A stretch of DNA of 64,000 nt from an uncultured bacterium. GTDB lineage: Bacteria; Elusimicrobiota; Elusimicrobia; Elusimicrobiales; Elusimicrobiaceae. The notes under the pieces were generated by a model that was not told the DNA's origin, did no database searches, and saw only the letters and a program-made list of their open reading frames with translations. A program made the position numbers and the translations under genes. This document shows, piece after piece, positions 1 through 64,000 of this stretch (its first letter is position 1; each line of letters starts with the position of its first letter). Location of the stretch: assembly GCA_949291545.1 (NCBI GenBank), contig CASEWB010000006.1, forward strand, positions 62,001 through 126,000. The letters are read 5' to 3'.

Positions 1-460
1 GGGCCAGTTGGTTTAAATCTCCCACTACGATAACTTGTTTATGGGCAAAAGGCCGTTCATCTTCCAAAACTTCCTGTAGGCGCTCGTTCATCTTGTCAAA
101 AATATCTGCACGCACCATAGATATTTCGTCAATTACTAAAATATCTAGGTTGCGCCATGCAGTTTTTAAAGCATTGCGGTTGGCATAATCAAGCGGTGCG
201 TGCATATCTTGGGGATTGATATGAAAGAAAGAGTGGATTGTCTGTCCGTGAATGTTCAAAGCCGCAATACCTGTAGGAGCTACAAACATCGCATTTTTAC
301 TTTTTACATTTAAATGTGAGCGAAGTCCTTTCAAAAAAGTGGATTTACCAGTTCCAGGACGGCCATGGATAAACACATTGTCTCCATGGTTAATGTGATA
401 AATGGCGTTTTTAATTTCAGGTGTCATTTCCAATTCGGAAGAAATAATTTGCTGTGTCAT
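1..460 (-). CDS. PIF1-like helicase / RecD-type ATPase, N-terminal part (runs off the window)
   Basis: The first 153 residues are visible; the gene continues beyond base 1. A P-loop (GRPGTGKST, about residues 33-41) is followed by the typical PIF1/RecD segment APTGIAALNIHGQTIHSFF and a Walker B-like IDEISM. This pattern is characteristic of PIF1-family 5'-3' DNA helicases and of related ATPases that capture DNA ends. The start at 460 is preceded by AAGGAG at good spacing. It lies 10 bp after a NYN-domain gene and is probably its operon partner. The exact family cannot be settled without the C-terminal helicase motifs. Confidence 0.8.
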   Translation of the reverse strand, partial: MTQQIISSELEMTPEIKNAIYHINHGDNVFIHGRPGTGKSTFLKGLRSHLNVKSKNAMFVAPTGIAALNIHGQTIHSFFHINPQDMHAPLDYANRNALKTAWRNLDILVIDEISMVRADIFDKMNERLQEVLEDERPFAHKQVIVVGDLNQLA

Positions 461-470
461 AATAATCTCC

Positions 471-866
471 TTAGAAATTGATATAGGGCCAAAAACCCTT
501 TAAAAAAGAATATGTGTATTGCACATCGGCACCACAAGCGCGTGCTACTTGGATAATTTCATTATCTGCCGTAACCACGCAAACATCGCGGCCATATTGT
601 TGGGTATGCTCATAAATGGAATTGATGATGAGTTTATCGGCTTTATGGCGAGCCGAGAAGAACACACTCATTCCATGCGGGCGGGAAATGGCGCGTTTAT
701 AACCATCAAAATAACATTCAATCTCTCTGGAAGAGTCCGTATTAAAACTGGACACATAGTCAACCAATTGATCTGACAGCCGGGCTTCTAGGTCAAAATT
801 TGGTTTACCTTGCAGGCCATAGGCCGAACGAACGACATTGGATCCATCAATGATAAGACTTGTCAT
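471..866 (-). CDS. NYN-domain (YacP-like) putative RNase
   Basis: A 131-aa protein built almost entirely of one PIN-like NYN domain. An early acidic strand (SLIIDGSNVVRSAYG) is followed by CYFDGYKR, an internal DKLI helix and VVTADNEI near the C-terminus, which together supply the acidic residues expected of the metal site. NYN proteins are usually RNases acting on structured RNA or tRNA. The start at 866 is chosen over two upstream in-frame starts because AAGGAG lies 6 nt before it. It is probably co-transcribed with the PIF1-like gene just downstream. The role is inferred from the fold only. Confidence 0.75.
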   Translation of the reverse strand: MTSLIIDGSNVVRSAYGLQGKPNFDLEARLSDQLVDYVSSFNTDSSREIECYFDGYKRAISRPHGMSVFFSARHKADKLIINSIYEHTQQYGRDVCVVTADNEIIQVARACGADVQYTYSFLKGFWPYINF

Positions 867-1470
867 ATACATCTCCTTAGTTGTACCCCTTGGGTAAGGG
901 TGGTACGTAAGATATGCCAACTATGGGATTACTCCCTACCGGGTGTGGCCCCCTACACTATAGGCATAAATCTGGCATTTCCTGACATTGTATTCGTAAA
1001 ATCTACCTACTAGACACCAAGCAGTGGAATAAAATATGCTTGGCCGGAGCCCTACCGGAGCACTTTATAGCACGGCTCTCGGCTCTTATTACGGGTCATT
1101 CTCTCTTTGCAATTACACGCATATAACAGGAATTTTAGGCTTCCGATTAAACGGTTGTATACTCAATATGACAGGTTCCGTAAAACCCGCTGTTAACTGA
1201 AACTTCGGGGCAGTTAACAAACTCAGAGTTTCCTTTCCCAGCAGAAAGTTAATTACACATCCGGTTAATCTTCTTACTCACTAAATATGAAGATACCGCA
1301 TAACTACAAATACCCAACTAGGGATAATAAGCAGGGACATTTTCAAGTCGCCCTTCTGTAACGGACCGCCCTTGGTGCAACGAACCTTGGAGCAACCGTT
1401 GCCTAGTAACTTACTACGAAACGCATATTGAGCAAAAGCCCTATCTCTTGCCTTCCACTGCGCTTCCTTT
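867..1470 (-). other. Gene-free 600-nt stretch with many hairpins; candidate structured RNA or leader
   Basis: No convincing reading frame occurs here on either strand. The segment holds several short inverted repeats in a row: a perfect 7-bp stem at 1017-1023/1037-1043, CCGG pairs at 1044-1058, a perfect 9-bp stem at 1191-1199/1211-1219, an A/T hairpin at 1219-1231, and a 5-bp stem at 1233-1248. The NYN gene's motif/promoter-like element lies at 970-987. I compared it by eye with tmRNA, RNase P RNA and group I/II intron cores and saw none of their diagnostic sequences. It could be a long untranslated RNA or simply an eroded region. Confidence 0.4.
970..987 (-). promoter_or_regulatory. Island motif copy 1 (TGTCAGGAAATGCCAGAT), upstream of the NYN gene
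   Basis: This 18-bp sequence, read on the minus strand, recurs with few changes at 2769-2786, 2849-2865 and 7376-7393. On the plus strand it reads as two direct 10-bp units (TCTGGCATTT CCTGACATTG), so a bound protein would meet both on the same DNA face. A -10-like TATAGT follows 7 bp downstream in the direction of the NYN gene. It is either an operator or the upstream half of an unusual promoter. Confidence 0.5.
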
Positions 1471-1812
1471 CTACATATACTGATCAATCAAAGCCGCTAT
1501 TTCCGGATGTCCGTACCACATGGCATGATATTGGGCATTAAATCCTTTGTTGTCTGTTAAACGTGGATTTGCACCGGCATCCAATAACAATTTCACAATC
1601 CGGATATGACCTCTTTGGGCTGCCACCATTAAAGGGGTAAGGCCATTTGGCTCGTGCATATTTACATCTGCATTGGTGCGCAATAACTCGCGCACTTTAT
1701 ATTCATCTCCAGATAATGCATAATCAAGTAGTTTCATGTTGCAATAGGCAACGCGAGATGTATAGATAAACCATATGACGATTAAAACGACTATTACTAA
1801 CAAGAAAAACAT
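1471..1812 (-). CDS. Membrane-anchored ankyrin-repeat protein
   Basis: A 113-aa protein. Residues 1-18 form one hydrophobic membrane segment, followed by ankyrin repeats from about residue 27: one repeat (LLDYALSGDEYKVRELL), a canonical repeat with NGLTPLMVAAQRGHIRIVKLLLDAGA, and a partial third repeat. Ankyrin repeats bind protein partners, so this is likely an adaptor or inhibitor at the membrane. The start at 1812 has a strong GGAGG 7-8 nt upstream, within the 10-nt gap after the DUF805 gene, so the two are translated from one mRNA. The partner is unknown; the neighbouring DUF805 protein is the obvious candidate. Confidence 0.8.
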   Translation of the reverse strand: MFFLLVIVVLIVIWFIYTSRVAYCNMKLLDYALSGDEYKVRELLRTNADVNMHEPNGLTPLMVAAQRGHIRIVKLLLDAGANPRLTDNKGFNAQYHAMWYGHPEIAALIDQYM

Positions 1813-1822
1813 AGACGCCTCC

Positions 1823-2731
1823 TCATAACTCTTTAAATTTATCCATAATGCGTTTAATACTAATCAACGCTTGGGATAAGCTCATAACTAGTGTCATACT
1901 TTCAAAGAAATCCAAAAACTCACCCATATCTTCCGCCGCTAGCTCTTTTTTACCTGTTATTACATCGGTCATATCTTTCCCGCTAGCTTTTCCACGGGCT
2001 TTCTGCAAAAAATGGCTTAGCGCAAAGGCCCGTGTACCCACTGTAGCACCGCTTTTACTGATGAGTTCCTTGCAAGCCATATAGACGGGGATACGTGCAT
2101 GATATTCATCAACCGCTTTTCCAAACATTTCTTTATTAGCGCTGTTTTTCAAAAGTACCTGTCCCAACATGCGGTCCGAAATTTGTTCGCGATGCTCTCT
2201 AAAATTCACAAATATTAAATGGTCTGTTTCTATTAAGAGCAAGTAGCACATCTCCAATTTTTCCTGTAAACTCTGCAGTGACTTATCCTGCCCCGTAATC
2301 AGCAAAATGAATTCTGCCAAGCCATCTCCGAGAGCTTGCCACCTATCACCAGAAGAAACGGGTGCTTGCTCATATTCTTGATTTTCATTACGAGTGGAAG
2401 AAATTTTGGGCGCTCTTGGGTCGGGGCCATACTTATTGCTCCCATGCGTTCCGCCTACTACTAACATCAGGAAAAATAAAATCATCCCCACGAACGGAAT
2501 TAGTGATAAAAATATAAGCCCACCGGACCAACCGATATCATGCAAACGCTTCATATAACTGGGGATTAACAGGAGTTGCAATAGCAACAGTACAACATTG
2601 CCTCCTTCTCCGCCCATCATGCCAATTAGCAATGTCCCCGCAATAACAGACAAAACAAATAAAAACAGGAATTGTCTGCGGCAAATACGTCCGTTCCAAT
2701 CAAAAAATTTACTCAAAGCATCAATAAACAT
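1823..2731 (-). CDS. DUF805 membrane protein with a long cytosolic helical domain
   Basis: A 302-aa protein. Residues 1-115 match DUF805: it opens with FFDWNGRICRRQFLF, has about three to four hydrophobic segments and the typical RLHDIGWSG and GSNKYGPDP motifs. Residues about 130-302 form a soluble, mostly helical extension I do not recognise. Plain DUF805 proteins are usually about 120 aa, so the extension is the unusual part. Start: AAAGGAG lies 6 nt upstream of 2731. A copy of the island motif lies 38 bp upstream. DUF805 proteins have no settled function; in phage-defence-like gene sets small membrane proteins of this kind can be effectors, but that is inference. Confidence 0.75.
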   Translation of the reverse strand: MFIDALSKFFDWNGRICRRQFLFLFVLSVIAGTLLIGMMGGEGGNVVLLLLQLLLIPSYMKRLHDIGWSGGLIFLSLIPFVGMILFFLMLVVGGTHGSNKYGPDPRAPKISSTRNENQEYEQAPVSSGDRWQALGDGLAEFILLITGQDKSLQSLQEKLEMCYLLLIETDHLIFVNFREHREQISDRMLGQVLLKNSANKEMFGKAVDEYHARIPVYMACKELISKSGATVGTRAFALSHFLQKARGKASGKDMTDVITGKKELAAEDMGEFLDFFESMTLVMSLSQALISIKRIMDKFKEL

Positions 2732-2768
2732 AATTTTCTCCTTTAGTACCTATCTACCTTAAGCACGG

Positions 2769-2786
2769 ATCTGGCATTTTCTGACA
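2769..2786 (-). promoter_or_regulatory. Island motif copy 2 (TGTCAGAAAATGCCAGAT), upstream of the DUF805 gene
   Basis: Second copy of the shared motif, 38 bp before the DUF805 start and pointing toward it. After GCCAGAT the two copies remain partly alike (TTTATGCCTATAGT at copy 1, CCGTGCTTAAGGT here), as expected if the motif sits at a fixed distance from a -10 element. Confidence 0.5.
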
Positions 2787-2823
2787 TTTCTATTCACAAG
2801 AGAAGCAAAATCGTATAAAATAC

Positions 2824-2850
2824 GAAAGCCCCTCACGATAAGGGGCTTTC
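2824..2850 (-). terminator. Terminator-like hairpin after the kinase gene
   Basis: GAAAGCCCC and GGGGCTTTC form a perfect 9-bp stem with an 8-nt loop. On the minus strand it is followed by a T-rich but interrupted tail and a second A/T hairpin (2811-2825), so it likely ends kinase-operon transcripts; efficiency is uncertain. Confidence 0.55.
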
Positions 2851-2865
2851 TGGCATTTTATGACA
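2849..2865 (-). promoter_or_regulatory. Island motif copy 3 (TGTCATAAAATGCCAGA), between kinase stop and terminator
   Basis: Third motif copy, in the same orientation as copies 1 and 2. It overlaps the upstream edge of the terminator hairpin stem, which is an odd place for a promoter, so it may act as an operator or binding site rather than a start site. Confidence 0.4.
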
Positions 2866-2880
2866 TTGTATTAAAGGAAT

Positions 2881-5466
2881 TTATACGATTTTGCGACCTA
2901 GGAGATTATTGACTATGTCCTGCTGAAAAGCCAAGCCTGAATCAAAACGAAGCATTAGGTACCAAAAGAAATCTTTAAAACAACTAACATAGAAAAAAGA
3001 TTGACGGAAAGATCTAATAGCAGATTTTAAACGCCAAACATACAAAACTCTATTTCGCGGGGACTTTTCTATTGCTAAAGAAAAATTCTTAAAACTATTA
3101 GCATACTCCCTGGTCTGATATTGGCAGAATGCTAATTTTTGATACATATACTTTGCCGCCCCGAATTCTTCAGAAAAATGGAAGGATATCTTTGAAGATG
3201 GCAGGAACTCCCTGTTAAAGCAATCAGTAAGCTGCTTAATTTCTTCATCAATTTTTTCCAAATCTGTACTAGTAGGGAGAGGTAAATTTTCTTGATAGTA
3301 CTTCTTGGCCCATTTCCATTCGTCTAAATCGTATAACAAATTAGCAATATCTAACTGATTGCTCAGAGAAGCAGGCAGAAGCATTGTGTACGCTAACAAT
3401 GCGATACGTCCTACATGGGCGGCATTATATCGTTCCGTATTAGGATCATCTTTTGTTCCTCGTAGCAGTCTGCCTCTCATCGTTTTTCCTTCTTTGGCAA
3501 ATTTTCGGTACATTTCTTCTATTTCCCCAAAGACTTCCTGAGCATGCTTTTTGTCTTCCAGGGCTATATAGCATAGCGCTTTCTGTAAAAGTATGTCATA
3601 AGAATATATGCTATTTTTTACCACCTCTTTATCGACTGAAACAATATGTTCAAGCATAGTTTTATAATCATTCTTCAAGGAAGCCAATTTTATGCGATAC
3701 CATAAGATAATGTCTCTGGGAAATTTATCCGAGCATTTTATTAGATACGATAAAGCTTCTTCTTGCTGAGAAGATGTGTATGATCCTGGATTATTTACAA
3801 CATTTTTATAAAATTCAGTCGAATCTTCCAAAACATACTTCCTATCTTGTGAATAAAATAAAGGCCAATAAACCAGTAACCAGGCATATAACGAGGCATA
3901 TATTTCTTTTACGGTATAATAAAATTTTCCTTTATTGATTAGCTCCTTTATTGTGGAAGAAAAAGATTTTTTACGCGCATACATTAAAAGAAATAATGGG
4001 GCACAGACAATGAGAAATGGTATTGCCAGCCCAAGCACGTCATATCCAACCCTTATTACACCATCTAATTTTTGAACCAAACCAGGCATAGAAGGATGCG
4101 AATCAGCAGTTCGGGAGAGCAGTACGGTACAAACACTATAGATTGGTAAGATATAGTATGGTATCAAGTATTCCGGGTGTTCATTTTCATAATCTCTGTA
4201 TTTTGAAAAGAGAAAAATTATTCCCAACAAAACAGCAACGGGCAATAAAGGGAAAAAAGTATCAAACGGTTTATATAAAATTTTGATAGGGGAAAAAAAT
4301 AATGATAAAACTGATATCACAAAGAACCAAACAATAAGAAGTAGGATAAAACGTATCGCACATAACCTGCTAGGAGAATACATCGCGCCTCTACATTTTT
4401 CTCTAAGCAAATGTGCCTCTTTTAATGACTTATCTTTCTGAATAGCGAGTGTTAGAAATGTAAATGCATGCTTATAGTGAGTTAACAAATAATATCCTTG
4501 TCCCCTTAAAAACAATTGCTGGGCAGACATATCCTTATAATTTTTAGGATTAATATCGAAGATTTTACGAAGGAAAAGAAAGGGTTTTGTACTAGTATCT
4601 TCTTTGTAAGGAATATATATGGGGAAAGTCTGTTTGATATACTTTTCTATTTTATCATCTATTTCTTCAAAATTCTTGTACCTTTTTCTCGGGTCTTCAG
4701 CTAGGCATTTTTGAATAATCCCTCCGCAACAGGAATCCTCAACTTTCGACGCGTCTATTTGATATAACTTGTCTTCAGTGCCTGCCGTCTGATAAGGGAA
4801 TTGTCCCCTGTTTAGTAGTTGATAAAGCAAAATCCCGAAAGAATAAATATCGCCTCGAACCGTAGGTTTTGCATTTTGCAAAGAATATTCCGGTGGAATA
4901 TATCCCGGGGTGCCACCTTTGTTTTCGATGCTAGATAGTCCAAAATCCGTAATTTTAATATTATTATCTGGAGAAATTAGGATATTACTTGGTTTAATAT
5001 CTCTATGAACCTCTATTCCACAATCGTTTAAAAAAATCATACCTTTACAAATTTGCGAAGCCCATATCAGCGCCTGTTGTCTATCGACGATTTTTATAGC
5101 AGATTCCAACGTTTCTCCTTTTACAGAATCTTCCAAAGAATAGGGTTGTTTTCCAACATAATCCATGAGGATATAGTAAGTGTCCCCATCATTAATAATC
5201 GTGCGAGTATAAGTCACATACGGATGACACGGAAGTGAAAGACAAAGCAATGCTTCTTTTCTAAATTTCTCTTCATCATCATATTTTTTAAATGTCTTTA
5301 ATACACAAAACTTGTTATCACGTTTATCTCGGCAGAAAAATACGTCTCCCATGCCGCCTTCACGGGCTTTGTCTGATATTTCAAAAAATTCAGACAAAAC
5401 ATCCCCGCGCTTCATAAACAAGGGCTGTGATTTTTCTTTTTGTTGTATATATTGAGTTTTAGGCAT
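2881..5466 (-). CDS. Membrane Ser/Thr protein kinase (Hanks type) with TPR-like C-terminal region
   Basis: An 861-aa protein. The N-terminal 300 residues form a complete, apparently active kinase: glycine loop at 34-44, ATP-binding lysine K57 (CVLKTF), catalytic HRDIKPSN at 154-161, DFG at 174-176, activation segment GTPGYIPPE at 185-193 and DIYSFG at 206-211. About four transmembrane segments follow between residues 370 and 510. The rest (about 515-861) is soluble and helical with TPR-like pairs (for example FKNFSLAIEKSPRNRVLY). Membrane kinases of this class sense a signal and phosphorylate FHA-type or other partners. The gene starts 3 nt after the stop of the 619-aa upstream gene, so both are one operon. 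Confidence 0.9.
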   Translation of the reverse strand: MPKTQYIQQKEKSQPLFMKRGDVLSEFFEISDKAREGGMGDVFFCRDKRDNKFCVLKTFKKYDDEEKFRKEALLCLSLPCHPYVTYTRTIINDGDTYYILMDYVGKQPYSLEDSVKGETLESAIKIVDRQQALIWASQICKGMIFLNDCGIEVHRDIKPSNILISPDNNIKITDFGLSSIENKGGTPGYIPPEYSLQNAKPTVRGDIYSFGILLYQLLNRGQFPYQTAGTEDKLYQIDASKVEDSCCGGIIQKCLAEDPRKRYKNFEEIDDKIEKYIKQTFPIYIPYKEDTSTKPFLFLRKIFDINPKNYKDMSAQQLFLRGQGYYLLTHYKHAFTFLTLAIQKDKSLKEAHLLREKCRGAMYSPSRLCAIRFILLLIVWFFVISVLSLFFSPIKILYKPFDTFFPLLPVAVLLGIIFLFSKYRDYENEHPEYLIPYYILPIYSVCTVLLSRTADSHPSMPGLVQKLDGVIRVGYDVLGLAIPFLIVCAPLFLLMYARKKSFSSTIKELINKGKFYYTVKEIYASLYAWLLVYWPLFYSQDRKYVLEDSTEFYKNVVNNPGSYTSSQQEEALSYLIKCSDKFPRDIILWYRIKLASLKNDYKTMLEHIVSVDKEVVKNSIYSYDILLQKALCYIALEDKKHAQEVFGEIEEMYRKFAKEGKTMRGRLLRGTKDDPNTERYNAAHVGRIALLAYTMLLPASLSNQLDIANLLYDLDEWKWAKKYYQENLPLPTSTDLEKIDEEIKQLTDCFNREFLPSSKISFHFSEEFGAAKYMYQKLAFCQYQTREYANSFKNFSLAIEKSPRNRVLYVWRLKSAIRSFRQSFFYVSCFKDFFWYLMLRFDSGLAFQQDIVNNLLGRKIV

Positions 5467-5469
5467 AAT

Positions 5470-7329
5470 TTACTCTACAAATGATTTCTCGGCAAAGCTC
5501 TTCATAATAGTTTTGCTGCGGCGTTGCGCCTTTACTTCTATGTACCACCCTATCGGCAATCGTCCTAACAATGGATGTTTTACTCCCTGTAATAGTTGCC
5601 CTGCAAACAATACCGATCCTTCCCAAAACACTCCGATCCCGGCAACGTCCGATAGCCAAATATCACGCGTTAGCGGTTCAAAACTTTCCGCAAAATCAAT
5701 ATTTAGCTCTCCGGCAGTGCCAATCTGCCTGTCTAATAAATTAAACAACTTATCTTGGGACAAAAACCACAAATTTCCTTCTTGTTCTTTTTTAGGGTGC
5801 ACCAACCAATCTTGCCTGTTTGCCTGATATTCAAGTGTTAACATATCGCGAGACATAGCCAGGCCATCCGGTTGGCACACATTAATTTGCGGAATATCCA
5901 ACGGGTCCTCTTCATCTAACCGCCCAATAGCAATTTTAGGGGAACGCAACGCATTCAAATGATATTCATTTTCTTTGCCACATGCACAATATACAGATAC
6001 AACCGTCCCCATAGTTGAATTTGCAGAAGGAGTAATGGTGTCATTAGACATCAACAAAGCTTGGGCCTTTTCAAACTCACAATTGCGCTTATATACCAAT
6101 GCCAAATAGTATTTGTGCAACTCACACGGAATTTTTTGATATCGTTCTTTGTAGTAAGATACCAGTTGTTTGGGAGCAAGGGCATGGGTTGGCTCCAGCA
6201 CCGGCTCGTGTTTTGGATAAATAGGGCATGAAATTAACTCTTTTAGCCGTCCATAACGGTAATCCATCACTTTAAAAGTTTTTTCTTCCGCCAACTGACA
6301 TTTCGGACAATGCTTTCTGTGTTCGATATATTCTTCGAGCAATTTATTATCCGTCGGTTGTGATTCTCTAATAATTTGATTCCTTACCAACAACCAAATG
6401 GCCTCTGTATATTGAGAACAGCCTTTAAATACATCCGGCAAAACAATATGCATTTCATCTCGGGCACTGGTGGCTTGCTGTGGTAACTCCTGCAAAGCAA
6501 CTTGTAATGGGGCCCGCAAAATCGATTCCTCTATGCCCTCTTTAAACTCAGCGAACTCGCCTTCCAAAGAATCAAAAAATGAGTTAATAATCTGCGCTAA
6601 TTTCTTTCTTTCTCGGCTAGAGTTGGCGGTGGCAAATTTCGCCTTTTTATAACGTTTTTGATATTCTTGTCGCTGAACAGATTGATCCGATAATGTATAT
6701 TTCTGACCCCATAAATGATCTAAAAAAGCCCAAAACGGATATAGTTTCTCCAGTATACGCTTTTTTTCTTCATAGGACAGTTGTGCTCTGTACTGTTTGG
6801 TTACCTGTGGGATTTGCTCACGCGCTTCTTTTGGCATGTCGGAAGGGGCCTTGGCGGCATTGACGGCAATAAAATTCTTCGTAGATAAGAAAAATACGAC
6901 AAACTTGTTTATGATATCATCGGGTAGTTGATTTATAAACTTTTCCAACTTGTCTGAAAATGAGTTTATATCTTTTGCGCTTTCGTCAGACGGCCAAGAA
7001 TCGTTGCTATCCTTCGCTTCTTGTTGGATTTCTTGCAACTCATTTTCCCGACATTTTTGGGCAGGTTGTTCCCAATCGGCTCCTTGCCCTATCTGTAACT
7101 TGCAAAACTGTTTAAATTGCTCTTGATGTTCCGCAATTTCCCCGTGTTGTTCCCAAAACGGCTCTAGCACAATTTTCCCATCCATCCATAGATTAAAAAA
7201 CCGGGAAGCATCCTCGTTGCTATCATCCACGCAAGGAAACACCGCAAAAGCTACATATTCCAACAAATCTTGTTCTGCCTGTTTGCGGTTATCTAAAAAA
7301 TCTTGTTTCGTTGGTATATTAAAGGGCAT
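5470..7329 (-). CDS. Large protein of unknown function with weak FHA-like segment, partner of the kinase
   Basis: A 619-aa soluble protein. I do not recognise it as a whole. Its middle has a possible zinc-binding CPKC (about residue 345) and a CAC (about 455). Residues about 460-540 resemble an FHA fold: IAIGR, then MSRDM, then a basic WLVHP strand, similar in order to the GR...SR.H pattern, although the usual histidine is replaced. FHA domains read phosphothreonine, which would suit a kinase encoded 3 nt downstream. A C-terminal region (about 565-619) is rich in beta strands (GIGVFWEGSVLFAG). Start: GGAG 5 nt upstream. FHA assignment is a hypothesis. Confidence 0.6.
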   Translation of the reverse strand: MPFNIPTKQDFLDNRKQAEQDLLEYVAFAVFPCVDDSNEDASRFFNLWMDGKIVLEPFWEQHGEIAEHQEQFKQFCKLQIGQGADWEQPAQKCRENELQEIQQEAKDSNDSWPSDESAKDINSFSDKLEKFINQLPDDIINKFVVFFLSTKNFIAVNAAKAPSDMPKEAREQIPQVTKQYRAQLSYEEKKRILEKLYPFWAFLDHLWGQKYTLSDQSVQRQEYQKRYKKAKFATANSSRERKKLAQIINSFFDSLEGEFAEFKEGIEESILRAPLQVALQELPQQATSARDEMHIVLPDVFKGCSQYTEAIWLLVRNQIIRESQPTDNKLLEEYIEHRKHCPKCQLAEEKTFKVMDYRYGRLKELISCPIYPKHEPVLEPTHALAPKQLVSYYKERYQKIPCELHKYYLALVYKRNCEFEKAQALLMSNDTITPSANSTMGTVVSVYCACGKENEYHLNALRSPKIAIGRLDEEDPLDIPQINVCQPDGLAMSRDMLTLEYQANRQDWLVHPKKEQEGNLWFLSQDKLFNLLDRQIGTAGELNIDFAESFEPLTRDIWLSDVAGIGVFWEGSVLFAGQLLQGVKHPLLGRLPIGWYIEVKAQRRSKTIMKSFAEKSFVE

Positions 7330-7375
7330 AATGGCTCCACATTAAAATCATTGTACTTTATTTCCGCTGCTAATT

Positions 7376-7393
7376 TGTCAAAAAATGCCAGAT
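7376..7393 (+). promoter_or_regulatory. Island motif copy 4 (TGTCAAAAAATGCCAGAT), between divergent operons
   Basis: Fourth copy, pointing rightward toward the nuclease lipoprotein and CBASS genes, 42 bp before the lipoprotein start. An AT-rich -10-like ATATATT follows. On the opposite strand the same bases contain TTGACA heading toward the 619-aa gene, so one site could control both operons. Confidence 0.5.
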
Positions 7394-7434
7394 TGGCAAT
7401 ATATTTAGAAATGGTATGGATTTAAGGAGACCTT

Positions 7435-7875
7435 ATGGCTATAGGTAAAATATCACTTATACTAACCTGTGTACTGTTCTTGGACAGCTGTGCACATGTA
7501 AATGCAAGCCAACAAAAAGATATGGCAAATTTTGACAATGTATCCTTGATATCTGTATATGATGGGGATACATTCTACATAGATATTCCTTCTTGCGATA
7601 TTGATGTTTTCTGCAAACATATTTCCATTCGCATTCGAGGAATGGATTGCCCTGAAATGAAAGGTAGTACCGCAGAAACAAAAGCCCGAGCCAAACAAGC
7701 CAAGGAGTTTAGTGAACGCTTTCTTAAAAGCGGCAAAATTCTACTGTACAATTGTGGACGAGATAAGTATTTCCGGCTACTTTGCGATGTGGGAGTTAAC
7801 GATAAAAGCTTAGGTGCAGAGTTAATTAAGTCCGGACATGCTGTTTCTTATGATGGCGGAACAAAAAATCCTTAA
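7435..7875 (+). CDS. Thermonuclease (SNase)-fold lipoprotein
   Basis: A 146-aa protein with a lipoprotein signal peptide (LDSC lipobox, Cys at about 19) and one staphylococcal-nuclease-like domain. Visible family features are VYDGDTFY (metal-binding Asp region), SIRIRGMDCPEM (catalytic Arg strand) and the closing AELIKSGHAVSY helix. SNase-fold enzymes cut DNA or RNA in a calcium-dependent way. Here it would be tethered outside the cytoplasm, in the periplasm or on the outer membrane. The start is well supported by AAGGAG. It is about 105 bp before the CBASS operon and on the same strand; whether it is functionally tied to CBASS is unproven. Confidence 0.85.
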   Translation: MAIGKISLILTCVLFLDSCAHVNASQQKDMANFDNVSLISVYDGDTFYIDIPSCDIDVFCKHISIRIRGMDCPEMKGSTAETKARAKQAKEFSERFLKSGKILLYNCGRDKYFRLLCDVGVNDKSLGAELIKSGHAVSYDGGTKNP

Positions 7876-7980
7876 AATTTAATTAAAACTCAATTTGTGG
7901 ATATTATTTCAAAATTAGCACTCTTTTGTTTTATTTGATAAAAATAAAATAATTTGATATGATTTTAAAGAAGAAAAGAT

Positions 7981-8940
7981 ATGTCGAGTACAAAACCTTT
8001 TAAAATTTTATCAATAGATGGGGGCGGAATTAAAGGAGCCTTTGTAGCATCCCTCTTGGCCGACCTTGAGAAACAATATTGTCACTCTGGGGGGAATGTA
8101 GCATCTTATTTCGATTTGATTGTAGGAACTTCCACCGGAGGGATCCTAGCATTAGGCCTTGGCTTGGGGATGCCAGCTGCAGATATTTTAAACTTTTATC
8201 AAAAATACGGACCCCAAATTTTTCCCCAAACAATCTGTCTTCCAAAAAAATTATTAAAATGGATTCTTAAAGGCAAATATGAGCGTGCTCCTTTAGAAGA
8301 TGCGCTAAAAAATGTATTTGGAAATAGAAAATTAGGGGAAGCTATAACCCGTCTTGTAATTCCTTCTTTTAATTTACAAACCGGCGAGGTACACTTATAC
8401 AAAACAGCACATCATGAACGCTTGCGGGGGGATTACAAAGAACAGGCCTATGCCGTTGCCCTCGCCACTTCAGCAGCCCCAACGTACTTCCCGACATATT
8501 TTTTGAGAAATATTCCTCTGATTGATGGTGGAATATGGGCAAATGATCCGGCATTAGTAGCCATTACTGAAGCCCAAACGTTACTGGGGCAAGATGTTAA
8601 AAATATATCTATGTTAAGTATTGGTTGTACACAAGAACCACTCAATATTTCATCCTCTACAAAAAGTGCATTCGGTTGGGCTCTTCATATATCAGATCTA
8701 TTTACACGAGCACAAATGTCCGCCGCCTCAAGTTCCGCACAATTATTATTATCAGAACGCTATATTCGCATATCTCCTACTGTACCTAACGGAAAATTTA
8801 GTCTCGATGGAAGCCAGTGCCTCAATGAACTCGTTGCCTTAGGAGAAACGGAAGCAAGAAAAGCTTCTCCCAAAGTAAAACATTTTTTTGAAACTAAAAT
8901 AGACCCTTTTGAACCATTTTATAGAAGTGAGGAAAAATAA
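7981..8940 (+). CDS. capV: CBASS effector CapV, patatin-like phospholipase
   Basis: A 319-aa patatin-fold lipase. The oxyanion glycines are in SIDGGGIKGAF (11-21), the nucleophile serine is S51 in GTSTGG, and the dyad aspartate is D182 in IDGGIWANDP. In CBASS such effectors are switched on by a cyclic nucleotide and degrade the inner membrane, killing the infected cell before phage release. The family assignment is strengthened by context: the CD-NTase gene overlaps its stop codon (TAATG) and an E2-like gene follows. Start ATG at 7981 is preceded by an AAGAAG-type site. All catalytic residues are present, so the effector looks functional. Confidence 0.92.
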   Translation: MSSTKPFKILSIDGGGIKGAFVASLLADLEKQYCHSGGNVASYFDLIVGTSTGGILALGLGLGMPAADILNFYQKYGPQIFPQTICLPKKLLKWILKGKYERAPLEDALKNVFGNRKLGEAITRLVIPSFNLQTGEVHLYKTAHHERLRGDYKEQAYAVALATSAAPTYFPTYFLRNIPLIDGGIWANDPALVAITEAQTLLGQDVKNISMLSIGCTQEPLNISSSTKSAFGWALHISDLFTRAQMSAASSSAQLLLSERYIRISPTVPNGKFSLDGSQCLNELVALGETEARKASPKVKHFFETKIDPFEPFYRSEEK

Positions 8941-10037
8941 TGTTAAATCTAGAAAATTTATTACACACTATTTGCCAGAACCTTCAAATAGCCCAACCGC
9001 AATATACTTTAGCCAGAGAAAAATATGAAGAGATACAAAGGGAACTTCAACGAGTTGGTAGCCCTTTTTCAACTTATAATTTAGAAATCTTTCCCCAAGG
9101 ATCTTTTGCTATACAAACGACCGTAAAACCGCTCTCACGAGAAGAATACGATGTCGATTTGGTTTGTTTGCTTAAAGATGGGGCAACGATTTCCCTCGAT
9201 CCCATGAATTTACTTACCGAATTGAAAAGCTTTCTAATTAAACTCTATGGAATAAATAATGTTGAATTAAAAAAACGTTGTGTTTGTGTAAATTTTTCGC
9301 GACAGTTTCATTTGGATATCTTGCCCGCCATCCCAGACCGCCTGCGTGGAGAAGATAATTTGCTAATCCCAGATCGAGAAATTAAGACATGGATATCTTC
9401 AAACCCTCGTGGATACCGAAAATGGTTCTTAGAACAATGTGAACGCCGTGTATTAACATCCTCCAAAAACGAACCTTTGCCCAAGCGTCCTTCTGCCTAT
9501 ACACAGAGTCCTTTGCAAAACACAGTACAACTATTTAAACGCTGGAGGGATGTAGCTTTTAAAGGAATGAATGAAAATTGGCAACCGCGATCTATTGTAT
9601 TAACTACTCTTTTAGCCAATGCATATCAAGGAGAAAATACGATTCTTACGGCTTTTTCTTCAGCACTCAATGATATTAAGCAAAAAGTTGATAGTCACAC
9701 ATCGCCATTAGCCGTTCTCAACCCGCTTGATAGCCAAGAATGCTTCAGCGAAAAATGGTATGAAGATCCGGAGGGATATTTTCATTTTCGTTCCCAAATT
9801 GCTGCATTAGCGCAAGATTTTATATCGTTACAAAAAACTACTTCGCTATCCAATCAAAAAATGATTTTAAGTCGTCTATTTGGAGAACCGATAGTAAATC
9901 AAGCTCTAACCACCGTAGCCAAGGCAATTGCCTCTCCAGAAACAGCAAAAAATCTCCGTGTTACTAATACGGGGAAATTAACAACAGCTATGGCAAACAC
10001 CTTAGCCGTACCCAAACATACTTTTTATGGTAATTAA
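8940..10037 (+). CDS. CBASS cGAS/DncV-like nucleotidyltransferase (CD-NTase)
   Basis: A 365-aa nucleotidyltransferase of the SMODS/CD-NTase type. The signature is complete: GS at 54-55 in FPQGSFAIQT, DVD at 71-73 (the two metal ligands), and a third aspartate at 126 in FHLDILPA. The enzyme would sense infection and make a cyclic di- or trinucleotide that activates CapV. The clade and the exact product cannot be told from sequence reading alone. It overlaps capV by one base and the E2-like gene by 11 bases, a tight translationally coupled operon. The C-terminus ends in a flexible tail (TLAVPKHTFYGN), which in type II systems is the point of conjugation by Cap2. Confidence 0.92.
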   Translation: MLNLENLLHTICQNLQIAQPQYTLAREKYEEIQRELQRVGSPFSTYNLEIFPQGSFAIQTTVKPLSREEYDVDLVCLLKDGATISLDPMNLLTELKSFLIKLYGINNVELKKRCVCVNFSRQFHLDILPAIPDRLRGEDNLLIPDREIKTWISSNPRGYRKWFLEQCERRVLTSSKNEPLPKRPSAYTQSPLQNTVQLFKRWRDVAFKGMNENWQPRSIVLTTLLANAYQGENTILTAFSSALNDIKQKVDSHTSPLAVLNPLDSQECFSEKWYEDPEGYFHFRSQIAALAQDFISLQKTTSLSNQKMILSRLFGEPIVNQALTTVAKAIASPETAKNLRVTNTGKLTTAMANTLAVPKHTFYGN

Positions 10038-10482
10038 ATTCTGGAAAAATCCGTCAAATAAGAAACCACGACCGATTCAATGGCAAATAACCGAAATGAA
10101 ACGCTGTTTCCCTTCTTTTACCGTAATTAACAAAAGCGCCCATTTTGTGATCTGGCAGGGTATCTTACAACCTGATTCTTCCATGAACAGTTATACCATT
10201 GAATTGGAATATAAGCGAGGAGAACGCCCGAAGGTTTTTGTTATTAATCCAAAATTAGAAGATTTACCTGAAAAACCCATCCCCCATCTATATCCTAAAG
10301 ATGCTTTAAACAAAGAACGAAATTTATGTTTATACTTTCCCGCTGCCAACGAATTCACACAACAAGATTTTATAGCTCACACAATTGTTCCTTGGACATC
10401 GCACTGGCTATTTTGTTATGAAATATGGCGCTTAACTGGCCAATGGGTGGGTGGCGGAAAACATCCTCCAAAAGGCAAATAA
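10027..10482 (+). CDS. CBASS stand-alone E2-like protein (short type II Cap2)
   Basis: A 151-aa protein with the bacterial E2-like pattern: an HLYP strand at 87-90, the active-site cysteine C101 in NLCLYFP, and then the W...HW..YE.W..TG.W helix region to residue 143. Full-length Cap2 is an E1-E2 fusion of about 600 aa with a JAB protease partner; here neither E1 nor JAB is present, which matches the described short type II CBASS architecture in which a lone E2 modifies and primes the CD-NTase. It starts inside the CD-NTase gene (11-nt overlap). No further gene follows on this strand, so the operon is three genes long. Confidence 0.85.
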   Translation: MVIKFWKNPSNKKPRPIQWQITEMKRCFPSFTVINKSAHFVIWQGILQPDSSMNSYTIELEYKRGERPKVFVINPKLEDLPEKPIPHLYPKDALNKERNLCLYFPAANEFTQQDFIAHTIVPWTSHWLFCYEIWRLTGQWVGGGKHPPKGK

Positions 10483-10543
10483 ATATTGCAATCGCTTAAC
10501 CTTCCTAGCATACAGCTTTTAAAAATTTACTTAAAAATGAGTA

Positions 10544-10945
10544 TTTTTCCCTGCTTGTTCCCTGTTCCGAATTTTAGGGAATTTGTTAGATTTGTATCGG
10601 GTGTTAGTACGGGAAACCTTTAAAATTTCAAATAAATTCTTTATTTTTCCCTGTATTTACCCTGTTTAGCAGGGAAATAGCATCTCTCGTCTGTTTGTCC
10701 CCTGTTTAAAAGCCATTTTCCTCGCTTTATCGTCGCTTTGGGAGTTAGCATTCTCGCCGCTTTCTCCCCGCTTCAAAATTTATCAAAAAGTACCATTTTC
10801 AGCCGCTTTTCTGTCGCTTTAGCAAAACAGAAAAACTAGCACTTTTTGCCGCTTCATTGCCGCTTTGCTGAAAAATTAGAAATGCCATTTTCAACCGCTT
10901 TTCTACCGCTTTGGAAAGAAAAAAATGCCATTTTTTGCCTGTTTG
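10544..10945. repeat. Degenerate tandem repeat array, about 45-bp period
   Basis: About eight imperfect units sit between the CBASS operon and the island border. The right part uses a unit of CCATTTTC, then CCGCTTTTCT, then CGCTTT, with unit starts near 10712, 10747, 10792, 10838, 10883 and 10926, so the last steps are 43-46 bp. The left part has the same layout but uses pairs of CCCTG / CCCTGTT about 11 bp apart (10544-10566, 10644-10667, 10689-10707). Within each unit the two core heptamers are one helical turn apart. Units are too divergent and lack spacers of CRISPR type. Function unknown. Confidence 0.65.
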
Positions 10946-10989
10946 AAAAATCAGCATAATGCTGCCCAAACTACACCCACCGTATAAAT

Positions 10990-11018
10990 TTAAAACCCCG
11001 CTTTTGCGGGGTTTTTAT
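10990..11018. terminator. Bidirectional terminator, left copy of a pair
   Basis: AAAACCCCGC and GCGGGGTTTT form a 10-bp stem with a TTTT loop, followed by T/A-rich sequence on both sides. A near-identical hairpin lies at 11194-11218, with similar TATAAAT flanks. Confidence 0.75.
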
Positions 11019-11193
11019 ATTATGCGGTTGGAGCGGCACAAACTGCTTTGTGCCGCGTAGGGATTTGAAAGGCGCAGCGATGTTTTGGTTTGCGCCTGCT
11101 AGTGCGCAAGGCCAAAACCGCGAGCCCGGTCTGCAGGAAAATCCCGTCAGGAATTTTACCGGAAGGCGAATCCCTCCCTCTCCATATAAATAT
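11019..11193. other. Hairpin-dense border segment with tRNA-Ser-like 3' end
   Basis: No gene here. Features are a perfect 10-bp hairpin with CTGC loop (11033-11056), a stem GGCGCA/TGCGCC (11071-11096), a large imperfect hairpin around 11085-11117, and a stretch CGAATCCCTCCCTCTCC (11167-11183) that looks like the T-arm plus acceptor 3' end of a serine tRNA. No complete tRNA is present. Together with the flanking twin terminators it marks the likely right edge of the accessory island, possibly an old attachment site. Confidence 0.4.
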
Positions 11194-11218
11194 AAAACCC
11201 CGCTGGCGCGGGGTTTTA
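11194..11218. terminator. Bidirectional terminator, right copy of a pair
   Basis: AAAACCCCGC, TGGC loop, GCGGGGTTTT. It repeats the hairpin at 10990-11018 with only the loop and a few flanking bases changed. Confidence 0.7.
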
Positions 11219-11324
11219 TATTTATTGGCTCAAACGGCACAAACAATCGGTTCCGCCGGACCCATATATTAGACAGGTCTTTAGGCCCTGTCGAAGCGTT
11301 TTACAAAACGCTACAATAAAATAA

Positions 11325-12185
11325 ATGAAACCCTTGGCTTTATCTGTTTTACTTTGTGCCTTTTATGTTTTAGCAGCCTGTCCGCCGGCCCAGGCGCGGG
11401 TGTATTGGCTGGGCCGCAATATCGATATGGCGTTGCAATTTGGCATTCACACTAAGCAGGATTGGCGTTTTGTCCGTTCGTATGGACATTCGCTACTGGT
11501 GGTCCTTCCGCAAAATCCGCAGGCGTTTGCCCGCAAATATAACCCCCGAAATCCCCAAGCGTATTTTAAAGAGTTGGAGCAAGATTTTGGCCACGGATAC
11601 AAAGGCTTTATTATTGCTGCCTATGCCGAAAAAGGCACCCAACTTATCGGGCACGCGGACGGCTATTTAGTGGCCCACCTAAACGCCCCGCGGGAAATGG
11701 AGTCCGTACGGGATTTCTTTGCCCAAACAGGCAACCAAAAATGGAACTTTGCGTTTGGGGAAGTGTTTTCCCCCTATTCTGACGAAGATTTTGCCTTGCG
11801 CCTCTTGCAGCGCGCCCGGCACTATATGGCCTATACGCGCCGCCGCCCGCTGCCTTACGGCACATTCTTTTCCGTTACCGAGCCGTACCACAGCACCCGC
11901 CCCAATAAAGCCGTCAACTGCAATGCCTTTGCTTATTCACTGGTGCGCTATGCCGGAGCCGCCCGAATACCCGACCTCTATGCCCAACGTGTTATGCCAG
12001 GCATTGCACGGTTGCTTCCGCGCCAATTATTCGAGCCACGCCCGGCCGGTGCGCCGCGTTTGCCCAAACTTACCCGATATACCATTGCCCCCTACACAGC
12101 CGCCATCCGGCAGGTATACCTCCAGCATATTATCCAACGCCAACTGAAGAATTCCCTATCCCACGCTTCCAAAAAGATAAAATAA
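11325..12185 (+). CDS. Secreted protein of unknown function, possible papain-like fold
   Basis: A 286-aa protein with a clear signal peptide (about 1-24, ending AQA). I do not recognise the family. A histidine in a strand (SYGHSLLVV, about 53-61) and, much later, a cysteine at the head of a helix (NCNAFAYSLVRYAG, about 203-216) are arranged as in permuted NlpC/P60-type cysteine peptidases, which is only a suggestion. Two small hairpins (11272-11292 and 11295-11311) lie directly upstream and no Shine-Dalgarno site is visible. It ends 4 bp before the metallo-hydrolase gene, so the two form an operon. Confidence 0.7.
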   Translation: MKPLALSVLLCAFYVLAACPPAQARVYWLGRNIDMALQFGIHTKQDWRFVRSYGHSLLVVLPQNPQAFARKYNPRNPQAYFKELEQDFGHGYKGFIIAAYAEKGTQLIGHADGYLVAHLNAPREMESVRDFFAQTGNQKWNFAFGEVFSPYSDEDFALRLLQRARHYMAYTRRRPLPYGTFFSVTEPYHSTRPNKAVNCNAFAYSLVRYAGAARIPDLYAQRVMPGIARLLPRQLFEPRPAGAPRLPKLTRYTIAPYTAAIRQVYLQHIIQRQLKNSLSHASKKIK

Positions 12186-12189
12186 ATAT

Positions 12190-12999
12190 ATGTCTACCCA
12201 ACTGATTTTATTAGGGACAGGCAATGCGCTTGTCACTAAATGCTACAACACCTGCTTTGCTTTGCAAAACGGCGAGCAGTATTTCCTGACGGATGCCGGC
12301 GGCGGAAACGGCATTTTGGCCCAGCTGGAAAAAGCCTCTATCCCCTTGGCGCAAGTTCCGGCCTTGTTTGTAACGCACGGGCACACGGACCATATTTTAG
12401 GCGTCATTTGGGTAATCCGGCTGGCGGCCTCTCTCTTTATGCGCGGGAAACACCCGGGCTTGACCATTTATTGCCACGACGAATGCGAGGAAAAACTCCG
12501 CACTTTTTGCCGTATGACGCTGACCGCCAAACTGCAAGCTGTATTGGACCACGGAATAAAGTTCGTCCGCCTGCAGGACGGAGATACATTCACAGCCGCC
12601 GGTTTTTCCTGCACCGCTTTTGACATTCGCTCCACCAAAACCAAACAATTCGGCTACCGCGCCGTCCTGCCGGACGGGCAAGTACTGGTCTGCCTGGGGG
12701 ACGAACCATACAACCCCGCTTGCCAACGCTACGCCCAAGGGGCGGATTGGCTGCTTTCGGAAGCTTTCTGTTTGTATGCGGAGCGGGATATTTTTAACCC
12801 CTATGAAAAGCACCACAGCACCGCCTTGGACGCAGCCCGCACCGCACGGGAACTGGGCGCCAAAAAGCTGGTGCTCTACCACACGCAGGATAACTGCCTG
12901 CCCGAACGAAAACGTTTGTATACGGCCGAAGCCAAACTGGAATTTAGTGGCCCGGTATATGTGCCAGACGATTTGGAAACACTGGGCCTGGCCCGCTGA
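12190..12999 (+). CDS. Metallo-beta-lactamase-fold hydrolase, RNase Z-like
   Basis: A 269-aa protein with the MBL zinc motif THGHTDH (about 62-68), an N-terminal LGTGNA strand as in RNase Z/ElaC-like proteins, a later Asp (LGDEPYN), and a C-terminal histidine in LYHTQDN. RNase Z matures tRNA 3' ends; since the tRNAs in this window lack encoded CCA, an RNase Z would be needed, but this protein could also be a different MBL hydrolase because the RNase Z exosite arm is not obvious. It is followed directly by a strong terminator. Confidence 0.75.
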   Translation: MSTQLILLGTGNALVTKCYNTCFALQNGEQYFLTDAGGGNGILAQLEKASIPLAQVPALFVTHGHTDHILGVIWVIRLAASLFMRGKHPGLTIYCHDECEEKLRTFCRMTLTAKLQAVLDHGIKFVRLQDGDTFTAAGFSCTAFDIRSTKTKQFGYRAVLPDGQVLVCLGDEPYNPACQRYAQGADWLLSEAFCLYAERDIFNPYEKHHSTALDAARTARELGAKKLVLYHTQDNCLPERKRLYTAEAKLEFSGPVYVPDDLETLGLAR

Positions 13000-13013
13000 G
13001 TTTAACGTAACGC

Positions 13014-13043
13014 AAAAACCCCGCTCATAAAAGCGGGGTTTTT
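13014..13043. terminator. Bidirectional terminator
   Basis: AAAAACCCCGCT and AGCGGGGTTTTT form a long stem between two convergent genes, with T-rich tails on both strands. Confidence 0.85.
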
Positions 13044-13067
13044 GTTTTTTGCAAAAGAGGTTTCCCC

Positions 13068-13595
13068 TCAGCTGCGGTAGGGGTCTTCGGCCGGGGTTTC
13101 TTCCTCGTCGAAGTCTTCTTCTTCGGCGCGGATAGCCTTGGCAAACTCGGCCCAGTCTTTGGCGGGAGCTTCAAAATTGATGTTCAGGCCCGTGTTGGAA
13201 TAAGGACCAAACACTTTGTTCTCCCCCGCAAAAATATTTTGTTCCAACGTCAGCTGCAACAAAAAATTATCCGGCAAATTATAAGTGGAGCAACACGCCG
13301 CCGGCGGCGGAACCGGACGCATATACAAAGACACTTTTGGCTCCAGCATATTCCAGTTGTTTTCCTTCCGCTCGGCCAGCGTTTCGGCGATAAAATCCGA
13401 AAGATAAATGCTTTCTTCGTCCTTTAGCGCCACCAGTTTCTCCGCCAAAGCCGGGTTAAAAACGCTTTCTCCCTCACAATATAACCCCAGCTGGTATTCC
13501 ATAAATTCCCCTTCGCTGCCGGGGTTGGACCAGATGGTCAGCGGGGTGATTTCCAGCTCTAAATGTCCTTTTTTGCCAAATCTAATTTTTGCCAT
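13068..13595 (-). CDS. Hypothetical cytosolic protein with acidic C-terminus
   Basis: 175 aa, starting MAKIRFGKKGHLELEITPL. The start at 13595 is chosen because AGGAG lies 7 nt upstream; an upstream in-frame extension lacks such a site. The body alternates beta strands (SLYMRPVPP, FLLQLTLEQ) and ends with a highly acidic tail (EEEDFDEEET). No signal peptide or membrane segment. I do not recognise the family. It stands alone between a terminator and a divergent gene. Confidence 0.7.
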   Translation of the reverse strand: MAKIRFGKKGHLELEITPLTIWSNPGSEGEFMEYQLGLYCEGESVFNPALAEKLVALKDEESIYLSDFIAETLAERKENNWNMLEPKVSLYMRPVPPPAACCSTYNLPDNFLLQLTLEQNIFAGENKVFGPYSNTGLNINFEAPAKDWAEFAKAIRAEEEDFDEEETPAEDPYRS

Positions 13596-13788
13596 AAACA
13601 CTCCTATTATTCTTAAAATTTCTACCTGCCTGCCAGTCCCGCCGTCAATACCGCACCGGCCGGGCATGCCTGCAATAAGCGAAAGCAGGCAACAAAAATT
13701 TACCCCGCAAAGCAGGATATTCTTTTCATATTAGTTTTATTATATTTATTTTCAGTTCATTTTGATAGAATATAGAAAAGGATTTTTT

Positions 13789-14418
13789 ATGCGTTATATT
13801 CTTTATTTATTTACCATGGCGCTGTTGTTTGTAGGCGGAATGATGGTGGGCAATTTGTATCTTCCTCAGCAAGGGGCTACGCTGGCGGCCTCCGTTTCGG
13901 TGCCGCCTCTCTCACAAGAGAACCCTGTCCTGCAGGCTGTTTCCGCTCAAACCGCCCAACGCAATCTTTCTATTTTAAACGAAGCGCTCCAATCCTGCCC
14001 AGTAGTAGTGAACGAAGAAAAAGACCGTCTGGTAAATCAAATCCGCCTCTTAATGGCTTTAAACAATTTCGAAATTAAAAAAGCACAGCTGGAATTGGAA
14101 ATTGCCAAAAACACGGACGCTAACCGCCCCACTTCCCAATTTGTACAAGCCGTTACGGCTTACAACGAAGCCCGCACCCAGGCAGAGCAACTGGCTAACG
14201 AACTATTCCCCCTGCCCGAACCGGTTGCGGAAGAAGCCACCAACGCCGAGGGCGACGAAGCCGCCGTTTCTAAAAAAGCCTCCTCCGCTACGGCTTCCCA
14301 GCCGCTTCCCGCACAAGCCGAAAAGACGCTTTCTTCCGGCACGGCCAAGAACAAAACTTCTTCCGCCCAACAAAAAACCTCTGCCGCAGCCGCAGCAGAG
14401 GCTTCCGCTAAAAAATAA
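13789..14418 (+). CDS. Membrane-anchored or exported protein with Ala/Ser/Lys-rich tail
   Basis: 209 aa from the start at 13789 (AAGG site upstream; an earlier TTG is less likely). An N-terminal hydrophobic segment (YILYLFTMALLFVGGMMVG) anchors or exports it. Residues about 65-150 are a helical coiled-coil-like region with heptad character; from about 155 the sequence is low-complexity, rich in A, S, K, Q and E. No known domain seen. It may be an envelope spacer or adaptor protein. Confidence 0.7.
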   Translation: MRYILYLFTMALLFVGGMMVGNLYLPQQGATLAASVSVPPLSQENPVLQAVSAQTAQRNLSILNEALQSCPVVVNEEKDRLVNQIRLLMALNNFEIKKAQLELEIAKNTDANRPTSQFVQAVTAYNEARTQAEQLANELFPLPEPVAEEATNAEGDEAAVSKKASSATASQPLPAQAEKTLSSGTAKNKTSSAQQKTSAAAAAEASAKK

Positions 14419-14422
14419 CAAT

Positions 14423-15355
14423 TTATAGGTTGTATTTATCCAGCACTACATGCGAGGCGGTTTTGTGGGTAAACTTCGTTTGTGGCCCCACAATAACGTC
14501 CTGCAGCGTGCACTCCGTCAACTCCGCTTCATACGCTACCGACACATAAGGCCCCAACACGCAATTCCGGGCGCTTACGCCCTCGGCAATCCAACACGGC
14601 GGTATAATTTTATTTTGTTTTTCCACTTCAGCAGGCACTTGGTGGTGGCGGTCCAAAAGCAACCGGTTCGTCTGCAGCAACACTTCCACCGTGCCGCAAT
14701 CAAACCAGTCGTCCATTTCCACGGGCACAATTTCCACCCCGCGGCCAAGCAAGACCGACAAGGCGTCTGTCAGTTGGATTTCATTTTTAACCGTTTTGCC
14801 GGAGCGGATTACTTCTTCCAACGCGTCAAATAACTGGGCAGACTCCAAAAATGCATACGCGCCGATAATAGCCAGATTGGATTTGGGCTTTTCGGGCTTT
14901 TCTTCAAACGAAACAATCCGCCCGTTTTTCATTTCCACAATGCCAAAGCGAGACGGATCCTGCACGGTGCGGATACCGATAGCATTTTTCCCGCCAAACA
15001 CCAACGGTTTCAAATCGCCGTCTACAATCGTATCCCCCAGCAAAACAAAGCACGGACCCGCCACATACGGTTTAGCCAGGTAAACAGCGTGGCCCAAACC
15101 CTTAGGCTCGGGCTGTTCCACAAACGTTACGTCCAAGTGCGGGTACTGGGATTGCACAAACTCCACAATCGCTTCTTTTTTATACCCGACAATAAACACA
15201 ACTTTTTTTATTCCCAAACTTTCCACTTGGTCCAAGATATGGCCCAAAATGGGTTTGCCCGCCACCGTAATCATAGTTTTAGGCATATTGGCCGTATACG
15301 GCAACAGCCGTACGCCCTTGCCGGCGGCGGGAATAATGGCGGTAAATGGCTTCAT
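14423..15355 (-). CDS. Sugar-1-phosphate nucleotidylyltransferase
   Basis: 310 aa. The N-terminal Rossmann-like domain has IIPAAGKGVRLLPYT and MPKTMITVAGKP, the signature of glucose-1-phosphate thymidylyl/uridylyltransferases, then a LLGDT metal site and a FEEKP strand. After about residue 240 a short left-handed beta-helix-like tail is present. The enzyme would make an NDP-sugar for cell-envelope glycans or storage polysaccharide; the nucleotide and sugar cannot be fixed from sequence. It follows the amylomaltase gene by 9 bp in a likely operon. Confidence 0.85.
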   Translation of the reverse strand: MKPFTAIIPAAGKGVRLLPYTANMPKTMITVAGKPILGHILDQVESLGIKKVVFIVGYKKEAIVEFVQSQYPHLDVTFVEQPEPKGLGHAVYLAKPYVAGPCFVLLGDTIVDGDLKPLVFGGKNAIGIRTVQDPSRFGIVEMKNGRIVSFEEKPEKPKSNLAIIGAYAFLESAQLFDALEEVIRSGKTVKNEIQLTDALSVLLGRGVEIVPVEMDDWFDCGTVEVLLQTNRLLLDRHHQVPAEVEKQNKIIPPCWIAEGVSARNCVLGPYVSVAYEAELTECTLQDVIVGPQTKFTHKTASHVVLDKYNL

Positions 15356-15364
15356 ACAAGGGCC

Positions 15365-16936
15365 TTAGGCGCGGCCCGTCTCCTTTAAAAGTTCGCGGTA
15401 CATAGCCAGCTGTTCGCGGTAGACTTCGGCCGCTTGGCTAGGCGTATATTCGCTGCGGTAAGTCCAATTTTCTTCGCCCACGGTGCCGGGGGTGTTCACC
15501 CGGTCCAGGGTGCCAATGATGTCTTGCCAGGAGAAAAGCGTAATGGCGGAATTGGAGCCGAGCACGCGGCGCAAAATGGCGCGCTGCGTATCGGCGGTAA
15601 ACGGCACATTGCCGTCTGTTTTTTGGGCGGAAATCATTTCCCAGATATTGGCGCGTTCGCGTTGGTCCATCGTTTCCCACCAGCCGCGCACGGTTTCGGT
15701 GTCGTGCGTAGAAGTAGTGGCCAACGATACCTGCGGATAGTTGCGCGGCTCGCGGTAGTAGCCATTGTCTTCGCGTTCCCAACGCAATACTTTATACCCG
15801 GGAATGCGCAAATCCACCAACATACGGCGTACATAATTGGGAATGACCCCCAAGTCCTCGCCCACAGGCAGCTTGCCTTTGGCTTCGTCAAGCACCATAC
15901 GCAAAAAGTTATACCCGCGGTCGATTTGGTTTTGTTCGCCCTGAATATCGAACGAACCCACCTCGTCGCCCGGTGCAAACACATAGGTGCGGAAAAACCC
16001 CACCAAATGGTCCAGGCGGAAAATGTCATACAGTTCCGTCACACGGCGGATTTTGCGCCGCCACAATTCCAAATTATGGGAGTGCTGGTATACCCAATCG
16101 TACGCGGGCAAGCCCCAGCGCTGGCCGCCCTTGGAAAATTGGTCCGCCGGAGCGCCGATTTCCCACCCCAGGCGGTAGTTGGCGCGTTCGGACCACACTT
16201 CGGCACTGTCCAAATTGGTTCCGAAGGGAATGTCCCCAAAAATGAGCACGCCCTTTTCCTGCGCGAGCACTTTGGCCCGGCGCAGTTGCTGGTCCAAAAT
16301 CCATTGCATATAAGCAAAGTAATTGACGTATTCGCGATATTGGGTTTCAAAAGTATTGACGGCGTTTTTATCAAAATTGCGCAAGCCCTCGGGCCACTGG
16401 GTCCAGGTTTGCCATTTGTAAAATTCTTTAATTGCCCGAAAGACTGCATACCCGCGCAGCCAGCCGGACTGAGCCGCCGTGTACGCCTCGAAGGCTTGAA
16501 AGCGGGGCGTGTTGGCGGAAGCCTCCGTCTGCAAGAAATGCTGGTATCCAAACCACAACGCCTTAAGCTTAGCTTGCTTTACCGCAAAGAACGGCGCTTT
16601 TTTGGCGTGGTGCCAATCCCGGATTTGGGGCGCGAGGGAAGTGATAAACTCCTGTGCGCGGGAACTGGCGGCAATATCGGGCACGTCGGAAATATCGGTG
16701 TAGACGGGATCCGTAGCAAAAGCGCTTAACGCCGAATAAGGGCAGGTTATGCCGGGGGCGGTTTCCTGTAAAGGAAGGATTTGGATAATTCTAGCGCCTT
16801 GGGAAGCTAAAAATTCCGTCCATTGCCGCAGGGAAGAAAAATCCCCCACGCCCCAATCGGCGTCGGTTTTCATAGCGGCAAGCGGGAGCAAAATGCCGTT
16901 TAAACGGCTGGAAAGCACTTGGTCTTGAATGGTCAT
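15365..16936 (-). CDS. malQ: 4-alpha-glucanotransferase (amylomaltase)
   Basis: 523 aa, the usual GH77 length. Recognisable parts are LPLAAMKTDADWGVGDF and ILPLQETAPG near the start, GDIPFGTNLDSAEVW, the nucleophile region DIFRLDHLVGFFRTY, the acid/base region LPVGEDLGVIP and TSTHDTETVRGWW. GH77 enzymes transfer glucan segments between maltodextrins, feeding glycogen and maltose metabolism in the cytosol. It begins 6 bp after the RidA gene stop and is followed by a nucleotidylyltransferase. Confidence 0.95.
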   Translation of the reverse strand: MTIQDQVLSSRLNGILLPLAAMKTDADWGVGDFSSLRQWTEFLASQGARIIQILPLQETAPGITCPYSALSAFATDPVYTDISDVPDIAASSRAQEFITSLAPQIRDWHHAKKAPFFAVKQAKLKALWFGYQHFLQTEASANTPRFQAFEAYTAAQSGWLRGYAVFRAIKEFYKWQTWTQWPEGLRNFDKNAVNTFETQYREYVNYFAYMQWILDQQLRRAKVLAQEKGVLIFGDIPFGTNLDSAEVWSERANYRLGWEIGAPADQFSKGGQRWGLPAYDWVYQHSHNLELWRRKIRRVTELYDIFRLDHLVGFFRTYVFAPGDEVGSFDIQGEQNQIDRGYNFLRMVLDEAKGKLPVGEDLGVIPNYVRRMLVDLRIPGYKVLRWEREDNGYYREPRNYPQVSLATTSTHDTETVRGWWETMDQRERANIWEMISAQKTDGNVPFTADTQRAILRRVLGSNSAITLFSWQDIIGTLDRVNTPGTVGEENWTYRSEYTPSQAAEVYREQLAMYRELLKETGRA

Positions 16937-16942
16937 AATGCG

Positions 16943-17320
16943 TTATTTCTTGGCGATGGCTTCAATTTCCACCACGCTTCCTTTAGGCAAGGCCACTACT
17001 TGGATAGTGCTGCGGGCCGGAGGATTTTCTTTAAAGAAAGACGCATACACGGCATTCATTTCGGCAAATTTAGTTAAATCCGTCATAAAAACAGTGGTTT
17101 TGACGACGTGTTTTAACGTGCAGCCGGCTTCTTTTAAAATATTTTCCAAATTGTTTAAAATCAGTTCAGTTTGCACGCGGATATCGCCGCTAAAAATTTC
17201 TCCGGTAACGGGGTCAATGGGCAATACGCCGGAAGTAAATACAAAGCCGCCTTCTTCAATAGCTTGGGAATACGGGCCAATCGCTTTGGGAGCATTGTTG
17301 GAATTAATAACTTTTTTCAT
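16943..17320 (-). CDS. RidA-family enamine/imine deaminase
   Basis: 125 aa, a full YjgF/YER057c/UK114 protein: NAPKAIGPYSQAI at the start, the SGVLPIDP strand, and the family ending PARSTIQVVALPKGSVVEIEA with the substrate-binding arginine. RidA hydrolyses reactive 2-aminoacrylate produced by PLP enzymes. The start at 17320 has GAGGG upstream; longer in-frame versions lack support. It heads the ridA-malQ-nucleotidylyltransferase group. Confidence 0.9.
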   Translation of the reverse strand: MKKVINSNNAPKAIGPYSQAIEEGGFVFTSGVLPIDPVTGEIFSGDIRVQTELILNNLENILKEAGCTLKHVVKTTVFMTDLTKFAEMNAVYASFFKENPPARSTIQVVALPKGSVVEIEAIAKK

Positions 17321-17416
17321 AAAACCCTCACAAAATAAAATCGGGTATAAAACCCCTTTTGTATATGGTAGCAAGCACGGCGGGGGTTGTCAAACAAAAG
17401 GGGTTTTAAAAGAGGT

Positions 17417-17446
17417 TTGACGCAAAAACAAAAAAAGTGTTATAAT
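17417..17446 (+). promoter_or_regulatory. Promoter upstream of the tRNA genes (distal)
   Basis: TTGACG and a perfect TATAAT separated by 18 bp, in the 260-bp gap before tRNA-Lys. Confidence 0.65.
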
Positions 17447-17489
17447 AAATTATCGGAAAAAAAGCCGCAGCAAAAAAATAAAAAATTTC

Positions 17490-17519
17490 TTGTATGTGTG
17501 CTTAAATTTGTAGTATAAT
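17490..17519 (+). promoter_or_regulatory. Promoter upstream of the tRNA genes (proximal)
   Basis: TTGTAT and TATAAT separated by 18 bp, about 65 bp before the tRNA-Lys 5' end. This is the closer of two tandem sigma70-like sites. Confidence 0.65.
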
Positions 17520-17582
17520 AAATATGTTGGGTTTAACCCGATACCAGATTAAACCCGGATAGTTCTTTTGACTGCTTTTCTT

Positions 17583-17654
17583 GCGCTCGTAGCTCAGTGG
17601 TAGAGCATCCGCCTTTTAAGCGGGGGGCCGTGAGTTCAAGTCTCACCGGGCGCA
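17583..17654 (+). tRNA. tRNA-Lys (anticodon TTT)
   Basis: 72 nt. Acceptor stem GCGCTCG/CGGGCGC, D-arm with TAGCTCAGTGGTAGAGCA, anticodon stem TCCGC/GCGGG with loop CTTTTAA, and T-arm with GTTCAAGTC. CCA is not encoded. Confidence 0.95.
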
Positions 17655-17662
17655 CTTTTAAT

Positions 17663-17734
17663 GCCCTCTTCGTCTATCGGTTAGGACGTCGGATTTTCAA
17701 TCCGAAAAGAGGAGTTCGATTCTCCTAGAGGGCG
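17663..17734 (+). tRNA. tRNA-Glu (anticodon TTC)
   Basis: 72 nt, 8 bp after tRNA-Lys. Acceptor stem GCCCTCT/AGAGGGC, anticodon stem TCGGA/TCCGA with loop TTTTCAA, T-arm GAGTTCGATTCTC. CCA is not encoded; both tRNAs share one transcript. Confidence 0.95.
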
Positions 17735-17767
17735 TATTTTTTTATTTAGCCGTTAGGCGTTTTACCA

Positions 17768-17797
17768 GGAAGAGGCCGAGATCCCTCTTCCTTTTTT
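17768..17797 (+). terminator. Terminator of the tRNA operon
   Basis: GGAAGAGG and CCTCTTCC form an 8-bp stem followed by six T. Confidence 0.85.
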
Positions 17798-17827
17798 GTT
17801 TTATACTTCTTTTGCTACAATACTTTT

Positions 17828-18706
17828 ATGTATTCCCGCCGCTTGGCCATTTTTTATGCGCTGGCCGCCGCCTTATTTTATGGAATGAGCGCACCTTTTT
17901 CTAAGTTGCTTTTAAAGCAGCTGGACCCAACTTTTTTGGCTTCTCTTTTATATTTGGGCGCCGGGCTGGGAATGGCCGTCGTGTATGGCTGCCAACTCCC
18001 GCATACGCAGCAGGAGCCACCCTTGGACCGCCGAGATATCCCCTACCTAACGGCTATGGTGCTTTTGGATATTGCCGCCCCCGTGCTTTTGTTATGGGGG
18101 TTAAAAACCACCACCCCCGCAACGGTGGCATTACTCAACAATTTTGAAATCGTCGCCACTGCATTGATTGCCGGAATATGGTTTAAAGAAAAAGTAAGCC
18201 GCCGGCTGTGGGCCGCCATTTTATTTATTACAACCGCCTGCATACTGCTAACGGTGGAGGATTTCTCCGCGTTGGCTTTTTCCGGCGGGGCTGTACTGGC
18301 CCTTTTGGCTTGCGTATGTTGGGGGTTTGAAAACAACACCACCCGCGCTTTATCGGGCAAGAACCCCATACAAACCGTAATGGTAAAGGGCTTCGGCTCG
18401 GGGCTGGGGGCCTTGCTGCTGGCCGGGGCATTGGGTGGAATTTCGCACCAGGCCGGCTATATTGCCGGAGCCCTTTTACTGGGGGCCTTGGCCTACGGGT
18501 GCAGTGTGTATTTCTATATCCGGGCACAGCGGGTGCTGGGTGCAGCACGCACCGGGATTTATTATGCATTTGCCCCTTTTATTGGGGTAGCATTATCCTG
18601 CCTGCTGGTTGGGCAGACGATAGGGGTTTGCTTTTGTACGGCTTTGGGTATTATGCTGGGCGGCACTTATTTAGCCGTTACGGAAGCCCCGGAACACAAA
18701 AATTAA
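17828..18706 (+). CDS. EamA/DMT-family inner-membrane transporter
   Basis: 292 aa with ten hydrophobic segments in two five-helix halves, the layout of drug/metabolite (EamA) transporters; the first half opens LFYGMSAPFSKLLLKQLDP and the second near FSGGAVLALLACVCWGFENN. Substrate unknown; such proteins often export amino acids or metabolites. Its stop codon overlaps the convergent MsrBA stop by 3 bases within TTAA. Confidence 0.88.
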   Translation: MYSRRLAIFYALAAALFYGMSAPFSKLLLKQLDPTFLASLLYLGAGLGMAVVYGCQLPHTQQEPPLDRRDIPYLTAMVLLDIAAPVLLLWGLKTTTPATVALLNNFEIVATALIAGIWFKEKVSRRLWAAILFITTACILLTVEDFSALAFSGGAVLALLACVCWGFENNTTRALSGKNPIQTVMVKGFGSGLGALLLAGALGGISHQAGYIAGALLLGALAYGCSVYFYIRAQRVLGAARTGIYYAFAPFIGVALSCLLVGQTIGVCFCTALGIMLGGTYLAVTEAPEHKN

Positions 18707-19560
18707 TCTTCAAACCGTTTAACACGGCGGTGGCAATAAGGCTGCGTGCCGGCTCGTTCATAATAGCGGTGGTGGTAGTCTTCCGCCGGCCAAAAAACAG
18801 TGGCGGGGGTCACGCGCGTTACCACCGGATAGCCTTTTCTTTTTAATAACTCAATCACCCGAAGAGCCGTTTGGCGTTGTTTTTGATTGGTATAAAAAAT
18901 TTCCGACCGATACTGCGGGCCAATATCCGGCCCTTGTCCATCGGCTTGGGTAGGGTCGTGGATTTCCATAAATCCTTTCAGCAGGGTTTCATAGTCCACT
19001 TGTGCCGGGTCAAATACTATGCGCACCGCTTCGGCGTGGCCGGTTGTGTGGGTGCATACTTGTTCGTAGGTGGGGTGAGGCACTTGCCCGCCGATATAAC
19101 CGGGCTCTATTTTTAAAATACCCGGGAAATTTTTCATTAAATGTTCCACTCCCCAAAAGCACCCGCCTGCAAAAATGGCCGTCTCGCCTGCCGACGCAGG
19201 ATCTTCCGGCGCGGGCTGAAAAACCAAGGAAATAGAATTTACACAATGGCGAGTGTTTTTGGGGGTAAGCTGCTCCCCTTCAAAAACATGCCCCAAATGG
19301 CCGCCGCAGTGCGCGCATACAATTTCCGTGCGCACGCCGTCCGCGTCGGGCAAACGTTTGACGGCACCCGGGATTTCCGCCTCAAAGCTGGGCCAGCCGC
19401 AGCCGGCATCAAACTTGGCGGAGCTTTCGTAAAGCGGCGCGCCGCATTGGCGGCACAAATAGCGCCCGGGCGCCCGATTGGCAAAGTACTTGCCGCTAAA
19501 GGGTGCTTCGGTTTCTTTATGCAAAATAACGTTTTTTTCGGATTCGTTTAATGGTTTCAT
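18703..19560 (-). CDS. Fused methionine sulfoxide reductase MsrB-MsrA
   Basis: 285 aa carrying both stereospecific reductases. Residues about 10-120 are MsrB: zinc CxxC pairs (CRQCG, CAHCGGHLGH), GCGWPSF and the catalytic cysteine in RHCVNSIS. Residues about 125-280 are MsrA with GGCFWGVEH (catalytic cysteine) and GYIGG, PTYEQVCT, GHAEAV. The fusion repairs both R- and S-methionine sulfoxide in proteins. The order MsrB then MsrA is the less common one. The start at 19560 (MKPLNESEK) is preferred over one 12 nt upstream since that one has no ribosome binding site. Confidence 0.93.
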   Translation of the reverse strand: MKPLNESEKNVILHKETEAPFSGKYFANRAPGRYLCRQCGAPLYESSAKFDAGCGWPSFEAEIPGAVKRLPDADGVRTEIVCAHCGGHLGHVFEGEQLTPKNTRHCVNSISLVFQPAPEDPASAGETAIFAGGCFWGVEHLMKNFPGILKIEPGYIGGQVPHPTYEQVCTHTTGHAEAVRIVFDPAQVDYETLLKGFMEIHDPTQADGQGPDIGPQYRSEIFYTNQKQRQTALRVIELLKRKGYPVVTRVTPATVFWPAEDYHHRYYERAGTQPYCHRRVKRFED

Positions 19561-19616
19561 AAAATGCCCCATAGGTCTATGCTATCCGTTTCGGTGCGGG
19601 CCGTCAACAGAAAAGT

Positions 19617-19622
19617 TATAAT
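19617..19622 (+). promoter_or_regulatory. -10 element of the Slp-like lipoprotein gene
   Basis: A perfect TATAAT 13 bp before the start codon; a clear -35 is not seen. The leader would be only a few bases long. Confidence 0.4.
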
Positions 19623-19635
19623 ATAAGCAACTTAT

Positions 19636-20772
19636 ATGAAAAAATTTTTACTTTTATTTACCTGTGTCCTGCTGGCGGCGTGCAGTTCCATTATGCCCTA
19701 CAAGGACCAAAATTTAGATTACCTGCAAGGGATTGAAAAAGATCCCAACGCTTACCGCGGGCAGGTAGTATCTTTTGGCGGGGAAGTGGAAGGAATAACA
19801 GAAGATACCCTGCGGCTGATGCTTGTAATGAAAATAGACGCCCCGCTGTATTATTACGCTACCGGGAAAGGCAATTCCCTTTCTTACGAAATGCTTTTAG
19901 TAACATTTAATAAGCGCGGTATGCCCCAAATGACCGGTATCAAAAAAGGGAATACTATCAAAGTGTTGGCCCGCGTAAGCAGTTACGAAACCCGCAAAAA
20001 CTTTACCGGTGACGATATCGCCGTGCTGCATTTAATTGCGTTTGCTCTGTCGGACCACACCCAACACCGGGATTTCTTCCGCCCCGAAACTCCCGACCGG
20101 CAGTTGTATGAATCGTGGAAAGAAGGAAAATTGTTTTTTGAAGAATCCGCTCAAGACGTAATTAACCGCTGCCCTAAAGAAACAGCCCCCCAACTGCCGG
20201 AACGGTTCAGAAAACCGCTCCCGCCTGCCCCCGCGCCCGAACCGCCTGCCGCCCCGGAAGCCGGCATTGTGTTTGACGAGGAGGAACCCACCTTTTTGCT
20301 GGACCCGCAGGAACCCACGGTTTGTCCGGAACAGGAGCCTGCTCCTTCGGCGGCCCCGCAACCCGACGAAAAGATGACGCCGGAAAACGCAAACCGCCCT
20401 GATTCGGAATCAGCGCAACCCGTCGCTGCCCCGGCAACCGAAATGCCCAACGCCCCGCTTGCGGCAAACGAAACAAACGCAGAAACGCCCGCACCCGAAA
20501 AAGCGGCAACGCCGGCAGACGTAACCGCCGCTCCCCTGCCACAAACGGAACCAGGCGAAAGCGCCGCGCCTGCAACGCCGGACGTGAAAGCCAACCCCTC
20601 ATCGGAGGCGGTGTTGCCCGAAAACAAAACAAGCGCGGAAAATGCCGCGCCTGAAAAAGTAATTGCCAAAACGCCGTCCGATACTCCCACGCCAACGGAT
20701 GAACCGACCGCCGCTTTGGACGCACCTACAACCCCGGCGGCAACTTTGCCTTCATCAACCGCCGAAAATTAA
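19636..20772 (+). CDS. Slp-like outer-membrane lipoprotein with long Pro/Ala/Glu-rich tail
   Basis: 378 aa. A lipoprotein signal peptide ends in LLAAC (Cys about 16). Residues about 25-150 resemble the Slp/YeaY family: NAYRGQVVSFGGEVEG followed by beta strands (LLVTFNKRG, IKVLARVSSYETR). From about residue 195 the protein is low-complexity, built of P, A, E and T runs, more than a third of its length; this would be an extended linker in the periplasm or at the surface. The last 47 bases overlap the convergent flavin reductase-like gene. Confidence 0.75.
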   Translation: MKKFLLLFTCVLLAACSSIMPYKDQNLDYLQGIEKDPNAYRGQVVSFGGEVEGITEDTLRLMLVMKIDAPLYYYATGKGNSLSYEMLLVTFNKRGMPQMTGIKKGNTIKVLARVSSYETRKNFTGDDIAVLHLIAFALSDHTQHRDFFRPETPDRQLYESWKEGKLFFEESAQDVINRCPKETAPQLPERFRKPLPPAPAPEPPAAPEAGIVFDEEEPTFLLDPQEPTVCPEQEPAPSAAPQPDEKMTPENANRPDSESAQPVAAPATEMPNAPLAANETNAETPAPEKAATPADVTAAPLPQTEPGESAAPATPDVKANPSSEAVLPENKTSAENAAPEKVIAKTPSDTPTPTDEPTAALDAPTTPAATLPSSTAEN

Positions 20773-21277
20773 ATTTTTCACCGTCTGCACGGAATGTGCC
20801 GTCCCCTACCGCATGCACCAAGCGCGGGTCCGCGCAGGACGTATTTTGCCACGTCTGCACGGCCTGCAGCACAAAAAGCCCGTACGCTGGCAAGAACCGT
20901 TCCACCGTACATTCCACACACGCCACGCACCCGTCCAACAGCGGGGCTTTTACATACGCCGCCGGGAAGGCTGTTAAATGGAATTTTTTAAATTTGTCCG
21001 TATCTTTCCCGCTCACTCCGCCAATTTGTACGGCCGTTTTTAACAGCTCCGGCCCTGGCACACACAACACGCATTCTTTGGTCTTGCGAAGGGCCTGAAA
21101 CGAATAATTCCACGGCCCGGTGCACAACGCAAAATGCCCGGCAAAATCCAGCGGCATCGACCACGAAATTGCCATCACATTATTTTTAGCGCCATCAAAA
21201 GTAGTCACTAACAAAAGGGGCCCCGGTTCCAAAAAGGTGAGGGCTTTTTCCAATTTGATTTTTTTTAGTTCGCGCAT
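20726..21277 (-). CDS. Flavin reductase-like FMN-binding protein
   Basis: 183 aa with the split-barrel flavin-binding fold of the FlaRed family: PGPLLLVTTFDGAKNNVMAISW at 18-39, LCTGPWNYSFQ, and IGGVSGKDTDKF. Such proteins bind FMN and reduce flavins or act as small oxidoreductases; the partner is unknown. Its 3' end overlaps the end of the Slp-like gene on the other strand by 47 nt. Confidence 0.85.
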   Translation of the reverse strand: MRELKKIKLEKALTFLEPGPLLLVTTFDGAKNNVMAISWSMPLDFAGHFALCTGPWNYSFQALRKTKECVLCVPGPELLKTAVQIGGVSGKDTDKFKKFHLTAFPAAYVKAPLLDGCVACVECTVERFLPAYGLFVLQAVQTWQNTSCADPRLVHAVGDGTFRADGEKFNFRRLMKAKLPPGL

Positions 21278-21320
21278 AGGTGCCTCCTGGCCTTATTATA
21301 GCATTCCCGCAAAAGTATAA

Positions 21321-21350
21321 AACAAAACTCCCGCCCAAAAGGGCGGGAGC
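21321..21350 (-). terminator. Terminator of the pilin gene
   Basis: A 9-bp stem (CTCCCGCCC/GGGCGGGAG) with AAAA loop; on the minus strand it is followed by TTTTGTTTT. Confidence 0.8.
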
Positions 21351-21372
21351 ACAAATCACACTAGTTTGAAAA

Positions 21373-21927
21373 CTAGATGTTCGTCGAAGGCGCGGTGCAG
21401 GCAGCGGTCGAACCGTCGTTGCAGCAGGTTACAGAGGAAGAAGCCGTATCAATACCGCAGAAGTCCGCGCACAAGGAAGAACCGTTAGCGTTGTTGCCTT
21501 TGCAGGTGGTCTTGTCGCTCGCGTAGAAGCGGGACAATTCATAATCATACTGCAAAGTACCGCTGTTAGAAGCAGCCACACGGGTAGCAGTAGCTTTACC
21601 GCCTTGGCTGCCGCCATAAGCGGTGCCGGACAACACTACTGCAAAGCCGTTACCACCACCAGTGGTGGGGCTGCCTTTGGTGTAGTAGGTGGTGCCAGAA
21701 GCGCCTTTCGGGGCCACGTCCAAGGTACCATAGTCCGTAGAATATTTGTTGATTTGCAGGTATTTGCGTTGTTGCGCCTGAGCGATAGAGCTCAAGAGCT
21801 GGTCAGCTTCCGTCATGCGGGAGCGTTCCACCGCTTTAAAATACTGCGGCATAGCCATAGCGGCCAAAATACCAATGATCAAGACGACCACCAGTAATTC
21901 GATCAGGGTGAAACCCTTTTTATTCAT
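21373..21927 (-). CDS. Type IV prepilin 1 (major-pilin-like)
   Basis: 184 aa. A short leader MNKKG is cut before FTLIELLVVVLIIGILA, with E5 of the mature protein present. The C-terminal part is a globular domain with several cysteines in pairs (TCKGN, LCADFC, TCCND), suggesting a disulphide-bonded D-region. Its short KKG leader and own promoter and terminator fit an abundantly made subunit. Type IV pilins are assembled from the inner membrane into a surface fibre or pseudopilus; the assembly genes are not in this window. Confidence 0.93.
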   Translation of the reverse strand: MNKKGFTLIELLVVVLIIGILAAMAMPQYFKAVERSRMTEADQLLSSIAQAQQRKYLQINKYSTDYGTLDVAPKGASGTTYYTKGSPTTGGGNGFAVVLSGTAYGGSQGGKATATRVAASNSGTLQYDYELSRFYASDKTTCKGNNANGSSLCADFCGIDTASSSVTCCNDGSTAACTAPSTNI

Positions 21928-21983
21928 ATATAAAACCTCCTACAGTTTTATCTATTTAGTATGGTGGCTTTCGCCACTCTTTC

Positions 21984-22012
21984 AGTGTAGCAGTAAAAAA
22001 ATAAAAAATCAA
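21984..22012 (-). promoter_or_regulatory. Pilin 1 promoter with T-rich spacer
   Basis: On the minus strand TTGATT and TACACT are 17 bp apart; the spacer is TTTTATTTTTTT followed by ACTGC. It lies about 57 bp before the pilin start. The same architecture recurs at other pilin genes. Confidence 0.65.
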
Positions 22013-22025
22013 GCCCTAAAGGGTC

Positions 22026-24008
22026 CTATTTCAAAACAGATATTTCTTCGGGCGTCCAGCGGCCTTGCCGCAGCAGGTCATACATCGCCCGGTTAAGCTC
22101 CGCCGCTTGCCCGCGCTGGGCGGGCAAACCATCTTGGAAAGAAGGCAAAATATCAGCCGTTTCCAATGTCATTCCGTGGCGGGTAATCAACCCAAAATGC
22201 TCCCCCGCCATATGGCTGGCAAAAGCAAACTCCGGTGTGCTCTTATCAAACACACTGTTGCCCATGGCCGCATACGGCTGGCGGATATGAAACAAATCCA
22301 CCAAGGTCGGGAGAATATCCGCTTGAGAAGCTAATCGGTCGTTTTGGCCCGGCGCCAAAATGCCCGGCGCCACCAGCACAAATGGCACCCGATAAAAGTC
22401 CTTTAATTTTTGGTAGGAAGGCCCGCGGCGCGGGTGATCCCCTACGATAACAAAGACGGTGTTTTCATACAAACCGGCTTGTTTTAATTGGTCCAAAAAC
22501 TGCCCGAGGGCCCAATCGGTATAGGCTAAATTGCGGACATACAAATCAGACTTAAAATTTTTTTCTAATCCGTTCCCAAAAGTAAGGGGCGCAAATTCTT
22601 CAAAAGGTTCATGCGTAGCCAACGAAAAGAAAACCCCCAAAAAAGGCTGCGGCGATTGTTGCAAAATTGCGGCAAGCTTCATAAACGCTTCATAATCCGA
22701 AACCGTTTTGGGGGAACGGTAGGAAAGCTGAGGGGTTAAGTCTTCGCCGGAGGATACGGCAAAACCCATCGCTTGCGCCAAAGGGCCGATATACATCCAT
22801 TCGTGCTCGGCCGGATGTACAAAATAGGTTTGGTATCCTTGTTGTTTAAACAAATTTCCCAACCGGCTGACCGGCACGCTTTCCAACCCTCGCGCAAAAT
22901 ACGAAGCCCCGGATATTTGGCACACCCCGGAAAGAATAGTGCCAATTCCCACTAAACTGCTGTCCTGCCCGCACGAATAAAACCGATTAAAAACAACGCC
23001 TTGTTGGATTAAGTGATCCAAATGAGGAGTGGCCCCGGTAGCCCCGCCGGAAAGCGCGTCAACGTGTTCCCACTGGAAGCTTTCCAAAATTAAAATAATA
23101 AGGTTCCGGCCGCGTGCGTCGGCATTAAATTTTAGTCGTTTTCGCAAAAGAGGATATTGCGGGTCCACCCCCTGTTCTTGGCGGGACGACATCAAAAAAT
23201 GTTTAGCCGTCTGCAACGCTTTATCCGGATCGGTATTCGCCAAGGAAAGGTGTTGGCTCTTTTTTTGCCCGGCGCCGGGGCGTTTGTACAACACCCACTG
23301 GTTGCGCATGGTAAACACGCTGTTTTGAATCAGGTGCCCCTGTTCCAGCCCATAACTATACCCGTATGGAATCCACGCATACGTCCAAGCAATGTAAGGC
23401 TGCAGGCAAGCCCACCCCAACATTCCTAAAAATACGGCTTCCCAAAACCAAGGGCCTCTTTGGGGCCGGCCTGTTTTGGCAGCGGCAAACACGCCCGCCC
23501 ACGCCAATAAACCAACTGCCGCCAGCCCCCCTGCCAATGCGGCCCAATAATCGGCCCGGACCACTTTCCAAATGAGCGAAAACGAAGTAAATACATTTAA
23601 AATATCGCTCCCTGTGTGGCGGTGCACCAACCCAAAGTAAATGATATCCCCTGCTAACGCCAAGGCAAATAGCCCCAACCCGGCAAAGCCAAACGCCAGC
23701 CACGTTTTTTGCCATTTAACGGATTTTACCGGTAAATTAAGCAGCACCAACACGGGCCCGCACCACCACAAACACGCCAGCACATCGGGCAACAGCCCTC
23801 GCCCCAAACACCACAAAACTTGCCAGAAAGAAAGCGAAGGAAAAACATCCCGGTAGGCTATCCACAGCCCCAGCTTTGCCAAAAGGCACAGCAACAAAAA
23901 TCCGCCGGCCAGCCACGCACTGTTATACAAACGAACGCGGTCTTGCCGACGGACGCAAACATAAACGCCTAACAACAAAAAAGAAAGCCACAACCCCCAC
24001 ATAACCAT
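22026..24008 (-). CDS. LtaS-like membrane phosphatase/transferase (sulfatase superfamily)
   Basis: 660 aa. About five to six N-terminal membrane segments are followed by an extracytoplasmic alkaline-phosphatase-fold domain from about residue 300: NLIILILESFQWEHVD (metal Glu), CGQDSSLVGI (nucleophile region), FLGVFFSLATHEPFEEF, and VIVGDHPRRGP (metal Asp-His). This is the layout of lipoteichoic acid synthase and of enzymes adding phosphoglycerol or phosphoethanolamine to envelope glycans. In a Gram-negative-type cell the latter is more likely. The start at 24008 shares its A with the TGA of the upstream pilin gene (TGATG), so translation is coupled. Confidence 0.85.
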   Translation of the reverse strand: MVMWGLWLSFLLLGVYVCVRRQDRVRLYNSAWLAGGFLLLCLLAKLGLWIAYRDVFPSLSFWQVLWCLGRGLLPDVLACLWWCGPVLVLLNLPVKSVKWQKTWLAFGFAGLGLFALALAGDIIYFGLVHRHTGSDILNVFTSFSLIWKVVRADYWAALAGGLAAVGLLAWAGVFAAAKTGRPQRGPWFWEAVFLGMLGWACLQPYIAWTYAWIPYGYSYGLEQGHLIQNSVFTMRNQWVLYKRPGAGQKKSQHLSLANTDPDKALQTAKHFLMSSRQEQGVDPQYPLLRKRLKFNADARGRNLIILILESFQWEHVDALSGGATGATPHLDHLIQQGVVFNRFYSCGQDSSLVGIGTILSGVCQISGASYFARGLESVPVSRLGNLFKQQGYQTYFVHPAEHEWMYIGPLAQAMGFAVSSGEDLTPQLSYRSPKTVSDYEAFMKLAAILQQSPQPFLGVFFSLATHEPFEEFAPLTFGNGLEKNFKSDLYVRNLAYTDWALGQFLDQLKQAGLYENTVFVIVGDHPRRGPSYQKLKDFYRVPFVLVAPGILAPGQNDRLASQADILPTLVDLFHIRQPYAAMGNSVFDKSTPEFAFASHMAGEHFGLITRHGMTLETADILPSFQDGLPAQRGQAAELNRAMYDLLRQGRWTPEEISVLK

Positions 24009-24568
24009 CACAACGTCACAGGCAATTTGGGAACCATCGGGTTCCCCTTTAATTCGGAAGTATCCGTCAACCCCATATATTCCATACAAATAGCCATATC
24101 CTGTTCGTTGCTCCAATCGGGCACGCAGACCGTTTGATTGGAGTCAAACGGGCGCACTAACTGATAGTTGTATCCGCCCTTTCCCACCCGGCGGGCCACC
24201 ATAAACCAACGTTCTGTGGCGTCCTGCTCAAACGAAACGGCAAACCCCGGGTTGGGAATTCCGGTCAACACACCGCCGCGGGTATAGAAAACCGTATTGC
24301 TTTTGCCATTTGCGTAATCGTTCTGGTCCCGCGGGGTACGGACTTCCAACGGAGCGGCGTCCAGCTGGTGCCAGTACGGCGTATAATGCTGATATTTCAG
24401 GAAATTCCGTTCCTGGGCGGAAAGGGAAGTGCCCACCAAAGTATCCACCTCGGCTATACGCATACGTTCGATAAAGCGCCCATAATACATGACAGCGAAA
24501 CTGGATAAGATAGCAATAATGATTATCACAATTATTAGTTCCGTAAGCGTAAAACCTTGTTTGTTCAT
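24008..24568 (-). CDS. Type IV prepilin 2, coupled to the LtaS-like gene
   Basis: 186 aa. Leader MNKQG then FTLTELIIVIIIIAILSSFAV, with E5. The globular part (KYQHYTPYWHQLDAAP, GKGGYNYQLVRPF) contains two cysteines. It differs clearly from the other pilins, and its stop overlaps the LtaS-like start by one base. The ribosome site GGGGAG lies 6 nt upstream. It follows marC by 32 bp and may share its transcript. A minor pilin that works with, or is modified by, the membrane phosphotransferase is one reading. Confidence 0.9.
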   Translation of the reverse strand: MNKQGFTLTELIIVIIIIAILSSFAVMYYGRFIERMRIAEVDTLVGTSLSAQERNFLKYQHYTPYWHQLDAAPLEVRTPRDQNDYANGKSNTVFYTRGGVLTGIPNPGFAVSFEQDATERWFMVARRVGKGGYNYQLVRPFDSNQTVCVPDWSNEQDMAICMEYMGLTDTSELKGNPMVPKLPVTL

Positions 24569-24600
24569 ACATCTCCCCTTTTTTACTTCCCAAAGGCGGG

Positions 24601-25191
24601 TTAGAGGCTCATAAAAGTAGAAATGCCGCCCATTACCATATCCACGGACATTAAAATCAGGATCATACCCGTCAGCCGTTCAATGGCAATCAACCCGCGT
24701 TTGCCAAGCAGGTTGCTCAGCGGGAAAGAGGCCATTAAAATCAACGAGTTAATCAACGAGGCTACCAACACCGCCCCCAGCGTGATTAATTTGTTGGACT
24801 GCTGGGCCGCCGTAATCATTACCATAGAAAGTGCCGCCGGGCCGGCCACCAACGGGATAGCAAGCGGCACCACAAAAGGTTCGTCTTCTTTCGGGTCGCT
24901 TTTGGGATCTTCTTCCCCGCCGCCAAACACTAATTTAACCGAAATAATAAACAAAATAATCCCGCCCGCAATGCTCAGCGAATATTCGTGAATACCAAAT
25001 GCGTGCAAGAACCATTTTCCCAAAAACAAAAACGCCACCATAATCAGCAAGGCAATTCCCAATTCGCGCAGCAATACCGTTTTGCGCCGTTCGGGGGCAA
25101 CTTTTTTAAGGGCGGTAATAAACAGCGGGATATTTCCAAAGCCGTCCATTACCAACGCCAACGTAATGACAGACGAAATAAACGAATCCAT
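24601..25191 (-). CDS. MarC-family inner-membrane protein
   Basis: 196 aa with six hydrophobic segments and the MarC features: ALVMDGFGNIPLF early, AGGIILFIISVKLVFG, and VPLAIPLVAGPAALSMVM. MarC proteins are of uncertain function, perhaps small-molecule transport. The ATG at 25191 is chosen because AAGGAG lies 8 nt upstream; a TTG 18 nt earlier overlaps that site. Confidence 0.9.
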   Translation of the reverse strand: MDSFISSVITLALVMDGFGNIPLFITALKKVAPERRKTVLLRELGIALLIMVAFLFLGKWFLHAFGIHEYSLSIAGGIILFIISVKLVFGGGEEDPKSDPKEDEPFVVPLAIPLVAGPAALSMVMITAAQQSNKLITLGAVLVASLINSLILMASFPLSNLLGKRGLIAIERLTGMILILMSVDMVMGGISTFMSL

Positions 25192-25338
25192 ACCTACAAC
25201 TCCTTCCAATAAATCTCAAATTTCCGGCCATTTCATACGTTAAAACCGGGTTCTTTCCTATATAGTATAGCAAAAATGCTACGCCCTGGCTGGGGGCGCC
25301 GCTTTGTACCCATACAGCCAATTTAGTATGATATTACT

Positions 25339-26694
25339 ATGTTTGACGAACACAAAAACAGCGTAATCAGCATTATTAAATGGTTCTTTTGGGCAACCGT
25401 TATCGGGTGCATTGTTGGGGCGTTGGACGCGTTATTTTTAAAAATATTGGACGCGGCCATCTCCTTCCGCAACGGGATACCGCTTTTTTACTTTGGACTG
25501 CCGTTTGTGCTCTATGGCGTAGCGGTGCTGGGGCGCAAAGTGGCCCGGCGCGATATCGATTACACCACCGACGCTGTCATCAACAAAATCAATTCATATC
25601 GTTCTATATCGTTTATTTCCATTTTAAAAGGGTTTGTTCTATCCATTGTTACGATGGTAACCGGCGGCTCTGCCGGTAAAGAAGCCCCCTGTGCCGACGT
25701 AGGTGCGGGGATATCTTCCATTTTAGCCAAGCTGATGCATATGAACCCGCAGGACCAGCGCAAAATGATGATTTGCGGCGTAAGCGCCGGCTTTGCAGGG
25801 GTGTTTGGGGTACCAATATCGGGGGCATTGTTCGGGCTGGAAGTGCTGTGGGCTGGACACATTTTTTATGAAGTAATGTTCCCCGCCTTGGTGGCCGGGA
25901 TAACCGCTTTCCAAGTAACTTCTTTCTTAGGCGTAGATTATATTTACCACCCCATTCATTTTGTACCGGTGTTCTCGGAACAGTTTTTTTTGAAAATGAT
26001 TATCGCCGGAATGTTCTTTGGGCTGGTGTCCGTATTGTTTATTGAAATCACAAAATTTATCCGGGTCATTTTCCGCTATTTAGTATTTAAAGTGCGCTTA
26101 TTTTGGACGTGCGTTATTGGCGGGTTATTTTTGGTGGCGGTGGGATATTTTATTTCGCCCCTCTATTTGGGGTTGGGTATGCCGGGGATAGAAAATGTGC
26201 TCAGCGGCAACCCGCCGGATTCCCCTTTCGGTTTTTTGTATAAGATGGTTACCACTTCCGTTACGTTTGCCGCAGGAGGAATTGGAGGCATAGTAACGCC
26301 GATCTTCTTTGTGGGGGCGCAAGCTGGCGCAATGCTGGCCGATTTTATGCGGGTAGACAGCGCCACATTAGCCGCCCTGGGGTTGGTAGCCGTTCTGGCG
26401 GGAACCGCCAACACTCCGCTGGCGGCCAGCATTATGGCAATAGAACTCTTCGGCCCGAAAATTGCCCCTTACGCCGCCGTAGCGTGCGTAATTAGTTTTT
26501 TAGTAACCGGGCAGCAAAGCATCTACCCCAGCCAACGGATTTCTTTGGAAGGAGGCAAAGCGGGCGAAGCCCCCAGCCAGCCGGAAAGGCCTTCCTACGA
26601 ATTGACGGAACAAAAAATGCCCACCCGCAAAGGGCTGATTAAAAAAACATTGTGGAAGATGGTAAAACACTTAATCCCAACTAAAACGAAATAA
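25339..26694 (+). CDS. ClC-family chloride (or fluoride) channel/antiporter
   Basis: 451 aa with about ten to twelve membrane segments. Ion-pathway signatures are GGSAGKEAP (residues about 108-116, with the gating glutamate) and GGIGGIVTPIF (about 313-323). The first differs from the E. coli GREGP pattern by insertion of residues, so selectivity is open. The last 60 residues are a charged cytosolic tail without CBS domains. A glycosyltransferase gene follows 8 bp later. Confidence 0.9.
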   Translation: MFDEHKNSVISIIKWFFWATVIGCIVGALDALFLKILDAAISFRNGIPLFYFGLPFVLYGVAVLGRKVARRDIDYTTDAVINKINSYRSISFISILKGFVLSIVTMVTGGSAGKEAPCADVGAGISSILAKLMHMNPQDQRKMMICGVSAGFAGVFGVPISGALFGLEVLWAGHIFYEVMFPALVAGITAFQVTSFLGVDYIYHPIHFVPVFSEQFFLKMIIAGMFFGLVSVLFIEITKFIRVIFRYLVFKVRLFWTCVIGGLFLVAVGYFISPLYLGLGMPGIENVLSGNPPDSPFGFLYKMVTTSVTFAAGGIGGIVTPIFFVGAQAGAMLADFMRVDSATLAALGLVAVLAGTANTPLAASIMAIELFGPKIAPYAAVACVISFLVTGQQSIYPSQRISLEGGKAGEAPSQPERPSYELTEQKMPTRKGLIKKTLWKMVKHLIPTKTK

Positions 26695-26702
26695 ATAATC
26701 CT

Positions 26703-27680
26703 ATGCCCCGAATAAGCATTATTATCCCCGTATACAACTCCAGTACTTTTTTACCCTGTTGTTTAGACAGCGTATTACGGCAGACAGCAACCGATTTAGA
26801 AATTCTTTGCATAGATAACAATTCCACCGATAATTCGTTGGAAATTCTGCGCCAATATGCCCAAAAAGACCCTCGCATTCGAGTCTTTCAACAACCATTG
26901 CAGGGGCAGTCTGCCGCCCGCAATATGGGGTTAGATTATGCCACCGGACAATATATTGGGTTTGTAGACAGCGACGACGAAATAGACCCGTGCTATTATT
27001 CAGTTCTATACCAAGCTGCTATTCAAACACAGGCTGATGTCGTTTGTACCGGCTGCCAAGAAATATCCCCCGGGCACATTCCACAACCAGTACAATATCA
27101 AGCGGCCTTTGTATGCCCCCGGTGGAACATGCGTTGGCGTGCAAACAGCGCCGCTTGGGCCAAATTATATAGCAGAAAATTTATTGAACAAAACGCTTTG
27201 CGCTTTGCAAACGGCCTAACCTGGGAAGATGTATTGTGGGTACTCCAAACTCTTTACAAAGCAAATAAGGTAGCAATTGTTAGAGGAAACGGGTATTTTT
27301 ATAAAACTAATCCCCAAGGAACGGTGGCACAAGCTACCACTAAAAACCGAGCCAAAACTTTACACGATGTCCAAACTATTTTTCAATTATCGCAAGATTT
27401 TATTTCCCAAAATGAAAGCAATCCCCGTAAACGGACAATGCTAATTGAATTTATAACTCTTAAATTATTTTTTTCTTCTTTAATTCAAAACTGTCCCGCT
27501 CTACTGCACAAAATATCTGCTTGGACGCGCTGGAAACAAAGAAACGGTCTTTTACTGGCCGGCTTCCCTTTCTGTTTTTGGGAATACAGAGAGTATCACG
27601 AACAATTCTATTGTGTTTTGCGCCTATTCGGATTAAAGATTCGGTTATGGAAGCTTAAATATCCACCGTTAAGTTTTTGA
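26703..27680 (+). CDS. Family 2 glycosyltransferase
   Basis: 325 aa, GT-A fold: ISIIIPVYNSSTFLPCCLDS at 4-23, LEILCIDNNSTDNS, QSAARNMGLDYATGQYIGF and the metal-binding VDSDDEID. It would transfer a sugar from an NDP-sugar to an envelope glycan at the inner face of the membrane. No membrane segments are evident except hydrophobic stretches near the C-terminus. It is visibly more AT-rich than its neighbours. A terminator follows. Confidence 0.9.
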   Translation: MPRISIIIPVYNSSTFLPCCLDSVLRQTATDLEILCIDNNSTDNSLEILRQYAQKDPRIRVFQQPLQGQSAARNMGLDYATGQYIGFVDSDDEIDPCYYSVLYQAAIQTQADVVCTGCQEISPGHIPQPVQYQAAFVCPRWNMRWRANSAAWAKLYSRKFIEQNALRFANGLTWEDVLWVLQTLYKANKVAIVRGNGYFYKTNPQGTVAQATTKNRAKTLHDVQTIFQLSQDFISQNESNPRKRTMLIEFITLKLFFSSLIQNCPALLHKISAWTRWKQRNGLLLAGFPFCFWEYREYHEQFYCVLRLFGLKIRLWKLKYPPLSF

Positions 27681-27689
27681 TCTATACAG

Positions 27690-27716
27690 AAAGCCCCGGC
27701 AGAAACCGGGGCTGTT
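27690..27716. terminator. Terminator after the glycosyltransferase gene
   Basis: AGCCCCGG, CAGAAA loop, CCGGGGCT, followed by GTTTGT on the plus strand. It lies between convergent genes and resembles, in inverted orientation, the hairpin at 28366-28393. Confidence 0.7.
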
Positions 27717-27727
27717 TGTAAAAAGAG

Positions 27728-28240
27728 TCATCCAGGACATAAGTTGTCATTTAGCATTTTACATAGCACCGTATCCCCCCAACACGAACAGGTTTGCTTT
27801 TCGGCATGTTCCAAAGGATATTGGGCTATAATTTTAACTGACCCAGACGGGCAAGGGCCGGCTGGGTCAGCTTTTCCCGGACAGTACTCCACATAAATCC
27901 TTCCCGCCAGGCTAATATTGGCATCCACCCGATAATCCGGGCAGTAAAAATCCATGCTGTTCCCGCTCAGTTTCCGACATTCGGAAAATACTTCTATATC
28001 CAATCCGGAGGGATCCGTCGGATATGAACCGTTGGCGATGTAATATACTTCGGCGGCTTTCTTATATGATGCCATTTTTTGAATGAAGTCCGTTAAACGC
28101 GCTTTTTCCACTGCCCGTTGATACAGCGGAACAGCTACTGCCGCCAATATCCCAATAATTAAAACGACCACCAATAGCTCTATTAGCGTAAACCCGGCAT
28201 TTTTTCTCGTCGGGCCGGTTTTTTGATAAATTTTGTTCAT
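27728..28240 (-). CDS. Type IV prepilin 3 (leaderless type A)
   Basis: 170 aa from ATG at 28240. Leader MNKIYQKTGPTRKNAG then FTLIELLVVVLIIGILAAVAV with E5; the leader is long for a type IVa pilin. The globular part has paired cysteines (YCPDYR, EYCPGKAD, TCSCWGD, LCPG). No Shine-Dalgarno site precedes the start; the -10 box ends 7 nt before the A of ATG, so the mRNA probably begins at the start codon. Confidence 0.9.
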   Translation of the reverse strand: MNKIYQKTGPTRKNAGFTLIELLVVVLIIGILAAVAVPLYQRAVEKARLTDFIQKMASYKKAAEVYYIANGSYPTDPSGLDIEVFSECRKLSGNSMDFYCPDYRVDANISLAGRIYVEYCPGKADPAGPCPSGSVKIIAQYPLEHAEKQTCSCWGDTVLCKMLNDNLCPG

Positions 28241-28260
28241 AGCCAAAGTTTATCAAAAAA
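28219..28260. repeat. Inverted repeat across the pilin 3 start codon
   Basis: Arms of 17 bp (28219-28235 and 28244-28260) with one mismatch, centred on the 8-bp loop that contains the ATG. Conserved at two other pilin genes. Confidence 0.75.
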
Positions 28261-28273
28261 AAAAACAAAACAA
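28247..28273 (-). promoter_or_regulatory. Poly-T spacer promoter of pilin 3 (15-bp spacer)
   Basis: TTGTTT, then TG-T11-GA, then TAAACT. The spacer is 15 bp, shorter than the optimal 17, which predicts weak activity. Relatives at 41361-41388 and 42704-42732 have T12 (16 bp) and T13 (17 bp). Confidence 0.65.
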
Positions 28274-28365
28274 GCCCTAAAGGATATCCTCTTTTACTCC
28301 AAGGCTCCTCTTTTCCAACGCTTCGCACAGTAGGCTGTACCACAACCCCACAAGGATCAATAAAA

Positions 28366-28393
28366 ACAGCCCCGGCAGGAACCGGGGCTTTTT
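28366..28393. terminator. Bidirectional terminator after the adenosine deaminase gene
   Basis: AGCCCCGG, CAGGAA loop, CCGGGGCT with T-rich tails on both strands. It ends the leftward adenosine deaminase transcript. Confidence 0.8.
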
Positions 28394-28411
28394 ATTTAAA
28401 ACATCCAACCT

Positions 28412-29635
28412 TTAATACAAAGGCACACCGTATTCTTTGGCCAAGGTATTATAGCGGTCAATCACCTTGCGCACAAAGCGGCGCTTCTCCACATAACTGC
28501 CCGGGAAGAACCCGCTCTTAAAACCAGCGATTACGATGTTTTTTAATTCTTTCGGAGCCAAGGGCACATTGCGCACCAAAAGTTCCATCTCTTTCGTAAC
28601 GGTGGTGTTGGAAACCAAGCGGTTATCCGTATTAATGCTTACGGGCAGGCCGCGTTTAATCATTTCTTTAATCGGGTGGTCTTTAACGGACTTAATCTGC
28701 GGCAAGGTTTGCAAGTTGCTTGTTAAGCAAACTTCAATACCAATACGCTCGCTGGCAATATAGTCCGCCAAAGAATTAACATATTCTTCTTTATTTTTGA
28801 CTTTTTTATCCTTAATCATATCCGCCGCAAACAAATGCGTGCCGTGGCCCAAGCGGTTGGCGTAACAATCGGTAATCGCTTGGAAAATGGATTCCGGCCC
28901 GTACGCCTCGCCGGAGTGAACGGTTTTGCGGATAAAATGTTTGTGCACATAGCGGTAAGCGTCCAGATGGTCTGCCGCGGGGTATCCGGCTTCTTCGCCG
29001 GCCAAGTCGAACCCGACTACGGGCAATTTTTCGTCTTTGGCTAACTTTACCACCATTTTGGCCAGTTCCAACGAAGCAATCCCAAAAATTTCGCTCTTGC
29101 TCGACTGTTCCAACGCTTTCATCAGCCCGGCATAATAAGGAGACATAAATTGGTTAAAATTGCGCATCGCGCACGCAATCACCCCAAAATAAAACTCCAA
29201 ATCGTCCCCTTTTTTTACCGCCGCCGAAGCGTTGTGCTCTTTCTGGGCCCGCAGCAACCCACGCACCACCGCGCGCACGGCTTCCTGCGCGGTTAGCTTG
29301 TCGTTGGCGTGCAGCTGCGGCGCGAAGCGTACTTCCAAATAGCGCACGCCTTCGGCAATGGCGTCCTGCCCCAGTTCATAGGCAATCCGTTCAATATTTT
29401 CGGCATTTTGCATCACGGCCCCGGTGTAAGAAAAACCTTTCAAGTATTCCACCAGCGACTCGTATTTATCCTTAAATACTTTTTGGCGCAGGCCCTTTTC
29501 GGTATAATCCGGCAGTTCCACCCCTTCTTTTTTAGCCAGCTCAATTAAGGTGGACAAGCGCAAAGAACCGTCCAAATGAACGTGCAAATCCGCTTTGGGA
29601 ATGCGTTTTAAGAACTCGGCAGGCACTCGTTTCAT
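28412..29635 (-). CDS. Adenosine deaminase-family hydrolase
   Basis: 407 aa. Metal ligands HVH in PKADLHVHLDGSLR (about 16-20), KTVHSGEAYG, a GHGTHL histidine and the catalytic aspartates in SINTDNR are all present, the order expected of adenosine/AMP deaminase-like amidohydrolases. It would convert adenosine to inosine for purine salvage. It is slightly longer than typical adenosine deaminase (about 340 aa) owing to inserts around 140-160. It starts 1 bp after the cysS stop, at the end of a long operon. Confidence 0.92.
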   Translation of the reverse strand: MKRVPAEFLKRIPKADLHVHLDGSLRLSTLIELAKKEGVELPDYTEKGLRQKVFKDKYESLVEYLKGFSYTGAVMQNAENIERIAYELGQDAIAEGVRYLEVRFAPQLHANDKLTAQEAVRAVVRGLLRAQKEHNASAAVKKGDDLEFYFGVIACAMRNFNQFMSPYYAGLMKALEQSSKSEIFGIASLELAKMVVKLAKDEKLPVVGFDLAGEEAGYPAADHLDAYRYVHKHFIRKTVHSGEAYGPESIFQAITDCYANRLGHGTHLFAADMIKDKKVKNKEEYVNSLADYIASERIGIEVCLTSNLQTLPQIKSVKDHPIKEMIKRGLPVSINTDNRLVSNTTVTKEMELLVRNVPLAPKELKNIVIAGFKSGFFPGSYVEKRRFVRKVIDRYNTLAKEYGVPLY

Positions 29636-29636
29636 A

Positions 29637-31037
29637 TTATTTTTTCTCCGTTTGCTGTCCTTGCGGTGTATCTTTTACGATATACCCCGCCTGGGCGATA
29701 GCGTCGCGCAATTCGTCGGATTTTTTCCAATCCTTGGCGGCGCGGGCGCGGGCGCGTTCTTCCAACAAGGCCGTCACTTCGGCAGGCAGTTGGGCAGCCG
29801 CGGCCGCGGGTTGTGCAAACAAATCAAGCGACAAAATCGTATCGGCAAATTGCAGAAAATCCAACTTTTCCGCCGGCGTAAGCTCCGCACTGCGTACGGC
29901 TTCCCAAGTAATGGCCAAGGCTTTGGGAGCGTTCAAATCGTCCTCCATGGCTGCCGTAAATTTTTGTTTCCACATGCGCGAGTTTTCGGTTTCCTGGGCT
30001 TGCCCATTGGCCGACGCTTTGGCCTGTGCGCAAAGGGTGCGGAGATTTTTTAAGCTCTTGGCGGCGCTGTCCATACTTTCGTACGAAAACTCCAACTGGG
30101 TGCGGTAGTGCGCCCCCAAGCAGAGGTAGCGGTAAGCCAGCGGCTCGTAGCCTTTTTCCTTAAGGACGTCCAACGTTACAAACGTCCCGCCGGATTTGGA
30201 CATTTTACCCGAGCGCAAAATCAAAAATTCGCCGTGCACCCAATAGTTAACGTACTTTTCGCCGGTGGCAGCTTCGCTTTGGGCGATTTCGTTGGTGTGG
30301 TGAATGGTTACATGGTCAATGCCGCCGCAATGGATGTCCAAGGTATGCCCCAAATATTTCATAGCCATAGCGGAGCACTCAATGTGCCAGCCGGGGAACC
30401 CCACTCCCCAAGGGCTGTCCCATTCCATTTGGCGTTTTTTGTCTTTGGGCGAGAATTTCCATAAGGCAAAATCCGTCGGGTTGCGTTTTTCGTCGCTCAT
30501 TTCCACCCGGGCGCCGCCTTGCAAACCACTGATACGCGCATGGCCTACCAGCGCGTCGTAGCGGCCGAACTTAGACGTATCGTAATAAATCCCGTCGGAA
30601 GTGCGGTAGGTGTAGCCTTTTTCTTCCAGCGTTTTGACAAGCGCAATCATTTCTTTAATATGCTCCGTGGCGCGGCTGATAATGGTAGGCCGCGTACAGT
30701 GCAGCGCATCGTAATCCTGCCAGAATTTAGCTTCGTAAAATTTGGCGATATCCCACGCGCTTTTGCCTTCGCGCGCGGTAGCCACTTCCATTTTGTCTTC
30801 GCCGTCGTCGGCGTCGGAGACCAAATGCCCCACATCCGTCACGTTCATTACATGCTTTAACGGATAGTGCAGGCGAATGGTGCGAGAGAGCAAGTCCTCA
30901 AAAATGTAAGTACGCAAATTGCCGATGTGCGCATAATTGTACACAGTCGGGCCGCAGCAGTACATGGTTACTTGCTGTTCGTTTTGCGGTTTAAACTCGT
31001 CTTTATGGCGGGTGGCGGTGTTATATAAGTGCATCAT
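29637..31037 (-). CDS. cysS: Cysteinyl-tRNA synthetase
   Basis: 466 aa, the normal length. Signatures: MYCCGPTVYNYAHIGNLRTY (zinc cysteine and HIGH-like HIGN), GWHIECSAM, the DIHCGGIDHVTIHHTNE zinc site and KMSKS (GKMSKSGGTF). It charges tRNA-Cys in the cytosol. The first of two adjacent ATG codons is chosen for its distance to GAGG. Its start follows the upstream lipoprotein stop by 1 nt. Confidence 0.97.
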   Translation of the reverse strand: MMHLYNTATRHKDEFKPQNEQQVTMYCCGPTVYNYAHIGNLRTYIFEDLLSRTIRLHYPLKHVMNVTDVGHLVSDADDGEDKMEVATAREGKSAWDIAKFYEAKFWQDYDALHCTRPTIISRATEHIKEMIALVKTLEEKGYTYRTSDGIYYDTSKFGRYDALVGHARISGLQGGARVEMSDEKRNPTDFALWKFSPKDKKRQMEWDSPWGVGFPGWHIECSAMAMKYLGHTLDIHCGGIDHVTIHHTNEIAQSEAATGEKYVNYWVHGEFLILRSGKMSKSGGTFVTLDVLKEKGYEPLAYRYLCLGAHYRTQLEFSYESMDSAAKSLKNLRTLCAQAKASANGQAQETENSRMWKQKFTAAMEDDLNAPKALAITWEAVRSAELTPAEKLDFLQFADTILSLDLFAQPAAAAAQLPAEVTALLEERARARAAKDWKKSDELRDAIAQAGYIVKDTPQGQQTEKK

Positions 31038-31038
31038 A

Positions 31039-31605
31039 TTATTTTGCCTCTTGCATCAGCTCCACATAGGAGGAAGAAATCGTCTCAAAAAACAGTTTGC
31101 AGGTAGACTGACCAATATCGTTGGCGGATTTTTCGCTCAGCATACAGCGCACTTCAATATCCGAAAGCGGATTTACGGCCCCTACGCTGCTCATAGCATA
31201 AGTAAACCCAACGGGGCGGTATTTGCGCAGCGCTACCGAGTAGGCTTTGTCCAACGATTTTTGGAATACGGCCATTTCCCGGCGGGAAGCCGACGGCCCC
31301 AGCTTAAATTTATGGGCGGCCACATTCACCACCACATCGCCGTAGTTGCCATAGGTGCTGGCAATGTTTTCGGACGTAAAATCCTCGTCTTCGCCCAAGG
31401 GTTCAGCCTGTTGGGAAATCGTTTCCTCCGTCAGCACCGAAGGTTCCGTGGGAATATCCGAAGTAAATTCATAATAAATTTCATTTCCGGGGTAGCGGGA
31501 ATAATCAATCCCCTGGGTTACTTTTTTGCGCGAGCGGTAATCCGTCGTGCTGCACGCACACACCACCCCCGCCAATAATAAAATGGTTATCACACGAATC
31601 TTCAT
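31039..31605 (-). CDS. Small lipoprotein of unknown function
   Basis: 188 aa with a lipoprotein signal peptide MKIRVITILLLAGVVCACS (lipobox VCAC, Cys about 17). The mature part has an acidic linker, then a mixed alpha/beta domain (VVVNVAAHKFKLG, VGFTYAMSSVGAVNPLSDIEV). I do not recognise it. AAGGAG lies 6 nt before the start, and the ATG overlaps the ispDF stop (ATGA). Confidence 0.8.
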   Translation of the reverse strand: MKIRVITILLLAGVVCACSTTDYRSRKKVTQGIDYSRYPGNEIYYEFTSDIPTEPSVLTEETISQQAEPLGEDEDFTSENIASTYGNYGDVVVNVAAHKFKLGPSASRREMAVFQKSLDKAYSVALRKYRPVGFTYAMSSVGAVNPLSDIEVRCMLSEKSANDIGQSTCKLFFETISSSYVELMQEAK

Positions 31606-32753
31606 AGACTGCTCCTTATTTTTAATGTGGCCACAGCTTGGCACATAGCCGCTTCCCCGCGGCCAATTTCGCCCACATGCTCGTGGCTTTTTGATTTAAA
31701 ACTGATGCGTTCCACCGGGATTTCAAACACATTCGCCAATGACCGGCGAACCGTTTCGTAATGGGGTTTCATTTTGGGTTCTTCGGTAATGATGGTGGCG
31801 TCCATATGTTCAATTTCCGCCTGATGTGCGCGGACGATTTCCAACACTTTTTTGGCAATTGTTACGCTGGAAATACCCTTAATGGACTCGTCCGTCGGCG
31901 GGAATAAAATGCCAATTTCCCCCGCGCACAGCGCTCCTAAAATAGCATCACACAGGGCATGGAGGACCAAGTCCCCGTCGCTGTGGCCTAAAAATCCTTT
32001 CGTATGCGGGATTTCCGCCCCGCCGATAAACAACTTTCGGCCCGGTTCCAAGCGGTGCAAATCAAAGCCTAAACCGGTGCGGTAAATTACTTTTTCGTCC
32101 AAGAGAGCCTCCGCAAACACCAAATCTTCCGGGGTGGTAATTTTATTGTTTTTATAGTCGGACGGAACCACCCGCACGCGAACGCCCAGCTTTTCCACCA
32201 ACTGCGATTCGTCCGTCGCGTCTTTTTCCGCACCGAATTTTTCCAGTGCTTCGGCCAAAACTCCTCGTTGGTAACACTGCGGCGTTTGCGCCGCCCACAG
32301 GGAAGAACGGTCCAGCGTTTTTTCCACTGTGCTGTTTTGGCACACTTTTACGGTGTCTTTTACCGGCACCGCCAGCACCGCCGCGCCTTCTTGCGCGGCC
32401 GTTTGCAAACACGCCGCAATAGCTGCAGGATTCACCAGCGGCCGGGCCCCGTCGTGCACAGCTACCGTTTGGGCCTGCGGCGATACTTTTAAAAATCCGT
32501 TCTGTACCGATTCCAACCGTGTGGAACCGGGGTCCGCATAAATTAAACCCGAAAAATGGCGATTGAGTTCCGGGCGGTTTTCGGGCGGGGTTACCACCAC
32601 AATTTCCGATACGCCCGCCTTTTGAAAGGCCTCCACCGTGCGGACCAAAACGGGTTTCCCGCCGAGCGGCAACATCTGTTTGGGGCGGCCCATCCGTTTG
32701 CCGCTTCCTCCCGCTACAATCACCGCTGACGAAAAACCCGTCTTGTTTGTCAT
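31602..32753 (-). CDS. ispDF: Bifunctional IspDF (MEP pathway)
   Basis: 383 aa fusion. The N-terminal IspD part has VIVAGGSGKRMGRPKQ (CTP-binding loop) and VHDGARPLV; from about residue 230 the IspF part begins (RTGLGFDLHRL, metal D.H), with FLGHSDGDLVLHALCDAILG and ending SHEHVGEIGRGEA. It catalyses two non-consecutive steps of non-mevalonate isoprenoid synthesis. ATG at 32753 is preferred; an upstream TTG would overlap the preceding gene. Confidence 0.95.
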   Translation of the reverse strand: MTNKTGFSSAVIVAGGSGKRMGRPKQMLPLGGKPVLVRTVEAFQKAGVSEIVVVTPPENRPELNRHFSGLIYADPGSTRLESVQNGFLKVSPQAQTVAVHDGARPLVNPAAIAACLQTAAQEGAAVLAVPVKDTVKVCQNSTVEKTLDRSSLWAAQTPQCYQRGVLAEALEKFGAEKDATDESQLVEKLGVRVRVVPSDYKNNKITTPEDLVFAEALLDEKVIYRTGLGFDLHRLEPGRKLFIGGAEIPHTKGFLGHSDGDLVLHALCDAILGALCAGEIGILFPPTDESIKGISSVTIAKKVLEIVRAHQAEIEHMDATIITEEPKMKPHYETVRRSLANVFEIPVERISFKSKSHEHVGEIGRGEAAMCQAVATLKIRSSL

Positions 32754-32757
32754 ACTG

Positions 32758-33705
32758 TTATTTAACTTTCGCAAAAATCATTCTGCCGGAAGACGTCTGC
32801 AAAATGGAATATACGGACACTTCCGTCCGTTTGCCGATGTATTTGCGGCCTTCTTCCACCACGACCATCGTTCCGTCGTCCAAGTAGCCAATGCCTTGCT
32901 CTTTTTCCTTGCCGTCTTTCATAATGAACAACGACATGCTTTCCCCAGGCAGCACAACCGGCTTTAAAGCCGTAGCCAGGTCGGCAATGTTCAAGGCAAT
33001 TACATTGTGCAGCGCAGCAATTTTATTGATATTAAAGTCCAGCGTTACTACTTCGGCGTCCAAACTTTCGGCCAGCTTCACCACGCGTTCTTCCATCGTG
33101 TCGGCTTTGGGCGTTTTGGACGTAACGCGCACAGCAATTTCTTCCAGTTCCTGCAGGCGGGAAGCTACGTCCAGCCCGCGGCGGCCTTTGGCGCGTTCCA
33201 GCGGGTCCTTGGAAGCTGCCATTTTGTTCAATTCGTCCAGCACGAATACCGGCAGCACAATAATTCCGGACAGAAAATTAATTTCGCACAAATCCACAAT
33301 GCGCCCGTCCATCAGGGCCGTTACATCGGCCACTTTTAAGTGGTGCCCTTTGTAGGATAAGCCTTCCAAATCGCGCGATTTGATTAAACTGGCCAATACG
33401 CCAAACACAATAAGGCCAATTTCGATTTTGGCGCTGTACACATTCCAAAAGCTCATGGCGTCCATATTCGCAAAGTTCATCATGCCATAGTCAAAAAACA
33501 CATACAGCATATACCCCAGCAAAAAGCCGGAGCAGCCAATCATAATTTTAATCAGCCGGAGGCGCTTAAACAGCACTTCCCCACCTACTACCAGCGCGCC
33601 GCACAACAAGCCCGCCAGCAAACTGCTCCATTCTTTGTCAATGAAATTGTAGGTAAGGAAAGGAAACGCCACCAACGTAGAAATACGGAAAATCCAAATA
33701 GGCAT
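32758..33705 (-). CDS. PIN/TRAM-domain membrane protein (YacL-like)
   Basis: 315 aa. Four N-terminal membrane helices (to about 110), then a PIN nuclease-like domain with VADVTALMDGRIVDL, LPVFVLDELNKMA, and VVTLDFNINKIA supplying the acidic residues, and a C-terminal TRAM domain (EQGIGYLDDGTMVVVEEGRKYIG). The family is often next to ispD or radA, as here. It is thought to act on RNA at the membrane; the substrate is not known. GGAGG lies just upstream. Confidence 0.92.
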   Translation of the reverse strand: MPIWIFRISTLVAFPFLTYNFIDKEWSSLLAGLLCGALVVGGEVLFKRLRLIKIMIGCSGFLLGYMLYVFFDYGMMNFANMDAMSFWNVYSAKIEIGLIVFGVLASLIKSRDLEGLSYKGHHLKVADVTALMDGRIVDLCEINFLSGIIVLPVFVLDELNKMAASKDPLERAKGRRGLDVASRLQELEEIAVRVTSKTPKADTMEERVVKLAESLDAEVVTLDFNINKIAALHNVIALNIADLATALKPVVLPGESMSLFIMKDGKEKEQGIGYLDDGTMVVVEEGRKYIGKRTEVSVYSILQTSSGRMIFAKVK

Positions 33706-33820
33706 ATGCCCTCCAAAATGCGGGGAAAGTTCCCCAAATAATACTAGTTATATTTTAGCACTTTGCGGAGGGATTTTGCAGAATTTCTTGGGCGGGAGCC
33801 ACGACGGGCAAACACCCGCC

Positions 33821-35188
33821 TTAGCGCAGTTTTAAAGCGAGGGCGTTCAAATCGGCCAATTCGCAGAGGGAAAGGGATTTGAGTTTTTGCTTTTCGTCCC
33901 GCGTAACGGGTGCGCAAAACGCTTTTTTAAAGCCCAAGCGCTGGGCTTCTTCCAACCGGCGGTCTATCAGCGGCACCTTGGCGACCTGCCCCAAAATGCC
34001 CACTTCGGCCATAAACACGCTGTCCGGCGCCAGCGGGATATCCTTGCACGAGCTGATCACCGCCGCACAAATGGCCAAGTCCAGTGCCGGGTCCTTGAGT
34101 TTCACGCCGCCCGTGAGGCTGACGAATATATCTTTGTTATCCAACGACAGGCCGATATGTTTTTCCAACGCGGCAAACAACATCAAGCACCGGTTCAAAT
34201 CCACCCCCGTCGCCACACGGCGCGGGAACGGATAGCGCGTGGGGGACACCAAGGCCTGCACTTCGGTTAATAACGGGCGCGAGCCTTCCGCCGCCAACGA
34301 ATAAGCGCGGCCTTTTAAAGCACACTCACGGGAAGTTTGGGCAAAGTATTCGCTGGCGTTGTCCACCGACTCCAAACCGTGGCCGGTCATTTTAAAAAGC
34401 CCTATTTCCCCCGTAGAACCAAAGCGGTTTTTATGCGGGCGGAGCAAGCGGAGCACGTTGTCTTTTTCCGTGTCAAAATAGAGCACGCAGTCCACCATAT
34501 GTTCCAAAATTTTGGGGCCGGCCAGTTCGCCGTCTTTGGTAACGTGCCCCAATACAAAAGTAATGATTCCTTTCGGTTTGCACAGCCGCACCAATTCGCT
34601 GGTACATTCGCGCACCTGGGCCACCGTGCCGGCGGAGGAAGTAAATTCCGGGTGATAGACGGTTTGGATAGAATCTAAAATTAAAACATCGGGGTTCACC
34701 TGCTGGACGGATTCCACAATTTTTTGGATATCCGTTTCACAATGCAAAAAGATGTTGTCCCCTTTTACGTTTAACCGGCTGGCGCGGCCCGAAATTTGGC
34801 CGATGCTTTCTTCGCCGGAGATATAGAGCACTTTAAGCGTTTTGGAAAGTTCCGCCGCCACCTGCAGCATAAGGGTAGATTTGCCAATGCCCGGCGCGCC
34901 GGCCAAAAGCGTCAGCTGGCCCTTTACCAAACCGCCGCCCAGCAGGCGGTCAAACTCGCTGATGTGGGTTTGGATACGCGGTTCCTGCACGGCCTTGCTG
35001 TCGGAGAGTTTTACAATTTCGGAAGAAAAATCCGTAAAGCTGCGCGTGCGCGCAGGGGCCTTTTTGCTTTCCTGCTGCTTTACTTCTTCCACCAGCGAAT
35101 TCCATTCCCCGCAGTCCGGGCATTTGCCCGCCCACTTGGGGGATTCGTATCCGCATTTTTGACAGACGAAAACCGTTTTAAACTTCAT
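33821..35188 (-). CDS. radA: DNA repair protein RadA (Sms)
   Basis: 455 aa with the N-terminal zinc finger (CQKCGYESPKWAGKCPDCG), a RecA-like Walker A GAPGIGKST at about 91-99, the RadA-specific HKNRFGSTGEIG, and a C-terminal Lon-protease-like domain (FVSLTGGVKLKDPALDLAI). RadA drives branch migration in recombination. It is 8 bp downstream of the MCE protein gene. Confidence 0.97.
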   Translation of the reverse strand: MKFKTVFVCQKCGYESPKWAGKCPDCGEWNSLVEEVKQQESKKAPARTRSFTDFSSEIVKLSDSKAVQEPRIQTHISEFDRLLGGGLVKGQLTLLAGAPGIGKSTLMLQVAAELSKTLKVLYISGEESIGQISGRASRLNVKGDNIFLHCETDIQKIVESVQQVNPDVLILDSIQTVYHPEFTSSAGTVAQVRECTSELVRLCKPKGIITFVLGHVTKDGELAGPKILEHMVDCVLYFDTEKDNVLRLLRPHKNRFGSTGEIGLFKMTGHGLESVDNASEYFAQTSRECALKGRAYSLAAEGSRPLLTEVQALVSPTRYPFPRRVATGVDLNRCLMLFAALEKHIGLSLDNKDIFVSLTGGVKLKDPALDLAICAAVISSCKDIPLAPDSVFMAEVGILGQVAKVPLIDRRLEEAQRLGFKKAFCAPVTRDEKQKLKSLSLCELADLNALALKLR

Positions 35189-35196
35189 TTAGTGCC

Positions 35197-36468
35197 TCAA
35201 GTGCCCGCCATGGCGGCCAAACCGAAGAAAGAGGATATGTCTTCGTCGTTAAACGACACATTGGCCTTGATGGCAAAATCGTTGGTTTCCAGCGCGTCGC
35301 GCGCCCAAGCGCCTACGGAGAAGTAGCGGTTAAACCGGAAGTCCACCCCGTAGGTCAAATTGGGTTTATTAAACAGCCGCCCGTTTATCACGCGGTCGCG
35401 CCCCCAGTCGGAAAATTCACCCGTAAAGGTAAAGCGTTCCCAAAAATCTTTGTCGTAGAAGGGCTTGAGTTCCAGCGCCACGCCGCCCGCACCGCGGATT
35501 AACCCCGCCGATACAGTGGCCCATTTGTTATAGAGGCCGAAGCGAACGTCAAACTTGTTCTTTTCCAGGTAGTCCTGGGAGTCCAGCGCGTCGTCCTCGT
35601 TGCCGATGTTGGCAATACCGGCGCGGTAGAACGTGTATCCGCTGGCGGGATAGATTTCCAAGGCCAAGTCGCTGGTGGCTAAGGCCGGTTCAGGCATATA
35701 GAAGAAATCGTAATCCCAATACACGCGGAAGCGGCTCATTTTGCCCACAAAGGTTTTCACCTCTCCCATCGTTTCTTTCAAATCCTTCATACTGGACTTT
35801 ACGTCCGCTTTCATTTGCGGGTCGTTGATTAAACTGCCGATTAACCCTTCGCTCTGTTCCAAACTGTCCATTAAAGAATCGGCCTTGGCCAGCACTTCGT
35901 CCAGGTTCTGGGCGGAGCGGGACAAATACGGCCGCATCTGCGCCACCAACTGGTTTAAATTGGCCGACAGCTGGTGCACTTCGTCCATCGTGCGGTTGAG
36001 CTGCTCGCCAAACTGGCCTTGGGCGTTTACGCTGTCCACAAATTCTTTAATGCTGCTCATGGTTTGGGCCACCATTACGTCCATGGGCACTTCGTCGGCT
36101 CCGTGGACATAATCCCCCGCTTTTAGCAACCCCGCTTCCGGCGTGCCTTGCTCTACCTTTAAATATTTAGAACCAATAATGCCTGTCATTACTACGCTAA
36201 AGCGGGCATTGCGGTAAATCTGAATATCTTCATTAATAGAAGCCACCACGACAACTTGGCCTTTTTCAATTTTAATTTGCTTGACGCGGCCTACTTCCAC
36301 ACCCGAAAGTTTCACCGGCGCTTTGACCGGCAAACCGGAAACGTCCGCAAACGTAACATTTACGTCATACGCCCGCGTAACGGACAAGCCCCCTAAAAAA
36401 TAGAGCGAAAATCCGAAAACAATAATCCCCAATACGGTAAAAATGCCCAATTTGGTTTCTGGTTTCAT
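35197..36468 (-). CDS. MCE-domain lipid-transport protein (MlaD-like) with a beta-rich C-terminal domain
   Basis: 423 aa. One N-terminal membrane anchor (IFTVLGIIVFGFSLYFLGG), the MCE domain at about 35-120 (VTFADVSGLPVKAPVKLSGVEVG, IGSKYLKVEQG), a long helical stretch (about 135-235), then a beta-strand-rich C-terminal domain of about 180 residues with alternating aromatic strands (TFTGEFSDWG, FNRYFSVGAW). Standard MlaD is under 200 aa; the extra domain could be a barrel reaching the outer membrane. It works with the ABC transporter encoded by the next two upstream genes. Confidence 0.9.
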   Translation of the reverse strand: MKPETKLGIFTVLGIIVFGFSLYFLGGLSVTRAYDVNVTFADVSGLPVKAPVKLSGVEVGRVKQIKIEKGQVVVVASINEDIQIYRNARFSVVMTGIIGSKYLKVEQGTPEAGLLKAGDYVHGADEVPMDVMVAQTMSSIKEFVDSVNAQGQFGEQLNRTMDEVHQLSANLNQLVAQMRPYLSRSAQNLDEVLAKADSLMDSLEQSEGLIGSLINDPQMKADVKSSMKDLKETMGEVKTFVGKMSRFRVYWDYDFFYMPEPALATSDLALEIYPASGYTFYRAGIANIGNEDDALDSQDYLEKNKFDVRFGLYNKWATVSAGLIRGAGGVALELKPFYDKDFWERFTFTGEFSDWGRDRVINGRLFNKPNLTYGVDFRFNRYFSVGAWARDALETNDFAIKANVSFNDEDISSFFGLAAMAGT

Positions 36469-36522
36469 ATTTTTCCTTTACGTCTAAATAAATTTAGTTC
36501 CCCTCCGTGCGCCGCCCAAAAG

Positions 36523-37287
36523 TTAATCTTTCATTAACTTCATTTGTATCGGCCCACGGCTGCTGCCTTGCACAAATTGTTTTACATACGGGTTATCCGT
36601 CCGGCGGAACTCGTCCGGTGTGCCGTACATTAAAATTTGTCCTTCATACAAAAAAGCGATATAGTCCGCTATTTTAAAAGCCGAGCGCATATCGTGTGTA
36701 ATCACTACCGATGTTACCCCCAGCTTGGCTTTTAAATCCATAATCAGGTCGCTGATAATATCGGACATAATCGGGTCCAGCCCGGTGGTAGGTTCGTCGT
36801 ACAAAATCACTTGCGGGCCCACCGCCAGCACGCGCGCCAGCGCCACGCGTTTTTTCATACCGCCGGATAATTCGCTGGGGTTGAGTTTGGCCACATCTTC
36901 CTGCAAACCGACGAGCGCCAACTTTTCTTTAATCACGGCGGGGTAGTCTTTCTCGGGCGTATCGGTTAAGTATTTTAAACCGAAGGTTACGTTTTCCCCT
37001 ACGCTCATAGAGTCGAACAATGCCCCTTCCTGGAACAAATACCCAAACCGGCGGCGCAATGCGGCAAGCTTAATTTCGCTATGGATTTGGGTAATGTCTT
37101 TTCCCCCCACCATAATTTTGCCGCCCGTGGCCGCTTCCAGCCCGATTAAGCATTTAATCAGCGTGCTTTTGCCCGAGCCGGAACCGCCCAAAATACAGGT
37201 GGTTTTGCCTTCTTCAATTTTTAAATCCACCCCTCTGAGCACTTCTTTGGTTCCAAAACTCTTTTTTAAGCCGATGATTTCAATCAT
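36523..37287 (-). CDS. mlaF: ABC transporter ATPase, MlaF-like
   Basis: 254 aa nucleotide-binding subunit: Walker A GGSGSGKST, Q-loop FQEGALFDS, signature LSGGMKKRVALARV, Walker B VILYDEPTTGLDP, H-loop VITHDM. The FDSMSVGENV and GLDPIMSD features fit the Mla subclass for phospholipid traffic. Start at 37287 (MIEIIGLKKSF), one nt after the MlaE stop. Confidence 0.95.
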   Translation of the reverse strand: MIEIIGLKKSFGTKEVLRGVDLKIEEGKTTCILGGSGSGKSTLIKCLIGLEAATGGKIMVGGKDITQIHSEIKLAALRRRFGYLFQEGALFDSMSVGENVTFGLKYLTDTPEKDYPAVIKEKLALVGLQEDVAKLNPSELSGGMKKRVALARVLAVGPQVILYDEPTTGLDPIMSDIISDLIMDLKAKLGVTSVVITHDMRSAFKIADYIAFLYEGQILMYGTPDEFRRTDNPYVKQFVQGSSRGPIQMKLMKD

Positions 37288-37288
37288 A

Positions 37289-38065
37289 TTAAATTCCAAA
37301 CGCCGTCAAAATGGCGGTTAAGAAATAATCCAGCACCAAAATCAGCACAATCGTCGTTACCACGGCGCCGGTGGTGGATTTCCCCACCCCTTCGGCCCCG
37401 CCGCGGGTGCTGATGCCTTTATAGCAGCACACCGTACCCACCATAAACGCAAACACGAACGATTTGATAAACCCGTGCATAAAATCGCGCACGCCCATAA
37501 ACGAAGTGATATCCGTGATATACACTTCCCCGGGCACCCCCAAGGCATAGATAGCCACCAGGTAGCCGCCCAATACACCAAACAGGTTGGAAAAAAGCGT
37601 CAAAATGGGCATTGTCAGCACAAAGCCGAACATACGCGGGATAACCAAATAGCGTATCGGGTTCGTGCCCAGTGTATACAGGGCGTCAATCTGTTCGGTC
37701 ACGGCCATCGTGCCGATTTGCGCCGTCACCGCTGCCCCCGCCCGGCCGGATACGACCACGCTGGTCAGCACCGGGCCCAGCTCGCGTATGAGCGAAAAGG
37801 TTACAATCGTTCCTACAAAAATCGGTTCGCCAAAAATGTTGCCAATCGTGTTGCCCGCCTGCAGCGCCAGCACCATACCGGTAAACAAGCTGGTCAGCGC
37901 CGTAACCCCCAAGGACTCTACCCCAATGGTTACGCTTTGGTCCACCGCTTGGCGGAATTCAAAACGCGCGTGCGTCAGCCAAAAAAAGCAAGAGCGTACC
38001 ATTTCGGCGGCTCCGCCCACTTGGTTGAACATATGCGTCATATATTTTCCGACGGCGGTAAACAT
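37289..38065 (-). CDS. mlaE: ABC transporter permease, MlaE-like
   Basis: 258 aa, five to six membrane segments with the MlaE hallmarks: FTGMVLALQ, ELGPVLTSVVVSGRAGAAVTAQIG, and MPILTLFSNLFGVLGG. It forms the inner-membrane channel for lipid transfer with MlaF and the MCE protein. Its start overlaps the alr stop by one base (TAATG). Confidence 0.95.
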   Translation of the reverse strand: MFTAVGKYMTHMFNQVGGAAEMVRSCFFWLTHARFEFRQAVDQSVTIGVESLGVTALTSLFTGMVLALQAGNTIGNIFGEPIFVGTIVTFSLIRELGPVLTSVVVSGRAGAAVTAQIGTMAVTEQIDALYTLGTNPIRYLVIPRMFGFVLTMPILTLFSNLFGVLGGYLVAIYALGVPGEVYITDITSFMGVRDFMHGFIKSFVFAFMVGTVCCYKGISTRGGAEGVGKSTTGAVVTTIVLILVLDYFLTAILTAFGI

Positions 38066-39171
38066 TATTCTTTATATATCCTCGGCACGCGCGGCATTAA
38101 GAGCGTGCACAGTTCGTAATCAATCGTGCCGGCTTTTTGGGCCAGTTCGGCTAGAGTGACCTCCTCGTCGCCTTGGCGGCCGACAACGATGGCCTCGTCC
38201 CCTACCCCTACCGGGCCGGCCTGGCTGATGTCCACCATCAGCATATCCATCGTCACATTGCCCAGCACACGGCAGCGTTTGCCTCCAATTAGGATATCGG
38301 CCTTGTTGGACAGGGCACGCAGGTAGCCGTCCCCGTACCCCAAAGGCAAGGTGGCCACTTTCATTGCGTGGGGCGCGATAAAACTGCGGTTGTAGCTGAT
38401 GCTGCTGCCGGCGGGAACGTCTTTGACGTACACCACACGGGTTTTTAACGATAAGATAGGCTCAAAACCTTTTTCCAGCCCAAAGGCACTGTGCCCCGTG
38501 CGCACCATATCGTAATGGGCGTCCGGACGGGCCACTATGGCCGAAGAAGCCGCCACATGGCAGTGGTTGATGTGGATATCGTGCAGTTTTACATTGGTCA
38601 GCGTATCGCGGTAGTAGCCGATTTGTTCCTCGGTATAGGCCGGGTCCGACTCTACACTAGATAAATGCGTATAGAGCCCGTCTAAAACTATATTGGGATC
38701 GTGGGCCAAAAATTCTATGACGTTAAACACGCCGCCGCGGCGGGTGCCGATGCGGCCCATGCCCGTATCCTGCTTGACGTGGCAAAGCGCTTTTTTGCCC
38801 AGTTTGGCGGCAATTTCACTCACGGCTTTGGCCGCGTCCAAGCTGGCGATGGTAATGGCCAAGCTGTTATTAATGGCGTATTCAAACGCCTCAAACGGGT
38901 AAATGCTGCCCAATACTAAAATAGGCAAAGTCACCCCGGCTTGACGCAAGGCAAGCCCTTCTTCCACCGAAGCCGTACCAAAAAAATCGCTTAGTTGGTG
39001 TTGCTGCAAATACTGCCCCAGCTTGATGGCTCCGTGGCCGTACGCATTGGCCTTTAGAACGGTCAACACCTTCACACCCGCACCCGCTTGTTCGTGCACT
39101 TTGCGCATATTGCGGGCCAGTTTTTTTAAATCTACTTCAGCAATGGTAGGGCGTAAAATAGGCATTGGCAT
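38065..39171 (-). CDS. alr: Alanine racemase
   Basis: 368 aa. PLP lysine in VLKANAYGHGA (about 38-48), RIGTRR, the HINHCHVAASSA region, the catalytic tyrosine in ISYNRSF, and LPLGYGDGYLRAL. It makes D-alanine for peptidoglycan. GGAG lies 6 nt upstream of the start at 39171, just after the dnaB stop. Confidence 0.96.
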   Translation of the reverse strand: MPMPILRPTIAEVDLKKLARNMRKVHEQAGAGVKVLTVLKANAYGHGAIKLGQYLQQHQLSDFFGTASVEEGLALRQAGVTLPILVLGSIYPFEAFEYAINNSLAITIASLDAAKAVSEIAAKLGKKALCHVKQDTGMGRIGTRRGGVFNVIEFLAHDPNIVLDGLYTHLSSVESDPAYTEEQIGYYRDTLTNVKLHDIHINHCHVAASSAIVARPDAHYDMVRTGHSAFGLEKGFEPILSLKTRVVYVKDVPAGSSISYNRSFIAPHAMKVATLPLGYGDGYLRALSNKADILIGGKRCRVLGNVTMDMLMVDISQAGPVGVGDEAIVVGRQGDEEVTLAELAQKAGTIDYELCTLLMPRVPRIYKE

Positions 39172-39174
39172 ACA

Positions 39175-40593
39175 TTACTCCGGCAGCGCCATCATAGTAT
39201 TTCCGCTCATTTCTTGGGCGGCTTCCATATGTTCCGGCGCCGGGTTGGTAAAAAGTGCGTATTCCCCAAAGAAAGCTAAATCGATATCTCCCACGGGGCC
39301 GTTGCGCTGTTTGGCGATAATCAGCGTCGCTTTGTTTTTAAGTGATTCGTCGTCGCGTTTGTAATAGGCCTCGCGGTGAATCAAGGCCACCACGTCGGCA
39401 TCCTGCTCGATGGAGCCGGATTCGCGCAAGTCAGAAAGCTGAGGTTTATTGTCGGTGCGGGATTTATCTTCGTTTTTACGGCTTAACTGCGAAAGCGCCA
39501 GCACCGGCACGTTGAGCGTGCGGGCCAGGTCTTTGAGCATACGGGAAATTTCGGCCACTTCCTGCTGGCGGCTTTCGGTGCGGCGTTCGCCGCCGCGGAT
39601 AAGCTGCAGATAGTCAATCACGATAAGGCCCAATTCCTTGCCTTGCTTTTTCAGTTCCGAGGCCAACCGCCGCGAACGCATACGCAGTTCCGTAATAGAA
39701 ATGCCGGACGTATCGTCAATATACATTGGGGCGGAGGCCAAGCGGCCCAGCTCGCGCGTTAAATCGGACCATTTGCTTTGCTCGTAATATCCGGTGCGCA
39801 GTTTATAAATTTCCACCATGGCGGCGGCGCCGAGCATACGTTCAAAAATAATGTGCCGTCCCATTTCCAGCGAGAAAAACGCCACCGGGATTTTGCAATC
39901 CACGCACGCGTGGTGCGCAATGTTCAGCGCCAGCGCGGTTTTGCCCTGGCTGGGGCGCGCGCCCAAAATGATAAGGTCGGACTTGCGCAACCCGCCGGTT
40001 TTGCGGTCAAATTCGTCCAGCCCGGTCGGCACGCCCTGAATGGCGCTTTTGTTGCGCACGGCTTTTTCCAAAATTTCAATCACTTCCGGCGCCAAGTCTT
40101 TAGACGACACAAACCCCGAAAGTTTTTGCTTCTGGCTAAGTTTATAAATCTGGTCGGCGGCTTCGTCAATTAAAACTTGGGGGTCGTCGTCTTCCTCTTT
40201 ATAGCAGCGCTGGACCAAGCCCGTAGCGGTGCGGATTAAATCGCGCACGACGAATTTTTTGTAAACGATTTCCGCATAGTGCTTTACGTGCGCCGCGGTG
40301 GACACTTTGTCCACCAGCTGCGTCAAATACAGTTCTCCCCCCAGCTGCGTGAGCAGGTGTTCCTTTTTGAGTTCTTCCGTCAGCGTGATAATATCCACCG
40401 CTTGGTTACGGTCGGCCAAGGCTTTCATGGCCGCAAAAATCTTTTGGTGCGCTTCTTTATAAAAGTGTTCCGGCTTTAAAATTTCCAGCGCTTCCGTAAC
40501 GGCATCCGCTTCCAAAAGCATAGAACCCAACACTGCCATTTCAGCGTCAATCGCCTGTGGGGGAATACGTTCTTCCAACAAGTTGCTAGCCAT
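39175..40593 (-). CDS. dnaB: Replicative DNA helicase DnaB
   Basis: 472 aa: an N-terminal domain opening RIPPQAIDAEMAVLGSMLL, a RecA-like motor with Walker A GARPSQGKTALALN, Walker B LIVIDYLQLI, and the ending ESGSIEQDADVVALIHREAYY with IAKQRNGPVG. It unwinds the replication fork. No intein or split is seen. First gene of the leftward dnaB-alr-mlaEFD-radA run. Confidence 0.97.
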   Translation of the reverse strand: MASNLLEERIPPQAIDAEMAVLGSMLLEADAVTEALEILKPEHFYKEAHQKIFAAMKALADRNQAVDIITLTEELKKEHLLTQLGGELYLTQLVDKVSTAAHVKHYAEIVYKKFVVRDLIRTATGLVQRCYKEEDDDPQVLIDEAADQIYKLSQKQKLSGFVSSKDLAPEVIEILEKAVRNKSAIQGVPTGLDEFDRKTGGLRKSDLIILGARPSQGKTALALNIAHHACVDCKIPVAFFSLEMGRHIIFERMLGAAAMVEIYKLRTGYYEQSKWSDLTRELGRLASAPMYIDDTSGISITELRMRSRRLASELKKQGKELGLIVIDYLQLIRGGERRTESRQQEVAEISRMLKDLARTLNVPVLALSQLSRKNEDKSRTDNKPQLSDLRESGSIEQDADVVALIHREAYYKRDDESLKNKATLIIAKQRNGPVGDIDLAFFGEYALFTNPAPEHMEAAQEMSGNTMMALPE

Positions 40594-40728
40594 AAAACCT
40601 CTTAAAATAAAAAAATCGGCAAAACGCCGCGTTCCCGCAGACGCGGAAACGTATATATTTTATTGTAGCAATTTAACGGCTGAAAAGTCCCCCCTTCCGG
40701 CCAGCCGGCCTGTGAGAAGGCGGGAACA

Positions 40729-40757
40729 TAAAAAACCCTTGAAAAAGCTTCAAGGCT
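40729..40757 (-). terminator. Terminator of pilin 4
   Basis: CCTTGAA/TTCAAGG stem; on the minus strand it is followed by GTTTTTTATG. Confidence 0.7.
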
Positions 40758-40766
40758 AACCAGTCT

Positions 40767-41354
40767 TTAATAATTGGGGAAACGGTAACAAGCCACACGC
40801 GAAGAACCATATGTGCACGTTTCTTCCTGTGCATTGGTCACCGCGCGGCACATTTTTTTGGCCCAATCGCCCGTTGGCATACAATAGATGGAACCTACTG
40901 GTATGCCGGAATTTTTTTCCACCAGTGGGCTAAGATACATATTGATAAAAAATCCTCGGTTGGTGCCAGGTTCTTTAAAAATTGTGCTGTAACGAACCCC
41001 CCCATTGACCGAATTAAATTTTAGGTCGGGAGAAATGGTCAACGAATAATTGCAAGCATTATTATCCCCCGTAAACACGGCCGATTCATAGCCAATCCCA
41101 GCCGCATCGGCAAAAGCCCCTAAATCCATACAAATATTTCGGCCGCCGTCCAAAATATACAAATCGCGGCCGCGTTTTAACTCTTTAAACCACGGCAAAA
41201 TGCGGGCCACGCGGCTTTTTAGTACCGCTTTTTCGTACTGCGGCAAGGCTACCGCCGCCAAAATGCCGATGATTAAAACCACTACTAACAGCTCTATTAG
41301 CGTAAATCCGAGGCTTTTATTCGCCGGGGATGATTTTTGATAAATTTTGTTCAT
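40767..41354 (-). CDS. Type IV prepilin 4 (leaderless type B)
   Basis: 195 aa. Leader MNKIYQKSSPANKSLG then FTLIELLVVVLIIGILAAVAL, E5 present. The globular part (FKELKRGRDLYILDGGRNIC, YCMPTGDWAKKMCRAVTN) is nearly the same as in prepilin 5, showing a recent duplication. No ribosome site; start codon at the expected transcription start. Confidence 0.92.
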   Translation of the reverse strand: MNKIYQKSSPANKSLGFTLIELLVVVLIIGILAAVALPQYEKAVLKSRVARILPWFKELKRGRDLYILDGGRNICMDLGAFADAAGIGYESAVFTGDNNACNYSLTISPDLKFNSVNGGVRYSTIFKEPGTNRGFFINMYLSPLVEKNSGIPVGSIYCMPTGDWAKKMCRAVTNAQEETCTYGSSRVACYRFPNY

Positions 41355-41373
41355 AGCCAAAATTTATCAAAAA
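41334..41373. repeat. Perfect 16-bp inverted repeat across the pilin 4 start codon
   Basis: Arms 41334-41349 and 41358-41373 (TTTTTGATAAATTTTG and its complement) with an 8-bp loop holding the ATG. Confidence 0.8.
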
Positions 41374-41388
41374 AAAAAAACGCGTCAA
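41361..41388 (-). promoter_or_regulatory. Poly-T spacer promoter of pilin 4 (16-bp spacer)
   Basis: TTGACG, then CG-T12-GA, then TAAATT; the ATG begins 7 nt after the -10 box. Confidence 0.7.
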
Positions 41389-41470
41389 GGCCCGCCCAAT
41401 CGCGGGGCTGTGCCGCGGACCGAGCCCCCTTCGGTGCGCAAGCGGGAACAGCAAACGAGAGGTCGGCACA

Positions 41471-42058
41471 GGGAGCCCTGCCGGCGCGGCGTTAAACCTG
41501 TTTGCCTACGAATATACGGACCGCGTCATCTCGCTGTTTGGCTACACGTGGGAAATCCCGACCAACTGGTTCCAAAGTTTAAACCCGCTGTACGTGGTCA
41601 TTTTTGCGCCGTTGTTTTCCAAGCTGTGGATTGAGCTGGCCAAAAAAGGCATAGAGCCTTCCACCCCGGCCAAGTTTGTGGTGTCGTTGTGGTTGATTGC
41701 GCTGGCGTTTGCCGTGATGCTTATCGGGGCGTTTGTGCTGGTGGGCAATGCCAAAATCAGCCTGTTCTATCTGGCGTTTACCTATTTGTTCCAAACGTTT
41801 GCGGAGCTGTGCATTTCGCCGGTGGGCAAGTCTGTGGTCACCAAATTGGCGCCGGCGCGGTATGTGTCTTTGTTAATCGGCATTTGGTACCTGTCCAACG
41901 CCGTGGCCAACAAATTGGCGGGCGTGTATTCGGGATACTTCCAAAAAATCAGCAACGAGCAGTTCTTCCTGTGGTTGGTGATTGTACCGCTGGCGGTGTC
42001 GGGCGTTTTGATGCTGTCTATGAAAAAAATCAAAGCCTGGATGCACGGCGTACATTAA
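41471..42058 (+). pseudogene. Remnant of a POT-family peptide transporter (C-terminal part)
   Basis: An open frame without a start matches the C-terminal third of proton-dependent oligopeptide (POT) transporters: AALNLFAYEYTDR, IPTNWFQSLNPLYVVIFAPLF, then CISPVGKSVVTKLAPA and several membrane segments up to the normal stop at 42058. The N-terminal two thirds, including the helix with the family signature, are missing; sequence before about 41471 is unrelated. The remnant sits exactly between two duplicated pilin genes, so the duplication or recombination probably destroyed it. Confidence 0.8.
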
Positions 42059-42075
42059 AATGAAATTGGTTGTAT

Positions 42076-42109
42076 AAAAAGCGCCCCGGGAATATCCGGG
42101 GCGTTTTTT
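42076..42109. terminator. Bidirectional terminator between POT remnant and pilin 5
   Basis: CGCCCCGG, GAATAT loop, CCGGGGCG, with AAAAA before and TTTTTT after. Confidence 0.8.
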
Positions 42110-42112
42110 ATA

Positions 42113-42697
42113 TTAATAATTGGGGAAGCGGTAACAAGCCACGCGCGCTGAACCATAGGCGCACGTTTCTTCCTGGGTATTGGTAATCGCGCGGCACATT
42201 TTTTTGGCCCAATCGCCCGTTGGCATACAAAAAACGGCCCCCGGATCCGCCCCCAATATTTTGGCACTGGAAGGGTTCAGCACCATATATAAGAAAAATC
42301 CTCGATTAGTACCAGGCTCCGTGAAAGTAGTGCTATACACGCCGCCATTAACGGACCGAAACACCCAATCAGAAGAAATTTTTAAGGTATAATTACAATA
42401 TGTATTATCTCCCGTAAACGTAGCAGATTCATAGCCAATCCCAGCCGCATCGGCAAATGCGCCCAAATCTAAGCAGATGTTTCTTCCGCCATCCAATATA
42501 TATAGATCGCGGCCGCGTTTTAGTTCTTTAAACCACGGCAAAATTTTGGCTACGCGGCTTTTCATTACTGCTTTTTCATACTGAGGCAGGGCGACCGCCG
42601 CCAAAATGCCGATGATTAAAACCACTACTAACAGCTCTATTAGCGTAAATCCGGGGCTTTTATTCGCCGGGGATGATTTTTGATAAATTTTGTCCAT
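42113..42697 (-). CDS. Type IV prepilin 5 (leaderless type C)
   Basis: 194 aa. Leader MDKIYQKSSPANKSPG then FTLIELLVVVLIIGILAAVAL. Close paralogue of prepilin 4: both begin with KAV.KSRVA.ILPWFKELKRG and end ACYRFPNY, while the middle and surface loops differ. The start is leaderless-like. Divergence concentrated in exposed loops would fit antigenic variation or specialised subunits. Confidence 0.92.
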   Translation of the reverse strand: MDKIYQKSSPANKSPGFTLIELLVVVLIIGILAAVALPQYEKAVMKSRVAKILPWFKELKRGRDLYILDGGRNICLDLGAFADAAGIGYESATFTGDNTYCNYTLKISSDWVFRSVNGGVYSTTFTEPGTNRGFFLYMVLNPSSAKILGADPGAVFCMPTGDWAKKMCRAITNTQEETCAYGSARVACYRFPNY

Positions 42698-42716
42698 AGC
42701 CAAAATTTATCAAAAA
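42677..42716. repeat. Perfect 16-bp inverted repeat across the pilin 5 start codon
   Basis: Arms 42677-42692 and 42701-42716, loop of 8 bp with the ATG, same arms as at pilin 4. Confidence 0.8.
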
Positions 42717-42732
42717 AAAAAAAACAAATCAA
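42704..42732 (-). promoter_or_regulatory. Poly-T spacer promoter of pilin 5 (17-bp spacer)
   Basis: TTGATT, then TG-T13-GA, then TAAATT; optimal spacer, so likely the most active of the three. Confidence 0.7.
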
Positions 42733-42904
42733 GGCCTGCCAGGCCCTGGGGCGCTGCCCTGGACAAGGTTTTGCAAAATACGGCACTTACGCAAAAAGGA
42801 AACAACCATTTGGGAATGTTTTTGCGGCACCCTTCCGGGCCGCCACCCAATGCCCCTATACAACCAAACAGCCCCCAGCCCAGCTGGGGGTTCCCCAACA
42901 AACA

Positions 42905-42930
42905 AAAACCCCCGCTTTCGCGGGGGTTTT
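42905..42930. terminator. Terminator of the ribosomal protein operon
   Basis: ACCCCCGC, TTTC loop, GCGGGGGT with A and T tracts, after the rplI stop. Confidence 0.8.
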
Positions 42931-42952
42931 ACAAAACGCAAATGATCGGGAT

Positions 42953-43465
42953 TTATTTGGCTTCGGCAACCGCTTCGGCTTTTTCTTCCGGCTTGGCATC
43001 GGCGATTTTTTCTTCCACCGGGGTCAAGGGGTTGATCTGCACTTTGATCGTGGCGGTCACGGTCGGCTTCAAATAAATGCCTACTTCGGTTTCACCCAAA
43101 GCTTTAATCGGCATATTCAGCTCAATCGCGTCCTTGGCAATGTTGTGGCCCAAGGCATTCAAAGCTTTGTAAATATCAGCCTTGTTGACGGAACCGAACA
43201 CTACGCCGTCGCTATTGACGGTTTTGGTGAACGGAAGCACCACCCCGGCCAATTTTTCGGCAATGGCGCGAGCTTCGGCCAGTTCCGCTTCAATGCGTTT
43301 GGCGCGTCTTTCGGCGCCGAGCTGCCAGTTCTTAATCGCGCCTTCGGTGGCGAGTTCCGCCAAGCGGTGCGGGATCAAGAAGTTGCGGGCGTAGCCGGGC
43401 TTTACATCTACAATGCTGCCCACCATACCCAAGTTTTTCACGTTCTGTTTCAAAATAACTTTCAT
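42953..43465 (-). CDS. rplI: 50S ribosomal protein L9
   Basis: 170 aa. N-terminal MKVILKQNVKNLGMVGSIVDVKPGYARNFLIPHRLA is the L9 signature region (first half 1-20 binds 23S rRNA), followed by the linker helix and C-terminal domain. An extra acidic Ala/Glu tail of about 20 residues follows position 150. Last gene of rpsF-ssb-rpsR-rplI. Confidence 0.96.
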   Translation of the reverse strand: MKVILKQNVKNLGMVGSIVDVKPGYARNFLIPHRLAELATEGAIKNWQLGAERRAKRIEAELAEARAIAEKLAGVVLPFTKTVNSDGVVFGSVNKADIYKALNALGHNIAKDAIELNMPIKALGETEVGIYLKPTVTATIKVQINPLTPVEEKIADAKPEEKAEAVAEAK

Positions 43466-43481
43466 TTCCAGGTCCTCCGGC

Positions 43482-43808
43482 TTATTTCTTGGGCAACGAG
43501 TACGGCAAAATCGCCAAGTTGCGGTCGCGTTTGATCGCTTTGGTGATTTGGCGCTGGTGTTTGGCGCAGGTGCCGGTGATTCTTCTGGAAAGGATTTTGC
43601 CGCTTTCCATCGTGAAAGACTTTACGAACTGAAAGTTCTTATAGTCGACATTTTCAATTTTTTCAGCGCAGACTTTGCAGACTTTTCTTCTGCTTTCAAA
43701 GCGCTTTTTGCCCATAAACGGACGCGCCGGTCTTTCCGGGCGGGCGGCCGTGTTGGCAGCGGCGGGAGCCGCGGCCGGGGCTTGCGTGTTTTTCATTTCT
43801 TCAGCCAT
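43482..43808 (-). CDS. rpsR: 30S ribosomal protein S18
   Basis: 108 aa. The core has the cysteine-containing KVCKVCAEKIENVDYKN and GKILSRRITGTCAKHQRQ, the latter the S18 signature; a third cysteine suggests the zinc-type form. An N-terminal Ala/Pro-rich extension of about 30 residues is unusual, as S18 is normally 70-80 aa. Confidence 0.95.
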   Translation of the reverse strand: MAEEMKNTQAPAAAPAAANTAARPERPARPFMGKKRFESRRKVCKVCAEKIENVDYKNFQFVKSFTMESGKILSRRITGTCAKHQRQITKAIKRDRNLAILPYSLPKK

Positions 43809-43831
43809 TTGTTATCTCTCTTTGGTTCCTG

Positions 43832-44275
43832 TTAAAAAGGCACGTCGTCTTCCATCACGTCGGTGGTGGGAACGTCGTCCTTGGCGGCCGGGGCTACTTC
43901 CGGGTTGTACGAAGCCGCGGCGCCGGATTCCAGTATTTGGATTCTCCGGGCGGTTACCTGCATAGATCTGCGGGTCTGTCCGGTAGTTTTGTCGGTGTAT
44001 TCGCTGCTGGTGAGGCGGCCTTCCACTTGAATGGGAGTCCCTTTTTTCACCCGGTCTTTACACCGTTCAGCGGCAGCACCCCAAACCACTATGGGAACAA
44101 ACACAGTGTCGTCCTTCCACTCGTTTGTGCTAGCGTCTAAGTATCTGCGGTTCACCGCAATGTCACAACGGCACACTGCCTGACCTTTCTGCGTAAAAGA
44201 CACGTTCGGGTCACGTGTTAACCGTCCGACCAGAAGTACAATGTTCTGTTCCGGTAATCTGATTTGTGCTGTCAT
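43832..44275 (-). CDS. ssb: Single-stranded DNA-binding protein
   Basis: 147 aa. OB fold with NIVLLVGRLTRDPNVSFTQKG, FVPIVVWGAAAERC, and a flexible tail ending VMEDDVPF, the acidic tip that binds partner proteins. Start at 44275 preferred (AAGGT upstream); the longer frame enters rpsF. Confidence 0.95.
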   Translation of the reverse strand: MTAQIRLPEQNIVLLVGRLTRDPNVSFTQKGQAVCRCDIAVNRRYLDASTNEWKDDTVFVPIVVWGAAAERCKDRVKKGTPIQVEGRLTSSEYTDKTTGQTRRSMQVTARRIQILESGAAASYNPEVAPAAKDDVPTTDVMEDDVPF

Positions 44276-44282
44276 AGCGACC

Positions 44283-44603
44283 TTATTTTGCAACGGCAGG
44301 AGCCGGTTTTACTTTCACTTCCACGGCGTTCATCGTCATGGAGCGAAGTACTTTTTCGTTAAGTTTCAAAGCGTCTTCAAACACTTTTACGAATTTGGGT
44401 TCGGCTTTGAACTTAAGGTAGAGGTAAAAACCGTCGCGAACGTGGTTTACTTCGTGGGTGAATTTTCTTCTGCCCAGTTTTTCTTCGCTGACGACTTCTC
44501 CACCGTTTTTCGCGATCAAGTCTTTGGCCTTGGTCACGAATTCGCCCACTTCTCCGTCGGAGAGTTGGGGTTTAACAATGATTACGCTTTCGTAAGTTTT
44601 CAT
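44283..44603 (-). CDS. rpsF: 30S ribosomal protein S6
   Basis: 106 aa from ATG at 44603: MKTYESVIIVKPQLSDGEV, then GRRKFTHEVNHVRDGFYLYLKF, the S6 fold. It pairs with S18. The Shine-Dalgarno site is weak, which fits translational control by the leader. Confidence 0.93.
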   Translation of the reverse strand: MKTYESVIIVKPQLSDGEVGEFVTKAKDLIAKNGGEVVSEEKLGRRKFTHEVNHVRDGFYLYLKFKAEPKFVKVFEDALKLNEKVLRSMTMNAVEVKVKPAPAVAK

Positions 44604-44727
44604 ATACCAATTATTCTTTTTTATTGCGTTTTGTAGGGCCAAAAAGCCCCCGCGGGCATTCCTACCCGGAGAGTTTTTGCGGATTTCTTCGGCCTTGCTC
44701 ACCTATGGCCGGGGCTATCCTAACCCT
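44604..44727 (-). promoter_or_regulatory. rpsF leader, candidate S6/S18 autoregulatory RNA
   Basis: About 120 nt between the inferred start site and rpsF. On the minus strand GTAGG and CCTAC enclose an inner GCCC/GGGC hairpin, with CCGG nearby. In many bacteria the rpsF leader carries an S6:S18-binding structure; the fit here is only topological. Confidence 0.35.
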
Positions 44728-44733
44728 ATGAAT

Positions 44734-44742
44734 ATTATAACA
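44734..44742 (-). promoter_or_regulatory. Extended -10 promoter of rpsF-ssb-rpsR-rplI
   Basis: TGT directly before a perfect TATAAT (TGTTATAAT on the minus strand), an extended -10. No good -35 at the right distance. Confidence 0.55.
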
Positions 44743-44775
44743 AAATTAGCGTCCAAACGGGGATTTTGTCTGCCC

Positions 44776-45003
44776 TTAGGCCCGTTTTAGAAAAATTTTG
44801 GCGGGGCTGGTAGCGCCTTTGATAAGGGAAAGTTTATTTTCCGCCACACCCAAATGTTGCGCTAAAAGCGTGCGGACCGCTTCGTTAGCGCGGCCTTGCT
44901 CCGCAGGGGCTTTTACCCAAATTTCGTAACTATCCGGCCCTTTTTGTTCCAAACGGTTTTTCTTTTCGCCCGCGTGCACTTTTACTTTTACAAAACTTTC
45001 CAT
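44776..45003 (-). CDS. DUF167 (YggU-like) protein
   Basis: 75 aa. VKVHAGEKKNRLE, then IWVKAPAEQGRANEAVRTLLA and NKLSLIKGATSPAKIFL match the DUF167 fold along its full length. Function not established. It stands alone, read leftward. Confidence 0.88.
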   Translation of the reverse strand: MESFVKVKVHAGEKKNRLEQKGPDSYEIWVKAPAEQGRANEAVRTLLAQHLGVAENKLSLIKGATSPAKIFLKRA

Positions 45004-45056
45004 ATAGCTATTGTACTTTTTCCCACCGCTGCACGCAAAAATGGATAAGGGGCTTT

Positions 45057-45545
45057 TTACAGGCTTTGCTTAAATTGGTCACACAAATATTGGGAGCCCG
45101 GCTTTATTACATCACAATCGCGGCGGGACGGGTGTTGATCCGAATATTGGTAACCAATCGTTAAAGTAACATAGCGTTCTTGGACACACTCCGTGTGATT
45201 CCTTCCATCAGAAGCCGGGCAAAAATGGACCAAAATTTTACCTTGACTCTGATTATTGGCGTCTATATTGGCATAAGGGCAGTCATATCCTAACGAATCA
45301 TAAGACTGCATCCGTACACAGTCGCTAAAAACATCTATATCCAACGGTGAATTCTGCAACGCATATTCCCCGTTGGCTAAATAATACCGCTCCTGTGCGT
45401 CCATTAGCGGACGCAGCCGCTGCAAAACGCCCGCAAAGCGGCTTTTGTTTACCGCTTTTTGATACTGTGGCAACGCAATAGCCGCCAAAACCCCAATAAT
45501 CAAAACGACAACCAGCAGTTCTATCAAAGTAAAACCCTTTTTCAT
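45057..45545 (-). CDS. Type IV prepilin 6
   Basis: 162 aa. Leader MKKG then FTLIELLVVVLIIGVLAAIAL, E5 present; globular part with cysteines in DCVRMQSYDSLGYDCP and HFCPAS, DRYV-type strand LTIGYQYS. It has AAGGGAG upstream and a leader of about 70 nt from its poly-T promoter, unlike pilins 3-5. Confidence 0.93.
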   Translation of the reverse strand: MKKGFTLIELLVVVLIIGVLAAIALPQYQKAVNKSRFAGVLQRLRPLMDAQERYYLANGEYALQNSPLDIDVFSDCVRMQSYDSLGYDCPYANIDANNQSQGKILVHFCPASDGRNHTECVQERYVTLTIGYQYSDQHPSRRDCDVIKPGSQYLCDQFKQSL

Positions 45546-45620
45546 AAAAGCTCCCTTAAAACGCGGATTTATAAGCCCGACGCTCTATCTATAAGGCACA
45601 GACCAAAATACAGCAGGAGT

Positions 45621-45649
45621 AGTGTATCAAAAAAAAAAAAATAAAACAA
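45621..45649 (-). promoter_or_regulatory. Poly-T spacer promoter of pilin 6 (17-bp spacer)
   Basis: TTGTTT, then TA-T13-GA, then TACACT, about 76 bp before the start codon. Confidence 0.65.
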
Positions 45650-45756
45650 GGCCAAGGTCTGCGCCTTGCTACCAAGTTGCTTAAGCCAACCAAGCGCAGA
45701 ACTGCCGACTTCGTGCAACGTGCTCATCTGGCTGTTACTTTTTAGCCTATACGCAA

Positions 45757-45786
45757 AAACGGGGGCAAACCGAAGTTTGCCCCCGC
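45757..45786 (-). terminator. Terminator of gpmI
   Basis: CGGGGGCAAAC and GTTTGCCCCCG, 11-bp stem with CGAA loop; T tract on the minus strand. Confidence 0.85.
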
Positions 45787-45806
45787 ACGTTGCTTTAGTT
45801 GAAACG

Positions 45807-47363
45807 TTATTTTTCCGCGATCAGGCTCTTGGCCGTCATTTCGGCCGGTTTTTTAAGCCCCATCACATCCAAAACCGTCACCGCAATGTCGCCCAGGTTG
45901 CCGGTAGCGGCCATCTTGGCGTTTTTGTGGTCTTTGCTGACGTACACAAAGTCCACCAGGTTGGTGGTGTGCGCGGTTTTGGGCATATTGATTTTGTCGT
46001 CCCACATTTCTTCGGCGTTGCCGTGGTCGGCAGTGATGAACACCGTGTAACCCGCCGCCAAGGCGGCTTCGGTCACCAGGCCGGTGCATTCGTCCACTAC
46101 TTCTACGGCTTTTACGACGGATTTAAAGTTGCCCGTATGGCCCACCATATCGCAGTTGGCAAAGTTAATGACGATAAAGTCATACTTGTTAGTTGCGATT
46201 TGTTTGAGCGCTTCGTCTTTTACGATATAAGCTTCCATCTCCGGGTGTTCCGCAAAGGTGGCCGGGTCAAAGCGGCCCTTGATTTCGATGCGGTCTTCGC
46301 CGGGGTAGGGCTTAATCAGTTTGCCGTTAAAGAACGAAGTAACGTGTTTAAATTTTTGGGTTTCGGCCAAGCGCAGCTGTTTCAAGCCGGCTTTGGAAAT
46401 GACTTCACCCAACAAGTTATTCATACCGCCGCCATCCGTCATAGAAGGCAGTGCGTTGTAGGGGAAGGCATCGTAATATTTGGTCAACCCGCAGTAGACG
46501 CACGGCACGCGGGGCCCGCGGTTTTTGCCCGGGTAATCGTCGTCAATAAACGCGCGGGTGATTTGGATGGCGCGGTCCTGGCGGAAGTTAAAGAAAACAA
46601 CGCTGGAACCTTCTTCCATTCCTTTATAATCACCCAACACGGTCGGCGGGATATATTCGTCCACCATCGGGCCGCCGTCGGGGGTTTTCATAGTCTTGTA
46701 ATCGTTCAGCACCACTTCTTCAGCCGTGGTGCCGTGCAAGCCTTCGGCCCGCACGATTAAATTGTAAGCTTTATCGGTCAAATCCCAATCTTCGCCGCGG
46801 TCCATAGCGTAGTAGCGGCCTTGGATGGTGGCAATTTTCCCCACGCCGTATTCTTTCATTTTGTCTTCCAGCGTGCGGATAAAACCCACCGAGCTTTGCG
46901 GCGGCGTATCGCGGCCATCGGCAAAGAAGTGCACGTACACGTCTTTAATTCCTTTTTCGGCGGCGTATTTTAAAATAGCAAAAAGATGGTCCTGGTGGGC
47001 GTGGACGCCTTCGTCCTGCACCAACCCCATCACATGCAAAGGTTTATGGTTGTTTACGCAGTTATCCACGCACGCGGCAAACGCAGTGGATTTGAACAAC
47101 GAACCGTCTTCAATCGTATCTTTCAAGCGTTTGAGCTCCTGGATAACAATTCTGCCCGCGCCCATATTCAGGTGCCCCACTTCGGAAGAGCCCATATAGC
47201 CGGCAGGCAAGCCCACTTGTTCGCCGGAGGCTTCAATTTGGGTATGCGGATATTCGGCCAAGTATTTGTCCATATTCGGCGTTTTAGCGTTTGTTACGGC
47301 ATTATACGGGCCGGCTTTGGCATTCCCCCAGCCGTCTCTAATAATTAAAACCACTTTATTCAT
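45807..47363 (-). CDS. gpmI: 2,3-bisphosphoglycerate-independent phosphoglycerate mutase
   Basis: 518 aa, normal length. IRDGWGNAK at the start, the phosphoserine nucleophile in MGSSEVGHLNMGAGR, HFFADGRDTPP, and C-terminal metal ligands in NCDMVGHTGN and FITADHGNAE. It converts 3- to 2-phosphoglycerate in glycolysis using manganese. AAGGAG upstream. Confidence 0.97.
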   Translation of the reverse strand: MNKVVLIIRDGWGNAKAGPYNAVTNAKTPNMDKYLAEYPHTQIEASGEQVGLPAGYMGSSEVGHLNMGAGRIVIQELKRLKDTIEDGSLFKSTAFAACVDNCVNNHKPLHVMGLVQDEGVHAHQDHLFAILKYAAEKGIKDVYVHFFADGRDTPPQSSVGFIRTLEDKMKEYGVGKIATIQGRYYAMDRGEDWDLTDKAYNLIVRAEGLHGTTAEEVVLNDYKTMKTPDGGPMVDEYIPPTVLGDYKGMEEGSSVVFFNFRQDRAIQITRAFIDDDYPGKNRGPRVPCVYCGLTKYYDAFPYNALPSMTDGGGMNNLLGEVISKAGLKQLRLAETQKFKHVTSFFNGKLIKPYPGEDRIEIKGRFDPATFAEHPEMEAYIVKDEALKQIATNKYDFIVINFANCDMVGHTGNFKSVVKAVEVVDECTGLVTEAALAAGYTVFITADHGNAEEMWDDKINMPKTAHTTNLVDFVYVSKDHKNAKMAATGNLGDIAVTVLDVMGLKKPAEMTAKSLIAEK

Positions 47364-47375
47364 ACTTATTTCTCC

Positions 47376-47969
47376 TTATTTACTGCACATCAAATCTTTC
47401 CAGCGGGTGTACTGGAATTTTTGCAATTGTTCCAGTGTCGTCACCCCGTGCTTACTTAATATTGTAAGAAAATAATAGAAAATCTGCTCGGCCATTTTGG
47501 TATCGGCCATAGCCCGGTGCCAGCCTTGGGAGTTAATGCCCAGTTCGGCCGCGATACAACCCAAGTTGTTTTTGGCAAACTTGCCGCTTTTGCGCGCCAG
47601 TTTCAGCGTATCTACTACCGGATACGGCGGCAAATGCATACCGCATTGGGCAAATTCGCTTTTTAAAAAGTTTACGTCAAAATCGGCATTATGCGCCACA
47701 ATCACGCAATCGTCCAGCAGGGAAAGCAGTTTAGGCAAAATATCAGCAAACGAAGGCGCCTTGGCTACCATTTCGTTCGTAATGCCGTGAATGGCAATTA
47801 CGTCCGGGTGCATGGGCATACCCGGGTTTAGCAAAGTGGAGAATTCTTCCAGCACACGCCCCCCGCGCGAAACGGACAACGCCACCTCGCAAATTTTGCC
47901 GCCGCCTTCCGGCGACAGGCCCGTCGTTTCCGTATCCAAACAAGCGAATTTAACTTCTGACAGTTGCAT
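47376..47969 (-). CDS. DnaQ-like 3'-5' exonuclease
   Basis: 197 aa DEDDh exonuclease: CLDTETTGLSP (D, E), IVAHNADFDVNFL, and HRAMADTKMA with the catalytic His and Asp. It resembles the proofreading epsilon subunit of DNA polymerase III, or a stand-alone exonuclease. It lies 3 bp after a DUF3307 gene and 12 bp before gpmI. Confidence 0.92.
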   Translation of the reverse strand: MQLSEVKFACLDTETTGLSPEGGGKICEVALSVSRGGRVLEEFSTLLNPGMPMHPDVIAIHGITNEMVAKAPSFADILPKLLSLLDDCVIVAHNADFDVNFLKSEFAQCGMHLPPYPVVDTLKLARKSGKFAKNNLGCIAAELGINSQGWHRAMADTKMAEQIFYYFLTILSKHGVTTLEQLQKFQYTRWKDLMCSK

Positions 47970-47972
47970 AAG

Positions 47973-48686
47973 TTACCAATTTAAATAAAACCGCAGCCGC
48001 ACCAAAAACCCAATCAAGGCAGCGCCAAACGCCCCCATATAGAACGCAAAGTTGGAAGAGTCCATCAAACGTATTTTCCGCGCATACAGGCACGCCACAA
48101 ACCATACGAGCAGCAGCACAATCCACCGCCAGCCGGGCAGCAGCATAATTAAAAAGAAAATAGCGCACATCATCGTCAGCAGCCAGCGTTCGTCAAAGGT
48201 GGGGTAATCGCGGCCGTAGCGGTCCTGTTCCACGGCAAAGATGAACCACCCCAACACGCGGGTGGCCGTCACCAGCCCGACAAAGAAAATAATCCACGGT
48301 TCGGCAAAAAAGTTGCCCGTATCGTACAACACTTTAAACGGCACGCACAAAAACAGGAACAGCAAATTGACGAACGTTTTGACAAAAAACGTCAGTACGT
48401 GCCCGTGACGGATTTTCCCGCCGAACTGAAAGAACCGGTCCACAAACACCAAAAACACGCAAAACAGCAAAATGCACAGCCAGCCCGGTATGTGCCAAAA
48501 ACCCAAGAAGGGCCAGGGCATCGTTAAATACCCGTAGCACAGCAAAAACGCCCAGCACAAAAACACGCCCGCGTGCAAGGCAATCGCCCGGGGACGGTTT
48601 TGTTCTTCCATGCGGTTAATGGTCTTGTGGAAAAAAACAAAATCCGTTAGAAAAAACGCCAAAAACAAACGCCAAAATACAATCAT
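47973..48686 (-). CDS. DUF3307-like integral membrane protein
   Basis: 237 aa with about six to seven membrane segments. The N-terminus VFWRLFLAFFLTDFVFFHKTINRM fits DUF3307, a family of unknown function with this LTDF-type start. Start at 48686 overlaps the histidine kinase stop (ATGA), so the two are coupled; a longer frame inside the kinase gene is rejected. Confidence 0.75.
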   Translation of the reverse strand: MIVFWRLFLAFFLTDFVFFHKTINRMEEQNRPRAIALHAGVFLCWAFLLCYGYLTMPWPFLGFWHIPGWLCILLFCVFLVFVDRFFQFGGKIRHGHVLTFFVKTFVNLLFLFLCVPFKVLYDTGNFFAEPWIIFFVGLVTATRVLGWFIFAVEQDRYGRDYPTFDERWLLTMMCAIFFLIMLLPGWRWIVLLLVWFVACLYARKIRLMDSSNFAFYMGAFGAALIGFLVRLRFYLNW

Positions 48687-50392
48687 TTCGTCTCCTTGGG
48701 AAGCATAACAGTAAATGTGCTCCCCTGGCCCGGCTGCGAAACTGCTTCCAACGTGCCGCCGTGCGCCTGCACGATTTGGCGGCTGATAAACAGCCCCAGC
48801 CCGTACCCGGGCCGATCCGTCCGGACCTGGTAATATTTTTGAAACAGACCTTTCATTTCGGCTTCGGAAATACCGATGCCGCTGTCCTGCACAGCTATAT
48901 AATACGCTTTTTCGTTTTGCCACGCACGCACACGCACAAAACCTTTATCCGTAAATTTTACTGCATTGGACACCAAATTCATAATTACCCGCTGCAACAG
49001 TTTCGGGTCCGCCGGCAAATGATCCACCGACGCTTCGAACGTAAGCTGCAATTTTTTCTCCCGGGCGGCCGGAGACAGCGTATCCGTTACATTCTTAAGA
49101 AGCGCCGAAATATCCACACTTTCTTTTTGGGGGTTCATCATACCCGCCTGTACGCGGGAAACGTCCAGCACGTCCTCCAAAAGCGAAGATAAATTCCGCG
49201 CCGCCTGGCTCATTTGCTCCAAATATTCTTTTTGCTCTTCCGGGCTGGCTTTGCCGCTTTGTAAAATGTACAAATATCCCTGCAAGCCAAGCAAGGGGGC
49301 GCGCAAATCGTGCGCCACGGAACGGAACACTTGTTCTTTCATTTCGCTTACTTGCGCCTGCAGCTGGAGCACTTGATAATCTTTCAAATCGGCCGTCATT
49401 TTATTAAACGAGGCAATTAACTGTTTAAACTCTCCCCAACCGATTTCTTCGTCTATCTTTTCGTCCAAATTTCCCCGGCTTACTTCCCGCGCCGCGCGGG
49501 AAAGGGCTTCTATGGGTTCGCCCAACCGCTCGGCAAACGTCAGTGCGCCAAAATAAGCCAGCGTGGCTATGGTTAAGAAAAACAACGCCAAAATAATGTT
49601 GGTATAGTAGATGCTGCGGTACGCCTCGCTTTTTAGCTGCAACACCGCCACATATGCGCCCAAAATAGGGGACGGCGCAAACGCCCCCACATAGGTTTCT
49701 TGCGGGGTTTTTAGTTTTTTAATCAGCTGGTCTTGCGAAGCAAAAGCATTTTTTAAGGTTTCCGCATCAAAGGCAGGTTTATATTGATAATCATTTGCAT
49801 ACACGGAGCCATTTTGGTCCACAATATAGATGCGCCCCGTCACCCCGATGCGCTGTTCCTGCACGCGGGAGAGGAAGCCAAAAAAACTCATAATCCCATA
49901 CAAAAAATCGCCATTGGGCAAGGGGTAAATAAACTCGCTGATCGGGCGGCCGGCCATCACATCAAAACTGCTTACGGACAGGCGTTTCTGCTGGGCCAGT
50001 TGCGGCAGGGAAGGGTCCTTGGTCAAATCCATAGCAGGAACCTGCGCCAGGATTTGTTTTTCGCCCACCCGGTAGAGTTCTTTGCCCTGTTTATTCAGCA
50101 CGGCAAGCATTAAAAAATCCGGGTTGGCGCTGAGGGCTTCCTGCAAAGCGTCCTGCGGGTTTTTCCCTTCATTTAGCATATCGGTTATATGTTGGGCAAA
50201 TGCCAAACGCCAGGACAAATCTTCTATATGCTGGTTCAAAGAGGAAGAAACAATTTGCGCCAAATTGGCGTGCGTTTCCAAGATATTATCTTTCAAATGC
50301 ACCTGGTAATAGGCAAGCAACAACAGCATAGGCACCAAAGGCATTAGCACCACGGCCAGGAACAATTTAAAAAGTTTGGAAAATATGGACAT
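48683..50392 (-). CDS. Sensor histidine kinase with HAMP domain
   Basis: 569 aa. Two membrane segments (about 8-28 and 275-297) enclose a large extracytoplasmic sensor region with Cache-like features (GRIYIVDQNGSVYAND). Then HAMP, the phosphorylation helix SVAHDLRAPLLGL (His about 358), and an ATPase domain with NLVSNAVKF, DSGIGIS and GYGLGLFI. It would phosphorylate a response regulator, but none is encoded in this window. Translation is coupled to the downstream DUF3307 protein. Confidence 0.93.
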   Translation of the reverse strand: MSIFSKLFKLFLAVVLMPLVPMLLLLAYYQVHLKDNILETHANLAQIVSSSLNQHIEDLSWRLAFAQHITDMLNEGKNPQDALQEALSANPDFLMLAVLNKQGKELYRVGEKQILAQVPAMDLTKDPSLPQLAQQKRLSVSSFDVMAGRPISEFIYPLPNGDFLYGIMSFFGFLSRVQEQRIGVTGRIYIVDQNGSVYANDYQYKPAFDAETLKNAFASQDQLIKKLKTPQETYVGAFAPSPILGAYVAVLQLKSEAYRSIYYTNIILALFFLTIATLAYFGALTFAERLGEPIEALSRAAREVSRGNLDEKIDEEIGWGEFKQLIASFNKMTADLKDYQVLQLQAQVSEMKEQVFRSVAHDLRAPLLGLQGYLYILQSGKASPEEQKEYLEQMSQAARNLSSLLEDVLDVSRVQAGMMNPQKESVDISALLKNVTDTLSPAAREKKLQLTFEASVDHLPADPKLLQRVIMNLVSNAVKFTDKGFVRVRAWQNEKAYYIAVQDSGIGISEAEMKGLFQKYYQVRTDRPGYGLGLFISRQIVQAHGGTLEAVSQPGQGSTFTVMLPKETK

Positions 50393-50482
50393 AACTTACC
50401 TTATTATCATTATATCAATTCGTTGCCGCCAAACGGGGATTTTTTCCCGGGGCCGAAAGACCCAAAAATTCATTGGGTCTGC

Positions 50483-50509
50483 CGGGCCAAAAGATTGGGC
50501 CCTTTTTTT
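50483..50509 (+). terminator. Terminator-like hairpin on the plus strand in a divergent gap
   Basis: GGGCCAA, AAGA loop, TTGGGCCC followed by seven T, and preceded by a second hairpin (GACCCAA/TTGGGTC). No plus-strand gene lies upstream, so it would stop antisense or small transcripts. Confidence 0.5.
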
Positions 50510-50526
50510 AGTTCAGGCAGGGTCCT

Positions 50527-50555
50527 TTGACCCTGGTTCCCGCCGTCTATAAGAC
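50527..50555 (+). promoter_or_regulatory. Possible promoter of the small basic protein gene
   Basis: TTGACC with TAAGAC 17 bp downstream (or TATAAG at 16), directly after the terminator-like hairpin. Confidence 0.35.
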
Positions 50556-50568
50556 ATATAGTATAAGT

Positions 50569-50832
50569 ATGACAAAGAAATTAATGCAATTTGCGTCCCG
50601 TATGCGCCACGCTTGGATACAAAAAGTAACGGAAGAAGTCCTCCGGGAAGAAGTAAAAGCCGTATGCGTGCGGGAACAAATCATTTCGTTAAGCGAGGAA
50701 GAAGCCGCTTTTGTAGCGTTGGAAACGCGCCGCTTGCTGCGGGCCCAACGCCAGGAAGCCAAACGGAAAAGACGGTTGGGAATTCCTCCCCCGCCCACTC
50801 CGGGGAGAATTTCCTACGCCGTGTATATGTAA
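50569..50832 (+). CDS. Small basic protein of unknown function
   Basis: 87 aa, strongly charged and helical: EEVLREEVKAVCVREQ, then a basic stretch RLLRAQRQEAKRKRRLG and a PPPPTPG turn. No signal peptide. I do not recognise it. No clear ribosome site. It is bracketed by a promoter-like site and a good terminator, which argues that it is a real gene. Confidence 0.5.
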   Translation: MTKKLMQFASRMRHAWIQKVTEEVLREEVKAVCVREQIISLSEEEAAFVALETRRLLRAQRQEAKRKRRLGIPPPPTPGRISYAVYM

Positions 50833-50847
50833 CGCTTTCCCGTTTTA

Positions 50848-50876
50848 AAAAAATCCCGCCGCTAGGCGGGATTTTT
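50848..50876. terminator. Bidirectional terminator
   Basis: AAATCCCGCC, GCTA loop, GGCGGGATTT between convergent genes. Confidence 0.8.
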
Positions 50877-50893
50877 AGATGTAAGGGCAAGTT

Positions 50894-52024
50894 TTAAAAC
50901 AGCTGTTTGATGTGCAAATCGCACCCGGCCACTAAGGCGCTGCGTTTATCGGTCATATGGCGGACCGAATATACAGACGCATCGTGATTGTTTAAAAACA
51001 TTTCATACCCTTTATTCATTTCCTTCTGCGGGATAGGGATATTCCGCTCCAGCAAAGTATTCACCCGTTCCATTCCCATACCGGAAAATTCAATTACAAA
51101 CGGAGCGTATTCTTTTAAAATCCACGGCAAGGAATAGGGCTGATTATAATCCGTGTGGCCCAGCCCGGCGTGCACAAACACCACGGCCTGAGGGTCCTGC
51201 TGGTAGATTTGCCGGATAATTTGTGCCCAATAGGCATTGCGTTGCTGCATTGCCTGGGCAGAAATCAACTGCCAGCCTTGTTTGGAGTCGGTCAAGATTT
51301 CCTCCGGTTTAAGCTGGCGCAAGGTTTGTGCCACGGCTGGATTTTCTAGTCCAACCACTTCCACTCCGGCTTCTAGTAAACGCTTGGTAATTTTTTGGTA
51401 ATAGGGGCGTTTGTTTGCCAAATTTTCCACATCATATCTATCCAACAGCACATACACTTCTTTGCCGGGGGTAGCATCGATAAATTCCGAAGCATAATAA
51501 ATTTTTTTATCCGGGTGGGCTTTTTTAAATTGCAAGATTGCCTCTTCCACTTGTTCCACCATCCAAGCAATTTCGTGCACTTCTCCCAACATAATCAAGC
51601 GGGCGTCTTTCGGGAGATACTTTGCATAATTAATCTTATTGGAAACGGTATCAAACGACACGCCTTTTTGTATTTCCCGCAAACGCTGGGAAGCATAAAA
51701 ATCCCGCGAAACCCATTTGCGTACCAATTCTTTTTGGATTTGTTGATTCTGCTGGCGCATTTTAGGCGAAGCTTTTTGCGGGTTGAGCGCAAAATAGCCC
51801 TGGAGCATTGCGTCCATTGATTTAAAATCTTTCTGTTGCATCGTCTGTAAATAGCGCCGCAACGCCCCTTGCTGGGCAAGCGTCCCCCGGCGGAGCACCG
51901 TTTGAGAACCCGCCGCAGAAGAAAACATTTCTTTTGCTATAGCAGAGGGCAGTTTTTGCACTTGTGCAAAAGCTGCGGTACTCAAAAGTAGTGTGGGCAA
52001 CAAAATGGAAAAAAAGTTTTTCAT
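50894..52024 (-). CDS. Secreted ChaN/erythromycin-esterase-like protein
   Basis: 376 aa with a signal peptide (MKNFFSILLPTLLLSTAAFA). The mature part has the ChaN/Tiki/EreA-like pattern: MLGEVHEIAWMVEQVEEAI with a conserved Glu and His, YASEFID, GLENP, AQAMQQRNAYWAQII and VVFVHAGLGH. ChaN-like proteins bind haem or metal and some relatives are hydrolases; activity here is unknown. Its own terminator precedes the neighbouring small gene. Confidence 0.75.
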   Translation of the reverse strand: MKNFFSILLPTLLLSTAAFAQVQKLPSAIAKEMFSSAAGSQTVLRRGTLAQQGALRRYLQTMQQKDFKSMDAMLQGYFALNPQKASPKMRQQNQQIQKELVRKWVSRDFYASQRLREIQKGVSFDTVSNKINYAKYLPKDARLIMLGEVHEIAWMVEQVEEAILQFKKAHPDKKIYYASEFIDATPGKEVYVLLDRYDVENLANKRPYYQKITKRLLEAGVEVVGLENPAVAQTLRQLKPEEILTDSKQGWQLISAQAMQQRNAYWAQIIRQIYQQDPQAVVFVHAGLGHTDYNQPYSLPWILKEYAPFVIEFSGMGMERVNTLLERNIPIPQKEMNKGYEMFLNNHDASVYSVRHMTDKRSALVAGCDLHIKQLF

Positions 52025-52084
52025 AGGTCTTTTATATTGTCCTTTTTTAAAAAGCTCTTAGAAAGGGCCTTTGGACCTATTCCA

Positions 52085-52118
52085 CAAAAAAAGAGGGCCC
52101 AGAAAACCTGGGCCCTCT
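52085..52118 (-). terminator. Terminator of the acyl-CoA dehydrogenase-Etf operon
   Basis: AGAGGGCCCAG/CTGGGCCCTCT, 11-bp stem, with seven T on the minus strand. Confidence 0.88.
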
Positions 52119-52138
52119 AAAGCTGGTATCCAAACCGG

Positions 52139-53329
52139 CTATTTATTTTTTTTGATTTGTTCAATAATGCGCGGCAGGATTTGGTGCGCGTCGCCTACGA
52201 AGCCGTATTTGCAGACGTTGAAAATCGGCGCGTTCGCATCTTTGTTAATGCCGATAATTACATCGCTGTGCTCCATACCTACAATATGCTGCACCGCACC
52301 GGAAATACCGCACGCCACATACAGCTTGGCGGCTACGGTCACACCGCTTTGGCCAATTTGTTTGTCTTTGGGTTTGAGGCCCAAATCAATCGCCGCACGG
52401 CTGGCGCCCACGGCGCCGCCCAAATCGGAGGCTAATTCTTCCAGCAGGTTAAAACCATTCTGGTCTTTCATACCGCGTCCGCCGGCGATAACCACCTGGG
52501 CTTCGTCCAGTTTATCCATCGCGGACACTTCGTCAATGTGCGTATTTACCACGCGCACCTTAGCCGCTTGCGGCGGAATGGCGATGGCTTCGGTTACCAC
52601 CTGGGCCATTTTGCCGGGCGTGGTAACCACTTTTTTAAACACATTGGGGCGCACGGTGGACATTTGCGGGCGGTAGTCCGGGCATTTAATATCCGCCATA
52701 ATGTTGCCGCCGAAAGCGGGGCGGGTTTGGATTAAATTGCCGTCTTTGACGGACAACCCCGTGCAGTCCGCCGTCAAACCGACGAACAGCTCCGAAGAAA
52801 TGCGCGGGGACAAATCACGCCCGATATAAGTGGACGGATAAAGCACCACGCTGGGATTGTATTTTTTAATCAACGCCACCATCGCATTGGCATACGCAAT
52901 CGTATTATAGGTATGGTATTCGGGGCCGTTTACGGCATAGATTTTGTCCGTACCGTATTGGGAAAGCTCGGCATAGTATTGGGAAACATTGTCCCCAATT
53001 ACTACGGCGCAGAGTTCTTCGCCCAGCTGGTCGGCCAGTTCGCGCCCTTTGGACAGCAGTTCAAACCCCACCGGGCGAACCTTTTGGGTTTTGCCGTCGT
53101 CGGAAATTTCAATAAACACCCACACGCCTTTATAGGCGGACAGGTCTTTCTTGGCCGCGCCGGAAGCCGGCAAGGACAACGCTTTCACCGGGCAGACGGA
53201 CACACACGCCCCGCACATCGTGCAGCTGGCGTTGGGCACCGCTTTGCGGTTTACCAAAGAGAGCGCGCCAAACGGACAAGCGCCTACGCATTTGCCGCAA
53301 CCTACGCAATTAGAAGCTACCTGAATCAT
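52139..53329 (-). CDS. etfA: Electron transfer flavoprotein alpha subunit with N-terminal 2[4Fe-4S] ferredoxin domain
   Basis: 396 aa. Residues 1-60 are a ferredoxin with two CxxCxxCxxxCP motifs (CVGCGKCVGACP and CTMCGACVSVCP). Then the EtfA body, ending with the FAD-binding VIAGGRGMKDQNGFNLLEELA, GQSGVTVAAKLYVACGISGAVQH and NKDANAPIF. Ferredoxin-fused EtfA occurs in CarE-type and related complexes that couple acyl-CoA reduction to ferredoxin reduction. Start overlaps the etfB stop (ATGA). Confidence 0.95.
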   Translation of the reverse strand: MIQVASNCVGCGKCVGACPFGALSLVNRKAVPNASCTMCGACVSVCPVKALSLPASGAAKKDLSAYKGVWVFIEISDDGKTQKVRPVGFELLSKGRELADQLGEELCAVVIGDNVSQYYAELSQYGTDKIYAVNGPEYHTYNTIAYANAMVALIKKYNPSVVLYPSTYIGRDLSPRISSELFVGLTADCTGLSVKDGNLIQTRPAFGGNIMADIKCPDYRPQMSTVRPNVFKKVVTTPGKMAQVVTEAIAIPPQAAKVRVVNTHIDEVSAMDKLDEAQVVIAGGRGMKDQNGFNLLEELASDLGGAVGASRAAIDLGLKPKDKQIGQSGVTVAAKLYVACGISGAVQHIVGMEHSDVIIGINKDANAPIFNVCKYGFVGDAHQILPRIIEQIKKNK

Positions 53330-54114
53330 TTGATTACACTCTCCTTTTTCAAAATTTCAACAAATTTATCCGCCAATTCCACGGCAGAGCCGGAGAACAT
53401 TTCGCCTTTGGGGCGGGCCGGCGGCGGGAAGATGCGGTCCACACGCGTGGGCGAACCTTCCAATCCCAGTTTGTGCGGGTCGGCGCCGATGTCGGCCGCC
53501 GTCCAAGTATAGGTGGCTTTATCCTGCGCTTTATGAGCAGCCATAAAGGAAGGATATTTGGGGGCATAGTCGTGGGGCATCGTCATCGTAACCAAAACGG
53601 GCAGGTCGGCTTCCAAAATTTGGTGGCCGCCTTCAATCAGCTTTTTCACTACGATTTGGCTGCCGTTGGCGTCAATGCTTTCGCAAAACGTAATTTGGGG
53701 AATGCCCAAGTGGTAGGCAATGCCGGGGCCGGTCTGGGCGGTATCGCCGTCGATAGCCATTTGTCCGCAAAGGATCAAATCATACTGGCCGATTTTGCGG
53801 ATAGCCGTGGCAAGCGCATAGGAAGTGGCCCAAGTGTCGGAACCGGCAAAAGCGCGGTCGGACAGCAAAACGGCCTCGTCCGCGCCCAACGCCAACGCCA
53901 AGCGCAGAACGGCCACGGCCTGGTTGGGGCCCATGGAAAGAACCGTCACTTTAGCGCCGGTTTTGGCTTTAATGGCCAGCGCTTTTTCCAAAGCGTAATG
54001 GTCATACGGGTTTAAAATGCTGGGCACACCCGCGCGGATAAGCGTACCCGTTTTCGGGTCCACTTTCACTTGGGTGGAATCGGGAACTTGTTTAATACAA
54101 ACAATGATATTCAT
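53326..54114 (-). CDS. etfB: Electron transfer flavoprotein beta subunit
   Basis: 262 aa: IIVCIKQVPDST at the start, PYDHYALEKALAIKAKTGAKVTVLSMGP, LILCGQMAIDGDTAQTGPGIA. EtfB carries the second flavin, the bifurcating one in bifurcating Etfs. It lies between the dehydrogenase and etfA genes. Confidence 0.95.
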   Translation of the reverse strand: MNIIVCIKQVPDSTQVKVDPKTGTLIRAGVPSILNPYDHYALEKALAIKAKTGAKVTVLSMGPNQAVAVLRLALALGADEAVLLSDRAFAGSDTWATSYALATAIRKIGQYDLILCGQMAIDGDTAQTGPGIAYHLGIPQITFCESIDANGSQIVVKKLIEGGHQILEADLPVLVTMTMPHDYAPKYPSFMAAHKAQDKATYTWTAADIGADPHKLGLEGSPTRVDRIFPPPARPKGEMFSGSAVELADKFVEILKKESVIK

Positions 54115-54123
54115 ACGTTTATC

Positions 54124-55767
54124 CTATTTTTTGAAAACTTCTCTAAGTTTGGCGGAAACGACGTCCATATCGTCAATGAGTCCGCGCATTTTTTCTTCAA
54201 TGCCGACCAGGTTCACGCCCTGGCTGAGGTCCGCCGCGTTAATGTTGGGGCAGGTGCCCAAGATAAGGCGCATACCGTCCGTAGCGGTTTTGAAAGCGCT
54301 CTGGCGGGCGTTGACGCGGGCCATCGTGCTAAGCGTGTTCAGGTCAAAGCGGCTGCCTTCGGTGATCACCTTATTGGCACACTGGCGGGTAAACACAGCG
54401 GCTACTTCCATTTCGCTGATAAGGTCGCCCAGCATAAAGGTAACGTACTGGTGGCGGGTCAGCTTATTGACGCGGCAATCGTCCAACACGCGGGCCAAGG
54501 CTCTAAAGCCCAAGGCCACGCTGTCGGCCCCCACATTGGGGTTCTGCGCGTGAATGGCGTCAAATTCGGCGGCCTGGTTCAAGTAGTACTGGCCGCGGCT
54601 CTTTAAATGTTCCTGCCAGCGCCCGCGGAAGATAGTCATTTCCAATACTTCGCTGGTGCCTTCGTAAATGCAGGTGATTTTGACGTCGCGTTTGATTTTT
54701 TCGACCGCAAATTCTTTGGTGTAACCAAAACCGCCCATCGCCTGGATAGAATCTTCGGCGGCTTTGTTGCCGGTTTCGGTGGCGTACAATTTGGCGATGG
54801 CGCCTTCGGTAGCCAGGCCGTGGTTATTGACTTCCAGCTGTTTGGCCGTCCAGTCAATATACGCGCGGGCCGCTTCAAAGCGTACATAGTGCGGGGTGAT
54901 CAGCTTTAACATAAAGCCTTGTTTTTCGGCCAACGGGCCGCCCGCCTGAATGCGCTGTTGGGCATACTGCAAAGCGGTTTCCACCGCTTCTTCGCCGCCG
55001 CCCAAACCAAACGCTGCTACCATTAAGCGCGTATAGCCGAACACGGCCTGCGCCTGCAGGAAGCCTTGGCCTTCTTTGAGGCCGATTAAATTTTCAGCCG
55101 GCACATACACGTCGTCAAACGCCAAACCGGCCGTATTGGACAAGCGGATACCGTGTTTGTCTTCGTGCACGTCCTGGGTAAAGCCGGGGGTGCCTTTTTC
55201 CACAATAAACCAGCTCGGGCCGCCGGGGGCCAAAGCGAGCACGGTGTAGATATCGGCTACGCCGCCGTTGGAAATCCACATTTTGCTGCCGGTGATTTTG
55301 TAGCCCACCACTTTACCGTCTTTAATGACGTGTTCGGCGCGGGTGCGCAGGGATACAAGGTCGGAGCCGGCGTCGGCTTCGGTAGCGCCGTACGCGACGA
55401 GTTTATTTTCGTGCGCGATTTTTTTAAACCATTTGGCTTTCTGTTCCGGGGTACCGCCTACGTTAATCGGGTCGCTGCCCAGGAAGGTGGCAAACACGCC
55501 GGTGGCGATGCCCAAGTCAATGCGGGCCAACTGTTCGCACACGCGGTAGATTTCGGTGGTTTGGCCGCCGAGTCCGCCGTATTCTTCGGGAATAAGCAAA
55601 AGATGTACGCCCAATACGTCGTGGTCGTACATCTCTTTTAAAATGTCTAACGGAATTTCGTTTTTCGCGTCATGCTCCCGGATAAGGTTAAAAGAAATCC
55701 GGTTCTTCGCATATTGCTTCAAACTGTCTAACATCAGGTTTCTGGTTGTCAGGTCGTTTTTTGCCAT
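54124..55767 (-). CDS. Acyl-CoA dehydrogenase
   Basis: 547 aa from ATG at 55767. The classic fold spans about residues 1-390: VAYGATEADAGSDLVSLRTRA, MWISNGGVADIYTVLA, QAMGGFGYTKEFAVEK, and YEGTSEVLEMTIFRG, where the glutamate is the likely catalytic base. A C-terminal extension of about 150 residues makes it longer than the usual 380 aa. With EtfBA it likely reduces an enoyl-CoA (for example crotonyl-CoA or another) with possible electron bifurcation. First gene of the operon. Confidence 0.93.
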   Translation of the reverse strand: MAKNDLTTRNLMLDSLKQYAKNRISFNLIREHDAKNEIPLDILKEMYDHDVLGVHLLLIPEEYGGLGGQTTEIYRVCEQLARIDLGIATGVFATFLGSDPINVGGTPEQKAKWFKKIAHENKLVAYGATEADAGSDLVSLRTRAEHVIKDGKVVGYKITGSKMWISNGGVADIYTVLALAPGGPSWFIVEKGTPGFTQDVHEDKHGIRLSNTAGLAFDDVYVPAENLIGLKEGQGFLQAQAVFGYTRLMVAAFGLGGGEEAVETALQYAQQRIQAGGPLAEKQGFMLKLITPHYVRFEAARAYIDWTAKQLEVNNHGLATEGAIAKLYATETGNKAAEDSIQAMGGFGYTKEFAVEKIKRDVKITCIYEGTSEVLEMTIFRGRWQEHLKSRGQYYLNQAAEFDAIHAQNPNVGADSVALGFRALARVLDDCRVNKLTRHQYVTFMLGDLISEMEVAAVFTRQCANKVITEGSRFDLNTLSTMARVNARQSAFKTATDGMRLILGTCPNINAADLSQGVNLVGIEEKMRGLIDDMDVVSAKLREVFKK

Positions 55768-55826
55768 ATTTGGGAGTCTCCAAAATACAATATAGATATA
55801 TGATACCAATTTTTAAGTTTCTACGC

Positions 55827-55876
55827 ACCCCGCCTCGGAAAGGTTGGCCCAAACTTTTCCCTCAACTCGGCGGGGT
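55827..55876. repeat. Long inverted repeat between acyl-CoA dehydrogenase and pilin 7
   Basis: ACCCCGCC (55827-55834) pairs with GGCGGGGT (55869-55876); inside, GGAAAG...TTGG pairs imperfectly with CCAAACTTTTCC. No T tract follows on either strand beyond TTT, so its role is unclear. Confidence 0.5.
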
Positions 55877-55911
55877 TTCCCCCTGCTCCGTTTTGGCGCC
55901 GCCTCTACTCC

Positions 55912-55941
55912 AAAAAGGCCCCGGCCGTTTTTGCCGGGGCC
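55912..55941 (-). terminator. Terminator of pilin 7
   Basis: GGCCCCGGC/GCCGGGGCC, 9-bp stem, with five T on the minus strand. Confidence 0.8.
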
Positions 55942-55960
55942 CTGGATACGCGTTGCCAAG

Positions 55961-56497
55961 TTAATAATTTTCTATATTGTTTACGACACCTTTCATACTT
56001 TTACAAATTTTTTCTCCCAAGTCTGTCCAACTTTCGCACAAAATTGTACCAGGCTTACGCAAGGACGAACCATTCGTGTCCACATGGGACAAATACATAT
56101 CCAACTGCATATCGCGGTAGGTGCTGCATTCGCTATACAAACTATTATGATTGGGGCAATAGCGCGGAATAATATTTCCCACCGCAATATTTTTCCCATG
56201 GTCGATATGGTTATCCAGCTGTACGGAGTTACCGCACTTGTACCCCACACTGCCGCCGGAAGAATACCGCGTGCAGCCGGGCAAGGAAACGTCTATATCC
56301 TGCAAGTCCATAGCATAATGCCCATTCGCCATATAATAGGACTCCTGTCCCTCGGCTAAGCTTTTAGCCGTTCCCATATAACCACCCACATGGCTCTTGG
56401 CAACCGCTACTTGATACTGCGGCAATGCCACCGCGGCCAAAATACCAATAATTAACACCACTACCAATAATTCAATTAATGTGAAACCTTGTTTCAT
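55961..56497 (-). CDS. Type IV prepilin 7
   Basis: 178 aa from ATG at 56497 (AGGAG upstream). Leader MKQG then FTLIELLVVVLIIGILAAVAL; globular part with cysteine pairs (GYKCGNSV, RYCPNHNS, LYSECSTYRD, LCESW). An upstream extension of the frame includes no pilin features and is rejected. Confidence 0.93.
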   Translation of the reverse strand: MKQGFTLIELLVVVLIIGILAAVALPQYQVAVAKSHVGGYMGTAKSLAEGQESYYMANGHYAMDLQDIDVSLPGCTRYSSGGSVGYKCGNSVQLDNHIDHGKNIAVGNIIPRYCPNHNSLYSECSTYRDMQLDMYLSHVDTNGSSLRKPGTILCESWTDLGEKICKSMKGVVNNIENY

Positions 56498-56538
56498 AAA
56501 TGCTCCTCGTGTTATATTTTTCAGGTCCTGCTGGCAAC

Positions 56539-56566
56539 AGTATATAGGGAAATATAAAAAAGTCAA
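56539..56566 (-). promoter_or_regulatory. Promoter of pilin 7
   Basis: TTGACT, 16-bp spacer starting with T5, TATACT; good sigma70-type site about 42 bp before the start. Confidence 0.65.
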
Positions 56567-56671
56567 TTCTTTTTCGGTTAGAAAAATATAGACTCCTCCG
56601 CCAGCCCACCCCCCGCATATGATTTGCGGGAAAAGGTTCCGCCGTTTCCTGGAAATATGTATAATAGCAAT

Positions 56672-57007
56672 ATGGATTGCATATTTTGCGGCATTGCCGA
56701 CGGCTCTGTAAAAAGCCAACTGATTTACGAAGATCAAGACGTGGTGGCGTTTAAAGATTTAAACCCGCAGGCGCCTACCCATCTTTTGATTATCCCGCGC
56801 AAACACATTGCGCGCTTGTCCGAAGCGGACGAACAGGACGCGCTTTTATTGGGCAAAGTATTGCTGGTGGCAAAAAAACTGGCCCAGCAGTTTAATTTAA
56901 AGGACTTCCGCCTGGTAACCAACAACGGCAAAGGCGCGGGCCAAAGCGTGGACCATTTACACTTCCACTTAATGGCAGGCCGGCGCTTTTTGTGGCCGGC
57001 GGGCTAA
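56672..57007 (+). CDS. HIT-family nucleotide hydrolase
   Basis: 111 aa. DCIFCGIADG near the start and the histidine triad HLHFHLMAGR (HxHxH) at the end define an Hint/HIT purine phosphoramidase. Start at 56672 (MDCIFCGI) is preferred to an upstream frame start. Precedes rpsU. Confidence 0.93.
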   Translation: MDCIFCGIADGSVKSQLIYEDQDVVAFKDLNPQAPTHLLIIPRKHIARLSEADEQDALLLGKVLLVAKKLAQQFNLKDFRLVTNNGKGAGQSVDHLHFHLMAGRRFLWPAG

Positions 57008-57104
57008 AAAATACCCAAAACGGCTGAAATAAGCTATAATATATATAAGGTAAAAATTACCCTTTTATTTTTGTCTATTGACCGTAGAAGGTGGTGAAAA
57101 AGTA

Positions 57105-57299
57105 ATGGTTTTTGTAAAAGTCAGAGACGCCGAACACCTGGAAGAAGCGCTCAAACGCTTTAAAAGAGAATGTGAGAAAAACGGCATTTTGAAAGAAATC
57201 AAAAGACGCGAAACTTACATGCCTCCGAGCGTAAAACGCAAAATCAAATCGCAGGAAGCTCAGCGCCGCGCTCGCCGCACCAAACGCAGACGTTTTTAA
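57105..57299 (+). CDS. rpsU: 30S ribosomal protein S21
   Basis: 64 aa: MVFVKVRDAEHLEEALKRFK, the S21 motif REC and RREtyMPPS, and the basic tail RRARRTKRRRF. AAGGTGG lies upstream. First gene of the rpsU-dnaG-rpoD macromolecular synthesis operon. Confidence 0.95.
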   Translation: MVFVKVRDAEHLEEALKRFKRECEKNGILKEIKRRETYMPPSVKRKIKSQEAQRRARRTKRRRF

Positions 57300-57314
57300 T
57301 TAAAGAAGCACCAC

Positions 57315-57352
57315 AGGCAATAGTCCTTTACGCAAGTATCGGGCTATTGCCT
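57315..57352 (+). terminator. Hairpin between rpsU and dnaG
   Basis: AGGCAATAG/CTATTGCCT, 9-bp stem with a 20-nt loop and a TTCTTTGCCTTT tail. Likely a partial terminator that lets rpsU be expressed more than dnaG. Confidence 0.55.
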
Positions 57353-57387
57353 TCTTTGCCTTTAATCTAAAACCAGGCGGCACAAGC

Positions 57388-59139
57388 GTGAACAATAATC
57401 TTACAGAACAAATTAAGGACAGGTTGGACATTGTAGAATTTATCCGGCAATATGTACCGGACCTAAAACGCGCGGGTAAAACCTACAAGGCCTGCTGTCC
57501 TTTTCATAAAGAAAAAACCCCTTCTTTCACATGCAGCAGCGAAAAGGGGTTGTTCTATTGTTTTGGCTGCCAGGAAGGGGGTGACATCTTTGCATTTTTA
57601 ATGAAGATGGAAAACCTGTCCTTCAACGAAGCGCTGGAAAAATTGGCCGGCCTGGCAGGCTTGGAATACAAGCCCGCACGTCCAATGACCGGCGAAGAAC
57701 TCCGCCGCGCCAGCGTGCGCAGGCTGTTGGATTTTGCCAAAGCGTTCTATCATAAAAACTTAATGGGTGCGGGCGGCGAACGCGCGCGCGCGTATGTGAA
57801 AGAGCGCAACTTAACCAAAGAAACGTGCGAAAAATTTGAGCTGGGCCTTGCGCTAAACGACGCCACTGCCCTGGCGCGGGCGGCCAAAACCGCCAAATAT
57901 ACGGATAAGGATTTGAAAGACGCCGGCCTGTGCGTAATTACCCCGTACGGCGCGCGGGATTACTACCGCAACCGTTTGATGTTTCCCATTATCAACCAAC
58001 GGGGCGACACGGTGGGGTTCGGCGGGCGCATTTTAGGGGAGGGCGAACCCAAATATTTAAATTCGCCAGAAACGGTTTTATTTACCAAAAGCCACGTTTT
58101 GTACGGGCTGAATTTTGCGGGGCCGGCTATCCGCAAAGCGGGGCGCGCGGTACTGCTCGAAGGGTATATGGACGTAATCGCCTGCCACCAGGCGGGGGCG
58201 GACTATACGGTGGCCCCGCTGGGTACCAGCTTGACCGAAGAACACGCACGGCTGCTCAAGCGGTATACGGATAACGTCATTGTACTGTTCGACCCGGACG
58301 CCGCCGGCATAAAAGCCGCCTTGCGCGGAGCACTGATTTTAATTGAGCGCGGCCTGTTTGTAAAAGTAGCCTCGCTGCCCGAAGGGTTGGACCCGGACGA
58401 ATATATTGCCAAATACGGCAAAGAAAGTTTTGAAAATATTTTAAACCAGGCGCAGGACTTAATCGCCTTCCACACTGGTTTGCAGCTGGATTTGTATCCC
58501 CAGCCGCTCCAAGCGCAGGACAAAACGCGCATCATTACCGAATTGGCGGAAACCATCGCCAAACAACCGGACGAAATTGTCCGGCGGGAATGGGCCAAAT
58601 ATGTGGCCGAACATGTGGGAGTAGACGAACAACTGGTTTTAGAGCGTTTGCGCAAGCCAACGCCTTTAGCGCCAGGGTTTCAACGCCGCAAACCGGCCCC
58701 GGCCGTACAACAGCCGGCCGCCAGCGCCGCGGAAGAAGATTTGTTATCGTGGCTCTTAAAAAGCCCGGAGCACATTGTATTATGCTCGGAACTAACCCAG
58801 GAAGATTTTTCTACCCCGGGGGCTTGGCGTATGTTTGAAGCAATCGTGCAGGCACACACGCAAAATCCGGCCGCACAAGACTTGACGGAAGCAGCCGCCG
58901 GCTATGCCCCGGAACAGAAAAACGAACTGGTCAAACTGGCTATGCTGCAAACGCCAGCCGATTTTAACCCGGCGCGCGACATTGCCGCCTGTGTAGCCAA
59001 GCTGGAGCAAGCGGGCTTGCACAAACGCCTGGAAGCCGTCAAACGGCAAATGAAACAACTGGGCGCGGGCAAAGTGCCGCCGGAAATTATTCAGAAATAT
59101 ATGCAGTTGCAGAACAAATTAAAAAAATATCGCAGTTGA
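57388..59139 (+). CDS. dnaG: DNA primase
   Basis: 583 aa with a GTG start (AGGCGG upstream). CHC2 zinc domain ([12 protein letters not shown]...[10 protein letters not shown]), the TOPRIM core ([12 protein letters not shown] with Glu, [11 protein letters not shown] with Asp) and a C-terminal DnaB-binding helical region. It lays RNA primers for replication. Confidence 0.97.
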
Positions 59140-59146
59140 GGAAAAT

Positions 59147-60859
59147 ATGGCATCTGGAAATAAAGCGCTGAAAGATTTAGTAGAAGAAGGAAAAGAAAGC
59201 GGTTTTCTATCCTTGGAGGAACTGAACCGCTCTATTGCCGCGTCCGATATGAGCGCCGAAGATATTGACGGCGTAATGGGCACCCTGGACGATTTGGGTA
59301 TCCAAGTGGTAGACCAGAAAAAATTCAAATCGGTGGCCGCCCAGGACAAAGAAGCGTTAAGCGAGGATTGGTCCTCCAGCCCCGACATTTCCAACTCTAT
59401 TCGGATGTATCTGTCCGAAATGGGCAAGGTGCCGCTCTTGTCGCGCGACGAAGAAATCACCTTGGCGCGCAATATCCGCGAACGCGAAAAAGAACTGCGC
59501 AAGCTGGTGTTGGAGTCCCCCATCACCATGCGCGAAATCTGCAACTGGGAAGAACTGGTGGACCAGGAAGAAATGACCACCAAAGAGTTAATGCCCCGCG
59601 GCAAACGCACTACGCGCGAGCTGAACAATATGCGCAAAAAACTCAAAGATGCGGCCCAGTTTATTGGCAAGCGCGAGCAGGAAATCACCAAGCTAATGAA
59701 AGAACTGCGGGAAGGCAACCTGACCGAAAAAAAGCGCAACAACGCCATTGAAAAATTGGAAGCCAAACAAAAAGAAGTGGTGGCCAGCATCACCAAGCTG
59801 AATTTGAACCAAAACAAAATTAAACGTTTGACCAATAAAATTAAAAACTTGGCCGACCGCTTGACCGAAGCCCGCAACGATATGAAACGCTTTGACGAAT
59901 ACTTCGGCCCGTATGCGGACGTCAAAAAATTAGTAAACCGCTTTAAATCCGGCAAAATCACCGAAAAAGAATTCAAAAAAGCCACCAAATTCACCTTACC
60001 GGAACTGGAACGGGCCCTGTCCAACATCGAAGACGTACAGCGCCGCCACGCCCAGATGGTGGATATGCTGCCCATGACCGAAAAAGAATTTTTGGCCTTC
60101 AACGACCGCATTGTGTTTTTTGAAGATATGATTTTGCAGGATAAATTAAAACTTATCAAAGCCAACCTGCGCTTGGTAGTATCTATCGCCAAAAAGCACG
60201 TCAATTCCAACTTGGAGCTTTCCGACCTTATTCAGGAAGGCGGCCTGGGGTTGATGAAGGCTGTGGAAAAATTCGAATATAAACGCGGTTTTAAATTTTC
60301 CACCTATGCTACTTGGTGGATCCGCCAAAGCATCAACCGCGCCATTGCGGACCAAGCCAACACCATTCGTATTCCGGTGCACATGAAAGAGTTGGTTTCC
60401 AAACTTACAAAAGTCACCAACAAATTCCGCCAGGAACACGGGCGCGAACCCACGCTGGAAGATTATTCCAAGACGCTGCGCCTGTCGGTAGAAAAAGTAA
60501 AAAGCGTGCTCAAAATTATGCAGGACCCGATTTCTTTGTCTACCCCTATTGGCGAAGACGAGGACTCCAACCTGGAAGACTTTATCGAAGATAAGAACGG
60601 GCCAAACCCCACCAGCGCGGCGGTGGACTTCCTGCGCAAGCAAGAAGTGGCCGATGTACTGGCCACCCTGTCGGAACGGGAAGCCAAAATTATCAGCCTG
60701 CGCTTTGGGATTGACTCGGGCTACCCCCGCACGCTGGAAGAGGTGGGCAAGATGTTTAACGTCACGCGTGAGCGCGTGCGTCAGATTGAGGCCAAAGCCA
60801 TTCGCAAGCTGCGCCACCCCAGCCGCACCAAAATGCTGAAAGATTACCAAGACAACTAA
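59147..60859 (+). CDS. rpoD: Primary sigma factor RpoD (sigma70)
   Basis: 570 aa. Region 1.2 ([19 protein letters not shown]), a long helical non-conserved region (about 150-310), region 2 ([35 protein letters not shown]), region 3 and region 4 ([23 protein letters not shown]). It directs housekeeping transcription, in agreement with the TTGACA/TATAAT-like promoters seen here. GAGG upstream. Confidence 0.97.
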
Positions 60860-60863
60860 CCTA

Positions 60864-60890
60864 AAAGCCCCGGGCACCCGGGGCTTTTTT
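60864..60890 (+). terminator. Terminator of the rpsU-dnaG-rpoD operon
   Basis: GCCCCGGG/CCCGGGGC stem followed by six T. Confidence 0.85.
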
Positions 60891-60948
60891 ATGTATCTTG
60901 CAACAAAAAGCGGCCTCATTTTAATGAGGCCGCTTTTAGCAAATCAAA

Positions 60949-61455
60949 CTATTTTTCTGGCTGATTTAGATACCACTGCGTCAACTGTTCTTTTAATTTA
61001 TCCCACTGGGCACGTTCCACCTGGGCCGCCACCTGCTGTGCCAGCATTCGTTCCGTCGAACCGCGGGATTTAGTACTGTTGGAAAAAATCTGTTTCCCAT
61101 CATTGTATTTTTCCGAAAGCAATTGATTTTGTTTATCAAACGCCAAAGACATATCCAATATCAAATTTTCGTTCTCGTCTTTTAGGGTATAGAAAACCTC
61201 TCCGCCCCGTTTGTTCTTCATTACGCCCAAAACGCCCCAATTTTTTCCTTTCTTAAAATAGATGCCGCGGGCGTTTCCTCGGGTGCGATTCTCCCAAAAA
61301 GGCGTATAGAGTTCCCCTTGCACGGCTTTCCCGCCGATAGTGATTAGTTTTATGTATTGGTCATATAGATAGGCGTAATATATTTTTTCGCCGTTCGGCC
61401 CCACTGCCGACACAGGCCGGCCCAAGCCGTCGCGTTCCTGCACGGTTTGCGGCAA
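60949..61455 (-). CDS. C-terminal part of the metallopeptidase-like protein, after an in-frame TAG
   Basis: About 168 aa with no good start (TTG at best, no ribosome site). It is in the same frame as the upstream metallopeptidase gene and separated from it by a single TAG at 61474-61476 plus six sense codons. The content (PVSAVGPNGEKIYYAYLY, KNWGVLGVMKNKRGGEVFYTLKDENENLIL) reads as a beta-rich domain in continuous style. It is either part of a readthrough product of about 482 aa or the tail of a gene broken by one nonsense change. Confidence 0.6.
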   Translation of the reverse strand: MPQTVQERDGLGRPVSAVGPNGEKIYYAYLYDQYIKLITIGGKAVQGELYTPFWENRTRGNARGIYFKKGKNWGVLGVMKNKRGGEVFYTLKDENENLILDMSLAFDKQNQLLSEKYNDGKQIFSNSTKSRGSTERMLAQQVAAQVERAQWDKLKEQLTQWYLNQPEK

Positions 61456-61473
61456 GACAGCAAACGGAGAAGG

Positions 61474-62397
61474 CTATCCTTTGTCCGTCAATTCCAAATG
61501 TTTTGTATAGGCCACTTGTCCATTTTTATAAACTTCCAAGTCCCATACCCGGGTATCTTCGCTGGTAATTTGGTAAGGGCCGCGCAAACCGGATTGCCCG
61601 CGGACATAATACTCTTTTGAATTGGCGCACAAACTTTTCCACCCTTTGTCACCGCCGCGGGCTGTGCCCCGGGCGATATCAATCAAATTAACAATTCCGT
61701 CTGCATCGTCGCAGGAAAGATTTTTATCCCGGTTCATTACGCTTTCTGCCGGCCGGGCGGAAGAATAACGGCGGTGAGTATCTTTGTCTTTTGCTTTTTC
61801 GTATTGGGCACTAAGCCCCAACGAATGGCCGATTTCATGCAAGCCAACCTGGGTGGAAGAAAGTTTCCCGGCAGATAAAAGCTTAAGCAAAACTTGGTCT
61901 TGGGGAAGGAAAATCTCGGGGATTTCCCCGTCTTGTTGCAGCCTCTTATAGCACCCTCCGGCCATAGCTCCGCAAATACCGCCTATGTAGGCAAAAGGCA
62001 CTACATAAAAACGGATATCCACTTGCTCTTTATCTTGCAAGAACTCCACTTTTATTCCTTTATCCAACAGGGGCAGCACATCGGCGAATTCAGCTTCCCG
62101 CCCAGTGGCACGAATGATTTGGGCGGTTGACTCAAACCACTGGTTGTAGTTCTGGCGGATTGATTCTTGGTATTCGGCCAGTTTGTCTTCTGTATCTGCG
62201 GGCACACTTAAAAACACCCGTACGGGCTTTCCGGCAATGATTTGCGGCAACAAATAACGATACCCGCCGGAAAAATTGGAATTTACAGGCAAGTTCTCGA
62301 ATTTCAAATCATAATCTGCCATTGCGCCCCACGGTGCGGCGCCATAGGCGTACACTCCGTAACACAAGGCAGTTAGCAAGCCAAAAATTTTACGCAT
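61474..62397 (-). CDS. Secreted zinc metallopeptidase (metzincin-like)
   Basis: 307 aa up to the TAG. A signal peptide (MRKIFGLLTALCYGVYAYG) is followed by a domain with HEIGHSLGL (about residues 193-201), the HExxHxxG zinc motif of metzincin-type peptidases, and a downstream SVMNRDKN that fits the Met-turn. Two nearby cysteines (GGICGAMAGGCY) may form a disulphide. It would cut extracellular or periplasmic proteins. The frame continues beyond the TAG into a further domain, so the stop may be a lesion or a recoded codon. Confidence 0.85.
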   Translation of the reverse strand: MRKIFGLLTALCYGVYAYGAAPWGAMADYDLKFENLPVNSNFSGGYRYLLPQIIAGKPVRVFLSVPADTEDKLAEYQESIRQNYNQWFESTAQIIRATGREAEFADVLPLLDKGIKVEFLQDKEQVDIRFYVVPFAYIGGICGAMAGGCYKRLQQDGEIPEIFLPQDQVLLKLLSAGKLSSTQVGLHEIGHSLGLSAQYEKAKDKDTHRRYSSARPAESVMNRDKNLSCDDADGIVNLIDIARGTARGGDKGWKSLCANSKEYYVRGQSGLRGPYQITSEDTRVWDLEVYKNGQVAYTKHLELTDKG

Positions 62398-62438
62398 AGG
62401 CGCCCCTTACTTTATTAGTATACGCAAAATAAATAAAA

Positions 62439-62466
62439 AAGCACCCCCTGCTACAGGAGGGTGCTT
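62439..62466 (-). terminator. Terminator of the MscS-like gene
   Basis: AGCACCC and GGGTGCT with an inner CCTG/CAGG pair; T6 on the minus strand. Confidence 0.75.
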
Positions 62467-62479
62467 AAGAGAAAACGAT

Positions 62480-63160
62480 TTATTTTTCTTCTTTTTTAAA
62501 TAATTCGCGCAGGAAGTCCGCCACTAATTCTTTACTTCCTAATCCTACGCCAATCCCAAACGCCAGCCCCAGCGAAGCCAACACTATAATCACCACATTG
62601 TTAACCAACTGGTTGGCAAAACCCAGGTTTTCCACGGCAATCAGCGCACAGAAAAACACGATAAAAATGTTCACGGCTTTGGAAATAAAGAACCCGCCTT
62701 TTAAGTTGTTGGCTTTGGCGGAATTATCAATGATGTTGCCCATCAGTTTGCCAAACAACAACCCCGCAAACAAGATAAGGACCGACACAAACAACGTGGG
62801 GATAAATTCCAAAAATTGCGTAAACAAATTGCGGATAATATCCAAATGCAGCACTTCGGCGGCTAATACTACGGCGTAAAAAATCACCGCCCAAGCCAGC
62901 ACAAACGAAATGATGTACGTCGGCGATTTGCCCAGTCCAAAGCGGACGCATAATTCGTTAATGCCCAGTTTGGAGGTTTTTTCGTCAAACGAAATTTTGT
63001 TTAAAATCTTTTTGGCGTAAGACCCTACCAAGCGCGAAACATACAACCCTACCACCAAAATAAGCACCGCAGCTACCAAAGCGGCCAACACCTTCAAGCT
63101 GTTCTGCCCCACTTGCAACAAATGGGTGCTAACTTGTTCCGAAATAGCTTCTAAATCCAT
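62480..63160 (-). CDS. MscS-like membrane protein lacking the beta domain
   Basis: 226 aa from ATG at 63160 (GGAGGAG upstream). About five membrane segments. VVGLYVSRLVGSYAKKIL and the last helix GLAFGIGVGLGSKELVADFLRELF look like the conserved TM-helix family related to mechanosensitive channels; the soluble MscS beta domain is absent. It may be a small ion channel or regulatory subunit. Divergent from recG. Confidence 0.8.
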   Translation of the reverse strand: MDLEAISEQVSTHLLQVGQNSLKVLAALVAAVLILVVGLYVSRLVGSYAKKILNKISFDEKTSKLGINELCVRFGLGKSPTYIISFVLAWAVIFYAVVLAAEVLHLDIIRNLFTQFLEFIPTLFVSVLILFAGLLFGKLMGNIIDNSAKANNLKGGFFISKAVNIFIVFFCALIAVENLGFANQLVNNVVIIVLASLGLAFGIGVGLGSKELVADFLRELFKKEEK

Positions 63161-63220
63161 AAAATTGCTCCTCCTTTTTTTAATTGTAGCATATATTATT
63201 TGTAAAATAAGTATATAGCT

Positions 63221-64000
63221 ATGACGGACACCACCCAAATTCAATACTTAAAAGGCATCGGCCCTGCAAAGGCAAAACTGTTTGAACGCCTGAATGTGCA
63301 GACCGTGGAGGATTTGCTCCACTATTATCCCCGCACCTATCAGGACCGCCGCTTGGGCGCGCCGCCCAACGAATACAATTCCGACTCGCTGGTTGTATTT
63401 AAAGGCCGCGTGCTGCGCACACAGGAAATCCCCGCCCGAAGCGTACTGATTTTTAAGGCCTTCCTGGAAGACGAAAAAGGCCAGCAAATCGAATGTACTT
63501 GGTTTAAAAAACGTATGTACCGCGGATTTCGCTTTGACCCGTTTGGCACGCTTAAAAAAGATTTTAAAATGAACAGCGAAGTATGGGTGATAGGAAAACG
63601 CGACGATAAAAACAATTTTTTTGGGCATAAGGTAACGGCGGACGAACACTACCCCGCCGCCGACGCGCTGACCAAACTGCACGCGGGGCGCCTGACCCCT
63701 ATCTATGCATTAACGGAAGGATTGACCAATAAACAGTTCCGCCAATTTGTCTACGAGGCCTTACAATCGGGTTCGCTCGCGCGCGAGCCGGAAATTTTGC
63801 CGGATACATTACTTAAAAAGCGCAAGCTCTTAAGCGCGCCGCAGGCACTAAAAGCGGTGCATTTTCCCAATTCGCTGGCCGAGCTGGAAAGCGCCCGCAC
63901 GCGCCTGGCGTACGAAGAATTTTTGCTTTTGGCTACGGCGTGGGGCATCAAACGCACGCAGACCAAAATTTTAGCCAAAGATTATTCGTACGAAATAAAA
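63221..64000 (+). CDS. recG: ATP-dependent DNA helicase RecG, N-terminal part (runs off the window)
   Basis: The first 260 residues are visible. QYLKGIGPAKAKLFERLNVQTVEDLLHYYPRTYQDRR is the typical RecG opening, followed by the wedge (OB-fold) domain (VVFKGRVLRTQEIPAR, VWVIGKRDDKNNFFGHKV). RecG remodels stalled replication forks. The helicase motifs lie beyond the window. The ATG at 63221 has no obvious ribosome site. Confidence 0.92.
   Translation, partial: MTDTTQIQYLKGIGPAKAKLFERLNVQTVEDLLHYYPRTYQDRRLGAPPNEYNSDSLVVFKGRVLRTQEIPARSVLIFKAFLEDEKGQQIECTWFKKRMYRGFRFDPFGTLKKDFKMNSEVWVIGKRDDKNNFFGHKVTADEHYPAADALTKLHAGRLTPIYALTEGLTNKQFRQFVYEALQSGSLAREPEILPDTLLKKRKLLSAPQALKAVHFPNSLAELESARTRLAYEEFLLLATAWGIKRTQTKILAKDYSYEIK

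Follow-up and report, generated by a model that had tools for sequence, protein, structure and literature searches.

To our knowledge, none of the defence systems with which the kinase described here was compared (PD-T4-6, MADS, BREX and Mokosh) has a partner protein of the present kind together with an NYN nuclease and an RNA. In AbiF and type III RNA-toxin systems, the toxin gene lies on mobile DNA next to a non-coding RNA (PMC12373285). ROOL and GOLLD are described in phages and prophages and often near tRNA islands (PMC12286853), and a CRISPR-associated NYN ribonuclease is placed within an immune RNA pathway (PMC11346440). In the literature within our reach, which included few subscription papers, no description of the present gene set, RNA or island family was recognised.

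The window, i.e. the whole stretch of 64,000 nucleotides that was analysed, begins with six leftward genes for which the initial annotation proposed a kinase-centred defence or stress module in an AT-rich island beside a CBASS operon. All six ORFs were confirmed, and the kinase, DUF805, ankyrin, NYN and PIF1 labels were each backed by a profile match. GC content is 0.37-0.42 in positions 1-10000 and 0.45-0.54 across the remaining window, and the CBASS neighbour, with cyclase, effector and E2 all present, does adjoin the set. The features are as follows.

1..460, minus strand: PIF1-like helicase, N-terminal 153 aa (PF05970, 3.8e-28)
471..866, minus strand: NYN_YacP-type nuclease, 131 aa, ATG start (PF05991, 7.1e-12)
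867..1020, minus strand: conserved leader with local hairpins, from RNA core to NYN (alignment, pair counts)
1021..1461, minus strand: structured RNA core, 441 nt (alignment, covariation; no credible Rfam match)
1471..1812, minus strand: small membrane ankyrin protein (Ank_2, 6.6e-15)
1823..2731, minus strand: DUF805 protein with C-terminal extension (PF05656, 4.6e-16)
2824..2850, minus strand: terminator-like hairpin, 12 pairs, after the kinase
2881..5466, minus strand: Hanks-type kinase, 861 aa (PF00069, Pkinase, 1.8e-34; motifs, segments, divergence profile)
5470..7329, minus strand: 619-aa partner protein (alignment; no family match)
7435..7875, plus strand: SNase-like nuclease, divergently oriented gene next to the module and conserved with it (PF00565, 8.8e-10)
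7981..10482, plus strand: CBASS set of patatin effector, SMODS cyclase and E2 (profile matches)
10546..10985, no strand: right-end block of the island, last motif CCGTAT (10980)
11167..11183, plus strand: 3′ end of tRNA-Ser repeated over 17 bp, second candidate for the right end

The strong terminator-like hairpin at 2850-2824 divides the gene set into two units, between which two opposite-strand genes lie in two other islands (G048 and G008). Co-regulation of the units is therefore uncertain, and they may have no common regulation. Nor was a convincing regulatory motif common to the gene set and CBASS found, as had been claimed: a comparison of the two upstream regions, made with no shuffle control, listed nothing beyond AT-rich inverted pairs, one of 22 nt (77%) and one of 17 nt (76%). 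CBASS belongs to the alternative cargoes, of which there are several, and lies outside the kinase module.

In the seven kinase copies that have an N-terminal domain, the GGMG, H[RK]DIK and DFG motifs are intact, as in Hanks-type Ser/Thr kinases. Comparison with defence-kinase profiles gave matches to Mad6 (2.9e-45), PD-T4-6 (4.8e-33) and MkoA of Mokosh (3.2e-25), and these models match the catalytic domain only (about aa 20-295). The kinase scored 79.8 bits against the NCBIfam equivalog cut-off of 460 for MADS Mad6 and 49.9 bits against 990 for BREX PglW. When 10 window proteins were scanned for the companion mad genes, the sole similarity apart from that of the kinase was a weak one between the PIF1 ATPase and mad8 (2.1e-07). 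PD-T4-6 is a single-gene defence, whereas the present kinase has conserved partners and a variable C-terminus. Although the kinase had been annotated with four membrane segments, hydropathy gave three in the window copy, and the C-terminal part takes a membrane-bound or a TPR form, differing between copies. According to the divergence profile, a conserved block, made up of aa 421-619 of the partner and aa 1-60 of the kinase, has divergent flanks on both sides, as expected of exchangeable sensors. Silent sites, of which there are 3-24 per segment, support such exchange, weakly for the kinase. The divergent C-termini following the conserved block are natural chimaeras with which sensor recognition could be probed.

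The 619-aa protein had no match in Pfam, PHROG, NCBIfam or PADLOC. H337, C341 and C344 (HxxxCxxC) are invariant in the alignment, and a conserved C-terminal domain starts at about M441. The partner is encoded by separate ORFs in two genomes (G016 and G321), and thus exists in fused and split forms. The protein had been called FHA-like and cast as a phospho-reader. Its C-terminal part had no Pfam FHA match at E ≤ 10, and hhalign against eight FHA domains of the same order gave a probability of 0.8% (100% for the split-set positive control), with an alignment so thin that a remote FHA fold is not disproved; having failed both profile tests, the identity was dropped. AlphaFold models of the whole protein and of the C-terminal domain (pLDDT 45.6 and 41.7) were too poor to judge the fold. 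Foldseek with the whole-protein model found nothing at E ≤ 0.001, and the single match of the PDB sequence search (E = 0.85) was disregarded.

The partner profile was found in 10 of 340 phylum genomes, and among 150 relatives the partner occurs in 9 and kinase-domain matches in 148; a housekeeping pair was rejected on this distribution. Element-type NYN is present in 8 of 66 genus genomes, each being one of the 9 with the partner, and in seven islands and in G016 the partner is accompanied by both NYN and PIF1 of the element type. Of the 9 loci in which adjacency could be tested, 8 have the kinase immediately after the 619-aa gene, namely six islands, G016 and G321, with another family represented; in G041, a partner 30% identical is followed by a non-kinase gene. 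Partner genes cut by contig ends (G037 and G058) were both scored present, and that of G058 was excluded from the adjacency count. G016 has NYN, partner, kinase and PIF1 together in an order different from that of the islands (38-48% identity for NYN, kinase and PIF1), and no recombinase or DUF805 match was found beside them. For a second PIF1 in G034 (309 bits), the 20 kb that were read gave no match to the kinase, the partner or NYN. Because seven of the loci share one mobile lineage, this co-occurrence is not independent. The small ankyrin gene is present in 3 of 7 islands, and of six readable islands two have the extended DUF805 and four the short form, indicating that both ankyrin and extension are optional. 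Taken with the recombinase occurring without the set in 11 genomes (see below), the co-occurrence, including that in G016, indicates that the set is transferable as a module and is neither a housekeeping locus nor a chance grouping. The genes thus travel together instead of lying apart in most relatives, and the rarity of the partner is not that of a conserved housekeeping locus, the two outcomes that the initial annotation had set against its own proposal.

We give a probability of about 0.4 to the reading in which a serine-recombinase island carries the set as a cargo module that works by a kinase-partner-NYN/helicase route with an RNA. Unit A would consist of the 619-aa partner and the kinase, and unit B of DUF805, in some islands ankyrin, the large structured RNA, NYN, the PIF1-like helicase and a lipoprotein. 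The exchangeable kinase C-terminus would sense infection or another insult, and the kinase would act on the 619-aa partner, which in turn might switch on the NYN nuclease and helicase, so that RNA is attacked and the infected cell halted. Where the islands have the structured RNA, it could control the NYN enzyme, scaffold it or be its substrate. Phage defence is our leading guess for the function, plausible from company and architecture though falling somewhat short of an even chance. That the whole forms a mobile immune module, in which an exchangeable-sensor kinase acts through a dedicated partner on NYN and a PIF1-type helicase with the large RNA as scaffold, decoy, antitoxin or leader, is a possible but doubtful extension. 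If true, one transferable anti-phage system would combine signalling by a kinase with an enzyme that cuts RNA and with a large structured RNA.

The gene set is cargo of a roughly 16-kb tRNA-associated integrative island, whose serine recombinase, absent from the initial annotation, lies ~3.2 kb left of the window. Its Resolvase (4.3e-38) and Recombinase (7.3e-13) domains are those of a large serine recombinase, and copies at least 80% identical over nearly the full length occur in 18 of 66 genus genomes, from which fragments in G035, G023 and G003 were excluded. The left end of the island is probably a tRNA end with CCGTATTTTAG, and the right end would be CCGTAT or the 17-bp tRNA repeat. The islands occupy two kinds of site, beside tRNA-Asp or tRNA-Ser; in the empty-site comparison the flanking genes are adjacent in G005, G064 and G047, but tRNA-Ser is differently placed there. 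With DUF2924, tRNA 3′-end sites and variable defence cargo, they resemble other large-serine-recombinase islands, although a family with this left end beside these tRNAs was not recognised in the literature searched. Unit B continues on its strand through the lipoprotein and DUF2924 to the recombinase in islands that could be read through, and tandem left-end arms suggest repeated integration. Both observations would suit a module serving the island: kinase and partner would monitor the state of the host and govern how the island is maintained, excised or replicated, and PIF1, NYN and the RNA would act in its replication or in copy control. We regard this as unlikely, though a real contender, because 11 of the 66 genus genomes have the same recombinase and lack the module, and G016 has the module with no recombinase match beside it. 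A phage or plasmid origin was dropped after the searches came up empty: phages and plasmids gave no tblastn match for the 619-aa protein and no blastn match for the RNA, and viral contigs gave 66 pattern stretches for the protein, none confirmed, and no copy of one exact 22-mer of the RNA.

Profiles identified CBASS, Fic, an AbiL-type ATPase, Dsr1-like SIR2, ThsB-TIR and caspase-domain genes as cargo across the islands; the set thus keeps company with defence genes, as the initial annotation had suggested checking. These companions are alternative cargo and may only mark the island, and some islands of the family carry cargo resembling, by eye, biosynthesis genes. Near the recombinase of G062, a stretch first labelled kinase-like turned out to consist of TPR repeats, and the label was dropped. 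The non-defence-looking cargo of some islands, together with the membrane kinase forms and the DUF805, ankyrin and lipoprotein neighbours, would fit an accessory kinase system for general envelope or stress signalling, unrelated to phages. The nuclease and helicase partners are retained in G016 too, however, and both the swapping sensor parts and the defence companions suit conflict better, which makes that system rather improbable.

The NYN_YacP match reached 46.1 bits against a Pfam gathering score of 24.6, predicting a nuclease. Its ATG at 866 is preceded by AAGGAGA and gives 131 aa, the length found in relatives, so that judging from the sequence this ATG, not TTG at 920, is most likely the start. 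NYN identity is 76-100% across the seven islands and about 40% in G016. PIF1, truncated by the window edge, is 446 aa in the genome and matches a PHROG Dda-like helicase (5.5e-77). The RNA sits directly before the NYN ribosome-binding site, unlike the arrangement of the CRISPR-associated NYN in that one structured RNA precedes the enzyme here. With an RNA beside a putative nuclease gene on mobile DNA, the locus resembles AbiF and type III systems, and AbiF is a precedent (PMC12373285) for a toxin unit that is controlled by the RNA and only adjoins the kinase pair. The following gene is NYN_YacP with no Abi_2 match, however, the RNA core is 441 to about 570 nt, and kinase and helicase partners are present. 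Moreover, G015 and G004 have the RNA but no element-type NYN, and in both it lies just before a different ORF, which fits a general leader over a dedicated antitoxin; in G016, NYN occurs with no RNA match. An AbiF-like unit is accordingly quite improbable.

Although numerous genes with no relation to one another are found in islands of the family, a chance grouping is very improbable and disfavoured, since the same set recurs in seven islands, whose adjoining genes differ and which use two kinds of tRNA site, and also, in changed order, in G016.

The interval before NYN, treated as a gap in the initial annotation, encodes a structured RNA within 867-1470. Its core spans 441 to about 570 nt across nine genomes. 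In the window copy the two ends of the core pair as a closing 9-bp helix, and the closing helix was also present in G015 sequence that had no part in deriving the structure. Pairs changed on both sides numbered 48, against 26.2 in shuffled and 6-15 in slid alignments, and cross-validation was supportive. Like ROOL, GOLLD and OLE, the RNA is large and elaborately folded; it differs in that three copies searched against 4227 Rfam families gave only matches far below gathering scores. The ROOL covariance model matched in 0 of 9 genomes, with its control also silent. Whatever the function of the module, covariation supports this RNA as a candidate for a new family of large RNAs in bacteria. Its setting, on mobile islands near tRNA genes, is much like that given for ROOL and GOLLD (PMC12286853).

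Calling open reading frames (ORFs) in the window, which comes from a 1.55-Mb draft genome of 11 contigs (G000), recovered the leftward ORFs claimed by the initial annotation. The elements considered here are as follows.

G000:C6:57138-58751, left of the window, large serine recombinase of the island
Window 1-460 (-), PIF1, running on to the left
Window 471-866 (-), NYN
Window 867-1470 (-), predicted structured RNA
Window 2881-5466 (-), Hanks-type kinase
Window 5470-7329 (-), 619-aa partner
Window 7435-7875 (+), SNase
Window 7981-10482 (+), CBASS cargo

The partner was found in 10 of 340 genomes of the phylum, namely in seven integrative islands (G000, G008, G029, G037, G040, G048 and G058) and in G016, G041 and G321, the last from a different family. 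At 8 of the 9 testable loci the kinase comes directly after it (six islands, G016 and G321; G058, cut by a contig end, is left out of the count), and the sole exception is G041, where a different gene comes next. The element-type NYN (over 90 bits; other NYN matches reach at most 31.7 bits) occurs in 8 of the 66 genus genomes, all partner-positive (hypergeometric value 1.6e-9, which ignores shared descent). Identity of the element-type PIF1 is 88-100% among the seven islands, falling to about 46-48% for the G016 protein; in addition, 60 of the 66 genomes have a separate copy at about 36-40% (61 were matched; G058, matched by its island copy only, was excluded). In G016, NYN, partner, kinase, a TPR gene and PIF1 all lie on one strand in an order unlike that of the islands; the ORFs of its 20-kb neighbourhood include no match to the recombinase, DUF2924, DUF805 or lipoprotein of the islands, more distant recombinases lie elsewhere in the genome, and a search of this genome gave no match to the RNA. 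The initial annotation had anticipated that its proposal would fail if the genes lay mostly apart in relatives or formed a housekeeping pair; neither was seen, given a partner in 10 of 340 genomes and an adjacent kinase at 8 of 9 loci. Judged by this distribution, the module is a transferable gene set, neither chance neighbours nor housekeeping.

Left of the window the island continues with the remainder of PIF1, a lipoprotein-like protein, a 287-aa protein, DUF2924 and the recombinase, beyond which lies tRNA-Ser(TGA) with a 3′ end bearing CCGTATTTTAG. The remaining six module islands adjoin tRNA-Asp(GTC), and in each of them the tRNA end carries CCGTATTTTAG. The right-end block common to the islands stops at CCGTAT (window 10980 in G000), and the tRNA-Ser 3′ end is repeated as 17 bp at window 11167, so that the G000 island has two candidate right ends. 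The genes flanking this island adjoin each other in G005, G064 and G047, which supports its being inserted DNA, even though tRNA-Ser is there found beyond one of the two. A weak Leu_leader match (window 11160-11221, 26.4 bits against a gathering value of 50) overlaps the tRNA-Ser remnant and is probably due to chance. Left-end arms of about 165 bp with CCGTATTTTAG recur past island right ends in a tandem-array-like manner (L046 of G029; L044 of G048, 14756-15495; L047 of G040; L051 of G058), and two of them in G029 are just about 775 bp apart.

The same recombinase (at least 80% identity, near full length) is present in 18 of the 66 genus genomes, all of which were checked for the module; 7 have it and 11 do not, and the module is island cargo, not island core. 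In G000 the slot that separates SNase from the right end is taken up by CBASS; it is empty in G040 and G058, where SNase joins the right-end block directly. Elsewhere the CBASS side holds a Fic gene (G048 and G029) or an AbiL-type ATPase (G008). Among the module-less genomes, of which four have short neighbourhoods of 4.4-10.5 kb (G019, G062, G044 and G038), we found AbiE in G043, a Fic gene 92-97% identical to that of G048 in G030, G038, G054, G033 and G005, and, by eye, biosynthesis-like genes in G052 and G064. The CBASS cargo is bounded on either side by short, similar AT-rich stretches (window 7866-7882 and 10614-10630), at which the aligned parts of G040 and G058 overlap, joining SNase to the right-end block.

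The module falls into two units, split after the kinase: partner and kinase, then DUF805, ankyrin in some, RNA, NYN and PIF1. A terminator-like 12-pair hairpin with a T-rich tail lies 3′ of the kinase (window 2850-2824, -); it is the strongest of 18 such sites in the region, of which the weak ones carry little meaning because shuffles gave 10.1. Its position is occupied in G048 and G008 by a pair of genes on the opposite strand. In G016 and G321 the partner C-terminal domain is a separate ORF starting near M441 of the fused form, so that the 619-aa protein resembles two linked proteins fused into one; in G016 the stop of the N-terminal ORF overlaps the start of the C-terminal one, which has an additional later frame break. 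An HxxxCxxC motif is invariant in the seven aligned partners, and a zf-HC2 match in G321 (E = 0.035) falls short of the Pfam cut-off.

Between G000 and G029, partner residues 421-619 are 87-98% identical (4-fold-site identity 0.73-0.86) versus 32-62% (0.10-0.44) for residues 1-420. Because silent sites also diverge, this points to acquisition of the divergent partner segments by exchange. G000 versus G048 gave a similar profile, apart from aa 121-180 in the variable part (71%, 0.64), and the partners of G048 and G029 differ mainly within aa 61-180. Kinase residues 1-60 are 93% identical between G000 and G029 and identity then drops to 16-53%, with only a slight silent-site contrast (0.61 versus 0.57 in the next segment). 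The G040 kinase is split across two frames.

Forms of the kinase
G000: 861 aa, three membrane segments
G048 and G008: 447 aa, two membrane segments
G029: 1032 aa, no membrane segments
G037: 1011 aa, one weak membrane segment
G016: 388 aa, TPRs, no membrane segments

By its covariation, window 867-1470 (-) encodes a new structured RNA. This stretch has no ORF of at least 80 aa except an over-long NYN start, its mean column identity is 80% across the seven islands, and RNAalifold predicted 157 pairs, 22 with double changes. Two additional copies lie away from the module, in G015 (L181, about 7620-8205, minus, near tRNA-Leu) and G004 (L182, about 9028-9640, plus); G004 also carries an SNase that shares 63% identity with the islands' own. 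When a structure derived from G008, G029, G040 and G037 only was applied to the other copies, standard pairs reached 81% in the G000 group, 80% in G015 and 68% in G004 (slid controls, 33-47%), and changed pairs were still standard in 58%, 59% and 48% (shuffled means 38-40%, maxima 53-55%), G004 by itself not exceeding the shuffle maximum. The reverse test, from the G000 group, gave 78% standard pairs in G029 and 70% in G015; changed pairs, at 54% and 43%, exceeded the shuffle maximum in neither genome. With all nine copies, 88.7% of cells were paired (shuffled 84.0, slid 36-45), with 48 double-change pairs (26.2 shuffled, 6-15 slid) and 96 double-change cells (37.8 shuffled), and further pair types were not raised (123 versus 120.3); related sequences may beat shuffles of this kind even when unstructured, and more weight therefore goes to the slid controls and the cross-test. 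A 9-pair closing helix forms in all eight sequences with letters there, three pairs having double changes, and the continuation of the G015 stretch, not used for the structure, reads its complementary 3′ strand by eye. The core is 441-442 nt in three copies, 538-540 in five and about 570 in G015 with the continuation. Single copies fold just mildly better than shuffles (z of -1.9 and -2.8). Built on the nine copies, a model covering 122 nt of the RNA matched those same nine among the 340 phylum genomes, and an Rfam search gave no credible match.

An ORF follows closely in every setting, namely NYN in the islands, 160 aa in G004, and a small one after a ribosome-binding-like AAGGAGG in G015, so that the RNA may be a large regulatory leader. 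In published work, an RNA can neutralise the toxin of AbiF (PMC12373285) and a CRISPR-associated NYN is described as a ribonuclease (PMC11346440); these precedents are no proof for the present module.

We tentatively favor a role in defence, at a probability of about 0.4. The kinase, with intact motifs and divergent sensor parts, would sense through its variable part and act on the partner, which occurs fused and split; NYN and PIF1 would be the outputs, the RNA would control NYN or be processed by it, and the purpose would be abortive defence. It is rather unlikely that this island cargo controls the element itself, and stress signalling through the kinase is less probable still. That the RNA and NYN form a functional unit alone appears quite improbable. 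Chance neighbours are very improbable, against the conserved co-occurrence that includes G016 with its different gene order.

The site of tRNA-Asp(GTC) beside a MurB-like gene (labelled by eye) is an integration hotspot (L088, L090-L092, L154, L156-L158, L162, L164 and L165) whose very diverse cargo includes AbiE, Fic and biosynthesis-like genes. Left of the recombinase, a Dsr1-like SIR2 protein stands with a 1007-1009-aa partner in L048 (G037, 5218-9178) and L088 (G058, 6869-10853), and this partner in G037 matched nothing in Pfam or PADLOC under the thresholds applied. In L092 (G008, 3770-5157), a ThsB-like TIR protein adjoins a caspase-domain protein between the recombinase and tRNA-Asp.
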